Assembly (NCBI GenBank): GCA_016219175.1 | Contig: JACRCD010000039.1 | Location: forward strand, 124,001-188,000 | Direction of reading: 5' to 3' | DNA: 64,000 bases | Source of the DNA: Deltaproteobacteria bacterium | Lineage (GTDB): Bacteria > Desulfobacterota > Desulfobulbia > Desulfobulbales > SURF-16 | In this document: in pieces, positions 1 to 64,000 of the stretch | Layout: every line of letters starts with the position of its first letter | How positions within the stretch are numbered: position 1 is the first letter of the stretch | Notes under the pieces: generated by a model | The model's database searches: none | What the model saw: the letters and a program-made list of their open reading frames with translations, nothing else | Told to the model about the DNA's origin: nothing | Translations under genes and position numbers: made by a program

Positions 1-796
1 ACGGGGTCTCGGTTTGCAAACCGGCGAGTTTTGCCGCTAACGAAACGGCATCGTTGAAATTCCCAAGCTCGTCGACCAGACCCAGGTTTTTAGCCGTCTC
101 TCCTGAGAAAATTCGCCCGTCCGCTACTTTTCTCACATCGTCAGAGGGCAGCTTGCGGCTTTGCGCGATATCAGCGATAAACTGCTCATGCACCTCGTCG
201 AGAAGAGATTGCAACAGCTCACGCTCTTCAGTGGTCAAAGGGCGGCTGGGGGAACCGATATCCTTGAGCTTACCGCTCTTGATAACCTCGTCTCTGTAAC
301 CGATTTTCTGGAAAATCTCCTCCAGATTCGGGAATTTAAAAATTACCCCCATGCTGCCGGTAAGGGTGCCCGGGCTGGCGACAATTTTCCCGGCGCCGAT
401 AGCTGCATAGTAGCCACCCGAGGCGGCAACGGATCCCATGGAGGCTACAACCGGCTTAACCTCGTTGGCCCGGGCAATTTCCCGGAAAATTTCCTGTGAG
501 GCGCCAACCGCGCCTCCAGGGCAGTCAATGCGGACAACAATAGCCTTGATTGATTTGGAAAGCCTGAATTGGAGAATATGGTCTAATGTCTCTTCGGCAT
601 CGGTAATAATGCCTTTTAACTCAATAACCCCTACACTCTCCTTGTCACCGCCCAGAAAAGGCGTTTTCCCGGCCTGTCGATTCAGGGAAAAAACAAAAAA
701 GGTTATTCCGAACCAAAAGAACATCAACATAACCCCCAGAATAAAAAAACCTGTCAGGAGCGGATGCTTTTGGCGAAATAACCTTTCTTGCGGCAT
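1..796 (-). CDS. sppA: Signal peptide peptidase SppA, 3' truncated by window edge
   Basis: Membrane-anchored serine protease of the S49 family that degrades cleaved signal peptides. I translated the minus strand directly: an ATG at 796 opens a frame that runs off the window at base 1, giving about 265 residues. A basic N-terminus (residues 1-12) is followed by one hydrophobic segment (about 13-38). The nucleophile motif SVAASGGYY puts the serine near residue 126, and SGKLKDIGSP puts the general-base lysine near residue 178. The 52-residue spacing is that expected for the short, Bacillus-type SppA. An in-frame TAA lies 9 bases upstream of the ATG, fixing the start. It sits 29 bases behind rpsA and is probably co-transcribed with it. 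The C-terminal end is not visible. Confidence 0.9.
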   Translation of the reverse strand, partial: MPQERLFRQKHPLLTGFFILGVMLMFFWFGITFFVFSLNRQAGKTPFLGGDKESVGVIELKGIITDAEETLDHILQFRLSKSIKAIVVRIDCPGGAVGASQEIFREIARANEVKPVVASMGSVAASGGYYAAIGAGKIVASPGTLTGSMGVIFKFPNLEEIFQKIGYRDEVIKSGKLKDIGSPSRPLTTEERELLQSLLDEVHEQFIADIAQSRKLPSDDVRKVADGRIFSGETAKNLGLVDELGNFNDAVSLAAKLAGLQTETP

Positions 797-825
797 AACA
801 GCGGATTAATTAAAGAAGATGCGTA

Positions 826-2562
826 TCAAGCTTCTTCATTCCTTTCCTGATTATCCATCTCCGATTTTAATAAATCACCCAAGGTGGAAGGGCCTGCCGC
901 AGCCTGCTGCTTTTTATAGTCTTCAAGCTTCATCGTGCTGCTATCGTCACTCATGGCCTTAACGGACAAGCCAATTTTTCTGTCCTTGGCGGAAACACTG
1001 ATTACCTTTGTTTCAATCGTGTCACCGACATTATACATGCCGACAGGGGTATTGACTTTTTCCTTGCTGATCTCGGAGACATGGACAAGACCCTCAATGC
1101 CTTCCTCAACCTCAACAAAAATGCCGAAATCCGTCACATTGGTAATTTTCCCTTGCACCAGCGTGCCGACAGGATATTTTTCAATGGTCTGCTGCCATGG
1201 ATCGGGGGTTAATTGTTTAATCCCCAAGGAAAAACGCTCATTCTCACGGTCAATTTTTAAAACAACCGCTTGAATAGTCTGACCTTTGGCATATTTTTCG
1301 GACGGATGCTTGATACGTTCCGTCCAAGACAGATCGGAAACATGAATAAGGCCGTCAATGCCTTCCTCAATGCCGATAAAAATACCGAAATCAGTGATAT
1401 TTTTAATTTTCCCTTCAATGATGGAGCCAACCGGATAATTTTCGGTAACCAGATCCCAGGGATTCGGTTGCAGTTGCTTCATGCCAAGGGAAATCCGTTT
1501 TGCATCCACATCGATGTTGAGGATGGACACCTCAATTGCATCGCCCACGGAAACAATCTTTGAAGGATGTCTTGTTTTTTTGGACCAGGACATCTCCGAA
1601 ACATGAACCAAGCCTTCCACACCCTCTTCAAGTTCGGCAAACACACCATAATCGGTAATGCTCACCACCTTACCCTGAGCGCGGGAACCGATGGGATATT
1701 TCTGCTCAACGGTTGACCATGGGTCTGATTTCAGTTGTTTAACGCCAAGGGATACCTTGTCGGTATCCTTATCATATTTGAGGACTTTGACCTCAATCTC
1801 CTGTCCAACCTTGAAAAGCTTGGAAGGGTGGGAAACACGTCCCCAGGACAAATCAGTTATATGACAAAGGCCGTCAAGACCGCCAAGGTCAATGAACACA
1901 CCATAATCCGTAATATTTGTAATGGAACCGGTCACCACGGAACCTTCTTCCAGGGATGAACGCATCTCCTGGCGAAGTTTCTGCCGTTCGGACTCCAGTA
2001 TAGCCCGGCGTGAAATAACAACATTGTTCCGTTTGCGGTTAAATTTGAGAATCTTGAAATCGTATGTTTGACCGATCATGTTATCAAGATCTTTAACCGG
2101 ACGAAGATCAATCTGTGAATAAGGCAGAAAAGCAGGAACGCCGATATCTACCGAGAGGCCACCCTTAACGCGGCTTTCAATACGCCCCTGAATGGTGCCG
2201 TCAGCCTCCTGAATACTGGCAATATCTTCCCAGACCTTGATGCCGATAGCTTTCTCACGGGACAGGCGCAAACCGCCCTCAGCTTCGCGTTTTTCAACAT
2301 AGACATCGAAGACATCCCCGATTTTTACTTCTACATCCTCACCCTCGTTTTTAAACTCGCTTAAGGGTATCTCGCTTTCGGACTTGTCGCCGATATCGAT
2401 CACGGCGAAATTGTCGCTCAGGTCGATAATTGTTCCCTGGACGACATCGCCTACATTGGCGACATTTAACTGCTCGTCATTAAAGAGCTCCGCAAAGCTC
2501 ATTCCTTCTTCGATGGACATATAGTCATCTTGCTGTTTGGTTTCTGTTACATTGTTTCCCAT
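826..2562 (-). CDS. rpsA: 30S ribosomal protein S1
   Basis: RNA-binding protein of the small ribosomal subunit that helps recruit mRNA. The 578 residues are built of six S1 (OB-fold) repeats, at roughly 37-105, 120-187, 205-275, 290-360, 377-447 and 464-533. The last four are very alike, each with a TDFGIF or TDYGVF core followed by GLVHVSE or GLIHVSD. The length is the usual one for a six-domain S1. An excellent Shine-Dalgarno, AAGGAGG, lies about 9 bases before the ATG. A plausible promoter lies 37-65 bases upstream. sppA follows after 29 bases, a common pairing in this phylum. Confidence 0.97.
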   Translation of the reverse strand: MGNNVTETKQQDDYMSIEEGMSFAELFNDEQLNVANVGDVVQGTIIDLSDNFAVIDIGDKSESEIPLSEFKNEGEDVEVKIGDVFDVYVEKREAEGGLRLSREKAIGIKVWEDIASIQEADGTIQGRIESRVKGGLSVDIGVPAFLPYSQIDLRPVKDLDNMIGQTYDFKILKFNRKRNNVVISRRAILESERQKLRQEMRSSLEEGSVVTGSITNITDYGVFIDLGGLDGLCHITDLSWGRVSHPSKLFKVGQEIEVKVLKYDKDTDKVSLGVKQLKSDPWSTVEQKYPIGSRAQGKVVSITDYGVFAELEEGVEGLVHVSEMSWSKKTRHPSKIVSVGDAIEVSILNIDVDAKRISLGMKQLQPNPWDLVTENYPVGSIIEGKIKNITDFGIFIGIEEGIDGLIHVSDLSWTERIKHPSEKYAKGQTIQAVVLKIDRENERFSLGIKQLTPDPWQQTIEKYPVGTLVQGKITNVTDFGIFVEVEEGIEGLVHVSEISKEKVNTPVGMYNVGDTIETKVISVSAKDRKIGLSVKAMSDDSSTMKLEDYKKQQAAAGPSTLGDLLKSEMDNQERNEEA

Positions 2563-2598
2563 TAAACTTAATCCTCCTTAGCCAATTTAGAAAAAAAA

Positions 2599-2627
2599 TA
2601 TATACCAGAGGCGAGGAGTAAAAACAA
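2599..2627 (-). promoter_or_regulatory. Probable sigma-70 promoter of rpsA-sppA
   Basis: On the minus strand TTGTTT (2627-2622) and TATATA (2604-2599) are 17 bases apart, and the -10 box lies 37 bases upstream of the rpsA ATG. The match to consensus is good at -10 and partial at -35. This is pattern reading only. Confidence 0.45.
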
Positions 2628-2707
2628 CTTGAAATGATGGTATTTGCGAAAAAATTGCTTGAGAAAAGAACGGGAGCACCCGGGGAAAAAAATAAAACAC
2701 CAGAATG

Positions 2708-3166
2708 CTAAAAACAAAAGGGAGGAAGGCCGGGCAGTTGCCGGCGCGTAAAATAATCGCCAAGAATTTTTTCGTGATCAAAAACCAGGGGCGGCAGATT
2801 GTTTTGGCTAAATATCACGGCATCAAGGGCGTCGTCCGCGGCGTGGGGAGTTCCGGAAGCCCGGGCGATAAATACGGTTGATATGGTGTGCAGGCGGGCG
2901 TCACGCCGCGGATCGGAATAGCTGTGCAGCTGGCAGATCAGGGTAACGTCAAGCCCGGTCTCCTCTTTTGCCTCACGCACAGCAGCGGATTCAAGGCTTT
3001 CACCATAATCGACAAATCCTCCGGGGAGAGCCCAGCCCAATGGCGGATTCCTGCGTTTCACCAGGACAATTCCCGCCCCGATGGCAATAATGATATCAAC
3101 GGTGGGAACCGGATTCCGGTATATTAAATGATGCCCGGTCTTCTCAGGAGACATGCTCAGCCACAC
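2708..3166 (-). CDS. NUDIX hydrolase
   Basis: Small hydrolase (152 residues) of nucleoside diphosphates linked to another moiety. A complete Nudix box, GX5EX7REXXEEXG, runs from GFVDYGES to REAKEETG at about residues 50-72; the two glutamates of REAKEE bind the metal. The substrate cannot be read from sequence. ADP-ribose- or NADH-type pyrophosphatases are the closest in length and style. The start overlaps the end of the upstream HAD gene by about 23 bases, so the two are probably translated from one message. A second methionine at residue 5 could also be the start. No clear terminator is seen between its end and rpsA. Confidence 0.88.
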
Positions 3167-3740
3167 GGATGCTTTTCAGGATGCCGGGCCAGCTGTCGAT
3201 TGAGGCAAAGCAGTGGCGTCCTCTATTCCAAGGCTGCTCGAAGACGATGGGAAAATAACCTGCGCAGGCCAGCTCGGTGCAGGTTGTCACCCTGTCATCG
3301 ACGAAATATTGCAAGCCGAGTTTTTTGACATAGCGCGCCTTGCCGTCATGATTTCCCATGGCCACAAGCCGTGAATTTCTGTAAACAGAGTCCGGGAGAA
3401 CATGTTGGAGCCATCTGTTGATGGGTTCTTGCATGGGCCTGGCTGTTATGAATGTTAAAGGGGCATGCCATGATAACTCGGTCAAAACGGATACGGCATG
3501 GGGCATGGGCTGCAGGCCGTTTTCTATCGGGGCCGCCAGCAGCCGGGCAAAGATTGTGTTGATCACGGCGGGATCAACGGGCAGGCACTCCTCAACCTGA
3601 AACGAGGTGATATCCTCAGGGAGAATTTTGATGCCGTAATCAGCCAGGGCCAGACGGAGGAAGGCCTCCATTGTATCTGCCACGACGCAGTCAATGTCAA
3701 AGCCGATAAGGCGGGGATGAATTTCCGGATATCTTTCCAT
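3144..3740 (-). CDS. HAD-superfamily phosphatase-like protein
   Basis: Haloacid-dehalogenase-type hydrolase of 198 residues from the ATG at 3740. Motif I is [10 protein letters not shown] (nucleophile Asp near residue 15, second Asp two further on), motif II is probably the T of FITARP, and the acidic motif is FVDDR. This resembles the 5'-nucleotidase / NLI-interacting-like subgroup, but the substrate is unknown. The frame stays open upstream to 3848, which would add 36 residues. I rejected that extension because it reads through a dispersed repeat (3764-3926), and the same peptide appears next to the other repeat copies. The gene overlaps the NUDIX gene downstream. Confidence 0.75.
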
Positions 3741-3763
3741 AATGTCAAGGCGCTCATGAATTT

Positions 3764-3926
3764 TGATGGCGTCGTAAAAAATCCGATCTACTGCGTTGTA
3801 GCGCATTTTTGTTCGTTCGGCATACCACATGTATAGCCTCACTCTCAAAAATACACTACGCCTTGTATATCGAATTTTGTTACTTAGCCATCTGGGCTTT
3901 ATCGCCGATTTTTTACGAGTTCATGA
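3764..3926. repeat. Dispersed imperfect palindrome, copy 1
   Basis: A 163-bp element bounded by TGATGGCGTCGTAAAAA on one side and the near-complement TTTTTACGAGTTCATGA on the other. Internally, GTAGCGCATTTTTG is mirrored by CAAAAATACACTACG, so the whole element folds as one long imperfect hairpin. Two further copies lie at 18441-18604 and 24219-24400. This copy occupies the leader of the minus-strand HAD gene, ending 23 bases before its start. It encodes nothing credible and resembles a MITE or REP-like element. Confidence 0.85.
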
Positions 3927-4097
3927 ATTTTTGCTGGTAAATGAATGGAAAATTAACATATTCCAGGACGTAAAAGCAACGCTTCTCTTGACAAACCGGA
4001 GCAAGAGGGGCATAGTCGCAAAAAAATATATGGTATATTTTGGATCTATTCCGGGCCATGCCCCTATTATTAAACCCCAATAAAAGCAGTTTTTAAG

Positions 4098-5063
4098 ATG
4101 AAACTTCCCCCCCTGACCATCGGGCCGTTTACGGCCCCTATTCCCCTTGTTCAAGGAGGCATGTCCATACGTGTATCAACTTCAGCGCTGTCCGCTCCGG
4201 TGGCGGAATGCGGAGGCATTGGCACAATTGGCGGCTCCGCCCTTCCCGTCGAAGAACTCCAGGCGGATATTCGTAAAGCAAAGAGCATGACCAAAGGCGT
4301 CATTGCCGTAAACATCATGTTCGCCATGAAAAATTTCTATAACCTCGTCATGGGCTCCATAGAGGCCGGAGTTGATATGATAGTGACAGGAGCGGGATTT
4401 TCCAGGGATATTTTCAAAATCGGCAAGGATACCAATACCCCGATTGTCAGCATCGTCTCCTCGCCGGCCTTTGCCAGACTGGCGGAAAATCTTGGCGCTG
4501 CCGCGATTATTGTCGAGGCCAAGGAGGCCGGCGGCCACCTGGGAACGGATGTTTCCCTGCGGGAACTTTTCCCGGAAATACGCAAGGTTGTGAAAAAGGT
4601 GCCGCTCATTGCCGCCGGCGGCATTACCAACGGCTACGAAATGGCCGAATTGATGGACAAATACGGGGCTGACGGGGTGCAAATCGCCACCAGATTTGTC
4701 TTGACCAAGGAATGCGCGGTATCGGACGAATTTAAGCAGGTTCTCTTGAACGCCAAAAAGGAAGATGTTGTTCTCACCACATCTCCGGTCGGCTTGCCTG
4801 GAAGGGCGGTCAATACGCCCTTTGTGCGGAAACTCGCCCTCGGCGAAATTATGAAAGCCAAGGAATGCCTGCATAAATGCCTGAAAAAATGCGACCATCA
4901 TTACTGCATCAGCGACCGGTTGATGAAGGCCCACCGTGGTGATTATGAGGAGGGGCTTTTTTTCACCGGGGAAAATGTGTACAAAATGCATGATATTTTG
5001 ACAGTTAAAGAAGTTTTTGATCAATTTGTCAGACAGGCCGAGTCGGTTTACAAAGAGTCATGA
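4098..5063 (+). CDS. Nitronate monooxygenase-like FMN TIM-barrel protein with C-terminal cysteine cluster
   Basis: FMN-dependent TIM-barrel protein of the nitronate monooxygenase / 2-nitropropane dioxygenase / FabK group, 321 residues, cytoplasmic. Visible signatures are the N-terminal PLVQGGMS, the EAKEAGGHLG stretch with the family histidine at residue 147, and the phosphate-binding IAAGGIT and GADGVQIATRF strands. A cysteine cluster, C257-x3-C261-x3-C265-x4-C270, follows the barrel core. This cluster is not part of the classical enzyme and could bind metal or an iron-sulfur centre. In an anaerobe oxidation of nitronates with oxygen is unlikely, so the true reaction is open; a reductase role is possible. 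Shine-Dalgarno is weak. Confidence 0.8.
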   Translation: MKLPPLTIGPFTAPIPLVQGGMSIRVSTSALSAPVAECGGIGTIGGSALPVEELQADIRKAKSMTKGVIAVNIMFAMKNFYNLVMGSIEAGVDMIVTGAGFSRDIFKIGKDTNTPIVSIVSSPAFARLAENLGAAAIIVEAKEAGGHLGTDVSLRELFPEIRKVVKKVPLIAAGGITNGYEMAELMDKYGADGVQIATRFVLTKECAVSDEFKQVLLNAKKEDVVLTTSPVGLPGRAVNTPFVRKLALGEIMKAKECLHKCLKKCDHHYCISDRLMKAHRGDYEEGLFFTGENVYKMHDILTVKEVFDQFVRQAESVYKES

Positions 5064-5214
5064 GCCGGAGCGAAAGCGGGCGGGATTTCGGTTCATCCGG
5101 ACAAAACACGGTTTTCAGCGTGACTGCTTCACCGGCGAATTCCTTTGCGGATGCAACCAGCATAACAATCCGAAGAACTCCCCCCTTGTCTGCTGCGCTA
5201 TTCTACGACGAGAC

Positions 5215-6546
5215 ATGATACAGAGTACAGAGAAAATCCCTGTTCCCGAATGGGAACCCGAGGCGCTTATTGTTCCTCAGTCAGAACATCCGATTTCCAG
5301 CAAAGATATTGACAGAGACGCACTGAAGGTGCTTACCCTGCTTCATCGGGCCGGACATGCGGCCTATCTTGTCGGCGGAGGTGTCCGCGATCTCTATCTT
5401 GGTAAAATTCCCAAGGATTATGATATCAGCACGGATGCCAGGCCCGGGCAGATCCGTAAACTGTTCCGCAACAGCCGGACCATTGGCCGCCGTTTCCGGC
5501 TGGTGCAGATTTTTTTCCCTGATAACAAAATCATTGAAATTTCCACCTTTCGATGCCGCAGCGAATTTGACATTGATGGCGAGGTCAATGTCCTGCCGTC
5601 AAACAACACCTTCGGCAGCGAGGCTGATGACGCCTTCCGCCGCGATCTGACCATCAACGCCCTTTTTTATGACATAGAAAATGAAACCATCATTGACTAT
5701 ACCGGCGGGGTGGCGGATCTCAACAGCCGCATCATACGTATTGTCGGTGATCCTGAGCGAAGAATTATCAGGGATCCCGTGCGGATGCTGAGGGCCATCC
5801 GGCACGCCTCCCGCATTGATTTTTCCATTGAAGACCTGACATGGAATGCCATTATCCGCAATAGTGACAAGCTGCATCACTGCCCGGTTTCCCGTATTCG
5901 CGATGAACTGTTGAAGGATCTCCGTGGCGGAGCAAGCAGCCAATGGCTGCAGCTGGCCGTTGACAGCGGCCTCTTTTTCGTTTTGTTTCCTTTTTATCAA
6001 ACGGTTTTTGCCGACAGGAATAAAGGGCAGCAGGGATTGCTTAAGCGGATTCTGTCCGTGATTGACCGCATTCACCAGGAAAAACAGCAGATGACGGAAC
6101 CATTCATCATGGGTCTTTTTTTCATTCCCTGGGCCCAGCATAATTTTGCCGAAATGAATCTGCCGCTGAAAAATGGACAGATTCATGCCCTGTTCGGCGA
6201 GCTCAGAAATGAATTGGACCACCATCTGCAACATCTCAATATCTCCAAGGCGGCCAAGGAGCATATCGCGGCATTGTTGTCCCGTCTCGGCCTCTTTGCG
6301 GCCAAGGATAATGACGGCGTCTGGCCGGGCTGGCTGACCAAAAAAAGTTACTTCAAGGAAAACTCGCAATTCTATATGGTGTACCGGGAGGCAACAGGCG
6401 GGCAACCGGTTGCCGATCTTGAGCTGCCACGACCTGAAAAAAAATCCCGGGCCCCCAGGCAATCTCCGGGACGCAGTGGTCGAAGTCCGGCCTTCTCGCG
6501 CAAAAAGAGCAAGGGCGGCATTTTCGGCTTGAGGAAAGGCAAATGA
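5215..6546 (+). CDS. pcnB: Poly(A) polymerase / nucleotidyltransferase PcnB
   Basis: Class II tRNA nucleotidyltransferase-family enzyme that adds 3' tails to RNA, 443 residues from the ATG at 5215. The head domain has YLVGGGVRDLYLG and the catalytic pair in KDYDIST. RNSRTIGRRFRLVQIFF and RRDLTINALFYD follow, then RIVGDPERRIIRDPVRMLRAIR. The GRRFRL element favours poly(A) polymerase over a CCA-adding enzyme. The tail is very basic (residues about 405-443), as in PcnB. The frame is open back to 5017, but that part overlaps the previous gene and looks non-coding. The stop overlaps the bioB start as ATGA. Confidence 0.85.
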   Translation: MIQSTEKIPVPEWEPEALIVPQSEHPISSKDIDRDALKVLTLLHRAGHAAYLVGGGVRDLYLGKIPKDYDISTDARPGQIRKLFRNSRTIGRRFRLVQIFFPDNKIIEISTFRCRSEFDIDGEVNVLPSNNTFGSEADDAFRRDLTINALFYDIENETIIDYTGGVADLNSRIIRIVGDPERRIIRDPVRMLRAIRHASRIDFSIEDLTWNAIIRNSDKLHHCPVSRIRDELLKDLRGGASSQWLQLAVDSGLFFVLFPFYQTVFADRNKGQQGLLKRILSVIDRIHQEKQQMTEPFIMGLFFIPWAQHNFAEMNLPLKNGQIHALFGELRNELDHHLQHLNISKAAKEHIAALLSRLGLFAAKDNDGVWPGWLTKKSYFKENSQFYMVYREATGGQPVADLELPRPEKKSRAPRQSPGRSGRSPAFSRKKSKGGIFGLRKGK

Positions 6547-7463
6547 GTCTGAACCGCGCCGAGGTCGAGTCCTGGCTTGAGCTGCCCTGCCGGGAGCTGA
6601 TGGCCAGGGCGCTTGCGGTTAAACTCTCCCGGCGCGGCGAAAGTATTTCGCTCTGTAGCATTATCAACGCAAAATCCGGGCAGTGCAGCGAGGATTGCCG
6701 TTTCTGCACCCAATCCGCCCATTACAAGACCGATACCCCGGTCTATCCCCTGAAAGCAGCAGATGAGATCGTGGCGGCAGCCAGACAGGCTAAAACGGAT
6801 GGCGCCTCGCATTTTTCCCTGGTCAGCAGCGGCAGGGAGATAACCCCTCGTCTCCTGGCTGAGATCACCGGCATCATCACCGCCATCAGAGAGGCGGTTG
6901 ACATTCGGGTCTGCGCCTCGCTAGGCATGGCGTCGCTGCGGGATCTGCAGCTGTTGCAACGCGCGGGACTTTCCCGTTACCATCACAATCTTGAGACATC
7001 GCGGCGGTTTTTCCCCAGGGTTGTCACCACCCACGGCTTTGACGACAGAGTCCGCACCATTGAGGCGGCCCACGACGCCGGGCTGGAAGTCTGCGCAGGC
7101 GGCATTATCGGTCTGGGAGAAAGTGAGGCGGACCGCGTTTCCCTGGCCTTGACCCTGGAGGAGCTGCGCGTTGATTCCGTGCCGTTAAACATTCTTATTC
7201 CGCTGCCAGGCACGCCCATGCAGGACGTCAAACCCCTGGGCATCCATGAAATTCTGCGGGCCATTTCCCTCTTCCGTCTTATTCTGCCGGGTGTCCCTCT
7301 GCGGCTGGCAGCCGGGCGGGAATCAGCCTTGCGCGATTTTATGAGTTCCGCCTTCATGGCCGGGGCCGACGGCATGATGATCGGCGGCTACCTGACCCAG
7401 CGCGGCAGAAGCGCAACTGAAGATCAGCAGTTCGTGGCCGCCATAAAAAACCTCTGGGCATAA
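6543..7463 (+). CDS. bioB: Biotin synthase
   Basis: Radical SAM enzyme that inserts sulfur into dethiobiotin, the last step of biotin synthesis; 306 residues, slightly short for the family. The SAM-binding [4Fe-4S] motif CxxxCxxC is CSEDCRFC near residue 51, followed by the BioB hallmark TQSAHY. Downstream are the conserved VCASLGM, YHHNLET and GGIIGLGE segments. The start codon overlaps the pcnB stop by four bases, so it is translationally coupled, and bioF begins one base after its stop. No bioA, bioD, bioC or bioH is present here. Confidence 0.93.
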   Translation: MSLNRAEVESWLELPCRELMARALAVKLSRRGESISLCSIINAKSGQCSEDCRFCTQSAHYKTDTPVYPLKAADEIVAAARQAKTDGASHFSLVSSGREITPRLLAEITGIITAIREAVDIRVCASLGMASLRDLQLLQRAGLSRYHHNLETSRRFFPRVVTTHGFDDRVRTIEAAHDAGLEVCAGGIIGLGESEADRVSLALTLEELRVDSVPLNILIPLPGTPMQDVKPLGIHEILRAISLFRLILPGVPLRLAAGRESALRDFMSSAFMAGADGMMIGGYLTQRGRSATEDQQFVAAIKNLWA

Positions 7464-7464
7464 C

Positions 7465-8625
7465 ATGGATCGCCAGAACTGGTTGATCGGGCAAAAAAAG
7501 AAAGATCTGTTGCGGCAGCTTACCCCAATTACACGTTCAGCCAGGGGCCGGCTGCTGCTGCAAGGCCATGACCATTCCCCTCTTCATGATTTTTCCTCCA
7601 ACGACTATCTCGGCCTCTCCCTGCACCCCGATTTAATTGCGCAAAGCCATGCTTTCCTCGATCTGGCCGGCTGCGGCGCTGGAGCGGCCCGCCTCATGAG
7701 CGGTGATCTGGCCATGTATCATCTGCTGGAGAAAGAAGTGGCGGAGCTGAAGGGACAGGAGGCCGCCCTGCTGTTTGGCAGCGGCTATATGGCCAATTGC
7801 GGGGTTATACCGGCCTTGACCGGTAGAAACGATGTCATTTTCTGCGATCGCTTGAATCATGCCAGTATCTATGACGGCTGCACCCTGTCGCGGGCCAAGC
7901 TCGTCCGCTTCCGCCACAATGATATGGATCATCTGGAAAAACTTCTCCGCACCCAGCGGGGAAGAGGCGAAGCCCTGATTGTGGTTGAATCCTTGTACTC
8001 CATGGATGGGGACCGTTGCCCCCTGCGTGAGGTGGTGCGGCTCAAGGAAAAATTCAATTGCCTGCTCATGGTTGATGAGGCCCATGCCACCGGGGTTTTC
8101 GGGGATAATGGCGGCGGAGTCAGCGAAGAAGACGGAGTCGCGAGCCGGATTGACATCGCCATGGGCACCTTTGGCAAGGCCTTGGGCAGCTACGGGGCCT
8201 ATGTGGCCGGCTCGCAGAGTATGATGGATTATCTGGTCAACCGGGCCAGAACCTTTATCTACTCCACCGGCTTGCCCCCGGCAGTGATCGGGGCCTCTCT
8301 TGCCGCCATAAGAATCGTCCGGCGCCAGCCGGAGCTGCGGCTGGATCTTTTTGAGAAAGTAGCTGTTTTCAAATCCGCCTTGCGCGCCGGGGGGCTGACT
8401 GGTCTTGGCCCGTCCCAGATTGTGCCCGTGGTGGCGGGGGAAAGCGGCCGAGCCGTGAAGATTGCGCGGGCGCTGCGGGACCAGGGGGTTTTTGTTACTG
8501 CCGTTCGGCCGCCCACCGTGCCGCAAGGCACGGCCAGGCTGCGTTTTTCCGTCACCAGGCATCTCAGCAAGGAGACAGTTGCCCAGGCGGCCGCCCTTTT
8601 AATCTCCGCCCTCCGTCTGCATTGA
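7465..8625 (+). CDS. bioF: 8-amino-7-oxononanoate synthase
   Basis: PLP-dependent alpha-oxoamine synthase condensing pimeloyl thioester with L-alanine, the first committed ring-building step of biotin synthesis; 386 residues, normal length. Signatures are FSSNDYLGLS near the N-terminus, SLYSMDGD, VDEAHATGVFG, and the Schiff-base lysine in GTFGKALGSYGAY near residue 237. It directly follows bioB, and the pairing supports BioF over the related KBL or serine palmitoyltransferase enzymes. A GC-rich repeat begins one base after its stop codon. Confidence 0.92.
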   Translation: MDRQNWLIGQKKKDLLRQLTPITRSARGRLLLQGHDHSPLHDFSSNDYLGLSLHPDLIAQSHAFLDLAGCGAGAARLMSGDLAMYHLLEKEVAELKGQEAALLFGSGYMANCGVIPALTGRNDVIFCDRLNHASIYDGCTLSRAKLVRFRHNDMDHLEKLLRTQRGRGEALIVVESLYSMDGDRCPLREVVRLKEKFNCLLMVDEAHATGVFGDNGGGVSEEDGVASRIDIAMGTFGKALGSYGAYVAGSQSMMDYLVNRARTFIYSTGLPPAVIGASLAAIRIVRRQPELRLDLFEKVAVFKSALRAGGLTGLGPSQIVPVVAGESGRAVKIARALRDQGVFVTAVRPPTVPQGTARLRFSVTRHLSKETVAQAAALLISALRLH

Positions 8626-8626
8626 T

Positions 8627-8715
8627 GCCGAAGCCCCTTGCGCGGGCGCGGGACAAACCTTTTCCCCATGAGATTATTTTGTTTTCCGCCGAAGCCCCTT
8701 GCGCGGGCGCGGGAC
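8627..8715. repeat. Two identical 28-bp repeats separated by 33 bp (CRISPR-like geometry)
   Basis: A 28-base sequence starting GCCGAAGCCCCTTGC occurs at 8627-8654 and again, identically, at 8688-8715. A 33-base AT-richer segment lies between them. Repeat and spacer sizes match a one-spacer type I array, and the flank after 8716 is AT-rich like a leader. The repeat lacks a clean internal palindrome and no cas gene is in the window. It may be a CRISPR remnant or a chance duplication. Confidence 0.4.
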
Positions 8716-8802
8716 GGCAAAATATCCTGTTGATATTTTGAAAAGTTACCCTTATCATTAAATGGTCCTCGCGAGTGTCATGGATAGTACCCCATAGTGT
8801 TT

Positions 8803-8877
8803 TCCCGTTACGGGAGTCTGATTTTCCGGGAGCCGCCAGGAATTTCGGCGGAGTAATTACCCTGTCTAAACAGGCGG
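8803..8877 (+). promoter_or_regulatory. Structured leader before the sensor kinase gene
   Basis: Three short inverted repeats in a row precede the kinase start: TCCCG-TTA-CGGGA at 8803-8815, CCGCC/GGCGG at 8833-8851, and CCTGT-CTAA-ACAGG around 8863-8876. The last overlaps the AGGCGGG ribosome-binding region before the ATG at 8879. They could form small hairpins affecting translation or serve as operator sites. No known riboswitch class was recognised. Confidence 0.35.
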
Positions 8878-8878
8878 G

Positions 8879-11800
8879 ATGCCAATGAGTATAACTTCAA
8901 AACCTTCCTCTTCCGGGCAGCCGGGGGGGCGATGGTCCTGCGGGAAAGTGCTGGGCAAAAGGTGCTGCCAGTACCTCTTTGCCGTCGCGGTTGTCATCGC
9001 TGCCGTTGCCGGGCGTTTGTTTTTTCTCCAGGCCATGGGGACGCGTTTTGCCTTTGTCGCCCTGTTTCCCGCCGTGATGCTCGCCGCCCTCTACGGGGGG
9101 CTGGGACCCGGCCTGTTGGCCAGCGTTCTCGCCGCGTTTGCCGTGGATTATTTCTGGATCGAACCTGTCGGACGGTTCGCCATCCTTGATCCGCTCAGCT
9201 GGCTCGGCATGGCGATTTTTGTCGTCAGTTGCCTGATGATCTCTTTTCTTGCGGAGACGAGGCACCGCGCCCTGGCCCGGGCCGCCAGGGCCGAGGATGA
9301 AGCCGCATACGCCGCCGAGCGTGAGCGGGCCGCAGCGACGCTGCAAAGCGAGCGCGACTTGCTGCAGGCCGTGATGAACGGCGCGAAAAACTCGCACCTC
9401 GTCTATCTCGACCGGGACTTCAACTTTGTCCGTGTCAACGAAACCTACGCGGCCAGCGGCGGTTATCAGCCCGCGGAGATGGTCGGCAAGAATCATTTCG
9501 CTCTTTACCCCCACCCCGAAAACGAGGCGATCTTCACCCGCGTCCGCGATAGCGGCGAACCCTTCGAGGTGCGCGATAAACCCTTTGAATTTCCTGACCA
9601 GCCCGAACGGGGGGTGACCTACTGGGATTGGGTGCTCACCCCGGTCAAGGAATCTGACGGATACATCAAAGGGTTGGTCTTTTCCCTCCATGAAACCACC
9701 GAGCTCAAGCGGGCCGAGCTTGAGCTGGAGACCTCCGTCGAGTTTCTTGACCTTGTGAACAGGAGCAAGGGTACCGATGACCTGATCCGGCTGGCCACTG
9801 ATTACTTTCACCGCAAATCAGGCTGCGAGGCGGTGGGCATCAGGCTCAAACGGGAATATGACTACCCCTACCATGAAACGCGAGGTTTCCCGAAGGAGTT
9901 CGTTTTGCTGGAAAGCAAACTGTGCGCTCGCGACCGGGGCGGGCGGCCCATTTTCGACAGCCTCGGCAAACCGGTGCTTGAATGTATGTGCGGCAACGTG
10001 ATCTGCGGGCGGTTTGATCCGCTCAAGCCCTTCTTTACGGGCAAAGGCAGCTTCTGGACCAACAGCACCACGGAGCTGTTGGCGACCTCCTCCATGACCG
10101 ACCTTCTGGTCCGCACCCGGAACCGCTGTAACGGCGAAGGCTACGAATCGGTGGCCCTCTTCCCCCTGGGCGCGGGTGAGGAACGGTTGGGCTTGTTGCA
10201 GTTGAACGATAAGCGCAAGGACCGTTTCACTCCTGCAATCATAGCCCGCTATGAGAGACTGGCGGAATATCTGGCCGTGGCCTTGGCCAAGCTCGCGGTC
10301 GAGGAGGCGATGCGGGTCGTGACCGCGCGCGAGCGTTTTCTGGCCGAAGTGGTTGAGAATGCGACCACGCCTTTCAGGGTGGGGGCTGCCGACGGGCGGC
10401 TGTTGCTGTTTAACCAGGCCTTTGCCGAACTGACCGGCTACAGCCGCCAGGAGATCGAGGAGCGGTCGTTGAACTGGGCTCATGATCTAACCCCGCCCGA
10501 GTGGCGCGCGGAGGAAGCCTTGATCCTCGCCCGGGCGGTACAAAACCGCGAGCCGGTGCGCTATGAGAAGGAGTTATGGTGCAAGGACGGCTCGCGCGTG
10601 CCGGTCGAGCTGCGTGTTCAGCCTGTTTTCGCCGGAGACGGCGTGCTGATGCACTACCGCGCCTTCCTCTCCGACCTCACCGAGCGCAAGGCGGCCGAGC
10701 AGCGACTCGCGCAGGAGAATCGCGAGATTGAGCTGATCAACCGTATCCTGCGGGTTTTTGCCGGAGAAAGCGGCAATGAGCTGTTCGACCAGGTGTTGGA
10801 CATCGTGCGGGAGGGGTTGGCCAGCCGGCATGGCGTGTTCGGCTACATAGCCGAGCCGGGCCACTTGATCTGTCCGAGCCTGTCGAAGATGCTCGACGAG
10901 TGCGAGGTGGCGGGCAAGTGCATTCACTATCCGCCCGAAAAATGGAAGGGCTTATGGGCTCGGGCGCTCCGGGAGAAAAGTTCATTTCTCACCAATGAAC
11001 CAAGCCCGGTGCCTGCCGGGCATCCGCCTATCCGCAACAATCTGGCCGCCCCCATCCTTTTTCAGGGCGAGGTGATCGGTTTGTTGAACCTGGCCAACAA
11101 AGATCGCGATTACACCGATGCGGACCGCGTATTGTTGGAAACCATGGCCGAGCGCATCGCCCCGCTGCTCTATGCCTGGGTGCAGAAGAAACTGCGCGGG
11201 GATGAGCGGGCCGAAGCCGAGGCGGCGCTGCGCAAAACGATCAGGGAGCTGGCGCGATCCAACAAGGAACTGGAACAGTTCGCCTATATCTCTTCCCACG
11301 ACCTGCAGGAGCCGCTGCGCATGGTCAGTGTTTATACGGGGCTGCTGCGGGAGCGTTATCAAGGGAAGATCGACGACAAGGCGAATCAGTACATCGCCTT
11401 TGCCGTCGAGGGCGCTCAACGGATGCAGTTTCTGATCAACGACCTGCTGGCCTACTCCCGGCTGAGCGACGATGCCCGGGAGATGAAGCCCACTCATGTG
11501 CAGGAAGTGCTGGATACCGTGGTGGCCAATCTGCGCGTGGCCCTTGAGGAAGCGGGGGCCAAACTGACCCAGGATCCGCTGCCGGTCGTTACCGCGGATG
11601 GTCCGCAACTGGCGCAGCTGTTCCAGAACCTGATCGGCAACGCCATCAAGTTCCGGCCTTCACAGGTCAATGCTGAAATCCACGTGGGGGCCAGCCGGAT
11701 CGAGCATGTCCTCGGCCCGGCCGCGGCAGCGGATGGGCGGGGCCTGGCGCCGAGCAGTGATGGCGGCTGGTTATTTTCGGTGCGCGACAACGGCATCGGC

Positions 11801-12061
11801 ATCGACCCCTGTTTTTCCGGCAGGATCTTTAAGATATTCCAGCGCTTACACACCCGGGAACGGTATCCCGGCACAGGCATCGGCCTGGGGATCTGCAGGA
11901 AGATCGTGGAGCGCCACGGCGGCCGGATCTGGGTGGAGTCGGAGTTGGGAAAAGGTTCGAAATTCTTCTTTACAATTCCCGATACGCCCCCTGGTTCGCC
12001 CGGGTCGGCGGGCGGAGAAATAACGGCGCCCTTGGCGCCCCAAGGAGGCCATGACCTATGA
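8879..12061 (+). CDS. Large membrane sensor histidine kinase (DUF4118-PAS-GAF-PAS-GAF-HisKA-HATPase)
   Basis: Hybrid-free sensor kinase of 1060 residues. Order seen: a KdpD-like four-helix membrane domain (about 30-125), a linker, a PAS-like region (about 160-275), a GAF-like region with several cysteines (about 285-475), a second PAS (about 485-600), a second GAF (about 610-770), and the kinase core. The H-box is FAYISSHDLQEPLRM with the phospho-accepting histidine at residue 807. The N-box is LFQNLIGNAIKFR, the G1 box DNGIGID and the G2 box GTGIGLGICRKIVERHGG. The core resembles bacteriophytochrome-type kinases, but no chromophore-binding phytochrome domain was recognised. The stop overlaps the downstream receiver gene as ATGA, naming the likely partner. 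The signal is unknown. Confidence 0.88.
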   Translation: MPMSITSKPSSSGQPGGRWSCGKVLGKRCCQYLFAVAVVIAAVAGRLFFLQAMGTRFAFVALFPAVMLAALYGGLGPGLLASVLAAFAVDYFWIEPVGRFAILDPLSWLGMAIFVVSCLMISFLAETRHRALARAARAEDEAAYAAERERAAATLQSERDLLQAVMNGAKNSHLVYLDRDFNFVRVNETYAASGGYQPAEMVGKNHFALYPHPENEAIFTRVRDSGEPFEVRDKPFEFPDQPERGVTYWDWVLTPVKESDGYIKGLVFSLHETTELKRAELELETSVEFLDLVNRSKGTDDLIRLATDYFHRKSGCEAVGIRLKREYDYPYHETRGFPKEFVLLESKLCARDRGGRPIFDSLGKPVLECMCGNVICGRFDPLKPFFTGKGSFWTNSTTELLATSSMTDLLVRTRNRCNGEGYESVALFPLGAGEERLGLLQLNDKRKDRFTPAIIARYERLAEYLAVALAKLAVEEAMRVVTARERFLAEVVENATTPFRVGAADGRLLLFNQAFAELTGYSRQEIEERSLNWAHDLTPPEWRAEEALILARAVQNREPVRYEKELWCKDGSRVPVELRVQPVFAGDGVLMHYRAFLSDLTERKAAEQRLAQENREIELINRILRVFAGESGNELFDQVLDIVREGLASRHGVFGYIAEPGHLICPSLSKMLDECEVAGKCIHYPPEKWKGLWARALREKSSFLTNEPSPVPAGHPPIRNNLAAPILFQGEVIGLLNLANKDRDYTDADRVLLETMAERIAPLLYAWVQKKLRGDERAEAEAALRKTIRELARSNKELEQFAYISSHDLQEPLRMVSVYTGLLRERYQGKIDDKANQYIAFAVEGAQRMQFLINDLLAYSRLSDDAREMKPTHVQEVLDTVVANLRVALEEAGAKLTQDPLPVVTADGPQLAQLFQNLIGNAIKFRPSQVNAEIHVGASRIEHVLGPAAAADGRGLAPSSDGGWLFSVRDNGIGIDPCFSGRIFKIFQRLHTRERYPGTGIGLGICRKIVERHGGRIWVESELGKGSKFFFTIPDTPPGSPGSAGGEITAPLAPQGGHDL

Positions 12062-12495
12062 CCGTGGAAATTCTCCTGGTGGAAGATAATCAGGCTGACG
12101 TACTATTGTTGAGCGAGGTGCTGGAGACCGAGGAGTGGAGCCATTGCCTTCATGCGGTTGAGGACGGGGTGGAGGCGCTTGATTTTCTCTACCGCCGCCA
12201 CGCCCATGCCAACGCCCCCCGGCCGGATCTAATTCTGATGGACCTCAACACCCCGCGGAAGAACGGCAGCGAGGTTCTGGCCGAGATCCGGACTGATCCC
12301 GTCCTGGCGCACATTCCGGTCATCATCCTCTCCGGCTCTCCCTGGGAACGGGACACCCTGAGTCTGCTTGGCATTCCGGAAGAACGCTATCTCATCAAGC
12401 CCATGACCTATCAAGGCTATCTCGATGTCGTGCAGCAGATTCAAGACATCTGGCGCCGGCTGGGCCGTGCAGGCAGCCGGGACTTGCGCCCTTAA
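12058..12495 (+). CDS. Single-domain response regulator, Rcp1-like
   Basis: Stand-alone receiver domain of 145 residues, without a DNA-binding output. It starts EILLVEDNQADVLLLSE, has the phospho-accepting aspartate at residue 62 in LILMDLNTPRKNG, a serine in IILSGSP at the switch position and the lysine in YLIKPM. The phrase DLNTPRKNG and the ADVLLL opening are typical of receivers paired with phytochrome-like kinases (Rcp1 group). The four-base overlap with the 1060-residue kinase implies co-translation and a two-component pair. It likely acts by protein contact or as a phosphorelay intermediate. Confidence 0.88.
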   Translation: MTVEILLVEDNQADVLLLSEVLETEEWSHCLHAVEDGVEALDFLYRRHAHANAPRPDLILMDLNTPRKNGSEVLAEIRTDPVLAHIPVIILSGSPWERDTLSLLGIPEERYLIKPMTYQGYLDVVQQIQDIWRRLGRAGSRDLRP

Positions 12496-12552
12496 GGGTG
12501 GGTGAAGAATCGCCATCAGCGCTGCCGGTAATGATTTCGGCAAGAGGAAATA

Positions 12553-13377
12553 CTAGCGCTGGCAGACGGGGCAGAAAAATGAGCTTCTCCCGCCGATTAT
12601 CCGTTTTTCAATAATGGCGGAGCAGAGCTTGCACCTCTCCCCCGTGCGCCCATAAACCATCAATTCAAGCTGAAAATATCCCTTCTGGCCCGAGCTGTTG
12701 ACAAAGTCACTGATGGAGCTTCCCCCCTTGGCAATGGCCCTGGTGAGCACCTCCCTTGTCTTTTCGGCGACGGTTTCCCACTTGGGCAGGGTGAGCGAGC
12801 CGATCGGCGTTGCCGGGTGGAGGCGGGAATAAAAAAGGATCTCGTTGGCGTAAATATTGCCGATCCCCGCAACCATGCGGCTGTCGAGAAGGAAATTTTT
12901 CACCGGCTGCAGGCGTCGCCCCGCCATTTTTTTCAAATAACGGCCGGAAAAATTGTTTTCCAGCGGCTCGCGGCCAAGCTGCTGAAAGGGGTCATTCTTT
13001 TGCAGCTGATCCGGCGTCAGTACCCGGATAAAACCGAAACGGCGCACGTCGTTGTACCGCATCTGCACCCCATCCCGGAAGCTGAAAACCACATGATCGT
13101 GGAGAGTGGGCGGCGCCGTGGCGGGGAAGATGCCGAGCTTGCCGGTCATCCCCAGATGGACAACCATCAAGGCATCGTTTTCCACCGCAAAGAGAAGGTA
13201 TTTCCCTCGGCGATTGATGGCGCGGATGCAGCGCCCCTTAAGGTGGTGGAGAAGATCAGCCCTGGGGATCGGCACGCGCAGCTTTTTGCTGGAAAAGGTT
13301 ATGGCGTCAATTACCCGGTCAACCACGTACGGGATAAGCCCCCGGCGAATGACCTCTACTTCGGGAAGTTCGGGCAT
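12553..13377 (-). CDS. mutM: Formamidopyrimidine-DNA glycosylase
   Basis: Base-excision repair enzyme (Fpg) that removes oxidised purines such as 8-oxoguanine and cleaves the abasic site; 274 residues. After Met removal the N-terminus is PELPEVEVIRRGL, giving the catalytic Pro and Glu. The central helix-two-turn-helix contains VAGIGNIYANEILF, and the C-terminus ends in the four-cysteine zinc finger CKLC...CPVC (about residues 249-272). It begins three bases after the stop of the large radical SAM fusion gene, so the two are probably one transcript. It converges with the receiver gene at 12495. Confidence 0.95.
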   Translation of the reverse strand: MPELPEVEVIRRGLIPYVVDRVIDAITFSSKKLRVPIPRADLLHHLKGRCIRAINRRGKYLLFAVENDALMVVHLGMTGKLGIFPATAPPTLHDHVVFSFRDGVQMRYNDVRRFGFIRVLTPDQLQKNDPFQQLGREPLENNFSGRYLKKMAGRRLQPVKNFLLDSRMVAGIGNIYANEILFYSRLHPATPIGSLTLPKWETVAEKTREVLTRAIAKGGSSISDFVNSSGQKGYFQLELMVYGRTGERCKLCSAIIEKRIIGGRSSFFCPVCQR

Positions 13378-13380
13378 TTT

Positions 13381-16300
13381 TTAGATTACCAGGGCTAGCG
13401 GCTGCTGCAAAGCCATGTTCCTGTCCCGCGTTTCCCAGAGGGTACAGGCCTGGCGGATGCATTCACGGTTCCGGGTATATTGGCCGCAGGCAATGGTGTC
13501 CGCGGCAAGAAGCGGAACGGGTAAAATTTCTTCTGATAATTTTCCGGCGGCCCGCAAGGTTATGAACGTCTCGCGCTGACAGCACCGGCCTGCCTGCAGC
13601 AGCGAAAGTTGTTCAAGAATTTTTGCGGTAACCTGCTGGGCCGTCTGCCGTTTCCCGGGGGTCAGGGGGGTCGCCTCCAGGATCACGGAAAAGGCGATTC
13701 CCGCCCCGATCGCAGCCCCGCAGCTTCCCCAGAAACCGCATACCCCTCCCGGCACCTTGCTGCCCCGTTCAATGGCGGTGAGAATCTCTTTTCTGCCAAC
13801 CTTTCCCCCCCGGGCCCGGTAGGTGGAAAGGATGACCCCCGGCACCAGGGCGTGATGCTCCGGGCCGTGCATGGCGATGGCGGGTTGGGCCCTGATTTTT
13901 TTCATCAGGGTCAGCAGGTCTTCGATGGCCGATTCGGTGCAGATCTTTTTGATCACCGCAACCCCTTGATCCTGATGGCAGGAATCACAGACAAAATGGC
14001 CGCTGCGGCAGGAGGCGTTGGTTGCTTTCTTTTCGCCGCAGTAATGACAGACCCGTTCCCTCGCATTGGTAAAATAACACAGTTCATCGCCGCAGACCAG
14101 GCAATCGGCATGTTGCCGGCTTTGCTCCGTTGCCGTCGGACAGCAGGATGGGCCGGGAGCGTCAGAGCTTGCCGGCGGCAACCCGCAGCACCCCCCGGTC
14201 TGTTTAATATTGGTAACCTCCCCGCTTTCATTGACCACAAAGAGTGAATCATCCAGGGCTTGGGCCGCGGCCAGGGTGATTCTCGTTTTTTTACCCTTGA
14301 GCAGCAGGGTTCCGCTTTCGGTATGCACGGCGGCAAAGGGGCCGCGGTAAATAACATCAACCTCCTGGGCTTGCGCGGGCTTGAAGGCGGCAAAGGTAAG
14401 GGAATAAAAAGAGATGACGCCGATCTGCCGGTAAGGAAAGCGTTTTATCAGTTTGATGGCGGAAAAACCAGCGGCCCGCAGCATGGCCATGAGGTCTTCC
14501 TGCCGCATGGCCCCGCCCAGGCATTCACCGCGGAATTTTTCGTTGTTCTTGATGTGCGCCGGGACCTGCACATCCGTGACAATATCGGCCACAACCAGTC
14601 TGCCGCCCGGCTTCAAGACGCGGAAGGCCTCATGCAGGGTCCTTCGCTTATCAGGGCTCAAATTGATGACGCAGTTGGAAATCACCGCATCAGCCGTGCG
14701 GTCAGCAAGAGGGATGGCTTCCAGAAAGCCTTTTTGAAATTTCACATTATCATAACCCAGCTCACGAGCCACCTGTCTTTGCGAGGCGCGGGCCAGATCA
14801 AGCATCTCGTCGGTCATGTCAATGCCGAACACCCGGCCGGCCGGGCCGACCATCTTGGCCGCCTGAAAACACTCAACCCCGCTGCCGCTGCCCAGGTCAA
14901 CCAGGGTCTCTCCCGCTTTGAGTTCCGCGTCCTGCACCGGGCTGCCGCAGCCATAGGAGCGCTGTTTTGACACGGTGGGAATAAACCGGGCCTCCTGCTG
15001 CTGGAGAGCAAAGGGATTGACGATTTCTTCATTGGTCCGGATGGCGGCCCGGCCATAGAATTCCCGCACCGTGGCCTGCCCCTGGTCTCCGGACAGGGAA
15101 ACAACGCAGTTGCAATGGGTAAGCATCACCTCCTGTCCGCCCTCGGGGCAATCATAACGGACATCCCCCATGCGCAGCAGAAAACCCGCCCCGTCATCCG
15201 CCAGCGGATATTGCCCGGCCTGCCGGGCAATGAGCCAGAGGGCCATCTTATTGTAGAGTTCAACGTAGGGATCATGGCCGGCAAATTTCCCGCTGGCAAT
15301 GTAGCTGTGATCGATATCCCCGCCGCCGATCAGGAAATGCAAGGCATTTTCCTCATAGCTGCTGCCGGACAGGGTGGCGCCCCGCACCTCCTGCAATACC
15401 GGCCCGTGGCGCCAGGTATGTTCCAGACCATCAGCAAGCGAGCCGCACTTCAGGGCAGCAAGGCCCACCAGGGCGGGAGAGGGATAAACATGACCGTCCG
15501 GGCCGACGGCCAATGATTCCCAGCCGCTGTTGCTCAGGTCGTAACGAGTGCCGGGGGTGGAAAAAACCTGACTTTTGATGGTCTCCGCATTATCGATGAC
15601 CACTCCTTTTCCCGGCGCGCTTTCCAGCACCCGCCGCAGATGGGGCCAGATTTCGGCAGGGGGTATAAACTGTTCATCGCTGCCCTTGCCCCGGACAAAA
15701 TGCCAGAGCAGATGGATATTGGACAAGCCGTTATCCGCGGCAAAATCGATAATGGCCGGCAGATCCGCGATATTTTCCCGGTTAACGGCAACCGAGAGGG
15801 TGGCCTTCATGCCGATGTCGCGCAGCGCCGCGAGATTGTCCAGCAGGCGGGCAAAAGCGCCCTTGCCGCGCAATCCGTCATGGTTCTTTTCCATGCCGTC
15901 AAGACTGATCTGCAGATGAAAGCGGTCCGCTGGAAGCTGTCGCAGAAGATGACTGTTTTCCTTAAGCAGCAGCCCATTGGTCAAAACCACGGCACGCATT
16001 TGCTGATTTTGCAGCAGGCCGTGCATCATTTCCACAAAATGGGGGTAGACAAATGGCTCTCCTCCTGTAAAATAAAAAAGCGTGCAGCCGAGGGAGGCTG
16101 CTTCGGCCATGGCCTGGTCAAGCTGCTGCCTGCTTAATGACTGCGACTGGGCGGGCGAGGCGGAAAACAGACAGTGACGGCAGGAGAGATTGCATTGGTT
16201 TGTTAAGTGAAACCAGCATTCCTTCAGGGCGGCAAGCTGCAGATGGTTTCCCCGGCCGCTGTAGGGAATGGCTTCAGAGTCCTCGATCCGGGAAAAAAGA

Positions 16301-16506
16301 AGTTCCCGGGCAAACACGGCCGCCCCGGGATCATGCCCGAGAGGCACGGGGCCTGCCTCCGGCGAAAGAAGATGCCTGGCGTTTTGCAGGAGAATATCGG
16401 CCTTGTCCCCTGCCACAAACCAGTCCGGTTTGCGGGGGTTGATATAAATCGGCAGGCCGTTGCTATCAAAACGCTGCCAGTATTTTAATGATTGCATCGT
16501 TTTCAT
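13381..16506 (-). CDS. Radical SAM / ArsM-like methyltransferase / DUF5714 three-domain fusion
   Basis: A single 1041-residue frame with three modules. Residues about 95-300 are a radical SAM domain: CNLSCRHC (C105, C109, C112) and TGGEP at 147-151, with the SLDG strand. Residues about 480-720 are a SAM-dependent methyltransferase close to arsenite methyltransferase ArsM: VDLGSGSGVECF, GIDMTDEM and ISNCVINLSPDK. The three arsenic-binding cysteines of ArsM appear at C520 (YGCGSP), C612 (SNCVIN) and C662 (ECLGGA). CC pairs follow at 773-774 and 788-789. Residues about 800-1025 match the DUF5714 type, with CLVCG, CHYCGE, CDSCH and the core GVCGFWGSCGAAIGAG. It is co-transcribed with mutM and diverges from rph. 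The substrate is unknown; a metalloid or a modified organic ligand are both possible. Confidence 0.8.
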   Translation of the reverse strand: MKTMQSLKYWQRFDSNGLPIYINPRKPDWFVAGDKADILLQNARHLLSPEAGPVPLGHDPGAAVFARELLFSRIEDSEAIPYSGRGNHLQLAALKECWFHLTNQCNLSCRHCLFSASPAQSQSLSRQQLDQAMAEAASLGCTLFYFTGGEPFVYPHFVEMMHGLLQNQQMRAVVLTNGLLLKENSHLLRQLPADRFHLQISLDGMEKNHDGLRGKGAFARLLDNLAALRDIGMKATLSVAVNRENIADLPAIIDFAADNGLSNIHLLWHFVRGKGSDEQFIPPAEIWPHLRRVLESAPGKGVVIDNAETIKSQVFSTPGTRYDLSNSGWESLAVGPDGHVYPSPALVGLAALKCGSLADGLEHTWRHGPVLQEVRGATLSGSSYEENALHFLIGGGDIDHSYIASGKFAGHDPYVELYNKMALWLIARQAGQYPLADDGAGFLLRMGDVRYDCPEGGQEVMLTHCNCVVSLSGDQGQATVREFYGRAAIRTNEEIVNPFALQQQEARFIPTVSKQRSYGCGSPVQDAELKAGETLVDLGSGSGVECFQAAKMVGPAGRVFGIDMTDEMLDLARASQRQVARELGYDNVKFQKGFLEAIPLADRTADAVISNCVINLSPDKRRTLHEAFRVLKPGGRLVVADIVTDVQVPAHIKNNEKFRGECLGGAMRQEDLMAMLRAAGFSAIKLIKRFPYRQIGVISFYSLTFAAFKPAQAQEVDVIYRGPFAAVHTESGTLLLKGKKTRITLAAAQALDDSLFVVNESGEVTNIKQTGGCCGLPPASSDAPGPSCCPTATEQSRQHADCLVCGDELCYFTNARERVCHYCGEKKATNASCRSGHFVCDSCHQDQGVAVIKKICTESAIEDLLTLMKKIRAQPAIAMHGPEHHALVPGVILSTYRARGGKVGRKEILTAIERGSKVPGGVCGFWGSCGAAIGAGIAFSVILEATPLTPGKRQTAQQVTAKILEQLSLLQAGRCCQRETFITLRAAGKLSEEILPVPLLAADTIACGQYTRNRECIRQACTLWETRDRNMALQQPLALVI

Positions 16507-16609
16507 CTCAAAAATAGGTTACATTGAGGGACTTATCCAGCGCCGCTGGGTTTGAAAAAGATAATCCATAATCATAATTGTTTCGACAGGAAAATATACT
16601 GAAAAAAAT

Positions 16610-18438
<1,829 letters not shown>

Positions 18439-18440
18439 AT

Positions 18441-18604
18441 TGATGGCGTCGTAAAAACTTCGATCTACAGCGTTGCAGCGCATTTTTGTTCGCTCGGCAT
18501 ACCGCGTGTATAGCCTCACTCGCAAAAATACACTACGCCTTGTATATCGAACTTTGTTACTTAGCCATCTTGGCGTTTTCGCCTACTTTATTACGAGTTT
18601 ATCA
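18441..18604. repeat. Dispersed imperfect palindrome, copy 2
   Basis: A 164-bp copy of the element at 3764-3926, starting TGATGGCGTCGTAAAAA two bases after the tgt stop and ending with ACGAGTTTATCA about 20 bases before the yajC start. It is somewhat diverged (for example TTATTACGAG at the right end). It fills the whole tgt-yajC gap, so any yajC promoter must be inside it or upstream in the rph-tgt unit. Confidence 0.85.
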
Positions 18605-18624
18605 AATTAATCAAGGAGTGACAT

Positions 18625-18966
18625 ATGACATCTTTAGCTTATGCCGCCGATGCGGCAGCCCCGGCGGGCAATCCATTGACCGGCTTTCTGCCGATGATTC
18701 TCATTTTTGTGGTTTTTTATTTTCTGCTTATCAGACCGCAGCAGAAAAAAGCCAAGGCCCAGCAGGAATTTTTAAACAACCTGAAAAAAGGTGATGAAGT
18801 CGTCACGGGCGGCGGCCTGCATGGGAAAATCACCGGCATCACCGATACGGTCGTTACCCTGGAAATTGCTGACAACGTCAAGGTCAAGGTTTCCCGCCAG
18901 TATATTCTCTCTTCCGTCTCCGCCGCCACTTGTTCCAAGCAGGATCAGGCCTGCGGCACCAGTTGA
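18625..18966 (+). CDS. yajC: Preprotein translocase subunit YajC
   Basis: Small single-pass inner membrane protein that associates with SecDF; 113 residues. One hydrophobic helix (about 20-41, PMILIFVVFYFLLI) is followed by the family phrase RPQQKKAKAQQEFLNNLKKGDEV (read in two parts, RPQQKK then LKKGDEVVTGGG) and GKITGI. The C-terminus carries two cysteines. A clear Shine-Dalgarno AAGGAG precedes the ATG. It follows tgt, as in many bacteria, but the usual secD and secF genes do not follow; an unrelated signalling operon does. Confidence 0.93.
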   Translation: MTSLAYAADAAAPAGNPLTGFLPMILIFVVFYFLLIRPQQKKAKAQQEFLNNLKKGDEVVTGGGLHGKITGITDTVVTLEIADNVKVKVSRQYILSSVSAATCSKQDQACGTS

Positions 18967-19158
18967 GGGATTGGCCGTTAGTTCCGCCGGTGGTGTAACA
19001 ACGAGATGATTATGAAACCCTGGCCTGATAACGTATTGGCAGAGGATCCGTTTTGCCAGGCGCGGGTCGGGGAGCATTTTTTGAGTCTTTTTTGCCGTGC
19101 CGGCCAAGGAGGGGCGATCCGGCTCTCACTCACTTTTTTTGCAACTGACTAGGCACTC

Positions 19159-21909
19159 ATGACAGAAAAAACCATTGGGCACGCTTTTAACCTGGATACC
19201 CTTCCCACTCTTCCTTCGGTGGCAATGGAGGCCTTACGGCTCATGGAGGGCGAGAACTCCTCCTTCGACTCCATCGCCGAATTGTTGAAAAACGACCAGG
19301 TCCTCACCGGAAAAATTCTTCATTACGCAAACTCGGCCCATGTGGGGGCGAGAAGGGAGATCGACACGATTTCCCATGCCATATCCGCGGCCGGATTCAA
19401 TGCGGTACGCAGCATTATTCTGTCAGTCTCCATCTTTGATACCTTTTCAGCAAAAATGAGCCCCGATAGGGAGAAGCTTGTCCATTTCTGGCTGCACTCC
19501 ATCGGGGTTGCCGCCACCGCCGAGGCGCTGGCGCGCCATCTTGATTTTCCCTCCCCTGAAAAGGCCTATCTTGGCGGGCTGCTCCACGATCTGGGCAAAC
19601 TTGTCTTCTACCAGCAGTATCCCGAGATTTTTTCCCAGGTGTGCCGCGAACTGGAGCAGTATTCCCCGCGCGGCAGAAACCAGATGCTGCCTCTTGATAC
19701 CGAACAGGCCATTGCCGGATTCAATCATATCGACGCGGGGAAAATCATCGGCGAACGGTACGGCTTTCCGGAGATTCTGACCAGATCAATGTGGCTGCAT
19801 CATCAACCGGTGATAGAACCGATCAGCCCGGATCTGGATCATCTGCCCCAGCTCATTCGTTTTGCCGATGTGCTCTGCGTCACCCATAATGTTGGCTCCA
19901 GTTATTTCCTCACCGAAAAACCCGTCTGTCACGACCATTTCCATTTTGCCCTGGAAAATCTCGTCAGACTGCACCATTTCACCCCGGAAGATATCAACGC
20001 CATCATGGCTGAAGTGCATAAACGGGTGGAAGAGGTCTGTAAGATTCTCGGCTTCTGGAATGAAGAGGACTATCAGAAGCTCCTGCGTTCCGCCAATGTC
20101 AGCCTCGGCAAAATGAGCATGCAGCTTGATGAGAACAACCAGATTCTCTTTGCCGCCAACCAGGTACTGACAGCCACCTGCGATATGTACCGCAAGCTTC
20201 ATGCCGGGCTCTCCCTGGGGGAGGCCGCCGAGGTAGTGGCGGATTCGGTATGTCAGGCGCTCGACGTCAAGCGCTGTCTCTGTCTGATTCGCGATCCGGT
20301 GGCCCATCGTTTTGTCGGTTCCCTGGCGGATGATCATGTTTTCCATGACATCACGCTGCCCAGCCGGCTGGCGGATATGACCGGCAGAAGAAATTACGCC
20401 ACCGACGACATCGAGATTGAAGCGGCAAACCGGCTTGAGCAGGTCACCCATGATCTGCTCCATGGCAGAATTGAGGAATCCCGCATGTTCAGCATGATGA
20501 CCGGATCCAAATTTCTCGCCACTTTTTTCATGGCGGACAAGAAATCCCGCTGGCGCAAGGAGCAGCTTCTCGGCCAACTTGTTGTTGATTGCAGCAGCGG
20601 CCCTGATTTCATCAGAAACGGCTTTGCCGGGCTGCAAAAAAACTTCGAGGCCCTTGCCTCGTCCGCCGGTACGGCCATCGAGCGTCTGCTTCTCCAGCAG
20701 GATGTCAACCGTCAGGCCAGAAAGCTGGCGGAATCCTCCCGCAAAATGGAAGAAAACCAGCGGCAGCTTTTCTCTTCCCATCGGCTGGCCACGGTCGGCA
20801 GACTGGCGGCCGGGGCCGCCCACGAAATTAATAATCCCCTTACCATCATTTCCCTGAATATGCAGATATTAAAACGGCTGATCAAACAGGTTCCCGACAG
20901 TGAAATGCTCGCGGAAAGACTGCGGATTATCTCGGATCAGGAAACACGGATCTCCAATGTCATCCAGGATCTGATGCGTTTCGCCAAACCCACCGAACCA
21001 AAATTTTGTCCCGTCCACCTGACGGAGATCGTGGCCAATGCCTTGAATCTTGTGGAAAGCAGGGAATCGATCACCAATATCCGCATCGACAACCAGCTCG
21101 GTAAAAATCTCCCCCAGATCATGGTTGATCCGCAGCAGATCGAACAGGTTTTTTTGAATCTTTTCGTCAATGCCTGCCAGGCCATGCCGGACGGCGGGGT
21201 CTTGTCCATTAAGCCCGTCAATGTGGATGATGATTTTATTGAGATCGCGGTGTCGGATACCGGGACGGGGATCGCGAAAAAGGATCTGAACAAAATTTTT
21301 GATCCTTTTTTCACCACGAAACTTGAAGGAGAAGGGACAGGACTTGGCCTGGCTGTCTGCCATGCCATTATTGAGCACAATATGGGGGCGCTGAGGGTGG
21401 AAAGCACCGAGGGACAGGGGGCCTCATTCCTGGTTCGTCTGCCCCAGGACAAAAGCGGCCGCCTGCGCCAGATGAAAAAAATTCTGCAGACAAGGAAAAA
21501 ACAGGATACGGCGGCCGCTACCCAGGAGAAAAGCAAGATATTAGTCGTTGATGACGAACGAATCCTCAATGAAATCCTGCAGGAAACCCTCAGATCGGCC
21601 GGATATGCGGTTGATGGCGCCTACGATGGCGTTGAGGGGCTGGAAAAACTCCGCCATGGCAAATATCATGTGGTGTTGCTGGATATCCGCATGCCCAGAA
21701 AGGATGGACTGGCGGTGCTGGAATTTATCAAACGGGAGTACCCCGAGGTCCAGGTCATCATCATAACCGGTCTGGCCTCCCTGGCCGAGATCAAGGAGAC
21801 CGTAAAAAAAGGCGCCTTTGCCTGCCTGAAAAAGCCTTTCATGCTGGACAAGGTGCTTGAGACCATTGAGCGCGCGGTAATCGACCAAAAGTGTAAAATC
21901 TCTCCCTGA
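19159..21909 (+). CDS. HDOD-GAF-histidine kinase-receiver hybrid protein
   Basis: Cytoplasmic signalling protein of 916 residues with no membrane helix. Residues 1 to about 260 are an HDOD domain (NLDTLPTLPSVAMEALRLM and GLLHDLGKLV). A GAF-like region covers about 340-520. The kinase core has its H-box at AAGAAHEINNPLTI (His 555), then NLFVNACQAMP, DTGTGIA and GTGLGLAVCHAIIEH. A C-terminal receiver begins KILVVDDERILNE with the phospho-accepting aspartate at 842 and lysine in LKKPF. The stop overlaps the start of the MinD-like gene as TGATG. HDOD proteins often tie signalling to motility or surface behaviour, which suits the next gene, but the signal is unknown. Confidence 0.88.
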   Translation: MTEKTIGHAFNLDTLPTLPSVAMEALRLMEGENSSFDSIAELLKNDQVLTGKILHYANSAHVGARREIDTISHAISAAGFNAVRSIILSVSIFDTFSAKMSPDREKLVHFWLHSIGVAATAEALARHLDFPSPEKAYLGGLLHDLGKLVFYQQYPEIFSQVCRELEQYSPRGRNQMLPLDTEQAIAGFNHIDAGKIIGERYGFPEILTRSMWLHHQPVIEPISPDLDHLPQLIRFADVLCVTHNVGSSYFLTEKPVCHDHFHFALENLVRLHHFTPEDINAIMAEVHKRVEEVCKILGFWNEEDYQKLLRSANVSLGKMSMQLDENNQILFAANQVLTATCDMYRKLHAGLSLGEAAEVVADSVCQALDVKRCLCLIRDPVAHRFVGSLADDHVFHDITLPSRLADMTGRRNYATDDIEIEAANRLEQVTHDLLHGRIEESRMFSMMTGSKFLATFFMADKKSRWRKEQLLGQLVVDCSSGPDFIRNGFAGLQKNFEALASSAGTAIERLLLQQDVNRQARKLAESSRKMEENQRQLFSSHRLATVGRLAAGAAHEINNPLTIISLNMQILKRLIKQVPDSEMLAERLRIISDQETRISNVIQDLMRFAKPTEPKFCPVHLTEIVANALNLVESRESITNIRIDNQLGKNLPQIMVDPQQIEQVFLNLFVNACQAMPDGGVLSIKPVNVDDDFIEIAVSDTGTGIAKKDLNKIFDPFFTTKLEGEGTGLGLAVCHAIIEHNMGALRVESTEGQGASFLVRLPQDKSGRLRQMKKILQTRKKQDTAAATQEKSKILVVDDERILNEILQETLRSAGYAVDGAYDGVEGLEKLRHGKYHVVLLDIRMPRKDGLAVLEFIKREYPEVQVIIITGLASLAEIKETVKKGAFACLKKPFMLDKVLETIERAVIDQKCKISP

Positions 21910-22967
21910 TGTCCGGTCAACTCCTGAACATAGAAGACCTGGTCCGTCTCACGGGGCTTGAAGAGAGCCTGATCCGCTATTACGAGTCGGAATATCCGGC
22001 GGAGCTGCCGGCCAAAATTTTACTGGGCGGAACCCTCTTTTTTGATCCGGCCAGTGTGGCCGCGTTGGCGGCCATGCACGCGAAACAACTGAGTGGCGGG
22101 GGAGCAAAGCCGGACGGTGCCAAAGAACGATTTGCCAGGGTTATTGCCGTCACCTCGGGCAAGGGGGGGGTCGGGAAATCCAATCTCGCCTTGAACCTGG
22201 CCGTGGAGTTTCAGCGCTTGGGCAGGATGAGTGTGGTTCTGGATGCGGATATGGGTCTGGCCAATATCCATCTCCTTGCCGGTCTCTCTCCCCGTTACAG
22301 CCTGATGGATCTTGTCAGGGGCAAGGCAGACCTCGCCGAGCTGGTCGAAGCAGGGCCGGAAGGCATCGGCATCATTGCCGGCGGCAGCGGCATCCTGGCC
22401 ATGGCGGACAGCGGGCAGCATGACCGCTACCTCATTCTCGACGCCCTGGCGCAGCTTGAACGGGCCGCCGAAATTATTTTGGTCGACACAGGCGCCGGAA
22501 TGGGTCGCGGGGTCAGGGACTTTCTCCAGGCCGCCGACGAAATCCTCATCGTCATAACGCCCGACATCACCTCCCTGGCTGACGCCTACGGCTTACTCAA
22601 GGCCCTGCATCAGGAGAATCTGCCCCCCAGGCCGATTCATCTTGTGGTTAATATGGTGCAGACCTTGAAACAGGCGGCGGACGTGAGTCTGCGTTTTACC
22701 GGCTGCGCCCGGGAATTTCTGGGGCGGGAGGTGGCAAACGCCGGCTATGTTCTCCGGGATGTCACGGTCAGCCAGGCCACGGCCCGGCGGATACCGTACA
22801 GCCTGTACCGTCCCCAGGCCCGGGTCAGCACCAATACCCGCACCATTGCCAGGAATCTTTTGAAAAGCGAACTGAACCACTATGCCGGAAGTTCATCCTT
22901 CAGCCGGTATCTGAATTTCATTAAAGACGCACAACAGCTACAGCTCAACCGGAGAAAAACAGCATGA
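21909..22967 (+). CDS. FlhG/MinD-type ATPase with N-terminal MerR-like helix-turn-helix
   Basis: Deviant Walker A ATPase of 352 residues. The N-terminal part (about 6-60) looks like a MerR helix-turn-helix, with LVRLTGLEESLIRYYE and FFDPASV. The ATPase starts VIAVTSGKGGVGKSNLALN (P-loop about 84-91), then VVLDADMGLANIHLLAG and VDTGAGMGRG. This is the FlhG (YlxH) pattern of flagellar or pole-organising ATPases, with a DNA-binding-like domain in front. It is coupled to the HDOD kinase upstream (TGATG) and to the ExeA-like ATPase downstream (ATGA). No flagellar genes adjoin it, so a polar-placement role for another machine is equally possible. Confidence 0.82.
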   Translation: MSGQLLNIEDLVRLTGLEESLIRYYESEYPAELPAKILLGGTLFFDPASVAALAAMHAKQLSGGGAKPDGAKERFARVIAVTSGKGGVGKSNLALNLAVEFQRLGRMSVVLDADMGLANIHLLAGLSPRYSLMDLVRGKADLAELVEAGPEGIGIIAGGSGILAMADSGQHDRYLILDALAQLERAAEIILVDTGAGMGRGVRDFLQAADEILIVITPDITSLADAYGLLKALHQENLPPRPIHLVVNMVQTLKQAADVSLRFTGCAREFLGREVANAGYVLRDVTVSQATARRIPYSLYRPQARVSTNTRTIARNLLKSELNHYAGSSSFSRYLNFIKDAQQLQLNRRKTA

Positions 22968-23824
22968 ACCCCGCAAACTGGACAACACATTTCGGACTCA
23001 GGCAAAATCCCTTTCGAGACACCCTTGATACGGATCTTTTTTACCGGACCAGGCAGCATGAAGAGGCCCTGGTGAAAATTCGCATCGGCATTGATGACAG
23101 CCAGGCCATCATCCTGCTTGCCGGCCAATCAGGCACGGGTAAAACCCTGGTTTCCCAGCTTGTCATCCGCGGTCTTGATCTTTCCCGTTTTTTACCCGTG
23201 TTTGTCCCGGTTTATCCCGACATGGGCAAGGGCATGCTGCTGGCCCGGATTCTAAAAGAGATAGACGGGCAGAAATCAGGCCGTTACACCCACGACAGGT
23301 TGGGCCATCTGCAGGACCGGGCTATTGCCCTGCACGCCAAGGGCCAGCGGCTGCTGATCATCATTGATGAAGCACATTTTCTGAAAGCGGACGCCCTGCA
23401 TATTCTGCGCACCCTGTCCAACCTGGAAACAGAACAGGAGAAACTGGTAACCGTCCTGCTCATTGCCGAAAATTCATTGACCAGGAGATTGAGTAGCCCC
23501 TCGTATGCTTCCCTGCGCGGCAGAATCACCTTTGCGGTGCATCTCGCGCCCCTGACCCGGGCTGAAACAGAGCAGTTTGTTAAATACAGATTGCTGAAAT
23601 GCGGCGGGCCCCCCCAACTGTTGACCGATGACGCCTTTGATGTGGCATACCGCTTGAGCGGCGGCATCCCCCGCGAGATCAACCGCTTGCTGTATAACGG
23701 TTTTCTGGAGGCCTTGAGCTGCAACCAACAGAGGATTAACGGCAGTCTGGTGCACTCCGCCGGACTTAAACTCGGAGCAACCCATGGGAAAGATAAGCAG
23801 ATTGCGGCTCCAGCAGCAGCGTGA
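22964..23824 (+). CDS. ExeA/GspA-like AAA ATPase
   Basis: AAA+ ATPase of 286 residues in the ExeA / GspA / TniB-like group. It opens HFGLRQNPFRDTLDTDLFY, the typical FGL..PF start, with Walker A AGQSGTGKT at 53-61 and Walker B LLIIIDEAH near residue 130. GGIPREINRL near residue 237 is the sensor-2 region. Full-length ExeA carries a membrane helix and peptidoglycan-binding domain; this protein ends shortly after the ATPase, so only the cytoplasmic half is present. ExeA proteins help secretin assembly, and a type II secretion operon lies 19 kb away. The start overlaps the MinD-like gene by four bases. Confidence 0.82.
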   Translation: MNPANWTTHFGLRQNPFRDTLDTDLFYRTRQHEEALVKIRIGIDDSQAIILLAGQSGTGKTLVSQLVIRGLDLSRFLPVFVPVYPDMGKGMLLARILKEIDGQKSGRYTHDRLGHLQDRAIALHAKGQRLLIIIDEAHFLKADALHILRTLSNLETEQEKLVTVLLIAENSLTRRLSSPSYASLRGRITFAVHLAPLTRAETEQFVKYRLLKCGGPPQLLTDDAFDVAYRLSGGIPREINRLLYNGFLEALSCNQQRINGSLVHSAGLKLGATHGKDKQIAAPAAA

Positions 23825-23993
23825 CCATAATGCGGGCGCTGCGGGGATCATGCCCGCGGAGCTTGCTGTTTTATGCGGCGCATCGCCAGTCCCCGCCCCG
23901 GCAGTGACGGCAGAGGGGGAACAGATCCTCGCCTGCCGGGCATGCTCTCCGCGCAAGCCGCTGCCCCCCGGGAAAAAGTCCGTAAAAAAATAA
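23784..23993 (+). CDS. Possible small hypothetical protein (69 aa)
   Basis: A 69-residue frame beginning inside the end of the ExeA-like gene. It has a GGAG Shine-Dalgarno six bases before its ATG, and its stop overlaps the next ATG as TAATG. It starts MGKISRLRLQQQRD and ends in a lysine-rich tail, with three cysteines. I recognise no domain. Good start signals and coupling favour a real gene; composition and overlap are against it. It might be a degenerate GspB-like partner of the ATPase. Confidence 0.3.
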   Translation: MGKISRLRLQQQRDHNAGAAGIMPAELAVLCGASPVPAPAVTAEGEQILACRACSPRKPLPPGKKSVKK

Positions 23994-24160
23994 TGCCTGG
24001 GTTGGGGGCATGGACTCCCCTTTTTCCCCACTTGCCATTCCTTCTCCCCCGGCATGGATGCCGCGGTGATGTTTGCGCTGATGAGCCAAAGGGGCTGATC
24101 GTGTCTCTTGACTGTCAGGGGGTGTTTTATTCCTTGACGGGGAAAATCCGCATGGAGTAA
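23993..24160 (+). CDS. Possible very small hypothetical protein (55 aa)
   Basis: A 55-residue frame whose ATG overlaps the preceding stop (TAATG). It begins MPGLGAWTPLFPHLPFLLP, has two cysteines, and ends GVFYSLTGKIRME. The final part looks more protein-like than the first. It may be a short coupled gene or the tail of a frame-shifted gene shared with the 69-residue frame. After 24160, up to the repeat at 24219, nothing is recognised. Confidence 0.25.
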   Translation: MPGLGAWTPLFPHLPFLLPRHGCRGDVCADEPKGLIVSLDCQGVFYSLTGKIRME

Positions 24161-24218
24161 AGAAATCTACTCACCGAGATCGTACTATTGCGACACGCGG
24201 CAACTTGTCACCCAAGGA

Positions 24219-24400
24219 TGATGGCGTCGTAAAAAATACCCTGAAGGGCATAAATCCGATCTACTGCGTTGTAGCGCATTTTTGTTCGTACGGCACCACC
24301 ACCTGTATCGCCTCACTCTCAAAAATACACTACGCCTTGTATATCGAATTTTGTTACTTAGCCATCCGGGCTTTGTCGCCGACTTTTTACGAGTTCATCA
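24219..24400. repeat. Dispersed imperfect palindrome, copy 3
   Basis: A 182-bp copy of the element at 3764-3926. It is nearly identical to copy 1 in the core but carries about 18 extra bases (around ACCCTGAAGGGCATAAA) just inside the left end. The right end GACTTTTTACGAGTTCATCA stops 15 bases before the start of the next gene, at 24416. The extra block itself contains a small inverted repeat, CCCT/AGGG. Confidence 0.87.
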
Positions 24401-24415
24401 AGGATATCCAAGCAC

Positions 24416-25345
24416 ATGCATGAGAAACTGAATTCCGATGAATCGGACTCCCCCTGGAGAATTCCGCTTATCTCCCTGATACTTGCTGTCATTTCCGTAC
24501 TCGGGGTCATCTTTATTGGTTTTGCCGTTTATACCCACACCCTGGAAAGCGCCCGGCTGAGATACCAGCATTTTTACGGCAATACGGCTTCCCTGATTGT
24601 CCAGCTGGCGGAAAATCGCGCCCGAAGACTTGACACGGACCTTTTGCAGAGTATTGAGAAGGTGTGGGCCTTTTTGCCTGGAAGACTGGCCGATGAGGAT
24701 CTCTGTGTCGTGGACAGCAACGGGAGTCTGATTTTCCACGCAGCACAACCCGAAACAGCGGGAAGTTACTGCGGCTCCAATGCGATTTTTCCGGAAGAGT
24801 CAGGGCAGCCGGCTACCTTGCAAGCCCTGGTGAAACAACAGAAAAATTATGCGGGGACCTATATCGCCAACGGGGGAGAAGAGCAGCTCGCCGCTTTTGT
24901 CGCCCTACCCGGGCAAAAGTGGATTCTGGGGCTGCATCGGCCGGAAAAGGCGGTTGCCGCGGAGATCCAAAAAGAGATACAACCCTTTGCCATCGGATTT
25001 ATCATAGTGGGCGGGGTGTTAATGCCCGTATCCTTTGCCATGCTGTACTGGACTTTCTACAGAGCCCATCTGAAGCGAAAACGATTGGAGCAGGAAAAGG
25101 GAAGACTGATTACTGACCTGCGCAATGCCCTGGCTGAAGTCAAAACATTAAGCGGCTGCCTGCCTATCTGCGCATCCTGCAAGCAGATCAGGGATGACAA
25201 GGGATACTGGAATCAGATTGAATCCTACCTGCGGAGCCACGCAGAGGTGGAATTCAGCCATAGTATCTGTCCGGACTGTGTTAAAAAACTTTACCCCCGC
25301 GAATACCTGTCTCTTTATGGAGATAAGTCTACTGCTCCGCCCTGA
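24416..25345 (+). CDS. Membrane sensor-like protein with C-terminal cysteine module
   Basis: A 309-residue protein with two membrane helices (about 17-40 and 192-215) enclosing a periplasmic domain of about 150 residues that resembles small Cache/PAS-like sensors. A short coiled-coil (216-245) leads to a cysteine module: C248, C252 and C255 in SGCLPICASCKQIRDDKGYW, and C285 and C288 in HSICPDCVKKLYP. In this phylum that module is often seen at the end of PAS- or receiver-containing signalling proteins, and its function is not established to my knowledge. Here it is the only output domain. The 3' end overlaps the convergent U32 gene by 31 bases. Confidence 0.7.
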   Translation: MHEKLNSDESDSPWRIPLISLILAVISVLGVIFIGFAVYTHTLESARLRYQHFYGNTASLIVQLAENRARRLDTDLLQSIEKVWAFLPGRLADEDLCVVDSNGSLIFHAAQPETAGSYCGSNAIFPEESGQPATLQALVKQQKNYAGTYIANGGEEQLAAFVALPGQKWILGLHRPEKAVAAEIQKEIQPFAIGFIIVGGVLMPVSFAMLYWTFYRAHLKRKRLEQEKGRLITDLRNALAEVKTLSGCLPICASCKQIRDDKGYWNQIESYLRSHAEVEFSHSICPDCVKKLYPREYLSLYGDKSTAPP

Positions 25346-26589
25346 ATCCTCCTGATCAGGCCGTATTGCTGCCACGCGAGCCGCGGACTGGTGGTCAGCC
25401 GCACCCTGCTGCCTGAATTGGCCTGGGCCAGCGGCTTGCCTTCCGCTGTTTCGACAGCAAGGACGGCAAAGGGAATATTTGTCAGCCCCCTGGTCATGAA
25501 TTCCAGGCTCTCCCCTGGCCTGATCCGGTTGCGCACCTCGACCAGCGGGCGGCTGCCCGCTTCAACCACAATGCCTGCCGGGACATAAGTCTGATCAACC
25601 ACGGCGCCCGAGTAGCACATGTCTTCATCCCCCGGCGGACCGTCCAAAAAATTCTCCGTATAACCGCGGGTGCCGAGTTTGATAATCTCTTCCATGAAGA
25701 CGGGCGGCATGACAACAGGCTTGCCCGGGGAATCCGCCATGGCCAGAAAGAGATAGTCAAGGGCCGCCCGGTAGATGCGGACAATCCCTCCGGCATAATA
25801 AATACCCTTCATCCGTCCTTCGATCTTGATTGAATCGACCGGTGCGTTGACAAGTTCCGGCAGACGGTTGATCAGGCACAGATCCTTGCTGTTAAAGATG
25901 TATGTCCCCCTTCCATCCTCTTCCACCGGGAAAAGTTGCTCCGGCCTTTTTTCCTCAAGCAACCGGTAGCCATAGCGGCAGGGATGGGCGCAATTTCCCT
26001 GGTTGGCGTCGCGGCCGGTGAGATAGAGACTCAGCATGCAGCGGCCCGAATAGGATATGCACAGCGCCCCATGGACAAAGACCTCAACCTTGGCCGCAAG
26101 CTTTTCCTTGATGTCCCTGATCTCGATGAGCGTCAGCTCCCGGGCCAGGTTCAGCCGGGACACGCCCTGCTCCTGCCAGAAAAGGGCGCTTTCCAGGTTC
26201 GTCACGTTGGCCTGGGTGGAAAGATGAATGGACATGGACGGCACGGTCCGCCGGGCCAGGCGCAACACCCCCGGGTCGGATATGATCAGGCCGTCCACTC
26301 CTGTTGCAGCCAGCCACTGCAGGTATGAGGCGAGACCCGGCAGGTCCCTGTTATGGGCAAAGATGTTGACAGTGACAAAAACACGGACATGCCGTTCATG
26401 GGCAAAGGTAACCGCCTGGGCCAGATCCTCCCTGGAGAAATTCGTGGCATGGGCCCGCAGGCTGAACTCCTGGCCGCCCAGGTAGACGGCATCCGCCCCG
26501 TAATGGATGACCGTGCGGAGCTTGTCAAGGCTGCCGGCGGGAGCGAGCAGTTCGCAGCGGGGCGCTGGCCTGTTATCTGATATTTTCAC
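25315..26589 (-). CDS. trhP: Peptidase U32 family protein, TrhP-like tRNA hydroxylation enzyme
   Basis: A 424-residue member of the U32 family, whose studied members hydroxylate RNA rather than cleave peptides. Seen are CELLAPAGSLDKLRTVIHYG, GADAVYLGG, VFVHGALCISYSGRCMLS, NQGNCAHPCRYGY, FNSKDLCLI and IKIEGRMKGIYY. The four cysteines of the two middle segments are the likely [4Fe-4S] ligands. The KIEGRMK and NSKDLC phrases match TrhP (YegQ), which makes 5-hydroxyuridine in tRNA. I chose the GTG at 26589 because the longer frame from ATG 26685 would touch the start of divergent mnmA and leave no promoter space; the extra residues look non-coding. Confidence 0.75.
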   Translation of the reverse strand: MKISDNRPAPRCELLAPAGSLDKLRTVIHYGADAVYLGGQEFSLRAHATNFSREDLAQAVTFAHERHVRVFVTVNIFAHNRDLPGLASYLQWLAATGVDGLIISDPGVLRLARRTVPSMSIHLSTQANVTNLESALFWQEQGVSRLNLARELTLIEIRDIKEKLAAKVEVFVHGALCISYSGRCMLSLYLTGRDANQGNCAHPCRYGYRLLEEKRPEQLFPVEEDGRGTYIFNSKDLCLINRLPELVNAPVDSIKIEGRMKGIYYAGGIVRIYRAALDYLFLAMADSPGKPVVMPPVFMEEIIKLGTRGYTENFLDGPPGDEDMCYSGAVVDQTYVPAGIVVEAGSRPLVEVRNRIRPGESLEFMTRGLTNIPFAVLAVETAEGKPLAQANSGSRVRLTTSPRLAWQQYGLIRRIQGGAVDLSP

Positions 26590-26684
26590 AAAGGACCTTC
26601 GAAAAATTGTTGACTGGTGGAACAGGTAACTGTTTGAATGCAGCTTTACTCGGCCCAGAATAACCTTTTTCTCTGTATGCTTCA

Positions 26685-27716
26685 ATGGCGGAAAAAATAG
26701 CCGTTGCCATGAGCGGCGGCGTAGACAGCACGGTATGCGCGGCGCTCCTGCGGGAAAGCCATGAGGTTCATGGGTTTTTCATGGATCTGGGGTTGCCGGA
26801 AAGTCAAGCCCAGATTGCCGGGGTTCGCCGGATTGCGGACCAGTTGGGTATCCCTCTGGAAATTGTTGACCTGGCGGAGGTTTTCCAGCACGAGGTCATT
26901 GACTATTTCTGCCGGAGCTATGGGGCGGGTATTACCCCCAACCCCTGTGTCATCTGCAATCCCCGCATTAAGTGCGGCAAGCTTTTTGATACGGTGCGCG
27001 CGCTCGGCATCACAAAGATGGCCACCGGCCACTATGCCCGCTTGCGAAGCGGGGCAGGGGGAATGCGTCTGTTAAGAGGCGCGGACCGCGGTAAGGATCA
27101 ATCCTATTTTTTGTGCGGCCTCAACCAGGAACAGCTTCGGGGGCTTGTTTTTCCCCTGGGGGAATATACCAAGGACGAGGTGTATCGTCTGGCCGGCAGC
27201 CTGGGCTTTGCCCACCGCCATGATACGGAAAGTCAGGATATCTGTTTTTTAAAAACAGGGGAAATAGGGGACTTTCTGAAAAACAGGACAGATTGCCAAA
27301 AAGGTGATATCGTCACGGTAAACGGCGAGAAAATCGGGCGCCACCAGGGGATTTTTCACTTCACCGTCGGCCAGAGAAGGGGGCTTGGCGTCTGTGACCG
27401 CACCCCTTATTATGTGACCGGCCTCTGTGCCGAAAAAAACCAGGTCATCGTGGGCAAGGAAGCTGATCTGTGGCGCCATGAGCTGCTCGTGCGCACCATA
27501 AACTGGCTCTCCGGTTCGGCTCCCCGCCTGCCGCTTTGGGTAAGAGTCAAGATGCGCTACCGGCATCGGGCCGCGGCAGCCGAGCTTTCCCGGGCCGGGG
27601 ATCTCTTCCGGATTGTTTTTGCCGAGCCCCAGCGGGCCATTACCCCGGGGCAGTTTGCCGTTTTCTATGATAATGATGAAGTCGTCGGCGGTGGAGAGAT
27701 TGTAAACAGGGCATGA
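26685..27716 (+). CDS. mnmA: tRNA-specific 2-thiouridylase
   Basis: ATP-dependent enzyme that puts sulfur on position 2 of the wobble uridine in Lys, Glu and Gln tRNAs; 343 residues. The PP-loop is VAMSGGVDSTVCAALL at about 7-22. NPCVICNPRIKCGKLF holds the catalytic cysteine (about 85), with the partner cysteine in SQDICFL near 185. GHYARL and GQRRGLG are also present. The stop overlaps the mtaB start as ATGA. With mtaB, trhP, tgt and rph nearby, the region is rich in tRNA maturation genes. Confidence 0.95.
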   Translation: MAEKIAVAMSGGVDSTVCAALLRESHEVHGFFMDLGLPESQAQIAGVRRIADQLGIPLEIVDLAEVFQHEVIDYFCRSYGAGITPNPCVICNPRIKCGKLFDTVRALGITKMATGHYARLRSGAGGMRLLRGADRGKDQSYFLCGLNQEQLRGLVFPLGEYTKDEVYRLAGSLGFAHRHDTESQDICFLKTGEIGDFLKNRTDCQKGDIVTVNGEKIGRHQGIFHFTVGQRRGLGVCDRTPYYVTGLCAEKNQVIVGKEADLWRHELLVRTINWLSGSAPRLPLWVRVKMRYRHRAAAAELSRAGDLFRIVFAEPQRAITPGQFAVFYDNDEVVGGGEIVNRA

Positions 27717-29032
27717 CAGCAATAAAAAAGAAGATAAAGGTGGCCCTCGCCACCCTGGGCTGCAAGGTCAACCAGTTTGAGTCGGCCTCCTTTCTCTCCG
27801 GACTGGAAGAGCGGGGGGCGGAGATCGTGCCCTTTTCCCAGCAGGCCGACGTCTATATCATCAATACCTGCGCCGTCACCGCCAAGGCGGGAGCCCAGTC
27901 GCGGCAGATGATCAGAAAGGCCTTGCAGACCAATAGCAAGGCGCGGCTGGTTGTCACCGGCTGCTATGCCCAGGTGGCCTCCCAGAAGGTTCTGGAAATA
28001 GGGGACTGGGGGCTCTGTATTGTCGGCAACGGCTTCAAGCACCGTCTGGTGGACATCGCCCTGTCGGAAAAGCAGTGTGACCTGGAAATGCACATGGGGG
28101 ATATCGGCGGCAAAAAAGAGATCTGCCTTTTGCCTGTCCAGCGTTTTCCCGGCCGCACCAGGGCCTTTTTAAAGATTCAGGATGGCTGCAACAACTTCTG
28201 CTCCTACTGCATTGTTCCTTATGCCAGGGGCCGCAGCCGCAGTCTGCCGGTCGCGGCCGCGCTTGAGCAGATAGAGGTCTTTGCCGCCAACGGCTACCGG
28301 GAAATTGTCCTGACCGGTATTCATGTCGGCATGTATGGCCAGGATCTCGCTCCCCAAAATCGGCTTATCGATTTTATCGACCTGGCCACGGCGCGCTATC
28401 CCACCATCCGTTTCCGGCTGAGCTCCCTTGAGCCCGGCGAGGTGCGGGACGAGCTCCTGTCCCTCACGGCCGAGCGGGCCAACTTCATGCCCCATTTCCA
28501 TATACCCCTGCAAAGCGGGGATGACAAAATATTAACAGCGATGAACCGGCGCTATCGAGCCCACGATTTTTCCCGGCTGATCACCCGGATCAGGGAAAAA
28601 ATTCCCCAGGCGGCCATCGGCGTGGATGTGCTGGTCGGTTTTCCCGGCGAGAGCGCGGCGGCCTTTGCCAATACCCATGGGCTGCTTGACGCTCTGCCCG
28701 TGACCTATCTGCATGTCTTTCCCTATTCGAAAAGACCGGGAACGGTTGCCGCGGGCATGGCAAACCAGGTGGAGAAATGCCTGAAAGAGGAAAGGGTGGC
28801 GCGTCTGCACCAGCTTAGCGAGCAGAAAAAGCAGGCTTTCTACCGGCAACATCTCGGCACGGTTCACCGCGTGCTGGCGGAAAACAGAAACAACCGTTTC
28901 AAGCTCATGCGGGGCTTTACGGAAAATTATATTCCCGTTCTCTTTCCAGCCCCGGAAAATATGGGCAACACCATCGTGGATGTGCGCCTTGAGCGCCTGG
29001 AAGACTCCATTCTTTTTGGACAGACGATATGA
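27713..29032 (+). CDS. mtaB: tRNA t6A37 methylthiotransferase MtaB
   Basis: Radical SAM enzyme that adds a methylthio group to t6A at position 37 of tRNA; 439 residues. The N-terminal UPF0004 domain has its three cysteines in TLGCKVNQFES, NTCAVT and TGCYA. The radical SAM domain has CNNFCSYC near residue 158 followed by VPYARGRSRS. GIHVGMYG, HIPLQSGDD and the TRAM-like C-terminal region are seen. The LGCKVNQ form indicates MtaB rather than MiaB or RimO. It is coupled at both ends by ATGA overlaps (mnmA upstream, cinA downstream). Confidence 0.95.
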   Translation: MTAIKKKIKVALATLGCKVNQFESASFLSGLEERGAEIVPFSQQADVYIINTCAVTAKAGAQSRQMIRKALQTNSKARLVVTGCYAQVASQKVLEIGDWGLCIVGNGFKHRLVDIALSEKQCDLEMHMGDIGGKKEICLLPVQRFPGRTRAFLKIQDGCNNFCSYCIVPYARGRSRSLPVAAALEQIEVFAANGYREIVLTGIHVGMYGQDLAPQNRLIDFIDLATARYPTIRFRLSSLEPGEVRDELLSLTAERANFMPHFHIPLQSGDDKILTAMNRRYRAHDFSRLITRIREKIPQAAIGVDVLVGFPGESAAAFANTHGLLDALPVTYLHVFPYSKRPGTVAAGMANQVEKCLKEERVARLHQLSEQKKQAFYRQHLGTVHRVLAENRNNRFKLMRGFTENYIPVLFPAPENMGNTIVDVRLERLEDSILFGQTI

Positions 29033-30282
29033 TCGGAGAAATTATCGCCATCGGGGACGAATTGACATCCGGCAGGATACTTAATTCAACAAGCTATTTT
29101 GCGGCCAGCCATCTCTATGGAGCGGGCCATGAAATAGCGGCCATGGCCACCATCGGCGACGAGCCGCGGAAGATCGGCAAGGCCCTGAAGGAAAGTATCG
29201 AGCGGGCGGATTTTGTCGTTGTCACCGGCGGGCTTGGTCCGACCAGTGATGACATGACCAATGAGGCTGTGGCGGACGCCCTGAACCGGCCAACCATCCT
29301 GTACCCGGAAATCTTTGATAAAATAAAGCAATCGCAATCCTTCAAGGAGATGCCCTCCCTGGAAAAACTGGCCTGGCTGCCGTCAGGCGCGGAAATTTTA
29401 AAACCGGGGGATAAGATCGCCGGTTATCTCCTCGTCTACCATGATAAGCCTATCTTTTTTCTGCCAGGCGTGCCCCATCAGATGCGGGAGCTGATGCTGG
29501 ACCGGGTTATTCCCCGGCTGGCCAGCTGGGGCGGCAATAATATCTCCCTGGTCAGACAAAAGGTGTTCAAGGTTTTCGGTCTGCCCGAGTCAATGCTGCA
29601 GCAGATGCTGACGGAGGTCGAGAAAGGCAACCGGCAGCTGCGCATCGGCTATTATCCCAATGTGGCGGAGGTGCATCTCAGTCTGACCGTGCGCGGCAAG
29701 ACCCACGAAGAAACCGAAAAACAATTTTCCGAAGGGGAACAGGCCATCCGGGCCATCCTCGGCTGCTGCATTTATGCCGATGACGGCGAAACCCTGGAAG
29801 CCATTGTCGGCGCAAGCCTCAGGGAGCGGGAGTTGACCCTGGCCCTGGCCGAATCGTGCACCGGAGGGCTGCTGGCCCATCATATCACCTCAATTGCCGG
29901 CAGTTCCGATTATTTTCTCGGCTCCATTGTTGCCTATGCCAACCGGGTAAAAGAAGAGGTGCTGCAGGTCAACAAACAGACCCTGGAAGAGTTCGGGGCA
30001 GTGAGCCAGGAGACCGCCAGGGAAATGGCCTGGGGGGCAAGAAAAATAAGCGGCGCCGCCCTTTCCCTGTCAATTACCGGGATCGCTGGCCCCGGGGGCG
30101 GGACCCGGGAAAAGCCGGTTGGCACGGTCTGCTTCGCCCTGGCCGGGCACGATAAAATTCTCTCTTTTACCTATCGCTTCTCGGGCAACAGAAACATGGT
30201 GCGGACCAAAGCCGCCATGACTGGACTTGATCTGCTGCGCCGCCATCTGCATGGTCTTGACTTTCTTGAGAGCGGCTGGTAG
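29029..30282 (+). CDS. cinA: CinA family protein (NMN deamidase)
   Basis: Two-domain protein of 417 residues. The N-terminal MoaB-like domain (about 1-170) opens EIIAIGDELTSGRILN with TGGLGPTSDDMT, the COG1058 part linked to ADP-ribose pyrophosphatase activity. The C-terminal PncC domain (about 260-410) has LALAESCTGGLLAHHIT with the catalytic serine, and SITGIAGPGGG; this part deamidates nicotinamide mononucleotide in NAD salvage. It closes the mnmA-mtaB-cinA unit and lies just before recA, a frequent order across bacteria. Confidence 0.94.
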   Translation: MIGEIIAIGDELTSGRILNSTSYFAASHLYGAGHEIAAMATIGDEPRKIGKALKESIERADFVVVTGGLGPTSDDMTNEAVADALNRPTILYPEIFDKIKQSQSFKEMPSLEKLAWLPSGAEILKPGDKIAGYLLVYHDKPIFFLPGVPHQMRELMLDRVIPRLASWGGNNISLVRQKVFKVFGLPESMLQQMLTEVEKGNRQLRIGYYPNVAEVHLSLTVRGKTHEETEKQFSEGEQAIRAILGCCIYADDGETLEAIVGASLRERELTLALAESCTGGLLAHHITSIAGSSDYFLGSIVAYANRVKEEVLQVNKQTLEEFGAVSQETAREMAWGARKISGAALSLSITGIAGPGGGTREKPVGTVCFALAGHDKILSFTYRFSGNRNMVRTKAAMTGLDLLRRHLHGLDFLESGW

Positions 30283-30363
30283 TTATAGCAGTTTGCGCGG
30301 GTTTTAAATAAACGTATAACGCAGAATAAAATGTCATTTTCTGTCCTTTCCATTCTTAAATTC

Positions 30364-30382
30364 ATACCGGTGAAGCCGGTAT
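30364..30382 (+). promoter_or_regulatory. Perfect 7-bp inverted repeat in the recA leader
   Basis: ATACCGG-TGAAG-CCGGTAT lies 17 bases before the recA ATG, immediately ahead of the GCAGGAG ribosome-binding site. It could be an SOS-type operator or a leader hairpin that limits ribosome access. It does not match the LexA boxes I know from gamma-proteobacteria or Bacillus. Confidence 0.4.
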
Positions 30383-30399
30383 TGCGCAGGAGTTAACCC

Positions 30400-31434
30400 A
30401 TGGCTATCTCTGAAGGAAAAAGCAAAACTCTCGATTCAGCGATTCTGCAGATACAGAAACAATTCGGCAAAGGCTCAATCATGCGTCTCGGTTCCGCCGA
30501 CACGGAGGCCATACCGGTCATTCCCACCGGCACCTTGAGCCTTGACATCGCAACAGGGGTCGGAGGTTTTCCCCGGGGCAGGATCACGGAAATATTCGGC
30601 CCTGAATCTTCGGGAAAAACCACCCTGGCCCTGCATCTTATTGCCGAGGCGCAGCGGGAGGGAGGGGCCGCGGCCTTTATTGATGCGGAACATGCCCTTG
30701 ATATTCATTACGCGGCGCGTCTCGGGGTCAATACCGATGACATGCTTGTTTCCCAGCCGGATTACGGCGAGCAGGCCCTGGAGATAGCGGAAATACTTAT
30801 CCGCAGCGGCTCGGTTGACGTGATTGTCATTGACTCCGTGGCTGCCCTGGTGCCAAAGGCGGAAATTGACGGCAATATCGGCGACACCCATGTGGGACTG
30901 CAGGCCCGGCTCATGTCGCAAACCATGCGGAAACTGGCGGGTGTCCTGAAGAAAAGCAACACGGCCCTGGTCTTTATCAATCAGATCCGCATGAAAATCG
31001 GGGTGATGTTCGGCAACCCGGAAACCACCACCGGCGGCACCGCCCTGAAATTTTATTCATCCATGCGTTTTGACATCCGTAAGTTGACCCCTATCAAGGA
31101 TGGACAGGATATCATCGGCAATCGCACCAAGGTGAAAATCGTCAAAAACAAGGTTGCTCCCCCCTTTAAAACCGCCGAGTTTGACATTGTTTACGGAGAA
31201 GGAATTTCCAAGTCCGGCGATCTGCTTGATCTGGCCTCCGAACAGAATATTATCGAAAAGAGCGGGGCCTGGTATTCCTATGCCAACGAGCGGATTGGTC
31301 AGGGCCGGGAAAATGCCAAGGAATACCTGAAGGAACACCCGGAAATGATGGCGGAAATCGACAGAAAGGTGCGGATGGGCTTCGGTCTGCCCATTCCCGG
31401 TGAAGCGAAAGCGGAAGCACCGCCAACCGTTTAG
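30400..31434 (+). CDS. recA: Recombinase RecA
   Basis: DNA strand-exchange ATPase and coprotease for LexA; 344 residues, normal length. Seen are [15 protein letters not shown], Walker [14 protein letters not shown] at about 67-79, FIDAEHALD, Walker [17 protein letters not shown], and the DNA-binding loop [14 protein letters not shown] with [18 protein letters not shown] Shine-Dalgarno precedes the ATG. No recX follows; 170 bases later comes alaS. A palindrome in the leader (30364-30382) is the only visible regulatory candidate. Confidence 0.98.
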
Positions 31435-31604
31435 CGCGGCAACATCCATTTCAGGTGTTCAGTGGTGGGCAGGATTTATTGCCCGCCAATCCGCGGGTGC
31501 AACGATGAAACCGTTTGACGCCCTGCGAAAAATAGGCGTTACCGTGTACTAAAGCCTTACAACCTGAGTTTGTTATTAAAAATTCTAATGAAGCACAGAC
31601 AGAT

Positions 31605-34250
31605 ATGACTGGTAATGATATCCGCCGAAAATTTTTATCCTACTTTGCCGACAAGGGGCACACCCTGGTTGAAAGTTCCGCCCTTGTTCCCCATGATGAT
31701 CCCACCCTGCTCTTCACCAACGCCGGCATGGTGCAGTTCAAGCGGGTGTTTACCGGCGAGGAGCAGCGCGCCTATACCCGGGCCGCAACCTGTCAGCGCT
31801 GCGTCCGGGCCGGGGGCAAGCACAACGACTTGGACAATGTCGGCTACACGGCCCGCCATCACACTTTTTTCGAGATGCTTGGCAATTTTTCCTTTGGCGA
31901 TTATTTCAAGGAGGACGCCATCCGCTATGGCTGGGATTTCCTCACCAAGGTCCTTGGCCTCTCTCCTGACAAGTTGTGGGTTTCTGTTTTTGAGGATGAC
32001 GATGAAGCCTACCGGTTATGGGAAAAAATCGACGATCTTCCCAAAGGCCGGATCATCCGCTTGGGCGCGAAAGACAATTTCTGGGCCATGGGCGATACCG
32101 GCCCCTGTGGCCCCTGTTCGGAAATCCATATTGACCAGGGGGTGGAAGTAGGCTGCGGCCGGCCCAACTGCGCGGTCGGCTGCGACTGCGACCGCTTCCT
32201 CGAACTGTGGAATCTTGTTTTCATGCAGTTTGAGCGCAGCGTTGACGGGACCATGACCCCGCTGCCCAAGCCCAGTATCGACACCGGCATGGGGCTTGAG
32301 CGCATTACCGCGGTCATTCAGGGGGAACACAGCAACTATGGCTCCGACCTGTTTAAAGGCATCATCGAGACCATAGCCGGGGTGGCCGGCACCAGCTACG
32401 GCAAGGACGCCAAGGGTGACACCGCCATGCGCGTCATTGCCGACCACAGCCGCACCACCGCCTTCCTGGTGGCGGACGGGGTTTTGCCAGCCAACGAGGG
32501 CAGAGGCTACGTGCTGCGGCGCATCATGCGGCGCGCCATTCGTTTCGGCCGCACCCTGGGGCTGACCCGCCCCTTTTTAACCACCATCACCAGCAAGGTT
32601 GTGGCGGAAATGGCCCACGCCTACCCCCATCTGCATGACGCGGTGGAACTCCTTGAACAGGTGGTCAGCAAGGAAGAGGAGCGCTTTCTGGAAACCCTGG
32701 GAAATGGCCTGGAGATGCTGGCCAAGGAAATTCATCGCCTGAAAAAAGCAAAAATGCATTGTATCGATGGGGATTTTATCTTCAAACTTTACGACACCTA
32801 TGGCTTTCCGGTCGACATCGTCAGGGATGTTTCCATTGAGGAAGGATTCAGCATTGATGAGTCCGGATATCATAAAGCCATGGAAGGGCAGCGGGCTCAG
32901 TCGCGTAAATCGTGGAAAGGAAGCGGGCTTACGGAAATCGGCTCCGGATTGCGGGAACTCATGGCCAGAGGGATCAAAACAAAATTTGTCGGCTACACGA
33001 GCCCGCATCACCTCTCGAAACTTGTCGCCATCATCGATGACAAGGGCGAATGCGTTGAGCAAGCCGTCAAGGGCGACAATGTGCTGCTGGTATGCGCCGA
33101 GACCCCATTTTATGCGGAGTCCGGGGGCCAGACCGGTGATCATGGGGAAATCAAAAGCAATTCCGGCCGGGCGCGAATTGTTGACACGGTTTCAGCCGCT
33201 GACAACATTATCCTGCATAAGGCTGAAATCGTTGACGGGGTCTTGTCCAGCGGCAGCGAAGCGCACCTGGAGGTGAAGGATGACCGGCGGCGGGCCATTG
33301 CCAGCAACCATACGGCAACCCATCTGCTGCAGGCGGCCTTGAAACAGGTGCTGGGTGATCATGTCAAACAGTCCGGCTCGCTGGTTGAAGCCGAAAGGCT
33401 GCGTTTTGATTTCACCCACTTTTCCCCCCTTTCCGCCGAAGAAATTAAACAGGTTGAAGCAATCGTCAATGAGTCAATCCGGGCCAATATGCAACTCTGC
33501 ATTGAGAACCTGACAAAGGATGAGGCCATTAAAGCCGGGGCCACGGCCCTTTTTGGCGAGAAGTACGGCGACTCGGTGCGGGTGGTATCCATTAACAGCT
33601 TCAGCAAGGAGCTTTGCGGGGGCACCCATGTGCAGGCCACAGGTGAAATCGGCCTGCTGAAAATTCTGGCCGAGTCCGGCATCGCAGCCGGGGTGCGGCG
33701 GATTGAGGCGTGCAGCGGCAAAACGGCCTTTGACAGATTTCAGCAGGAAGATGACAGCCTGCACGTACTTGCCGCCCTGTTGCGCTGCGGGCCGGAAGAG
33801 CTTGCCAACAGAGTTGACCGGCTTCTTTCCAAGGTCAGGGAGCTGGAGAAAGAGGTGGGCCACCTTAACGCCAGGCTTTCCCTGGCGAATCTTGAGACCC
33901 TTATTGACAGCGGGAAAATGGTAAAAGGCGTCAAGGTGGTGGCTGCCCAGATTCCCCTTGATTCGGCCAAAACCATGCGCGAGGTAGGAGACAGGGTGCG
34001 TGACAGACTTGGCAGCGGCGTGATCGTCCTGGGGGGTATTCTGCAGGACAAGGTGTCTCTCCTGACCATTGTCAGCAAGGACCTGACCGGCAGGATCCAG
34101 GCAGGCAATATCGTCAAGGAGGTTGCCCAGCTGGTTGGGGGCGGTGGAGGGGGGCGTCCCGATATGGCCCAGGCGGGCGGCACCATGCCCGACAAATTGC
34201 CGCAGGCTCTCGCCACCGCATACGACATCGTGGAAAAACAGTTGCACTGA
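31605..34250 (+). CDS. alaS: Alanyl-tRNA synthetase
   Basis: Class II synthetase that charges tRNA-Ala; 881 residues, normal length. The N-terminus IRRKFLSYFADKGHT leads into the catalytic domain (FTNAGMVQFK, RAATCQRCVRAGGKHND, NFSFGDYFK, ELWNLVFMQF and GMGLERI). The editing domain has HTATHLLQAALK and the CGGTH motif (about residues 667-671). The C-Ala region ends in a glycine-rich stretch, LVGGGGGGRPDMAQAGG. The recA-alaS order is common. The Shine-Dalgarno is weak. Confidence 0.97.
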   Translation: MTGNDIRRKFLSYFADKGHTLVESSALVPHDDPTLLFTNAGMVQFKRVFTGEEQRAYTRAATCQRCVRAGGKHNDLDNVGYTARHHTFFEMLGNFSFGDYFKEDAIRYGWDFLTKVLGLSPDKLWVSVFEDDDEAYRLWEKIDDLPKGRIIRLGAKDNFWAMGDTGPCGPCSEIHIDQGVEVGCGRPNCAVGCDCDRFLELWNLVFMQFERSVDGTMTPLPKPSIDTGMGLERITAVIQGEHSNYGSDLFKGIIETIAGVAGTSYGKDAKGDTAMRVIADHSRTTAFLVADGVLPANEGRGYVLRRIMRRAIRFGRTLGLTRPFLTTITSKVVAEMAHAYPHLHDAVELLEQVVSKEEERFLETLGNGLEMLAKEIHRLKKAKMHCIDGDFIFKLYDTYGFPVDIVRDVSIEEGFSIDESGYHKAMEGQRAQSRKSWKGSGLTEIGSGLRELMARGIKTKFVGYTSPHHLSKLVAIIDDKGECVEQAVKGDNVLLVCAETPFYAESGGQTGDHGEIKSNSGRARIVDTVSAADNIILHKAEIVDGVLSSGSEAHLEVKDDRRRAIASNHTATHLLQAALKQVLGDHVKQSGSLVEAERLRFDFTHFSPLSAEEIKQVEAIVNESIRANMQLCIENLTKDEAIKAGATALFGEKYGDSVRVVSINSFSKELCGGTHVQATGEIGLLKILAESGIAAGVRRIEACSGKTAFDRFQQEDDSLHVLAALLRCGPEELANRVDRLLSKVRELEKEVGHLNARLSLANLETLIDSGKMVKGVKVVAAQIPLDSAKTMREVGDRVRDRLGSGVIVLGGILQDKVSLLTIVSKDLTGRIQAGNIVKEVAQLVGGGGGGRPDMAQAGGTMPDKLPQALATAYDIVEKQLH

Positions 34251-34254
34251 CAGA

Positions 34255-34270
34255 GGGTGAACTTTCACCC
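34255..34270. promoter_or_regulatory. 16-bp palindrome after alaS
   Basis: GGGTGAA-CT-TTCACCC begins five bases after the alaS stop. The two-base centre is too tight for a good hairpin and no T-run follows, so it is more likely a protein-binding site than a terminator. Its target could be the atp operon about 220 bases downstream. Confidence 0.35.
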
Positions 34271-34380
34271 GCGGGGCAAAGATTTACATTGTGACACAAA
34301 ATTCATTTTTTAGCGCTATGCCCATGTAAATTATCAGAATTCCGGATGAAATATAATCCGGAAATAATGGGTGAAAAAAG

Positions 34381-34409
34381 TTGACAGCCCAAAAAGAATG
34401 TAGTAGACA
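34381..34409 (+). promoter_or_regulatory. Possible promoter of the atp operon
   Basis: TTGACA at 34381-34386 is followed after 17 bases by TAGACA at 34404-34409. The -35 box is perfect and the -10 box partial. It lies about 80 bases ahead of the first atp gene in an AT-rich gap. Pattern reading only. Confidence 0.4.
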
Positions 34410-34487
34410 GTTCCATGTTTTAATGAAGCACTATTCATTTTTTACACATATTCCATCATTATCAAGTGAAAGAGAAGGGGGCGCTCA

Positions 34488-34913
34488 ATGATTACCGTTG
34501 ATATCACCATGCCGATCCACATCCTGAACATCCTGTTTCTGATTGTGGTCCTCAACGCCGTGCTGTACCGGCCTGTGAGAAGGATTCTCGCGGAGCGCAA
34601 ACAGAAGATTTCCGACATGAGCAATGAGATTGAGACATTTCATAAAAATGCCAAATTGAGGTCCGAGGAATTTGACGGGAAACTCAGGGACGCCAGGCGG
34701 AAGGCAAAGCATGAATTTGATTCAGCCAGAAGCGAAGCACAGGCGTCTGGAGCGGAAACTCTGCAAAAAATCCGCGAGCAATCCGATGCGGCGAAAGCGG
34801 AACAGCTTCGTCTCGTCGCCTCGGAAGTGCAGTCCGCGGAACAGACATTAAAAGGCCAGATGGAAAGCTTTGCCACGGAAATGGCGGGAAAGGTACTCGG
34901 GAGGGCACTGTAA
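34488..34913 (+). CDS. atpF': ATP synthase F0 subunit b'
   Basis: Peripheral-stalk subunit of the F-type ATP synthase, 141 residues. One N-terminal membrane helix (about 8-24, HILNILFLIVVLNAVLY) is followed by RPVRRILAERKQKI and a long charged alpha-helix to the end, as expected for a b-type dimerising stalk. Shorter than the next gene product, it fits the b' (second b) subunit found in deltaproteobacteria. An AAGGGGG Shine-Dalgarno precedes it. It opens the operon; subunits a (atpB) and c (atpE) are not here. Confidence 0.85.
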   Translation: MITVDITMPIHILNILFLIVVLNAVLYRPVRRILAERKQKISDMSNEIETFHKNAKLRSEEFDGKLRDARRKAKHEFDSARSEAQASGAETLQKIREQSDAAKAEQLRLVASEVQSAEQTLKGQMESFATEMAGKVLGRAL

Positions 34914-34914
34914 G

Positions 34915-35559
34915 ATGAAAAGCGATAAAAAGTGGTCAAAGGTTGTCGTCGCGGCTTTGGCGCTTGCGGTTGTTGCCGGCACGGCAGGGATTATTTACGC
35001 CTCGAGCGGTGATCCGCATGCTGCTGCTTCAGCAGCGGGCGAAGCGCATGGCGGTGGTCCTGGGGGCAGTCTGTCACCGGCAAAACTCAAGGATTTCATG
35101 TGGCGGGTCATGAACTTTGCCGCCCTCATGGTGATTCTTATTAAATTTGTGAAAAAACCCCTGGCTGACGCCTTAAAGGGCAGGCAGAAGGGTATTGCCG
35201 CTGAGTTTGAAGACCTTGAAACCAGGCGAACCGACGCGGAAAGGCAATATAAGGAATATGAAGCAAAACTTGCCGGCATTGATGATGAGCTGAAGGGCAT
35301 GGTTGAAAAGGCCATTGTCCAGGGCCAACTCGAAAAAGAGCGGATCATTGCCGAAGCGAACAGGGCGGCGGAGAGCATTAAGCGTCAGGCTGAAATGGCG
35401 GTGCTGAATGAGATTGCCGAAGCCAAGCGGCGCCTGAAATCGGAAATAACCGAGCAGGCATCTGTCATGGCGGAAGAGATCATCAAGAAAAATCTCCAGG
35501 ACGCGGACCAGGACAAGCTGGTTGAAAATTACCTGAGCAAGGTGGGAGGTTTGAAATAA
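34915..35559 (+). CDS. atpF: ATP synthase F0 subunit b
   Basis: Second peripheral-stalk subunit, 214 residues from the ATG at 34915, which lies one base after the b' stop and behind GGGAGGG. A signal-like hydrophobic stretch (about 9-27) precedes an alanine/glycine-rich segment. The membrane helix around residues 64-80 (NFAALMVILIKFVKKP) is followed by a long charged helix. Having an extra N-terminal hydrophobic segment before the true b helix is common for this subunit in Desulfobacterota and Geobacter. The frame is open upstream to 34870, but that part overlaps b' and is not credible. Confidence 0.88.
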   Translation: MKSDKKWSKVVVAALALAVVAGTAGIIYASSGDPHAAASAAGEAHGGGPGGSLSPAKLKDFMWRVMNFAALMVILIKFVKKPLADALKGRQKGIAAEFEDLETRRTDAERQYKEYEAKLAGIDDELKGMVEKAIVQGQLEKERIIAEANRAAESIKRQAEMAVLNEIAEAKRRLKSEITEQASVMAEEIIKKNLQDADQDKLVENYLSKVGGLK

Positions 35560-36104
35560 TGAAAAACGATATTCTGGCCAAACGGTATGCCAAGGCCTTG
35601 TTTGTTGTAGGCAAAGAAGAAAATACACTCGATGATTACAGCAGGACGCTGAAGGATTTTGCGGAACTTTACACGACAATCCCCGAGATGCGGGATGGGT
35701 TGACGAACAGGATGTACCCGGTTGATGTGCGTGCCAAGGTTATGGCGGCGATTGTCACATCCGCCGCGGTCCCCAAGATAATGGGAAATTTTCTTAATTT
35801 ACTGGCCCAGAAAAACAGGGCCAGCGTGCTGCCGGAGATTGCGGCCTCATTCCAGGCCATGGTGGATAGAGAGCGAGGCATCTGTCAGGGTGTGGTGATA
35901 ACGGCCAAGGCATTACAGCCGGTACTACTTGATAAAACAAAGCAAACATTGGAAAAGATAACAGGCAAGCAGGTTGTTTTGAAAACCGAGATTGATCCTT
36001 CCATCATTGGCGGCATGGTTGCCAAGGTTGGGGATCTTGTTTTGGATGGCAGTATCAAAACGCAGCTTGAGGGTTTAAAAGAGTCCATTAAAGGGAGCGA
36101 ATAG
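35559..36104 (+). CDS. atpH: ATP synthase F1 subunit delta
   Basis: Links the peripheral stalk to the top of F1; 181 residues, the usual size. It begins ILAKRYAKALFVVGKEENT, the family opening, and the C-terminal part has VVITAKALQPVLLDKTKQTLEKITGK (read as two phrases, VVITAKAL and LEKITGKQVVLK) with DPSIIGGMVAKVGDLVLDGS. The start overlaps the atpF stop by one base (TAATG). atpA starts three bases after its stop. Confidence 0.94.
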   Translation: MKNDILAKRYAKALFVVGKEENTLDDYSRTLKDFAELYTTIPEMRDGLTNRMYPVDVRAKVMAAIVTSAAVPKIMGNFLNLLAQKNRASVLPEIAASFQAMVDRERGICQGVVITAKALQPVLLDKTKQTLEKITGKQVVLKTEIDPSIIGGMVAKVGDLVLDGSIKTQLEGLKESIKGSE

Positions 36105-36107
36105 GCA

Positions 36108-37631
36108 ATGCAGATTAAAGCTGAAGAAATCAGTCAGATTATCAAGGGACAGATCAAAGACTATGAAACAAAGGTTGATCTGAGTGAAACTGGAACCGTA
36201 ATTTCAGTTGGTGATGGTATTGCGCGTGTCCATGGTGTTGAAAAATGCATGGCCATGGAGCTCCTGGAGTTTCCGAACGGAATTCTAGGCCTCGCCCTGA
36301 ACCTGGAGCAGGATAACGTCGGTTGCGCCATATTCGGCGATGTCAAACATATCAAGGAAGGCGATATTGTTAAACGCACCGGTAAAATCGCCGAGGTTCC
36401 CGTTGGTCCTGAAGTGGAAGGCCGGGTCGTGGATGGCGTTGGCAAGCCCATTGACGGCCAGGGGCCGCTGAATGCAAAACGCACCTCGAAAATGGAGGTG
36501 CTTGCCCCTGGTGTTATCGCCAGAAAAGGTGTGCATGAACCCTGTTACACGGGCAGCAAGGCCGTTGACGCCATGACCCCGGTCGGCCGCGGCCAGCGTG
36601 AGCTGATCATCGGCGACCGCCAGATCGGCAAAACCGCGCTCTGTGTTGATGCCATCATTGCCCAGAAGGAAACGGATGTTCACTGTATCTATGTGGCCAT
36701 CGGCCAGAAAAAATCAACCGTGGCCCTGGTTGTTGAGGCCTTAAGAAAACATGGGGCCATGGAATATACCACCGTTGTCGCCGCCTGTGCCTCCGACCCG
36801 GCGCCGATGCAGTATGTTGCCGCATTTACCGGTTGCGCCATGGGCGAATACTACAGGGACAACGGCATGCACGCCCTGATCATTTACGATGATCTCTCCA
36901 AGCAGGCTGTTTCCTATCGTGAGTTGTCCCTGCTGCTTCGCCGTCCGCCGGGACGCGAGGCCTATCCCGGTGACATTTTCTTTAACCATTCACGTCTGCT
37001 TGAGCGGGCCTCGAAAGTAAACGATGCCCTTGGCGCGGGCTCATTGACTGCTCTGCCTATCATTGAAACCCAGGCCGGTGACGTTTCGGCCTTTATTCCG
37101 ACCAACGTAATTTCCATCACCGACGGCCAGGTTTATCTGGAGCCGAACCTTTTCTTCTCTGGTGTGCGCCCGGCCATCAATGTCGGTCTTTCCGTATCCA
37201 GGGTAGGTGGCGCGGCCCAGGTGAAGGCTATGAAACAGGTGGCCGGCACCCTGCGTCTCGATCTTGCCCAGTACCGTGAGCTGGCGGCCTTTGCCGGTTT
37301 CGGCTCGGATCTTGATGCCGCAACCCAGGCCCAGTTGACACGCGGCGCGCGTCTGGTTGAAATCCTGAAACAGCCCCAGTATCAGCCGTTGCCCATGGAA
37401 AAACAGGTATCCATCATTTTTGCCGGCACCAAGGGGTATCTTGATAAACTGCCTCTCAACACCCTGGCGGATTATGAACAAGATTTATACGCCTACATTG
37501 CCAGCAACGATCCTGCCATATTTGACACCTTGAAGGAAAAGAAAATCATAGACAAGGCCCTTGAAGAAAAAATGCACGGCACCATCAAGGCATTCACCGA
37601 GACGTTCAAGGCAGCTAAAGGAATTCAATAA
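36108..37631 (+). CDS. atpA: ATP synthase F1 subunit alpha
   Basis: Non-catalytic nucleotide-binding subunit of F1; 507 residues. The beta-barrel domain includes GDGIARVHG; Walker A is [10 protein letters not shown] at about 169-178; [12 protein letters not shown] is the Walker B region; the signature [17 protein letters not shown] is intact. Length and motifs are ordinary. It lies between atpH and atpG in the conserved operon order. Confidence 0.98.
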
Positions 37632-37648
37632 AGCAGGAGTAACGAGTC

Positions 37649-38530
37649 ATGCCGAGTCTAAAAGATGTCAAAATGCAGATAACTGGTGTGAAGAAGACAT
37701 CACAGATCACCAAGGCCATGAACATGGTTTCAGCGGCCAAACTGCGTGGAGCCCAGACCAAGATGGAGGCTTTCCGGCCCTATGCCGGGAAATTCAATGA
37801 AGCTCTGCGCAATATCAGCGCCAATATGAAGTCCAGTCAGTTTGCCTTAATGCAGGCCCGCGAGGTCAAAACCGTGGAGATACTGGTCGTCACATCCGAC
37901 CGCGGTCTTTGCGGCAGCTTCAACACCAATATCATCAGAATGTCTGAAAGGCTGATGAAAAAGTATGAAGCCGAGGGAAAAAAGGTTTCCCTGGTCTGTG
38001 TCGGCAAGAAGGCGAATCGCTACTTCAGGAAAACCGGAAAGATACGCGCCCACTATATCGATATCATGGGCAACTTCCAGATGTTTAATGCCCGGGCCAT
38101 TGCCCAGGACGTGGCGGCAAACTTTATAGCCGGCGGGGCTGATGAAGTACAGCTTGTTTATGGCAGCTTTATCAGTGTGGCTCGACAGACCCCAACCACA
38201 TTGCATTTCCTGCCGGTTAAGTCGGTTGATACAGGGGAAGAGGCGAATACCGCCAAATCCGGGCAAACAGGTGCTTATATTTATGAGCCGAGCCCGGAGG
38301 AGATTATGGATGTGCTTCTCCCACTGTACACAAATGTTATGGTTTACAACGCAATGCTTGAGGTTGGCGCCAGCGAACATGCCGCGCGCATGACGGCAAT
38401 GGATAACGCGACCAAGGCGTGCAAGGATATAATCCATAACCTGACCATGGTTTACAACAAGGCGCGCCAGGCGGCAATTACCGGCGAGCTCATGGATATT
38501 GTTGGTGGTGCAGAAGCACTGAAAGGATAA
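37649..38530 (+). CDS. atpG: ATP synthase F1 subunit gamma
   Basis: Central rotor shaft; 293 residues. N-terminal MPSLKDVKMQITGVKKTSQITKAM (recognised by QITKAMNMVSAAKL), TSDRGLCGSFN, and the C-terminal ASEHAARMTAMDNATKAC helix with YNKARQAAITGEL are all typical. The helices at both ends form the coiled shaft inside the alpha3-beta3 ring. A GCAGGAG ribosome-binding site precedes the start. A 77-base gap with its own GAGGAGG separates it from atpD. Confidence 0.97.
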   Translation: MPSLKDVKMQITGVKKTSQITKAMNMVSAAKLRGAQTKMEAFRPYAGKFNEALRNISANMKSSQFALMQAREVKTVEILVVTSDRGLCGSFNTNIIRMSERLMKKYEAEGKKVSLVCVGKKANRYFRKTGKIRAHYIDIMGNFQMFNARAIAQDVAANFIAGGADEVQLVYGSFISVARQTPTTLHFLPVKSVDTGEEANTAKSGQTGAYIYEPSPEEIMDVLLPLYTNVMVYNAMLEVGASEHAARMTAMDNATKACKDIIHNLTMVYNKARQAAITGELMDIVGGAEALKG

Positions 38531-38568
38531 GAAGAAAGGTTCTGAGTTTGAGGGCTTTCACCACTTAA

Positions 38569-40026
<1,458 letters not shown>

Positions 40027-40104
40027 GTGATGCTGTAAATTTAGTTTTATTTTATTGAATGTGCTCCGCCCCGGCGGAGCTACAACAAGTCAAGGTAATG
40101 ACCA

Positions 40105-40524
40105 ATGGCTGAATTAATACATTTGGAAGTTGTCACCCCATCAGGTCCGGTAGTCAGCGAGGATGTAGATATTGTCAGCGCCCCGGGCTATGGTGGTGAT
40201 TTTGGTGTGCTGGCAAATCATGCCCCCTTTCTGAGTACCATTAAGATCGGCGGCTTGGTCTATAAGAAGGACGGCAAGGAAAACTACCTGATGGTAAGCG
40301 GTGGTTTCTGTGAAGTTTCAAACAACAAAATAACTTTTCTCGTCGAATCAGCTGAGTCCGGCCATCAGATTGATGTGGACAGGGCCTTGCGCGCTAAGGA
40401 AAGAGCGGAAAAACGCCTGGCAGAGGCGAAATCGCAGGCTGAGAAAATTAATATGGCCCGCGCCCAGGCCGCATTGCAGCGCGCCCTGGCCCGGCTGAAG
40501 GTCGCTGAAAAATCACCCAAATAA
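40105..40524 (+). CDS. atpC: ATP synthase F1 subunit epsilon
   Basis: Rotor subunit with regulatory C-terminal helices; 139 residues. The beta-sandwich has [34 protein letters not shown] and [14 protein letters not shown]. The C-terminal helical hairpin ([19 protein letters not shown]) is present. It ends the operon 24 bases before a strong terminator. Confidence 0.96.
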
Positions 40525-40548
40525 TCCCTCCTGCCAGGGGATGAACGC

Positions 40549-40578
40549 AAAAAAGGCCGCAGTCATGCGGCCTTTTTT
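40549..40578. terminator. Strong bidirectional terminator after atpC
   Basis: AAAAAAGGCCGCA-GTCA-TGCGGCCTTTTTT: a perfect 13-bp stem with a four-base loop, A-run on one side and T-run on the other. It serves the atp operon from the left and the convergent cheX gene from the right. Confidence 0.95.
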
Positions 40579-40606
40579 CGTTTGCCTGGACAACGATGGC
40601 GGATCC

Positions 40607-41080
40607 TTATTTCTTCCCTCCGAGATTCGCTTCAATAACAAATTCCCCATGCTCCGTGGTAAACGGAATGACGATAGTCGGGGCGTCCGAATAGTAGGAA
40701 ATCTCGACGTTTTTACCAACCACCATGGTCGGGGTGGCAAGGTCGAATTTATAATCAAGCTTTGCCAGCTGGGCCTTGGCGCCGCCGCAGATCATATTGG
40801 TCAGCTCGCCAACCGCGTCCACAATCTCATCGTCGACTTTTGTTTTCGGCGGTTCCATGAGCATATTGGCCACGACGTGCAGAATACAGTCAGCGGAAAA
40901 ACTGAGAATCATGCACCCTGTTATTTCGGCGGAAACCATGCCGATGATGCCGGTTACCTCGCCATAGGTAAGCGAATTGTCCTTAAGGGCCGGTTTTTTT
41001 GGTTTAACCTGGGTCTGGCACATGGTTTCCAGCACGTTTTTCGTCGCATTTAAAAAAGGGTTAATGAATTCAGCTTTCAT
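40607..41080 (-). CDS. cheX: CheX-like chemotaxis phosphatase
   Basis: CheC/CheX/FliY-family protein of 157 residues that would dephosphorylate CheY-type receivers. The family helix with the catalytic Glu and Asn is DAVGELTNMICGGAKAQL (about 88-105). It begins AEFINPFLNATKNVLETM and ends with an acidic-hydrophobic strand, FVIEANLGG. Single-gene unit on the minus strand, sharing the atp terminator. No other chemotaxis gene is close by; stand-alone CheX-type phosphatases also serve non-flagellar pathways. Confidence 0.85.
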   Translation of the reverse strand: MKAEFINPFLNATKNVLETMCQTQVKPKKPALKDNSLTYGEVTGIIGMVSAEITGCMILSFSADCILHVVANMLMEPPKTKVDDEIVDAVGELTNMICGGAKAQLAKLDYKFDLATPTMVVGKNVEISYYSDAPTIVIPFTTEHGEFVIEANLGGKK

Positions 41081-41489
41081 CGTTATTCCTGTACGTAATA
41101 TATGGTTTCATCCTAGAAACCGCCGACATCATCCCCGGACCGGGGAATAGAATCGATTCGGGGTCATAACGCGGAGCCCTTGCTGTCATAGCCGTTCTGA
41201 CGCGCCTCTTGCCCGCTTTTATCTTTCCTACTTGATTTAATCAAATTATAACTTAAAGTAATTACAGAAAAATTACTCATCTAACTCTAATTGTGTAGAT
41301 TATAGCACATCATATTTCAGATTCAACGCACTAAATATATATTTGCAATTTTAATAACCATTGATGAGATAGATGATTTTTTGGGGTGAAATCATTGGGC
41401 AAACATATTAAATAGGATCACTTTAAAATGTAGGTCTGAATCAGTATAACTACCTAGAAAAACTGTAATAATATGAGGAGGATGTTTGC
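41081..41489. other. 409-bp AT-rich divergent intergenic region (cheX / GltD-like)
   Basis: No credible coding frame. Close to cheX are three inverted repeats: GGTTTC-ATCCTA-GAAACC (41104-41121), the 15-bp palindrome TCCCCGGACCGGGGA (41132-41146) and GAATCGATTC (41150-41159). A TATAAT-like box for the minus strand lies at 41245-41250. From 41260 on the sequence is very AT-rich and ends with GAGGAGGA at 41475-41482, the ribosome-binding site for the GTG start at 41490. The palindromes look like regulator binding sites in the cheX leader. Confidence 0.5.
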
Positions 41490-42899
41490 GTGAAACCCAA
41501 TGAGCGACTTGCCATCCCAAGGCAAAAGGCCCCTGAGCTTGATGTTTTATCCCGGATAAATAACTTTTCCGAGGTTACCGGCGGATTTGATGAGGAAACA
41601 GCGATCAGAGAGGCTAACCGCTGTCTGCAGTGCAAAAAGCCAACCTGCCGGCAGGGTTGCCCGATTGGCAACAATATTCCTGGGTTCATAGAAAATTTGC
41701 GGAACGGAAAATTTGAAGAGGGATATTGGGTAATCAGGGAAACAAGCTCTCTTCCGGCTGTTTGTTCCCGGGTCTGCCCCCATGAATTTCAGTGCGAAGG
41801 CGCCTGCATCCGGGCCAAAAAGGGGGAGGCCGTTGCTATTGGCTTATTGGAGCGTTTTCTGGTAGACTGGATGGTGAAAAATAACAGGAACATGGCCCGC
41901 GCCTGCGCGCTGCCCAAGGATAAAAAGGTGGCCATAGTCGGCTCCGGACCTGCCGGTATGACGGCCGCCTACCATCTGGCTCATGAGGGCTATCCGTGCA
42001 CCATTTTCGAAAGCCTGCCCGCCTTTGGCGGCATGCTGGCCGTCGGCATCCCTGCTTACCGGCTGCCCCGCGATATTATCAATGCGGAATTCGCTGCCCT
42101 AAAAAATTGCGGGGTAACCGTTAGCAATAATATCACCATCGGCAAGGATATCACCCTGCGGCAGCTCAAGGATGAGCAAGGCTTTGCCGCGGTTTTCGTT
42201 GGGGTGGGAGCCCACAGCAGCCGTAAGCTGGGGATAGAAGGTGAGGAGCTGCGGGGTGTTATGCATGGGGTCGATTACCTGCGCCGGGTTTGTCTGGGGG
42301 AGGAAATTAATCTGGGCGACAAGGTCGTCGTGGTCGGGGGCGGCAACGTGGCGATTGACGTGGCCAGGACCGCTCTCAGGACAGGTTCAAAGGATGTTTT
42401 TATTCTGTACCGGCGGACCAAACAGGAGATGCCGGCCTCCATGGCGGAAATCCATCATCTTGAAGAAGAGGGGGTGCGCATCGAATTTCTGGCCGCCCCG
42501 ATAAAAATACATGGCGAAAACGGCAGACTCACCAAAATTGAATGCCACCGGATGAAACTCGGTGAATGCGATGCCTCGGGCCGCTGCCGGCCAGTGGTCA
42601 TCGCAGGGTCAAATTTTATGATCGAAGCGGACGCCATTATCCCCGCCATCAGCCAGAATGTCGATCACACGGCGGATAACGGACTCGCTATGCAGATCAC
42701 CAGCTGGGGGACATACATCGTTGATCCTGCCACCCTCCAGACTTCGGTGCCCTGGATCTTTTCCGGAGGTGATTCCGTGCTTGGTCCGCAGACGGCGGCC
42801 AAGGCGGTATACCAAGGAAAGGTTGCGGCAGAATCAATTAAGCGTTATTTAGAAGGGATGGATTTGCAAGAAGGTAGAAATGTGCGTGATTTATCCTGA
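41490..42899 (+). CDS. GltD-like NADPH-dependent glutamate synthase small subunit / related FeS flavoprotein
   Basis: FAD- and NAD(P)H-binding protein of 469 residues. The N-terminal iron-sulfur domain has CLQCKKPTCRQGCPIGNNIP and CSRVCPHEFQCEGACIRA, giving ligands for two [4Fe-4S] clusters. VAIVGSGPAGMTAAYHLA (about 149-166) binds FAD and VVVVGGGNVAIDVARTA binds NAD(P)H. The C-terminus GGDSVLGPQTAAKAVYQGK is typical. Without a GltB large subunit or an NfnA partner beside it, the role could be homomeric glutamate synthase (GltA type), sulfide dehydrogenase or another electron-bifurcating partner. The start is GTG, fixed by GAGGAGGA eight bases upstream. Confidence 0.85.
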   Translation: MKPNERLAIPRQKAPELDVLSRINNFSEVTGGFDEETAIREANRCLQCKKPTCRQGCPIGNNIPGFIENLRNGKFEEGYWVIRETSSLPAVCSRVCPHEFQCEGACIRAKKGEAVAIGLLERFLVDWMVKNNRNMARACALPKDKKVAIVGSGPAGMTAAYHLAHEGYPCTIFESLPAFGGMLAVGIPAYRLPRDIINAEFAALKNCGVTVSNNITIGKDITLRQLKDEQGFAAVFVGVGAHSSRKLGIEGEELRGVMHGVDYLRRVCLGEEINLGDKVVVVGGGNVAIDVARTALRTGSKDVFILYRRTKQEMPASMAEIHHLEEEGVRIEFLAAPIKIHGENGRLTKIECHRMKLGECDASGRCRPVVIAGSNFMIEADAIIPAISQNVDHTADNGLAMQITSWGTYIVDPATLQTSVPWIFSGGDSVLGPQTAAKAVYQGKVAAESIKRYLEGMDLQEGRNVRDLS

Positions 42900-42929
42900 A
42901 CTGGGTAGCGTTCCCTTTTACGAGGTTCT

Positions 42930-44603
42930 ATGACCGTATTTTTCAGCAAGAAAGAAAAAATCGGAGATCTGCTGGTCCGCCGGCGAAAACTGCAGCCCAA
43001 TCAGCTCGAACGGGCTCTCACCCATCTTGAATCCGTGCCCCAGGGACTGGGGGAAATACTTGTGTCCCTGGGTTTCATCAGCGAGGAAGACCTGATTGAA
43101 GGGCTTGCCGAGCAACTCTCTCTTACCCTCTATAAACCGCAAGAGGAAGACACCGTGCTTCCTCTTACCATCTCCAAGATATTTCTGCGTGATCATCCCT
43201 TTGCCCTGATCAGAAGGGCTGAGCAGAATATCCTGGTCTGCCATGATCCGTTGGATGGCGACATTCTTTCAGGCGCGGAGATCCAGCTTTCCGCCCCTTT
43301 TGAAATCCAGCTGGCCCTGGAAGCCGATGTCAAAAAAATGGTGGATGAGCATTATGACATCGGGCTCAAGGAGATGGAGACGGAGAAATACATCATTGAT
43401 GAAGCGGATGTGGATAAGCTGAAGGACATGGCTTCCGAGGCGCCGGTCATCAAGTATGTCAACAACCTGGTCGATACCGCGGTGAACCGGAGGGCCAGCG
43501 ATATTCACATTGAATCATTCGAAGGTGGGCAGTTGATCCGCTTCCGCATCGACGGCATTCTGCATGATTACGAAATGCCGCCTCTGTCCATGCAGGCGGC
43601 CATCATCTCAAGAACAAAACTCCTGGCGGCACTCGACATCGCGGAAAGGCGTATCCCCCAGGACGGCAAGATCTCCATGCGCACCGGCGGCAAGGAGATC
43701 GATCTGCGTGTCTCGACCATGCCCACGGTCTATGGGGAGGGGGTGGTCATCCGTATCCTGGAAAAGGGCTCCATTATCCTCGACATGAGCCACCTGGGCA
43801 TGGAGGCGGAGATGGAAAAGCAGTTCAAAACGCTCATCTCCTACCCGAACGGTATTATCCTGGTCACGGGTCCCACCGGCAGCGGCAAGACAACCACCCT
43901 CTACTGCGCCTTAAACCAGATCAATACCGGCAACAATAAGATCATCACCCTGGAAGACCCGGTTGAATATCAGTTGAAAGGGATCAATCAGACCCAGGTT
44001 CGTCCGGAAATCGGCCTCACCTTTGCCAAGGGCCTTCGTTCCATTGTCCGCCAGGATCCGGACATCATTATGGTGGGCGAGATAAGGGATATCGACACGG
44101 CGGAAATTGCCGTGCAGTCGTCCCTGACCGGGCATCTCGTCTTCAGTACCCTGCATACCAACGATGCGCTTTCCGCCGTTACCCGTCTGATGGACATCGG
44201 CGTTGAAAATTTTCTCATCTCTTCCGCGCTGCGCGGCGTGCTGGCTCAGCGGTTGGTGCGGAGAATCTGTCCGCATTGCCGCAACGTGCAGGGGCGTATC
44301 GCGGAGCACCTGGGATCCGTGCCGGAAATCGGCGATTTTGACATGTTCACCGGCTCGGGCTGCGTAAACTGTTCAGGCAGCGGCTATAGCGGCCGGATCG
44401 GTATTTACGAGCTGCTGACCATGACTGATGCCATGTGCCGGGCGGTGGCCAAAAGAAAAGATCTGGGCGAACTCAAAAAAATTGCCGTGGCAGAAGGGTT
44501 CCGGGAGATGTTTTATGATGGGCTGATGAAGATCAAAGAGGGGAAAACGACGCTGGCCGAGGTGATCCGGGTAAGCAGGGGAGTAACCAATGCCGCTCTT
44601 TAA
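42930..44603 (+). CDS. gspE: Type II secretion ATPase GspE
   Basis: Cytoplasmic hexameric ATPase that powers pseudopilus assembly; 557 residues. The N-terminal GspE/PilB domain (LLVRRRKLQPNQLERAL, LGEILVSLGFIS) is followed by Walker A GPTGSGKTTTLY near 312-323, the Asp box, Walker B IMVGEIRDIDTAEI and the His box SLTGHLVFSTLHTND. The tetra-cysteine zinc motif is CPHC...CVNC near residues 448-483. The stop overlaps gspF. First gene of the secretion operon. Confidence 0.94.
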   Translation: MTVFFSKKEKIGDLLVRRRKLQPNQLERALTHLESVPQGLGEILVSLGFISEEDLIEGLAEQLSLTLYKPQEEDTVLPLTISKIFLRDHPFALIRRAEQNILVCHDPLDGDILSGAEIQLSAPFEIQLALEADVKKMVDEHYDIGLKEMETEKYIIDEADVDKLKDMASEAPVIKYVNNLVDTAVNRRASDIHIESFEGGQLIRFRIDGILHDYEMPPLSMQAAIISRTKLLAALDIAERRIPQDGKISMRTGGKEIDLRVSTMPTVYGEGVVIRILEKGSIILDMSHLGMEAEMEKQFKTLISYPNGIILVTGPTGSGKTTTLYCALNQINTGNNKIITLEDPVEYQLKGINQTQVRPEIGLTFAKGLRSIVRQDPDIIMVGEIRDIDTAEIAVQSSLTGHLVFSTLHTNDALSAVTRLMDIGVENFLISSALRGVLAQRLVRRICPHCRNVQGRIAEHLGSVPEIGDFDMFTGSGCVNCSGSGYSGRIGIYELLTMTDAMCRAVAKRKDLGELKKIAVAEGFREMFYDGLMKIKEGKTTLAEVIRVSRGVTNAAL

Positions 44604-45813
44604 ATACACGGCAATGGACGGTGACAATGCGGTGAAGCAAGGGGTGGTGGAGGAGGCCGACAAACTCGCCGCCTCCAGAAAACTGATTCAGCAGGGCTTT
44701 CGTCCCCTGGAGATCAGACCTTACAGCGCGGGCAGTAAAAAAGAGTTTACCCTGCCCGGATTTCTCAATTTTCAGAGGAGCAAGATAACCCGCACGGAAA
44801 TTGATTTCTTCACCAAACAGATTGCCATGCTGCTGAATGCCGGACTCTCCCTGGACGGGGCTCTGCGGGTCATGAAAAACCACAGCCAGAAGGAGTCGTT
44901 CAAGGAATTCTGCGGCTCTTTGGAAAGAAAGCTCAAGGAGGGGAAATCCTTTTCCCAGGCCCTGGCCGATTATTCCTACTTCACCCCCATGTATATCAAC
45001 ATCACCAAAGCGGGTGAAGAGGGCGGCATTCTGCCGGCCATGCTGTTAAAAATTTCGGAATACCAGTCAACATTTCAGGAACTCAAACAGTTTATCATCT
45101 CCGCCTCCGTTTATCCCGTTATCCTCCTCATTGTGGGCATCATTGCCATCGTGATTCTCATCACCACCATTCTGCCGCGATTTGAGGTGCTTTTCCAGGG
45201 CATGGGCCAGCAGCTGCCACCACATGTGGCCGTAATGATGAGCGTGGCGGGCTTTGTCTCCAATCACCTCATCCTGACCCTCTTGCTGCTCATTGGCCCC
45301 GTTGCTCTTATCGTCTGGTATCTGAAGACACCGGAGGGGAAAAAATTTTACCACAGACAGTCGCTTAAGGTGCCGGTACTGTCCAGTTTCATCTGTGAGC
45401 TGGAAACGACCCGGATTTTCCGCACGCTCGAAGTGCTGGTAAATAACGGGGTGCATCTGGCCACCGCTCTGCGTATCTGTTCGGGCATCGCGGTTAATGA
45501 ACAGTTCCAGACTCTGCTGCACCGGGCCACCGAGGCCTTGAAGGAGGGACAGCGGGTCAGCGCCAAGCTGAAAGGAGAAGCGCTGCTGCCCGCGCTGGCG
45601 GTTGATCTTCTCTCCATCGGCGAGGAATCAGGGCGGGTTGGCGAGGTTTGCGGTCAGATTGCCGATCATTACGATCAGGAGCTGCGCGGCAGGATCAAAA
45701 GGTTGATCTCGCTTATCGAGCCGGCTTTTATTCTGGCCATCGCCCTGGTGGCGGGCTATGTGGTTATTTCCATGTTGACCGTGATTTTGAGCATTAATGA
45801 TATTGCCGGATAG
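44590..45813 (+). CDS. gspF: Type II secretion inner membrane platform protein GspF
   Basis: Polytopic platform protein of 407 residues with two repeated GspF domains (about 70-195 and 275-395) and three membrane helices (around 170-190, 222-245 and 375-400). MPLFKYTAMDGDNAVKQGVV is the classic opening, with ITKAGEEGGILPAML and its second copy SIGEESGRVGEVCGQI. It starts 14 bases inside the end of gspE, so the two are co-translated. Confidence 0.94.
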   Translation: MPLFKYTAMDGDNAVKQGVVEEADKLAASRKLIQQGFRPLEIRPYSAGSKKEFTLPGFLNFQRSKITRTEIDFFTKQIAMLLNAGLSLDGALRVMKNHSQKESFKEFCGSLERKLKEGKSFSQALADYSYFTPMYINITKAGEEGGILPAMLLKISEYQSTFQELKQFIISASVYPVILLIVGIIAIVILITTILPRFEVLFQGMGQQLPPHVAVMMSVAGFVSNHLILTLLLLIGPVALIVWYLKTPEGKKFYHRQSLKVPVLSSFICELETTRIFRTLEVLVNNGVHLATALRICSGIAVNEQFQTLLHRATEALKEGQRVSAKLKGEALLPALAVDLLSIGEESGRVGEVCGQIADHYDQELRGRIKRLISLIEPAFILAIALVAGYVVISMLTVILSINDIAG

Positions 45814-45858
45814 ACGGCGGGTTTGCCGGGCAATGCAGGACGCATATTCTGGAGAGGC

Positions 45859-46296
45859 ATGAAAAAACACGATCAACATAGGCTCACCTGCGGGGGATTT
45901 TCGCTGCTGGAGCTGCTCACCGTCCTGTTGATGCTGGGAGTGATGGCCGGCGTTGTCGCCCCTTCCGTCGGCTCCTTTCTGGCAGGGTTTGAATTCAGAA
46001 AACAGGTGGGCGAAATCATGGCAAATCTCCGGGCGGTGCGACTGCAGGCCGTGGTTTCAGGCCGGCAGGTCAAGGTAAGCATACAGGAGAATAATTTCCT
46101 GCTCAATGGCGGCAAGGAAGAGCAGCTGGTGAAGGTTCTGGAGCTGAACCCGGAAAGCGCGCTGGAGTTGAAACCCGGGACGGTCATTTTTACCCCGCGG
46201 TCCACGGTAACCCCGGCTACCCTGTCATTTTCCATGGGCAACCGCAGCCGGACCATCGTTTTGGACCCGCTGACCGGCCTGCCGGTCATTCAGTAA
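45859..46296 (+). CDS. gspH: Minor pseudopilin, GspH-like
   Basis: Type II secretion minor pseudopilin of 145 residues from the ATG at 45859. The class III leader is basic (MKKHDQHRLTCG) and the cleavage site is G/FSLLELLTVLLML, with Glu at +5. The globular part is rich in beta strands and has no calcium-site signature of GspG. Position between F and J is where gspG then gspH would normally be; only this one gene is present. GGAGAGG just upstream is very close to the ATG. Confidence 0.78.
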   Translation: MKKHDQHRLTCGGFSLLELLTVLLMLGVMAGVVAPSVGSFLAGFEFRKQVGEIMANLRAVRLQAVVSGRQVKVSIQENNFLLNGGKEEQLVKVLELNPESALELKPGTVIFTPRSTVTPATLSFSMGNRSRTIVLDPLTGLPVIQ

Positions 46297-46311
46297 AAAA
46301 ATCCCAAGGGC

Positions 46312-47010
46312 ATGCATATAAAATCAGCGGAGAGGGCACAGGGCGTGACACGGATGGCTTTTTTCAGCGGCAGACGCGTCCGGAATTCTTTATTGTGTCA
46401 GCAGCGTCCTGAACCGCGCGCTGCTGAAAGAACCCAGGACCCGGGGCATGCGCCTGTCCTGGCGAGGCAAATGGGGTTTACTCTCTTTGAGGTGATGATA
46501 GCCGTTTTGCTGTTGGCCATGGTCTCCTCAATGATCTATTCCATTTTAAATGTCAGCATAAGGTTTTCCGAGAAAGGGGAAAAAAGCATTCTGCTGCTTG
46601 AGCGGGAGCGGGGATTGCTTGCCCTGCTGCAACGCCAGATAAGCAGCGGCTGGTACGACAGGCAGAAAAAAGAGGTGGTCATTTCCGCAGAGGAGTCCGT
46701 TCTCAGGGTTGTGACGCGGGCGCCTCTGCACTATCCCCAGGCAGGACTGGTCCTTGCCGTGTACCGCTATGATGCCGGCAGCTCGACCCTCTATTATCAG
46801 GAAAAACGGGATTTTTACAACATTGATTATCACAGTGATTATGTCCCTGATTTTGAAGAGATGACGGTGTTGGCGGAAAACTGCCCCGCCTTGTCCTTTT
46901 CCTATGAAGGGAACAGCAACTCTGTTACTGTTGTCTATGACGGCAAGGAGTTTGATTTTACCCCATGGTGCCAGGTGGAAACAAGGGAGATCAGACATGA
47001 TGGCGTCTAG
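46312..47010 (+). CDS. gspJ: Minor pseudopilin, GspJ-like
   Basis: Pseudopilin with the processing site G/FTLFEVMIAVLLLAMVSSM and a beta-rich domain of about 170 residues. LLERERGLLALLQRQISSGWY is the typical GspJ start of the globular domain. The first ATG (46312) gives an unusually long leader of about 54 residues; the ATG directly before the cleavage glycine would leave no basic leader. The true start is probably internal (ATG at 46354 or a non-ATG codon). It overlaps gspI. Confidence 0.75.
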   Translation: MHIKSAERAQGVTRMAFFSGRRVRNSLLCQQRPEPRAAERTQDPGHAPVLARQMGFTLFEVMIAVLLLAMVSSMIYSILNVSIRFSEKGEKSILLLERERGLLALLQRQISSGWYDRQKKEVVISAEESVLRVVTRAPLHYPQAGLVLAVYRYDAGSSTLYYQEKRDFYNIDYHSDYVPDFEEMTVLAENCPALSFSYEGNSNSVTVVYDGKEFDFTPWCQVETREIRHDGV

Positions 47011-47368
47011 AAAGGCAATGAAAAAAAAAATTCTGAAAATTTTACCGGGGTTGGCTGCCGGCAATAAGGGGTTCACCCTTCTGGAAGTGCTGGCCGCGGT
47101 GTTGATCCTCGGTCTTGCCTATGTGGCGGTGCTGCAAAACTTCTCTATATCTTTAAGTAACATAGAAAAAATAAGAAAAACACGACAGACTGTTTTTGAA
47201 GAATTGATGGCGTTCAGCGAGAATATAAAATTTATGGGCAGCACCACCTTGCCTGCCGATGATGAAGAGGAAGGCACACCTTTTATCAAAGGAGAAAAGT
47301 ACGAGCTTACGGTGATAACCAGCGGCAACGGTGAGATGGAAACCTTGAAACTGCACCCCGTTTTATAG
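46997..47368 (+). CDS. gspI: Minor pseudopilin, GspI-like
   Basis: Pseudopilin of 123 residues from the ATG at 46997, which lies behind AAGGGAGA and overlaps the end of gspJ by 14 bases. A long lysine-rich leader (MMASRKAMKKKILK...) precedes G/FTLLEVLAAVLILGLAYVAV. The short globular domain with TRQTVFEELMAFSE fits GspI. It would form the pseudopilus tip with GspJ and GspK. Confidence 0.8.
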   Translation: MMASRKAMKKKILKILPGLAAGNKGFTLLEVLAAVLILGLAYVAVLQNFSISLSNIEKIRKTRQTVFEELMAFSENIKFMGSTTLPADDEEEGTPFIKGEKYELTVITSGNGEMETLKLHPVL

Positions 47369-47381
47369 GAAAACAGCGGTT

Positions 47382-48377
47382 ATGCCTGCATCCATGATCC
47401 GCACGGCGCCGGGGAAAGTCAACCGTGGCCAGCAGGGGTTTGCCCTGGTTGTGGTCATTGTCATCATGCTTATGATTTCCTTTTTGGCCGCTCAGCTTAT
47501 TTTGAGCGTCAGGACGGAACTGCGCGTGGCCCTGAACGATAAAGCGCATGCCGCCGGTGTCTGCCTTGCCCAAGGCGGGGTGAATCTGGGACTGTTCAGA
47601 CTTCTTGACAAGCCCGTTGAATATATTAATGAAGACTATGAAATTTTTATTGAAGGCCATGAATATGACGCCTTTCTGGAAACCGGCCATTTAAGCTACT
47701 ATGTGGTCAATGAATCTGGTAAACTGGACCTGAACAAGGCAAATATGCCCTTATTGAAACTTTTTCTTGAGTACATGCAGACCGGGGCCGAGGAGAGAGA
47801 GGTAATCACCGATTCGCTGCAGGATTGGATTGACACGGATGACCTCCATCGTTTAAACGGCGCCGAACTTGACACCTATCAAGACCTTGAGGATCCCTAT
47901 ATTCCCAGAAACGGGGAAATCATGGATCCGGCTGAATTCTTCCTGGTTAACGGCACAGAACATTTGGCGGGGCTTTTTAAGGCAAATGAGGTTTTTACTG
48001 TCCACAACAGCACGGGAATGATAAATTTTAACAGTCTGACCCCGTTGATGCTGGATTTTCTTACCGAAGGGGACGAAGAGAAGAAAAAGGCTTACCGCGA
48101 GGCGAAAGATCTTTATGGAAATCTGAGCCAGGAGCAGGCCATGCAGATTCTTGGCAATGAACGTTTTGATCAGTGCTCCGCCGGTTTGACTTACACCTCG
48201 GGGAATAACAAATTTTATTCCATAGTTGCCCGGGGCGAGGCCGGCGTGGATGCTGATATCCTTGCCGCCCGGGAAACCGGCAACGGTGCCGAAACAGCGG
48301 CAATTGAGGTGAGGGTGTTGTTTGAGCTGCGGGGCAACAAGGTGAATTATTTTTCCTGGGAAGAAGATTGGTCATGA
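47382..48377 (+). CDS. gspK: Type II secretion minor pseudopilin GspK
   Basis: Largest pseudopilin, 331 residues, capping the tip complex. The prepilin-like segment G/FALVVVIVIMLMISFLAAQLI lacks the +5 glutamate, as is usual for GspK. The alpha domain contains ESGKLDLNKA, ITDSLQDWIDTDD and NGEIMDPAEFFLVNG, then FTVHNSTGMINFNSL, a T2SSK signature. The stop overlaps gspL as ATGA. Confidence 0.88.
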   Translation: MPASMIRTAPGKVNRGQQGFALVVVIVIMLMISFLAAQLILSVRTELRVALNDKAHAAGVCLAQGGVNLGLFRLLDKPVEYINEDYEIFIEGHEYDAFLETGHLSYYVVNESGKLDLNKANMPLLKLFLEYMQTGAEEREVITDSLQDWIDTDDLHRLNGAELDTYQDLEDPYIPRNGEIMDPAEFFLVNGTEHLAGLFKANEVFTVHNSTGMINFNSLTPLMLDFLTEGDEEKKKAYREAKDLYGNLSQEQAMQILGNERFDQCSAGLTYTSGNNKFYSIVARGEAGVDADILAARETGNGAETAAIEVRVLFELRGNKVNYFSWEEDWS

Positions 48378-49519
48378 AAGAGAGTATCGACATCCTCATC
48401 CGGGAAGACGGTTTATCTATCAGCTCATCCTTCAAACAGGGAGAGGTTGAGTTTATCATTCAGCCCGTCAGTGACCTGGCCAGTTCTCTGCTTCGTTATT
48501 GTACCCCTAAAAATCCGGCCGCTCTTAATGTGTTTTTTTATATTGCCGAGGATCTTCTCTTTTTTAAAAAGTTCACCCTTCCCCTGAAAACAACGGACAT
48601 TAAAGAGGCAATCAGTTATCAGCTGGCCATGTTTGCTCCTTTTGAGGGGAAAATGGTGCACGGCTATACCGCTGTCCGCACCAAACAGAGCTACAATATC
48701 TGTCTGTATGCGGCCCTTGAGGAAACCCTTGTGCCGTTACTGGATGAGGTCTCGGCCCAGGGCTTTCAGGTGGCGGGACTTTTTCCGGAAAGCCAGCGCT
48801 ATGTCACCCGCCTGGGCAGAAAAAAAGATTGGGCTCTTCTGCTGCCGAGCCGTTTTCCCAAGCTCCTGCTTTTCTCCGATAACAATATTACTGAACGTCT
48901 CCTCTGTCATTCGGAACCATCCCTTGAGGAGCTGCAGACCCTTAAGGTTGGCGAAGTTATCTACCGGCCGGGTCCCGCGGCGGAAGGAGGTTTTCAGGAC
49001 GCAGCCATCCTGCTGGCTGAAAAACCCCTCCATAAGGTATTCAATCTGTTGCCACCCTCCTATCGACGGCCTGATTATCTTCGCCATGCGCTGATTGCGC
49101 TTTTCCTTCTCAACCTCTGCGCTCTTCTCGCCGCTGGGGGTATTAAAGAATATAATGTCTCGACTTTATTAAAAAAAATAGACGTGGAGCTGGCAACACT
49201 GCGGCCAGCTGTAAAAGAGGTTGAAGCGCTGACCGCGGAGGAAAAGCAACTCTCATCCACTGTCGACAGAATTGAAGGCATCGGCGAAAATTTTGACATT
49301 ATCCGTTTTCTGGAAAAGATCACCAAATCGTTGCCGGAAAAAAGTTATCTCGATCAGATCCGCATGGATGAAAAGACAGGTGACATTCAGCTGCAGGGGT
49401 ATGCAGAGGATATAGGCGAGCTGACAGGAAAACTTGAGGCCTTGGGCAATGCCAAACTCAAATCCACCAGTCGCCGAAAAAACCAGACATACTTCGATGT
49501 GGAAATGAGCAAACCATGA
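48374..49519 (+). CDS. gspL: Type II secretion assembly protein GspL
   Basis: Bitopic protein of 381 residues that ties GspE to the inner membrane. The N-terminal part (about 1-225) is the actin-like cytoplasmic domain, one membrane helix lies around 236-256 (LIALFLLNLCALLAAGGI), and the periplasmic part has a coiled-coil and a ferredoxin-like fold similar to PilN. Low sequence identity is normal for GspL; the call rests on architecture and position between gspK and gspM, with ATGA overlaps at both ends. Confidence 0.78.
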   Translation: MKESIDILIREDGLSISSSFKQGEVEFIIQPVSDLASSLLRYCTPKNPAALNVFFYIAEDLLFFKKFTLPLKTTDIKEAISYQLAMFAPFEGKMVHGYTAVRTKQSYNICLYAALEETLVPLLDEVSAQGFQVAGLFPESQRYVTRLGRKKDWALLLPSRFPKLLLFSDNNITERLLCHSEPSLEELQTLKVGEVIYRPGPAAEGGFQDAAILLAEKPLHKVFNLLPPSYRRPDYLRHALIALFLLNLCALLAAGGIKEYNVSTLLKKIDVELATLRPAVKEVEALTAEEKQLSSTVDRIEGIGENFDIIRFLEKITKSLPEKSYLDQIRMDEKTGDIQLQGYAEDIGELTGKLEALGNAKLKSTSRRKNQTYFDVEMSKP

Positions 49520-50079
49520 ACAAGCTAATCAATTATATCAAGGGACTTGACCGCAAGATTCTCCTGCTTGGCGCGGGCAGCCTGTTGCTGCTTTTCAACA
49601 TTGCCCGCCTGGGGTGGGGATTCTATACGGACCAGCTGGCCGAGGCGGAAGCCAAACAGAGTCAGCTGACGCAGTACAGGGATACCGTCGAGCAGCTGCC
49701 GTCCCTGAAAAAGAGGGTTGCCAGGCTTAAACAGAAATCAGCAAATCTTGAAAAATATCTTTTCAAGGGTAATTCCGAGGAAGAGATTTCCTCGGCCATG
49801 CAGATCCTGCTTCAGGAGCAGGTGACGAAAGCGGGATTAGAGCCGGAATCCATCCGGCCCATGGTCAGCGGATCGAAAACCGCATCCCACGATTTCCATG
49901 AAATTTCCATTAAAATACGTCTGTCCGGAACCTTGAGTCAGTTTGTGGATTTTGTTGCCCAGCTCTATCGCTCGGACAAACTCTTTCAGATAGAAAATTT
50001 CACCCTGAAACCTTTTAAGAAATCCGAGATGAAAATTTTTATTGATTTGAAGGGATTTTACACGTTAAACAATGCTTAA
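49516..50079 (+). CDS. gspM: Type II secretion assembly protein GspM
   Basis: Bitopic protein of 187 residues with one N-terminal helix (about 16-34, LLLGAGSLLLLFNIARLGWG), a coiled-coil (about 40-85) and a small ferredoxin-like domain with KIRLSGTLSQFVDFVAQLYRS read as IRLSGTLSQFVDFV. This matches the GspM/PilO fold and its place after gspL. It overlaps the next gene by eight bases. Confidence 0.78.
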   Translation: MNKLINYIKGLDRKILLLGAGSLLLLFNIARLGWGFYTDQLAEAEAKQSQLTQYRDTVEQLPSLKKRVARLKQKSANLEKYLFKGNSEEEISSAMQILLQEQVTKAGLEPESIRPMVSGSKTASHDFHEISIKIRLSGTLSQFVDFVAQLYRSDKLFQIENFTLKPFKKSEMKIFIDLKGFYTLNNA

Positions 50080-50890
50080 AATTATTCTGTCCATCGCCAT
50101 GGTTCTTTCGCTGCTCTTTCTGGTAAAAGAGTCCATCATATCCCTGCGCACGGACATCACCCCGGAGCCCCCCGCCAGTGAAGAAAAACAGGCGAAGACC
50201 CAGCAGAGCGCCCAACAGCCGGAGAAAACCGTGGCCTTCTATCCTACGGTGCCGAATCCTCTGCCGGATCTGAGCAAGGGCTATGTTTTCAATGAGGAAC
50301 GGCATCTTGAAGGTGCGGCTGGTCCTGAGTCGGAGGATGATGCGGAAGAAAATTCCACCGGGCCCTCTGTCGATATGGAGACGGTATTTTACGCAGGATC
50401 GATTATTGTCGGGGACATGCGCAAAGGCCTCATAACGTTTCCTCCGCCTCCCGCCGCCGCTCCTCCCGCAAGTGAAAAAAAAACGGGTAAAGATAAGGAT
50501 AAGCAGGCCGCGGCGCAACCAAAGGCGAGAGGTTACGCGCAACTTGCTGTCGGGGACAGTTTCAGCGGTTATACCGTGTCAGCGGTTGAAGCGGATCGCA
50601 TTGTTTTTCAAAAAGGATCAGACACCGTTGAAAAGATGCTGAATGATCCCAAAAAGGCGCGTATCGCGCCCCCCCCGCCTCCTCCTCCAAAAGAGAAGGT
50701 AAAGGCTGCGCCGGAGGAGAAAGCCCCTCCGGATGGAAAGGCTCCAACGGCTTCCACCGCAAAAACCAAACGAGTGCAACTTGATAAGGCGAAGCCCGGG
50801 ACTCCGGGGCAGCCCGCTAAAACAAGAGGCGCCACGCGGACCGTTCCGAACCCTAAAATTCAGGTTCCCGGGGTTCCTCAAAAAAATTAA
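50072..50890 (+). CDS. gspC: GspC-like inner membrane / HR-domain protein, proline-rich
   Basis: Membrane-anchored protein of 272 residues. One N-terminal helix (about 3-20) is followed by a low-complexity linker and a small domain at about 165-195, where GDSFSGYTVSAVEADRIVFQKGSD resembles the beta hairpin of the GspC homology region or PilP (seen as VSAVEADRIVFQKG). The final third is rich in Pro, Lys and Ala, with runs of seven prolines. Such proteins connect the inner-membrane platform to the secretin. Position before gspD supports this; sequence evidence is modest. Confidence 0.65.
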   Translation: MLKIILSIAMVLSLLFLVKESIISLRTDITPEPPASEEKQAKTQQSAQQPEKTVAFYPTVPNPLPDLSKGYVFNEERHLEGAAGPESEDDAEENSTGPSVDMETVFYAGSIIVGDMRKGLITFPPPPAAAPPASEKKTGKDKDKQAAAQPKARGYAQLAVGDSFSGYTVSAVEADRIVFQKGSDTVEKMLNDPKKARIAPPPPPPPKEKVKAAPEEKAPPDGKAPTASTAKTKRVQLDKAKPGTPGQPAKTRGATRTVPNPKIQVPGVPQKN

Positions 50891-50926
50891 TAAATCCTCA
50901 ATGGTTAAACTAACAAAAGGTCATTT

Positions 50927-53236
50927 ATGAACGCCAGCAAAAGTATTTTCCCCAAAAAGAAGAAAACGCGGTCAGGGAAACGTTTGCCTGCGGGTCGGTC
51001 GCCACTCTTCAGGCTTGCCGCGGTATTTCTTCTTTTGCTTTTTTTCAGCGGAGGCTGCGCTTATTCAAACAGATTGGATCTCCCCCCTATTGATATGGAG
51101 AAGGCAAACAGCTCCATCATCCGGGACGAGAAAAAATCAGCTGTGCTTGAGGCTGAAGAAAAGAGCGACAAATCTGACTCCCGCCCCAAAGTCAAAGATA
51201 TAAATACCCAGCAGGCAAGTCAGGAAAGGCCCGGACCACAAGTTCCCGGAGCTGCAGCCCCAGGCAAGCCCGCCGGGCCGGCAACACCGGGGGGCGCTGC
51301 CCCGGAGGGGATTCTGCTCAATTTTGACAATGCGGATATTTTCGAAGTAATCCAGGTTATTGCCGGGGCGCTCAACATAAATTATATTATTGACCCCCAG
51401 GTAAAAGGAGTGGTGAATATCCACTCCGGCAGCAAGATTCCACCTGATCAGCTTTTAGCCGTTTTTAAAAAGATACTCCATATCAATGGGCTGGATATAC
51501 GGAACGAAGGGGATTACGAATATATTTACGCGGCCAAGAAACTCGGCAACGAAAGTGTCAACAGTCCGGATAAAATCGGAGAATTAAAGGATTCGTCTCA
51601 GTTTATTATTCAGGTGCTGCCCCTTGCCTATCTTGCCTCCGGGGAGGTCATAAAACTCGTTGAACCTTACCTGTCCGCCCAGGGCGCCATATACAACCTG
51701 CCCACGCAGAATACGCTGCTTATCAGTGATTTTCAGAGTAAGGTCGTGGATATATTGAGGATCATCAACAGGATAGACATCTCACCCCTGGCCTCGCTTA
51801 AAATCAAACTGGTCCGGGTGGATAATGCCCCGCTCTTTGATCTCAACGATGAATTGCTGGAAATCTTCACCGCCCTGAAAATGAACAGCAAGGAGTTTGA
51901 CAGCATTACCGTCGTGCCGCTGGAACGGGTCAATTCCCTCATGTTGATCGGCGCTGACGAGGCCCAGATCCAGAATGGCGTCGACTGGATTAAAGAACTT
52001 GACGTTGTCCCGTCCCAGGACAGGGATAATATCTACATTTATAATGTGCGAAATTCCGTGGCCTCCGAACTTTCCGAGCTGATCAACGAGCTGCTGACCC
52101 AAGAACAGCCGGCCGCCCAGAAAACCACGGGAACAAAAACGACCTCGGCGCCCGGTATGTCTCCTGACGACAGGGGCAGCAGGGACAGCAAAAGCAGCAG
52201 GAGCACCAGAAGCAACACAAGCAGGTCCAGGACAAGCCTAACTGGCGGCACCGCCATGGCTGCAACACCGGCCACGGCAGGGGCGGGAGGGGTGGCAAAA
52301 GCCCTCCCTTCCCTGCGTTTTGTCGGGGAACCTGTTGTTTTTGCCGATGATGACCGCAATGTCATTCTCATCCGTTCCCTGCCCGCGGATTATACCCGCA
52401 TCGTCAAGCTGCTTGAACGGCTCGACAACCTGCCCCGCCAGGTGCTGGTTGAGGTGCTGGTGGCCGAGATCGAATTGAAAAACGAACTGGAGTTCGGCAT
52501 TGAATGGTTTCTGACTAAAAATAAATATTCCTTTGGCACCGAGTTTTCCGCTGTTGGTAAACCCGCCGCGGGCAACGCCAGCGGGTTCTCCTATACCTTT
52601 ACGGCCGGTGATGTGGAGGGCTTTCTCCAGACCCTGGCCAGCCGAAGTAATTTCGCCATCCTTTCCTCACCCCAGATTCTGGTCTTAAATAATGAAAAGG
52701 CCTCGGTTAATGTCGGCAAGCAGGTCCCTATCGTCACAACCGTCACGGAAAACGCCACGACGGTCAGCCAGGTCGACAAGACGGTTCAATACATGGATAC
52801 CGGCGTTATCCTGGATGTGACACCCCAGATCAACTATAACGGCGTCATTCTCCTGGAGGTGAGCCAGACCGTGAGCAAGGCCCAGGAAAACACCACCTCG
52901 GATATCAGTTCGCCGGAGATATCCAAACGCGAAATCCAGACAAAGCTGGCGGTTAAAAACGGCCAGTCCATTCTCATGGGCGGTATGATCGATAAAAATA
53001 CCTCGACCGTTTCCAACGGCGTCCCTTTTCTGATGGATATCCCCGTATTTGGCAACTTGTTCAAATATCAGAAGGATTCAACGACCAAGACGGAGCTGAT
53101 CGTCATGATCACGCCCTATGTCATCGAATCGGAGGATGTGCTTGATCAATATGCCCGGGATTTCCAGGACAAGATGAGCCAGCTGCGTCCCACGCTGCAC
53201 GAGTCTCTTAAGGCAAGCCCACGGGAAAAATGGTAA
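50927..53236 (+). CDS. gspD: Type II secretion secretin GspD
   Basis: Outer-membrane secretin of 769 residues. A hydrophobic signal segment ends in FFSGGC (Cys about 44), a possible lipoprotein site. N0 (about 122-195, ILLNFDNADIFEVIQVIAG) and N1-N3 domains follow. A Ser/Arg-rich low-complexity insert (about 408-450) sits inside N3. The secretin core (about 500-745) has VEVLVAEIELKNELEFGIEW, SPQILVLNNEKASVNVGKQVP and MGGMIDKN. It is the last core gsp gene here. Confidence 0.92.
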   Translation: MNASKSIFPKKKKTRSGKRLPAGRSPLFRLAAVFLLLLFFSGGCAYSNRLDLPPIDMEKANSSIIRDEKKSAVLEAEEKSDKSDSRPKVKDINTQQASQERPGPQVPGAAAPGKPAGPATPGGAAPEGILLNFDNADIFEVIQVIAGALNINYIIDPQVKGVVNIHSGSKIPPDQLLAVFKKILHINGLDIRNEGDYEYIYAAKKLGNESVNSPDKIGELKDSSQFIIQVLPLAYLASGEVIKLVEPYLSAQGAIYNLPTQNTLLISDFQSKVVDILRIINRIDISPLASLKIKLVRVDNAPLFDLNDELLEIFTALKMNSKEFDSITVVPLERVNSLMLIGADEAQIQNGVDWIKELDVVPSQDRDNIYIYNVRNSVASELSELINELLTQEQPAAQKTTGTKTTSAPGMSPDDRGSRDSKSSRSTRSNTSRSRTSLTGGTAMAATPATAGAGGVAKALPSLRFVGEPVVFADDDRNVILIRSLPADYTRIVKLLERLDNLPRQVLVEVLVAEIELKNELEFGIEWFLTKNKYSFGTEFSAVGKPAAGNASGFSYTFTAGDVEGFLQTLASRSNFAILSSPQILVLNNEKASVNVGKQVPIVTTVTENATTVSQVDKTVQYMDTGVILDVTPQINYNGVILLEVSQTVSKAQENTTSDISSPEISKREIQTKLAVKNGQSILMGGMIDKNTSTVSNGVPFLMDIPVFGNLFKYQKDSTTKTELIVMITPYVIESEDVLDQYARDFQDKMSQLRPTLHESLKASPREKW

Positions 53237-53250
53237 AGGGGGGGGGCGAT

Positions 53251-53583
53251 ATGCGACAGCTGGTTATTGACGAACTCAGCAGGGAAGAACGGAACAACCT
53301 GGATAGTTACCTGAAAAGAAATACCAGGCCGGCGGCGATGGAGGGGATGTTCTGGCTGCCCTTGTCCGAGGATCTGCTGGCAGAGGCCCAGCAGGGTCAC
53401 GAGAAGTGTGGCCCCTTTTTCTTCGGGCTGGAGCTGGTGGAGAAAAAATTGATTGTTGAGCTGCTGGTGAGAAGCCAAAGCAACCTGCACTGCACCTGCA
53501 TCAGTTATGCAACCAAGGCGCAGCGCGATTTCCTCCTTGATTTTCTGGACAGAATGCTCCAGGAAGAACACATCAAAGCGTGA
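53251..53583 (+). CDS. Conserved hypothetical protein at end of gsp operon
   Basis: A 110-residue soluble protein from the ATG at 53251, preceded by GGGGGG that can pair with the ribosome; an ATG at 53230 is an alternative but lies upstream of that site. No domain recognised. It has a charged N-terminus (VIDELSREERNNLDSYLKRN) and two close cysteines (HCTC near residue 84), and looks like a compact alpha/beta protein. Its place 14 bases after gspD and before a terminator suggests it belongs to the secretion operon. Confidence 0.7.
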   Translation: MRQLVIDELSREERNNLDSYLKRNTRPAAMEGMFWLPLSEDLLAEAQQGHEKCGPFFFGLELVEKKLIVELLVRSQSNLHCTCISYATKAQRDFLLDFLDRMLQEEHIKA

Positions 53584-53624
53584 AGGTGTTTTTTTTACGG
53601 CGACGAATTGTGCCGGTGCGCGAC

Positions 53625-53662
53625 AAAAAAAAACCGGCAGGGAAAACCTGCCGGTTTTTTTT
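53625..53662. terminator. Bidirectional terminator between gsp operon and sulfur cluster
   Basis: An A-run, then CCGGCAGG-GAAAA-CCTGCCGG, then eight T. The perfect 8-bp GC stem with A and T flanks works in both directions, ending the gsp operon from the left and the tusA-dsrE series from the right. Confidence 0.95.
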
Positions 53663-53697
53663 GATACATATTCTACGGCTTTACAAGCCGCGGGGTG

Positions 53698-53871
53698 TTA
53701 CCACCAGCAAATGGTCTGATCAGCGCCGCAAACCATGTCCACCAGCTTGCTGTAATCAGGTGACGCCACATTCAGATTAAAAGATTCATTATCACGTCCT
53801 TCCGAAACGATGGCGACCAGCTTTTTTACCTCGTCATTCGGCTCGGAACGGTAAACATGCAGGATTTTCAT
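53698..53871 (-). CDS. 57-residue conserved-looking protein of the sulfur cluster
   Basis: Found by reading the minus strand: ATG at 53871 with GGGAG ten bases upstream, stop TAA at 53698-53700. The protein starts MKILHVYRSEPNDEVKKLVA and ends GADQTICWW, with cysteines at 48 and 55. It begins about 43 bases after the stop of the second dsrE gene and ends 35 bases before the terminator, so it is the last gene of the tusA-dsrE-dsrE unit. A strand-helix start followed by a C-terminal Cys suggests a miniature DsrE/DsrH-like fold, but this is a guess. The described YTD clusters include small hypothetical proteins, which fits. Confidence 0.8.
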   Translation of the reverse strand: MKILHVYRSEPNDEVKKLVAIVSEGRDNESFNLNVASPDYSKLVDMVCGADQTICWW

Positions 53872-53914
53872 TTTGCATTCTCCCTGTAAGATCTTAACTC
53901 TTAACTGATATCAA

Positions 53915-54235
53915 TCAGCTCTTGTCGCTTCTCATGATGCCATAAGGAACGATGAGATCCATGTCGCGAAGCTTCTGGCCAAGTTCCTCAATTGTTATTT
54001 TAACCAGCCCGTACTTCTCCACATTGCCGTCGGGAATGGAATAGATTTCACCTTCCATGTCGCGGATCCAGTCAATGTTTTCCTTATGATAGTCTATCAT
54101 CTGGGCTTCGTCGATTTCGTTGTTCATCACAACGCCATAGGCGTACATATTCTCAACAGCCAGGCCGAGGGCTGATCTGACACCGTCAAGGATATAGTCG
54201 CTACTGGGATACATAAAGCATACTTTTTTAGACAT
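53915..54235 (-). CDS. DsrE/DsrF-like sulfur relay protein (second copy)
   Basis: A 106-residue protein of the DsrE/F/H fold. It opens KKVCFMYPSSDYILDGVRSALGLA, with a single cysteine at residue 6 and no second catalytic-type cysteine. It ends with DLIVPYGIMRSDKS. Cytoplasmic DsrE-family proteins pass protein-bound persulfide sulfur. It is ten bases downstream of the other dsrE-like gene, so the two may form a hetero-oligomer in which only the other copy carries the active cysteine. Confidence 0.78.
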   Translation of the reverse strand: MSKKVCFMYPSSDYILDGVRSALGLAVENMYAYGVVMNNEIDEAQMIDYHKENIDWIRDMEGEIYSIPDGNVEKYGLVKITIEELGQKLRDMDLIVPYGIMRSDKS

Positions 54236-54244
54236 CGTCTCCTC

Positions 54245-54562
54245 CTATAAGGTCAGATAGCAGTCATAATCTTCGATGATAGCGCCGTGCTGGGCCTGGG
54301 TGGCCATCTTTTCCTGGGTCAGCCCCGCGGGGATATCGGCTACGTCATATCCGCATTTCTTGTAGCTGTCAGCACAGATGGAGACATCAACGTTTTCCAT
54401 ATCACAAAGGCCCTTGAAATCCGGACATTTTGTCAGATGGGTGGACATCCAGGTGAAGAATACCTTGACCTTGGATCCCTTCGCCACGGCTGCCTTGGTG
54501 ATGCCCAACACATGCCGCATATTCTGGGGAGATGTTACAAAAATCCCGATGCTTTTTGCCAT
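54245..54562 (-). CDS. DsrE-like sulfur relay protein (first copy)
   Basis: A 105-residue DsrE-family protein. The N-terminal strand KSIGIFVTSPQNMRHVLGIT and the central VKVFFTWMSTHL are typical of the family. Cysteines at 46, 53, 63 and 70 include SICADSYKKCG, the likely sulfur-carrying site. It follows tusA after 86 bases and precedes the second dsrE copy. In this setting it would accept or donate persulfide with TusA. Confidence 0.82.
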   Translation of the reverse strand: MAKSIGIFVTSPQNMRHVLGITKAAVAKGSKVKVFFTWMSTHLTKCPDFKGLCDMENVDVSICADSYKKCGYDVADIPAGLTQEKMATQAQHGAIIEDYDCYLTL

Positions 54563-54648
54563 GTTATTCCTCCATTAAACCAAACAAGATCGGCGCCTCC
54601 ACTTCTGGGAAATGCGCCGTGAACACTCTTTAAATAGTAACTTGTCAG

Positions 54649-54906
54649 TTATTTTTTCTTAATAAAGAAACGGAAATAGCCGGATTCTTCCTTTTCGCCC
54701 ACAAACTCATGACCGGCCCTGGTACACCAGCCCGGCAGGTCGTTGCGTGAGCCCGGATCCGTTCCGAGGACTTCAAGAATTTCGCCGGAATTGATTTTAT
54801 CTATTTCTTTTTTGGTCCGCAGCAGGGGCATTGGGCAGCTCAGACCTTTTGCATCCAGAGTGCGAGCTACTTGAACATTATCCGGGGCTTTTTTTACGTC
54901 GCTCAT
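54649..54906 (-). CDS. tusA: TusA-family sulfur carrier
   Basis: Small sulfurtransferase of 85 residues. The family site is LDAKGLSCPMPLLRTKKEI with the persulfide cysteine at residue 24 in the CPMP motif. The C-terminal part DLPGWCTRAGHEFVG is also typical of TusA partners of YedE permeases. It is the first gene of the minus-strand unit and diverges from the yedE gene. A candidate promoter lies 124-152 bases upstream of its start. Confidence 0.93.
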   Translation of the reverse strand: MSDVKKAPDNVQVARTLDAKGLSCPMPLLRTKKEIDKINSGEILEVLGTDPGSRNDLPGWCTRAGHEFVGEKEESGYFRFFIKKK

Positions 54907-55029
54907 CGATTCCTCCTCAAAACAGGTTTGACTTTAAGAAACTTTTACCTCAACACGCCTGGAGTAAGAACTGTTCCGCCAGGCAACCAGAGATGTTTTA
55001 ATGGTTAATCCGAGATTAAAACAAAATTT

Positions 55030-55058
55030 CAAATAACAAGAAAGAATTGTTCTGTCAA
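55030..55058 (-). promoter_or_regulatory. Candidate promoter for the tusA-dsrE unit
   Basis: Minus strand: TTGACA at 55058-55053 and TATTTG at 55035-55030 with 17 bases between. The -35 box is perfect, the -10 box partial. It lies in the 364-base AT-rich gap between tusA and yedE, which holds no gene. Confidence 0.45.
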
Positions 55059-55130
55059 GCCGAAAAATGAATCATCGTTCAGGCAGGATTGTTTGGTTTT
55101 TCTTAAGTAATATCCTCGTTATAAACTTGC

Positions 55131-55159
55131 TTGACAAATTTTTTAGACGCGAGTAAATG
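55131..55159 (+). promoter_or_regulatory. Candidate promoter for the yedE gene
   Basis: TTGACA at 55131-55136 and TAAATG at 55154-55159, 17 bases apart, about 112 bases before the yedE start. Another TTGACA at 55175-55180 has no clear partner. The two divergent candidates are about 75 bases apart, suitable for shared regulation. Confidence 0.4.
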
Positions 55160-55270
55160 AAAATATTCGTTAAATTGACAAGTATTAATGACTTCCTTGT
55201 GAGGAGTGGTTCAGGCGAGCAAATGGGCAGCTGTCTTGAAGAGAGGAAACATTAAAATAGGGAGAAGCGT

Positions 55271-56512
55271 ATGAGTGAGGAAAGCATTCTGGGAAGTAAA
55301 ATCAACGATCTGTACAAATCGCTCTGTCAGAAGGAATGGAACGCCACGATGACCGGCGTGGCCGTGGCGCTGTTGAGCATCCTGGTCATGGCCTGGTGGC
55401 GTCCCTGGGGGGCAGTAGGCGCCATCCGCAACTGGGGCGACTGGATCATGTACGGATTAACGAATCTGATCGGCACGGATGTGGGTATTTTCGGTTATTA
55501 TGAAGAGGCGCCAAAGGGTATTTTCTCGGACACGGGTTCTGTTATCGGCATCGGTTTTGTGGCCGGCGCCTTTGTTTCGGCCTGTCTGGGCAATGATTTC
55601 GCCTTCCGGGTACCGCCGGTACTTGAGATGTGCAAGGGGGTAGTTGCCGGCGTATTCATGGGCATCGGCTCCGCCCTGGCCGGCGGCTGTAATGTCGGCG
55701 GGTTTTATAATGCCATCGGCAACCTGTCGGCCCACGGCTTTGCCATGTGGCTTGGCATCGTTATTGGCGTTATCATCGGCCTTAAATACATTTATTGGGA
55801 GATGGAAAACGTCACCTGGGGCAGCGGCGGCGCCACCACCATTGAATTTCCCAAGGCTTTGAAAGCCATTCTCGGCGTGGCGGCCTTGGCCGCCCTTATT
55901 GCCGGCACCTATATCTATGCCGGCAAAGACGACGATTACATCGCCTCCCTCGGCGGTCTGCTGATCATCGCCGCCGGTCTTGGTTACAGTATGCAGCGTG
56001 GCCGCTGGTGCATGATCCAGGGTTTTCGCGAGCCCCACATGACAGGCAACTGCACCATGGCGAAATCCGTGGCCCTCAGTATCTTCATCGTGGCCCTGGG
56101 CGCAACGGTGCTTAAATATGGCGTGCCCATCAGGCTGGATGGCGATCCTGTGCTGGATCCGATTAACTATGTGCGCGCCACCTTCGGCTGGGGCGGGGTG
56201 GTCGGCGGTATCGTTTTCGGCTTGGGCGCCATGCTGGCCGGCGGTTGCGGTACCGGCACCCTCTGGCGTATCGGTGAAGGACAAATTAAATTGTGGATCG
56301 CCGTGGTGCTTTTTGCCATCAGCAACTCCATCATGACCGCCTGGTTCACTGACATGGAGTTCGAGGCGGACGGCGTGCTTGGTAAAGCAGTTTACCTGCC
56401 TGATGTCTTTGGCTACGGCGGCACCTTGTTTCTTATCGGCGCCTTCCTGGTCGTCTGGTACATCACGGTTGAATGGAATGAAGAATCCAATAAGTTGATA
56501 GTCGGAATGTAG
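55271..56512 (+). CDS. YeeE/YedE-family sulfur-compound permease
   Basis: Polytopic membrane protein of 413 residues with about ten hydrophobic segments. The two family repeats are GIGSALAGGCNVGGFYNA (about 136-153) and GLGAMLAGGCGTGTLWRIG (about 318-336), each with the conserved Gly-Gly-Cys, plus MQRGRWCMIQGF. In TsuA (YeeE) such cysteines guide thiosulfate through the membrane. The adjoining tusA and dsrE genes suggest it imports or exports a reduced sulfur species handed to TusA. A GGGAG ribosome-binding site precedes the ATG. Confidence 0.9.
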   Translation: MSEESILGSKINDLYKSLCQKEWNATMTGVAVALLSILVMAWWRPWGAVGAIRNWGDWIMYGLTNLIGTDVGIFGYYEEAPKGIFSDTGSVIGIGFVAGAFVSACLGNDFAFRVPPVLEMCKGVVAGVFMGIGSALAGGCNVGGFYNAIGNLSAHGFAMWLGIVIGVIIGLKYIYWEMENVTWGSGGATTIEFPKALKAILGVAALAALIAGTYIYAGKDDDYIASLGGLLIIAAGLGYSMQRGRWCMIQGFREPHMTGNCTMAKSVALSIFIVALGATVLKYGVPIRLDGDPVLDPINYVRATFGWGGVVGGIVFGLGAMLAGGCGTGTLWRIGEGQIKLWIAVVLFAISNSIMTAWFTDMEFEADGVLGKAVYLPDVFGYGGTLFLIGAFLVVWYITVEWNEESNKLIVGM

Positions 56513-56560
56513 AAAAATTGCCGGAGAAAGCAGATCTTCACCGGCTTTCCCATCTTGTCT

Positions 56561-56602
56561 AAAATCGCATTCCCGTTCAGTTGGGGGATGCGATTTTTTT
56601 TT
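56561..56602 (+). terminator. Terminator after the yedE gene
   Basis: AAAATCGCATTCCC pairs with GGGGGATGCGATTTT across a nine-base loop, followed by a long T-run. One G-T wobble in the stem. Located 49 bases after the yedE stop. Confidence 0.88.
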
Positions 56603-56686
56603 GCCTTGACAGCAACTCGTCTAACGGTGCACTCTGATTAGGAGAGTATATCCTTCAGGCATTTCTGAAATTTCAGTGAAAAGACA

Positions 56687-58528
56687 ATGACAGCCTCGAA
56701 TACCGGCCTGCGCCCCTATATATCCCTTGCTGCGGATCATCTTCTGCGCGGTAACGAAATAATCGTCATCGTGGATGATGAAATCGCCATCCGCGAGCCT
56801 TTAAAGCTTTATTTTGAACAGAACGGCTTTGCCGTTGCCGACGCCAGCAATGGGGGAGAGCTTATGCAACTGCTGGCAGGCAGGGAGGTCGCGCTGATAC
56901 TGCTTGATATCGGGCTGCCTGACGCGGACGGCACCTCCCTTCTGCCCAGGATTACGGAAAATTATCCGGATACCTCCATTGTCATGCTGTCCGGGCAGTC
57001 GGATATACAGGTGGCGCTTGAGTGTATCCGCAACGGGGCTGACGACTACATCGCCAAACCCGTCCAGTTTAACGAAATCCTGGTGGCCGTCAAAAAGAAT
57101 CTGGAAAAGAGAAGGTTGGTCCTTGAAAACCGCCGCTATCAAGAGGATCTTGAGCAGGCCTATTTCCGTATTCAGCTTCTCCATCAGCTCTCCCTGAAAA
57201 TGAACAGCGTGTACTTGAACGCGGTTCAGTTGGATGAAATCCTGCGCGCCATCCTGGTGGGGATAACGGCCAATGAGGGATTGCGCTTCAACAGGGCCTT
57301 CCTGGCATTGTTTGACCAGGAAGGACGGATGCTGGAAGGCAGGATGGCCATCGGTCCCGGCTGCCGGGAAGAGGCCGCGCAGATATGGGCGGAGATGCGG
57401 GACAAAGAGCTTAATTTCATCGATATTATCAATAATCTCGGCAAGACGTGCATGCGGGACGATGATGCCGTGAACCAGATCGTTAAAGCGCTCAAAATTC
57501 CTGTCGCGCTTACGGATCATATTTTGATCCGTTCAGCCATTGAGCGCAAGAGTTTCAAGGTTATCAGGGGGAACTCCTCCATTCCGGTTCCCTATGATCT
57601 GATCTCCCTGCTGAAAGAGGACACCTTTGTCGTTGTGCCGCTTTTTGCCCCTGGACGATCCATCGGCGTCATCATCGCCGATAACTATGTCACCCGCAAG
57701 CCCATTCCCGACAGTCATCTCAGCACCTTGGAGCTTTTTGCCAGCCAGGGCAGCCTCGCCATTGAGCAAAGCCGGCTTTACATGGACATGCAGCATAAGA
57801 TCACCGAGCTTGAAGAGTTGACCGGGGAGCTGGATAAAAACAAGGATCTGCTCATCGAGGCGGAAAGGTACTCGGCCCTCGGCCAGATGGCGGCCCAGAT
57901 GGTCCACATCATCAGAAACCCCATTACCTCAATCGGCGGCGTGGCCCGCATCCTGGCCCGCAAGATTGAAGGCGCCGAATGGAAGAAATACCTTGATGTC
58001 ATGGTTAAGGAAACGGACAGACTCGAAGCAACGCTTACGGAACTTTTTGACTTTGTCAGTCAGCCCCAGGGGGAAAAACAGAACGGCAACCTCTATCCGC
58101 TCATAAAGAAAACCCTCGTCCTGCTGCAGACCGGCATGGCGAAACAGAACATTTCCTGGACGCTTGATCTGGCTGAGCCGGATCCCGTGATTTACATGGA
58201 TGCCAAACAGATCCGCCGGGTTTTCCTTAATGTCATGCGCAACGCCATGGAGGCCATGCCGAAAGGCGGAACGCTGAAAATAACAGCCACGGCGGATGAG
58301 CAGTGGGCTCATGTTTCCCTGCGGGATACCGGGATCGGGCTGTCCGGCGCCTATCTTGACAGGGCGACGGAGCCTTTTTTTACCACCAAGACCTATGGCA
58401 CGGGCATGGGTCTCACTCTGGTTGACCGTTTCATCAAGGCCCATGGGGGAAATTTTTCGCTGAACAGGCTGGACAACGGCCTGGAAGTGAAAATCAACCT
58501 CCCTCTGGCAAGAAATGAAAATTTCTGA
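56687..58528 (+). CDS. Receiver-GAF-histidine kinase
   Basis: Soluble signalling protein of 613 residues. The N-terminal receiver (about 24-145) has IVIVDDEIAIREPL, the phospho-accepting Asp in LILLDIGLPDADG near residue 75 and KPVQF. A GAF-like domain follows (about 185-365), then a coiled-coil. The kinase core has MAAQMVHIIRNPITSIGG with the active histidine near residue 407, NVMRNAMEAMPKGG, DTGIGLSG and GTGMGLTLVDRFIKAHGG. A receiver in front of the kinase suggests it is the middle step of a phosphorelay. The stop overlaps the FliK-like gene by 14 bases. Confidence 0.87.
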   Translation: MTASNTGLRPYISLAADHLLRGNEIIVIVDDEIAIREPLKLYFEQNGFAVADASNGGELMQLLAGREVALILLDIGLPDADGTSLLPRITENYPDTSIVMLSGQSDIQVALECIRNGADDYIAKPVQFNEILVAVKKNLEKRRLVLENRRYQEDLEQAYFRIQLLHQLSLKMNSVYLNAVQLDEILRAILVGITANEGLRFNRAFLALFDQEGRMLEGRMAIGPGCREEAAQIWAEMRDKELNFIDIINNLGKTCMRDDDAVNQIVKALKIPVALTDHILIRSAIERKSFKVIRGNSSIPVPYDLISLLKEDTFVVVPLFAPGRSIGVIIADNYVTRKPIPDSHLSTLELFASQGSLAIEQSRLYMDMQHKITELEELTGELDKNKDLLIEAERYSALGQMAAQMVHIIRNPITSIGGVARILARKIEGAEWKKYLDVMVKETDRLEATLTELFDFVSQPQGEKQNGNLYPLIKKTLVLLQTGMAKQNISWTLDLAEPDPVIYMDAKQIRRVFLNVMRNAMEAMPKGGTLKITATADEQWAHVSLRDTGIGLSGAYLDRATEPFFTTKTYGTGMGLTLVDRFIKAHGGNFSLNRLDNGLEVKINLPLARNENF

Positions 58529-59573
58529 ACAGCCTCGCTCCGCACCAACACCCTTAAGCAGAATCGATACTGCCGCCCCCACGATAATCCCTCGGAACAT
58601 GGGTAAGGAACTCCCCGGCCTTGCCCCGGACCAGCTTGTAAAAGGGAAGGTTCTCGCCGCTACCGGCGACGGCAATGTGCTGCTTGAAGTGGGCGGGCAA
58701 ACGGTAAGCGCCCGGAGCCTGGTGCCCCTGATCCCGGGCAGTGAACTCTGGCTGGAAACCGGCAATGACGCAAACACTTCCGTGCTGACCCTTGCGGCCA
58801 AGAAAGGGTCTGTGCTGGACTTTCTTAAACTTTTTATTCCCGGTTCCCTATTGCCCGCATCGAGCGCCGGAGAGCTTGCCGACCTGCTGAACGGTTTGCT
58901 TCCCCTGCTTGATCCAGCGGCAGCCGCCAGCGGCCAGGCTCTGCTTGGCGCCCTCCATGCCGCCACAGCCGGCGGCGGGGCTGAACCTGAAAACCTCAAG
59001 CTTGTTTCCTTGCTGCTCGGCAGGCCAGGTGTGCCACAAAAGGAACTCCTTAATCTCCTGGAAAATCCGGCTCAAAAAGAATCCCTGCTGCAACTGCTCC
59101 GGCAGCCGGTAGCTGAAAAGTTGGCAAAGGTTCTGGGGGCGATGCAGGAGATAAACTCGCACCCTCCCCAGCCCAACACGCAAAATTTTTTTCTTTTCCC
59201 CTGTTTTTTTGCCGGGGACTCGGGTTGGGGGGAATGGCTCTTTTCCATGGAAAAAGAGCAAAAACAGCAAGAGAGGGAAGAACGCTATAACCTTTCCTTT
59301 TTTCTGGAAATGAACCGGCTCGGCCCCCTTTCCCTGCAGGCAAGCATACGAGCCAAAACAATCAGCGGACAATTCCGGCTGGCAACGGAAAGCGCCCGCC
59401 TTCATCTGACCAGCCACTTGCCGGAACTCATCCATATTCTTGAAAGCCAAGGCTACCTGCCGGTCACCTTCAGCTGTCAGGTGAGCAAGGACAACATAGT
59501 GCGGCAGCTGAAGGAGTCCTTGGAGGAGAAGGCGGCAATCAGACGTTTCTCACTCGTCGACATCAGCGCCTGA
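58515..59573 (+). CDS. FliK-like / hook-length-control-type hypothetical protein
   Basis: A 352-residue protein starting inside the end of the kinase gene, so the two are coupled. An N-terminal OB-like strand region (LVKGKVLAATGDGNVLLEVGG, read as VKGKVLAATGDGNVLLEVG) is followed by leucine/alanine-rich helices. The C-terminal 100 residues (LGPLSLQASIRAKTISGQFR, then SHLPELIHILESQGY) resemble the FliK C-terminal domain. No flagellar genes adjoin it. It may be a FliK paralogue acting with an FlhB-type protein encoded elsewhere. The end overlaps the convergent MFS gene by 24 bases. Confidence 0.6.
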   Translation: MKISEQPRSAPTPLSRIDTAAPTIIPRNMGKELPGLAPDQLVKGKVLAATGDGNVLLEVGGQTVSARSLVPLIPGSELWLETGNDANTSVLTLAAKKGSVLDFLKLFIPGSLLPASSAGELADLLNGLLPLLDPAAAASGQALLGALHAATAGGGAEPENLKLVSLLLGRPGVPQKELLNLLENPAQKESLLQLLRQPVAEKLAKVLGAMQEINSHPPQPNTQNFFLFPCFFAGDSGWGEWLFSMEKEQKQQEREERYNLSFFLEMNRLGPLSLQASIRAKTISGQFRLATESARLHLTSHLPELIHILESQGYLPVTFSCQVSKDNIVRQLKESLEEKAAIRRFSLVDISA

Positions 59574-60989
59574 GCGACTTTGCCGGTTGAACACCGGGCG
59601 CTGCCAGGAAAGAATGACGGCACATGTTCCGGCGACCGCGGCCAGAAGAAAGGAAGACGATAATGCCTGGCAGAAATGTCCTTCAAGGCCGGCAGCGTAC
59701 TGTTTGAGTTCCAATCCCCCGGTAATCTTCCTGAAGAAAAAAGAAAACGACAGCCCGGCCAGGGCGACTCCGAGCATCATGCCCAGATTTCGGGCGGTGG
59801 CAAGCAGGGCTGCCGCTGTCCCGCTGTTTTTGCTTCCCATTCTGCCCAGCACCGAGGCGCTGTTGGGGGAGAGGAAAATGGCCTGACCGATACCCAGCAG
59901 AGCAAGCCTTGCCGCAACAGCTGGTGGAGAAGTTTCCGGCCCAAGGGCGGAAAGCAGCAGCAGACCGAGGGTTGAAAGGGCAAGGCCGAGGGTGGAGAGG
60001 AGCCTGGCGCCGGAAAAGTCGGATAGCCAGCCGGCAACAGGGGCGACAAGCATGGCCGACAGGGGAATGGTCATCATCACCAGGCCGATTCGGGAGGGGG
60101 GGAGATGCAGCACCAGGTCAAGATAAAAAGGGATGAGAATGAGCACGAAAAACAGGATCAGAAAAGAGAGCAGGGCGCTGGTCACGCCAATGGTGAAGAA
60201 CCTTTTTTTTAATAGAAAAAGGGGCAGGACAGGTTCTGCGCTGCGGGATTCAATTTTGACAAACAGGGCCAGTGTTGCCAGGAAACCGCCAATGACAGCG
60301 CCGGTAAATTTCCAGGAGATATCCGCGGCAAGCCAGTGGGTGAGAGATAGGGATACGGTGAAAAGCAGCAGGCTCCACAGGGCGGCTCCCGGCCAGTCAT
60401 ATTTCTTCCCCCCCTGTTGAAGGGGGGGCGGAGGGGGAAGAAGAGAGCGCGACAGGATGGCAAAGACAAGGCTGAGTGGCAGTGAAAGGAGAAAAAGTGC
60501 GCGCCACGAAAAAAATTCAATCAGGAAACCGCCCGCGACCGGACCGCACATCAAGCCAAGGGAAACAGGCACGCCAATCAGCCCCATGCTGCGGCCAAGC
60601 TTTTCCGGGGCAACGGTTTGCCGGATGATTGCCGGGCCGTTTGCCATCATCATCGCCGCGCCCAGGGCTTGCGAGAAACGAGCGCTGATAAGCATATTTA
60701 AGGAGACGGCAAAGGCGCAGCCGGCGGCGCCAAGTCCGAAGATGAGAAAACCAAGGCCATAGAACCTGCCGCGGCCAAGCCGGTCGGAAATATGGCCCCA
60801 GAAGAGCAGGGTGGAGCTGATTGTCAACAGATAGGCCATGACGACCCATTCCGTCTTGTGCAGCGGGGCCTGAAATTCCGCCATGATTGCCGGCAGAGCA
60901 ATGTTGACCATGGAGCTGTCAAGAGTGGACAGGAAAACCCCTGAGGCGATTACCAGAAATACCGGCCAATTTTTATCGCGGCATGCCAC
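59550..60989 (-). CDS. MFS drug/proton antiporter, DHA2 (14-helix) type
   Basis: Inner-membrane exporter of 479 residues with about 14 hydrophobic segments. Family signatures are FLSTLDSSMVNIALPAI in helix 1, motif A GHISDRLGRGRFYGLG, and motif C LGLMCGPVAGGFLIEFFSWR, all pointing to the DHA2 / EmrB-QacA group. The substrate cannot be read from sequence. It is a single gene on the minus strand, with no adaptor or regulator gene beside it; its end overlaps the FliK-like gene. Confidence 0.9.
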   Translation of the reverse strand: MACRDKNWPVFLVIASGVFLSTLDSSMVNIALPAIMAEFQAPLHKTEWVVMAYLLTISSTLLFWGHISDRLGRGRFYGLGFLIFGLGAAGCAFAVSLNMLISARFSQALGAAMMMANGPAIIRQTVAPEKLGRSMGLIGVPVSLGLMCGPVAGGFLIEFFSWRALFLLSLPLSLVFAILSRSLLPPPPPLQQGGKKYDWPGAALWSLLLFTVSLSLTHWLAADISWKFTGAVIGGFLATLALFVKIESRSAEPVLPLFLLKKRFFTIGVTSALLSFLILFFVLILIPFYLDLVLHLPPSRIGLVMMTIPLSAMLVAPVAGWLSDFSGARLLSTLGLALSTLGLLLLSALGPETSPPAVAARLALLGIGQAIFLSPNSASVLGRMGSKNSGTAAALLATARNLGMMLGVALAGLSFSFFFRKITGGLELKQYAAGLEGHFCQALSSSFLLAAVAGTCAVILSWQRPVFNRQSRSGADVDE

Positions 60990-61139
60990 TGTTTTGCCCC
61001 GTCCGCGGAGTGCTTATCTTTATTATTGACATAAATTGAACATTTTGAGTAATCTGCTTGTCTTAATCACTGCCAATGATTGTATGAATAACATGCCTGA
61101 AACAATCTTAACCCGTTCTCTTTCCTAAATGGTGAAATA

Positions 61140-61646
61140 ATGAGAAAAAATTTAATGAAAAGTCTTCGTTTTTTCCTGGTTGTTCTCTGCGCCGCCCTGC
61201 TGGCCGGGCCGGTGAACCAGGCCATTGCGGCGGCCCCCATGCCCCATTTTAATCTGCCGTCCGTTACGGACGGGAAAGCCATGAACAGTGATGCGTTTCA
61301 GGGCAAAGTGCTGCTTATCACCTTTTTTGCCACCTGGTGCCCGCCGTGCATGCAGGAAATCCCGTCCTTGATCAGTCTGCAGGAAGAATTCGGGGCCAAG
61401 GGTTTTTCCGTGGTGGCCATTTCCGTTGACCAGGGAGGAACAAAATCAGTGCAAAAACTGGTGGAAAAGAGAGGCATCAATTACCCGGTCCTGATGGCTG
61501 ACTCAAAAATAACCGATGATTTCGGCGGCATCGTCGGCATACCCACCTCCTTTCTCGTCAACCAGCAGGGCAGTGTCATTAAGAATTACCCCGGTTATGT
61601 GACCCATAATGTTTTAGTGGAAGATATCAAGCAACTGATCAAGTAA
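61140..61646 (+). CDS. TlpA/ResA-like periplasmic thioredoxin
   Basis: Secreted or membrane-anchored thiol-disulfide oxidoreductase of 168 residues. The signal segment (about 8-31) ends near QAIAAAP. The thioredoxin motif is FFATWCPPCMQEIP with cysteines at 67 and 70, and the cis-proline is in GIPTSFLVNQQG. This is the AhpC/TSA-Redoxin form used in cytochrome c maturation or periplasmic reduction. A candidate promoter, TTGACA-18-TAATCT, lies about 90 bases upstream. No ccm genes adjoin. Confidence 0.9.
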   Translation: MRKNLMKSLRFFLVVLCAALLAGPVNQAIAAAPMPHFNLPSVTDGKAMNSDAFQGKVLLITFFATWCPPCMQEIPSLISLQEEFGAKGFSVVAISVDQGGTKSVQKLVEKRGINYPVLMADSKITDDFGGIVGIPTSFLVNQQGSVIKNYPGYVTHNVLVEDIKQLIK

Positions 61647-61732
61647 CAACACTTTTCGTGACAGTAATAACAGGTTATGCCGCTGCGGGTAAAGGCTTGG
61701 GAAAGGGGATTGAATCACAATTCATTTTCGGG

Positions 61733-61760
61733 TTGACATCCTGCGGAGGCACGGTATATT
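61733..61760 (+). promoter_or_regulatory. Strong sigma-70-type promoter of the ExtJ-like gene
   Basis: TTGACA at 61733-61738 and TATATT at 61755-61760 with a 16-base spacer, about 60 bases before the start codon. It is the closest match to consensus seen in the window and implies high expression. Confidence 0.6.
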
Positions 61761-61821
61761 AAGCGCAGTAGGGTTAAGTTGGTTTTTTTTTAGCTTCGAA
61801 AAACATCAATAGGAGAAACAA

Positions 61822-62031
61822 ATGAGCAAGAAACTTTTGACTGTGGCTCTGGCCGTGGCTTTCATCGCATCCACCGCAACCGTGTCCATGGCTGCGAAAA
61901 TCAAATGCACCGTTGATACCGTAGAAGGCAACAAAGTAACCATGACCTGCGAAGGCGCGGGCGACCTGAAAGCTGGCGACAAAGTTGAAGTGAAGTCAGG
62001 CAAAGGCGGCAAAGCCGTTGAGGGTTGCTAA
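61822..62031 (+). CDS. Small secreted ExtJ-like protein
   Basis: A 69-residue protein with a clear signal peptide (MSKKLLTVALAVAFIASTATVSMA/AK). The mature part of about 45 residues reads as one small beta barrel: KIKCTVDTVEGNKVTMTCEG, GDLKAGDKVEVKSG and a final GC. Three cysteines (CTV, MTC, EGC). It resembles proteins labelled ExtJ in selenite/tellurite reduction operons, but no such operon is here, so that name is tentative. The SD is AGGAG. It has its own promoter and terminator, so it is a monocistronic, probably abundant, periplasmic protein. Confidence 0.8.
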   Translation: MSKKLLTVALAVAFIASTATVSMAAKIKCTVDTVEGNKVTMTCEGAGDLKAGDKVEVKSGKGGKAVEGC

Positions 62032-62057
62032 TTTTTCAGCCTCTTTAAAAAGATAAC

Positions 62058-62097
62058 AAAAAAGACCGTTTGATCCTCGGATGAAACGGTCTTTTTT
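62058..62097 (+). terminator. Terminator after the ExtJ-like gene
   Basis: AAAAAAGACCGTTT and AAACGGTCTTTTTT form a 14-bp stem across a 12-base loop, ending in T-run. It also reads as a terminator on the other strand. Confidence 0.93.
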
Positions 62098-62109
62098 ATT
62101 TATGACGGG

Positions 62110-62221
62110 ACTGTTAAGGTGTTTCGACTGTAGGCGGACGGCCAGGCGACGCAGCCGCATATCGCAAGTCAATACCTGTTAGCCCTTAAACTTCCGTCTT
62201 CAGTCTGATCACCTTAACAGT
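62110..62221. repeat. 112-bp palindromic element before uppP
   Basis: Bounded by perfect 12-bp inverted repeats, ACTGTTAAGGTG (62110-62121) and CACCTTAACAGT (62210-62221). Pairing continues imperfectly inward (CGACTGTAGGCGG against CCGTCTTCAGTCTG). The centre is unrelated to the other dispersed repeat. It stops 16 bases before the uppP start, so any uppP promoter would be within it. It could be a MITE-like element or a structured leader. Only one copy is seen here. Confidence 0.7.
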
Positions 62222-62237
62222 AACTCATTTACTAACC

Positions 62238-63056
62238 ATGCTGCCCATGAATTTATTGTATGCCGCTTTTCTGGGAGTCTTACAGGGGGCGACGGAATTT
62301 CTGCCGGTCTCAAGTTCCGGGCATCTTGCCCTGGCCGAGGCCTTTTTCCATATCGAAGAAGCCGGCCTCACCTTTGATATTGCCCTGCACCTCGGCACTC
62401 TCGCCGCTATCCTGGCTTATTTCCGTAGTGATTTCTGCTGGATGGCGCTGGCTGTTGCCGGCAGGGATACCAGCGGCGAGGCGCGTCAGCGGCGTCTCAT
62501 GGCGCTGTATATCGCGCTGGCCACTATCCCGGCGGTGGTTGCCGCCCTTCTTTGGGGGGAGCTGGCCGAAACCCGGTTACGGGGACCGGCCACGGTGGCG
62601 GTCAGTCTTTCGGCTGCCGGTTTTTTTCTCTGGCTTGCTGAAAAGAGGGGGACGCATCAACGCGGCTACGGGGCAATCACCGTGAAGGATGCACTCATCA
62701 TCGGTCTGGCCCAGGCCCTGGCCCTGATCCCCGGGGTGTCCCGCAGCGGCAGCACCATGACGGCCGGGCTTTTTCTTGGGCTGAACCGTTCAGGGAGCGC
62801 CCGGTTTTCATTTCTCCTCTCTGCCCCCATTGTTTTTGGGGCCGGAATTTACAAAATACCGGAAATTGTCCGGCAGGGTCTGGATCAGAACGAGATTTTT
62901 TTCTACCTGACGGGATTTCTGTCCGCGGCGGTGTCAGGCTACCTGGTTATCGCCCTGCTTATGAAATTTGTCCGGACAAAATCACTGGCGGTATTTGCCT
63001 ACTATCGGTTTTTTCTGTCGGCGGTGGTTGTCGCGGCGCTGCTGCTTGGTTATTAA
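62238..63056 (+). CDS. uppP: Undecaprenyl-diphosphatase
   Basis: Integral membrane phosphatase (BacA/UppP) that recycles the undecaprenyl carrier for cell-wall synthesis; 272 residues with about eight hydrophobic segments. Both family signatures are intact: LQGATEFLPVSSSGHL near 15-30 and the arginine/serine motif PGVSRSGSTMTAGL near 163-176. A second ATG three codons in (62247) is possible. It is preceded by the 112-bp palindromic element and followed by a methyltransferase gene. Confidence 0.95.
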   Translation: MLPMNLLYAAFLGVLQGATEFLPVSSSGHLALAEAFFHIEEAGLTFDIALHLGTLAAILAYFRSDFCWMALAVAGRDTSGEARQRRLMALYIALATIPAVVAALLWGELAETRLRGPATVAVSLSAAGFFLWLAEKRGTHQRGYGAITVKDALIIGLAQALALIPGVSRSGSTMTAGLFLGLNRSGSARFSFLLSAPIVFGAGIYKIPEIVRQGLDQNEIFFYLTGFLSAAVSGYLVIALLMKFVRTKSLAVFAYYRFFLSAVVVAALLLGY

Positions 63057-63108
63057 CGTGTAAACGCTCAAACGGCTTAAACGCTTTTAAGCAAAGGGTC
63101 CTAAAATA

Positions 63109-63801
63109 GTGAATGCTGCAGATCTGCCTGAAAAGGCCAAGGAAGTCCTGAAAAAGATCAGAAAAAAATATAAGGTCGGTTTTGAACCGTTGCGTATCCG
63201 GGATGTGGAACTGCAGATTCTCCAGGTCACGGATCTTGAACATCTCCTGGCCGGCAAAGACCCGTTTGCCGACGTGTCGAATTTTCCGTTCTGGGTCAAA
63301 TTGTGGGAGGCCTCTCTCCTGCTGGCCGACACCGTGGCGGCCCTGCCAGCCCCAGCGCCGGGGCGGACCCTGCTGGAATTAGGGGCGGGGCTTGGCGCGC
63401 CCGGTCTGGTTGCCGCGGCCAAGGGATACAAGGTCACCTTAAGTGATTATGAGACCCACATCCTTGATTTCCAGAGGGTCAGCGCGGCGGCTAACAGCCT
63501 GACAGACGTTGATTTCCGAATGATCGACTGGAAAAAGCCGCCGGCGCTTCCGCCTTTTGATACGATCATCGGCGCGGAAATCCTTTTCCGGGACGAATTT
63601 TTTCAGCCGCTGCTCGCTCTTTTTCAAAAGTATCTCGCTCCCCAGGGAGAGATTTACCTTGCCCATGACGGACGCCGGAAAAGTCTGCCCAAATTTCTTG
63701 ACCTGGCTCAAAAAGAGTTTCAGGTTGCGGTCAGCGCCCGGAAGATGAAATCAGCCGAAGGAGAGCTGACCATCATTATTAACCGTTTGCGAAGAAAATG
63801 A
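63109..63801 (+). CDS. SAM-dependent methyltransferase, METTL21/nicotinamide-N-methyltransferase-like
   Basis: Class I methyltransferase of 230 residues starting at a GTG. Motif I is LLELGAGLGAPGLVAAAKG (about 88-106), followed by VTLSDYETHILDF and FDTIIGAEILFRDEF in place of the usual post-II motif. FPFWVKLWEASLLLAD before motif I is typical of the METTL21-type lysine methyltransferase family. The target is unknown; proteins such as elongation factors are methylated by relatives. The start is uncertain because AAAGGGTC is its only weak ribosome-binding match. The next gene starts nine bases after its stop. Confidence 0.8.
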   Translation: MNAADLPEKAKEVLKKIRKKYKVGFEPLRIRDVELQILQVTDLEHLLAGKDPFADVSNFPFWVKLWEASLLLADTVAALPAPAPGRTLLELGAGLGAPGLVAAAKGYKVTLSDYETHILDFQRVSAAANSLTDVDFRMIDWKKPPALPPFDTIIGAEILFRDEFFQPLLALFQKYLAPQGEIYLAHDGRRKSLPKFLDLAQKEFQVAVSARKMKSAEGELTIIINRLRRK

Positions 63802-63810
63802 CGGAACGCC

Positions 63811-64000
63811 ATGCCGGTTTACGAGTATGAACATACCGGTCCAGCCTGTGCGCTTGGCCGTCATTTCGAGATCACTCAGTCTCTTGCCAGTGAAAGGCTG
63901 ACGGAATGCCCTGAGTGCGGGCAGCCGGTCAAAAGGCTTATTTCGCTCTGTAGCGTCAGCACCCCGAAAACCAACAGCGATTTAAAGAATCATGGCTTTA
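63811..64000 (+). CDS. FmdB-type zinc ribbon protein, 3' truncated by window edge
   Basis: The first 63 residues of a small regulatory-type zinc-ribbon protein. It opens MPVYEYEH, the typical FmdB start, followed by HFEITQSLASERLTECPECG with the CPEC pair and KRLISL. A CxxC pair before the ribbon is replaced by a single cysteine in GPACALGRHFE. FmdB-like proteins have been linked to regulation, but the role of most is unknown. The frame is open to the last base of the window. Confidence 0.82.
   Translation, partial: MPVYEYEHTGPACALGRHFEITQSLASERLTECPECGQPVKRLISLCSVSTPKTNSDLKNHGF

Follow-up and report, generated by a model that had tools for sequence, protein, structure and literature searches.

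Arsenosugar synthesis, known from cyanobacteria, is assigned to two separate enzymes, ArsM and ArsS. A division of labour between a radical SAM enzyme and ArsM is established both for ArsS and for ArsL (PMC12159101, PMC8552651). The radical SAM enzyme of arsenosugar synthesis adenosylates arsenic; in arsinothricin synthesis, a different one transfers a 3-amino-3-carboxypropyl radical (PMC12159101). Can both activities reside in one polypeptide? The window (the whole stretch of 64,000 nucleotides analysed here) carries a gene in which a radical SAM core, an ArsM-like methyltransferase and a DUF5714 domain are joined. The fusion probably forms organoarsenicals on a single chain and replaces the two separate enzymes, ArsM and ArsS, of arsenosugar synthesis. 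The replacement is most likely non-orthologous, whereby arsenic would be methylated and then joined to a SAM-derived radical, in all likelihood 5'-deoxyadenosyl. What is observed is the architecture, the invariant arsenic-type cysteines, a gene context like that of ArsS loci and a mutual exclusion between the fusion and ArsS.

The 1041-residue frame claimed by the initial annotation is real and full length, and lies on the minus strand, which had been left unstated. Profile matches confirm that all three modules are in one polypeptide, and the ten cysteines cited earlier (C105/109/112, C520/612/662, C773-774 and C788-789) are all correctly placed. The features are:

13381..16506, minus strand: entire fusion gene (radical SAM, ArsM-like methyltransferase and DUF5714), 1041 aa (full-length frame and domain profiles)
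16237..16485, minus strand: small N-terminal domain, aa 8-90 (aligns in fold with the N-terminal part of CteB)
15739..16206, minus strand: radical SAM core, aa 101-256 (Radical_SAM profile)
16171..16194, minus strand: CX3CX2C cluster motif C105, C109, C112 (sequence and alignment)
15247..15549, minus strand: SPASM/twitch-like region, aa 320-420, with the auxiliary-cluster Cys of shorter relatives replaced (alignment, fold)
15106..15150, minus strand: linker with C453, C465 and C467, of which C467 is invariant in 78/78 homologues (alignment)
14227..15069, minus strand: ArsM-like methyltransferase module, aa 480-760 (profile, fold)
14947..14949, minus strand: C520, equivalent of CmArsM C72 (alignment)
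14671..14673, minus strand: C612, equivalent of CmArsM C174 (alignment)
14521..14523, minus strand: C662, equivalent of CmArsM C224 (alignment)
14140..14190, minus strand: CC pairs 773-774 (conserved) and 788-789 (chiefly in Desulfobulbales), within a linker modelled at low confidence (alignment, model)
13978..14103, minus strand: CXXC-rich stretch C802, C805, C820, C823, C833, C840, C843, invariant in full-length fusions (alignment)
13438..13953, minus strand: DUF5714 domain, aa 852-1023 (Pfam profile)

Pfam places Radical_SAM at residues 101-256 (E 1.2e-21) and a class I methyltransferase at 530-680, and DUF5714 (PF18978) passes its cut-off (195 bits vs 26.2). Invariant in the DUF5714 domain are C923, C929, C975-976 (a third CC pair of the protein), C1007, C1016, C1021 and an HGPEHH motif. 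With NCBIfam, the arsenite-methyltransferase profile PRK11873 covers residues 494-692 at 229 bits, below its curated cut-off of 263. The ArsS profile TIGR04167 fails, as it matches the radical SAM core only, with 62 bits vs a cut-off of 300; the CX3CX2C motif, also a criterion for ArsS, is present. No ArsL model is found among the best 25 of 97 NCBIfam matches. As the fusion misses the ArsS cut-off and is without the fourth ArsM cysteine, it is filed as neither family. The profile of MbdU (NF045648, metal-binding double selenoprotein) matches residues 768-1030 at 114.6 bits, far below its cut-off of 600, and its first 272 positions match the C-terminal 270 residues of the fusion. MbdU calls for two Sec codons, whereas the fusion has cysteines and its gene no in-frame TGA; the window copy is thus not a selenoprotein.

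The structure prediction that had been proposed as a check recovers an ArsM fold and a SPASM-type radical SAM fold in the AlphaFold2 model (mean pLDDT 85.5, pTM 0.72). Residues 498-759 match ArsM 4fr0 (Z 28.5, 244 residues, rmsd 3.9), and the best solved folds for this module are arsenic methyltransferases. For residues 8-433 the best match is CteB, a SPASM maturase (Z 30.1, rmsd 3.5 over 398 residues); anSME (Z 28.7), ChlB, SuiB and SkfB are further top folds. The SPASM/twitch fold is present, but the auxiliary-cluster cysteines are missing in the long forms. DUF5714 modelled alone (pLDDT 85.8) is cysteine-rich and mainly helical; no convincing solved relative of its fold was found (best Foldseek E 0.7; best VIA Z 4.8), which is not proof of a new fold. 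A relationship to C_GCAxxG_C_C, seen in one protein only at E 1.1, is not claimed.

A scan of 84,980 species genomes gave 80 loci, with 43 usable full-length fusions and 35 other frames. The full-length fusions are mostly from Desulfobulbales and relatives, at 52-73% identity and in one case 39%. Most of the 35 frames, all of 900 aa or fewer, are radical SAM-methyltransferase fusions of ~730-870 aa without DUF5714, but a few are long fusions that have been split or cut. Hosts of the short fusions are Scalindua and other Planctomycetota, Nitrospirota, Acidobacteria and archaea. C105, C109, C112, C467, C520, C546, C612 and C662 are invariant in 78/78 homologues (43 long and 35 shorter). Homologues lacking the three ArsM cysteines, which the initial annotation had named as evidence against its reading, did not turn up, as C520, C612 and C662 are kept in every one. 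These three align with C72, C174 and C224 of Cyanidioschyzon merolae ArsM, which are arsenic-binding (PMC3877260). The CC pair 788-789 is less conserved (32-35 of the 43 full-length fusions) and mostly absent outside Desulfobulbales.

Of interest is the position of the fourth ArsM cysteine. N497-P498 replaces the N-terminal CC of ordinary ArsM (human AS3MT C32) in every long fusion, and this speaks against the organoarsenic reading, since the equivalent C32S mutant of AS3MT loses the first methylation (PMC3877260). The mutant keeps the second methylation, however, and the long-fusion domain may therefore start from methylarsenite, or a cysteine such as C467 might substitute. The radical SAM part has changed as well: most short forms have Cys at positions 328, 333, 384, 387, 393 and 415, which the long forms almost never do. 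With these SPASM-like cysteines gone, one clear cluster motif is left, as reported for ArsL.

How did the long and short fusions originate? They have the radical SAM and linker architecture and the invariant cysteines in common. The short ones differ in being without DUF5714, in retaining the SPASM-like cysteines and the ArsM N-terminal CC, and in a methyltransferase of another clade. In the methyltransferase tree the domains of the long fusions, locus L210 included, fall into a single clade (100/99) that stands weakly beside ordinary ArsM, and the short fusions are intermixed with ArsS-partner ArsM. This separate placement suggests that the two forms may have acquired their methyltransferases independently. 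A 426-bit score had put the window methyltransferase nearest to ArsS-partner ArsM; this was rejected, because the profile had included short fusions and the tree puts the long fusions elsewhere. Nor are stand-alone radical SAM relatives claimed as orthologues, as just two align over >250 residues, at ~23% identity.

In the window, the fusion gene is followed by Fpg, and the genes upstream, on the opposite strand, are RNase PH and Tgt (names by eye). These housekeeping genes are uninformative as operon partners, and no arsenic-related gene adjoins the fusion. The remark that no ars genes are adjacent thus holds for the window, but the worry it raised is answered by other genomes and by the same contig. 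There, ~127 kb from the fusion, overlapping genes (C9:8618-9978) encode members of TIGR04282 (G000:C9:8648-9220, 183 bits, cut-off 134) and TIGR04283 (G000:C9:9301-9957, 248.5 bits, cut-off 182). Both families carry the NCBIfam name 'arsenosugar biosynthesis glycosyltransferase', which we take to reflect gene context and not assayed reactions. The fusion gene lies outside such a cluster in the genus to which the window belongs. No ArsS over the cut-off is present in the window genome. A separate ArsM over its curated cut-off adjoins ArsR and an ArsP-type permease (ArsP_1). A second ArsM-like gene (G000:C44:14487-15131) has an in-frame TGA, possibly that of a selenoprotein, and the same is seen in many relatives.

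Outside the window's order, TIGR04282 or TIGR04283, assigned by sequence clustering with annotated members, is found near the fusion in 8 of 22 loci. The chance expectation is ~0.5% per locus, a rough figure that assumes independence and one TIGR04282/TIGR04283 pair per 3.5 Mb. The order in L214 is TIGR04283, TIGR04282, fusion, VTT-domain protein and MerA-like oxidoreductase, and L210, L215, L220, L221 and L231 have similar clusters. The search for modules that are separate but adjacent, also put forward earlier, finds its example in L210, where DUF5714 is a gene of its own with a 4 nt overlap with the radical SAM-methyltransferase gene; TIGR04283, TIGR04282 and a VTT-domain protein belong to the same cluster. 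A VTT-domain gene adjoins the fusion in three Desulfobulbales loci (L041, L045 and L074), with a 4 nt overlap in L041 and L074. The accessory families of the fusion loci recur beside ArsS/ArsM in L194, L211, L212 and L213. Stand-alone radical SAM proteins occur in L203 and L206 with TIGR04283 and the arsenosugar-associated peroxidase-like TIGR04169 (the L206 protein scoring 109 bits, under the cut-off of 120). Canonical ArsM and ArsS are found in one frame, in opposite orders, in G451:C60 (L212, 685 aa) and G220:C1 (L211, 692 aa); these are independent fusions of the arsenosugar pair and suggest that such coupling recurs.

Among 97 relatives, the fusion is present in 52 and ArsS over the cut-off in 23, and no genome has both (12.3 expected; Fisher 3.7e-10). 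A phylum sample of 395 genomes has the fusion in 35, ArsS in 120 (119 over the cut-off) and both in one (10.6 expected; p 2.8e-5). Families are mostly all-fusion or all-ArsS, so that the p-values overstate independence and phylogeny confounds part of the distribution argument. Families f11 and f14 hold both states, yet the fusion and ArsS never occur in one genome. TIGR04282 is present in 50/52 fusion genomes, 23/23 ArsS genomes and 10/22 with neither enzyme among the 97 relatives, and several of these ten genomes are incomplete. Six with TIGR04282 and neither enzyme (G030, G065, G075, G080, G085, G092) are either incomplete or have a third enzyme; none was seen when the surroundings of L268, L269, L271 and L274 (G030, G065 and G092) were inspected by eye.

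How would such an enzyme work? Arsenic held on C520, C612 and C662 would be methylated by SAM to dimethylarsenite; alternatively, the genome's separate ArsM would supply methylarsenite as the start. Dimethylarsenite would remain on the chain or move to the radical SAM site, where addition of the 5'-deoxyadenosyl radical would give a dimethylarsinoyl-adenosine-type product, and the TIGR04282/TIGR04283 glycosyltransferases would pass this on to sugar or lipid. The cysteine-rich DUF5714 might hold, hand over or reduce trivalent arsenic. Toxic trivalent methylarsenicals would then never leave the enzyme, which would be the benefit of the fusion. The initial annotation had the radical SAM part act further on a methylated or adenosylated metalloid, and this fits the data, the chemistry being what we infer. 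Its core reading is thus supported, but the arsenosugar context, the ArsS exclusion, the lack of a fourth ArsM cysteine and the loss of SPASM-type cysteines escaped it. ArsM and ArsS of Synechocystis have in common with the fusion a methylation and a radical SAM step, as well as glycosyltransferase, VTT, MerA-like and DUF547 neighbours. The fusion differs in that its radical SAM module is not ArsS, in being one chain with an extra DUF5714, and in lacking the fourth ArsM cysteine.

Might the product be a different organoarsenical? ArsL and ArsM of arsinothricin synthesis are likewise a radical SAM enzyme and ArsM that make C-As bonds, and the long forms retain just the CX3CX2C cluster cysteines in the radical SAM part, as in ArsL (PMC8552651). 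This, together with a module that is not ArsS by profile (62 bits vs 300), is consistent with an ArsL-like transfer of 3-amino-3-carboxypropyl or some other radical group, the product not being an arsenosugar. Such a synthesis is nevertheless unlikely, as the fusion has the accessory genes of ArsS loci and its distribution is followed by that of TIGR04282, whereas the ArsL cluster consists of arsQ, arsM, arsL and four genes, none of them such glycosyltransferases (PMC8552651). ArsL and ArsM also differ in being separate genes, in the arsQ exporter and in their predicted product.

A point against the preferred reading is that, in the model comparisons, the closest solved folds of the radical SAM module are peptide maturases. 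The radical SAM and N-terminal domains could then modify a peptide or thiol substrate on which the methyltransferase and DUF5714 also act; CteB aligns from residue 8, ahead of anSME, ChlB, SuiB and SkfB, and a weak PqqD-type match is seen solely in stand-alone radical SAM relatives (E 0.005-0.1). No recurrent small gene stands out among neighbours of at least 70 aa, however, the three As-binding cysteines are invariant and the long forms no longer have the auxiliary-cluster cysteines typical of SPASM maturases, which makes a maturase quite improbable. Plain detoxification, in which arsenite is only methylated and the radical SAM and DUF5714 parts have a task in redox or with metals, would agree with the ArsM-type cysteines and fold. 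It would also agree with stand-alone DUF5714 genes, which several genomes carry near ArsR-type regulators and one near an ArsP-like permease (by eye) that is related to ArsP_1 of the window genome. Such plain detoxification is very unlikely, as a separate ArsM over the cut-off and a TGA-containing ArsM-like gene are already present in the window genome, the radical SAM cluster motif is invariant and the ArsS exclusion would be left unexplained.

Single-chain replacement of ArsM and ArsS remains the preferred reading, and its novelty most likely lies in a non-orthologous, fused route to ArsM/ArsS-type chemistry. A wider claim is made tentatively, the balance tipping slightly towards doubt: the fusion might represent an undescribed class of C-As bond-forming enzyme, non-homologous to ArsS beyond the radical SAM core. 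One chain would carry out methylation and radical alkylation, handing arsenic from thiol to thiol across its three modules, and strict anaerobes could make arsenosugars or a new organoarsenical without release of trivalent methylarsenic, DUF5714 being a new arsenic-handling fold. The genomes suggest a second, unrelated enzyme for the ArsM/ArsS job in many sulfur-cycling and other anaerobes without ArsS. If true, the list of organoarsenic producers becomes longer, the role of TIGR04282/TIGR04283 in ArsS-less genomes is explained and DUF5714 gains its first function. A search of openly accessible papers found none that mentions DUF5714 and, for arsenosugar synthesis with these families, nothing on such a fusion.

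Several neighbourhoods of related genes are also of note. Stand-alone DUF5714 genes are near ArsR-type regulators in L122, L123, L124, L126 and L130, near an ArsP-like permease in L126 and within an apparent corrinoid methyltransferase operon in L125 (all by eye). The Nitrospirota short fusions (L091-L111) have a ~493-aa gene nearby in 19 loci, mostly directly 3', whose product resembles a cobalamin-binding-type radical SAM protein (by eye). In Scalindua and relatives (L080-L089), short fusions occur with a PiT phosphate-type permease, a large GT2 and a GT87-like membrane protein (by eye), and GT2 and GT87-like genes are also beside long fusions in L224, L229 and L231. This anammox-type gene set is possibly a larger arsenic-glycolipid pathway.
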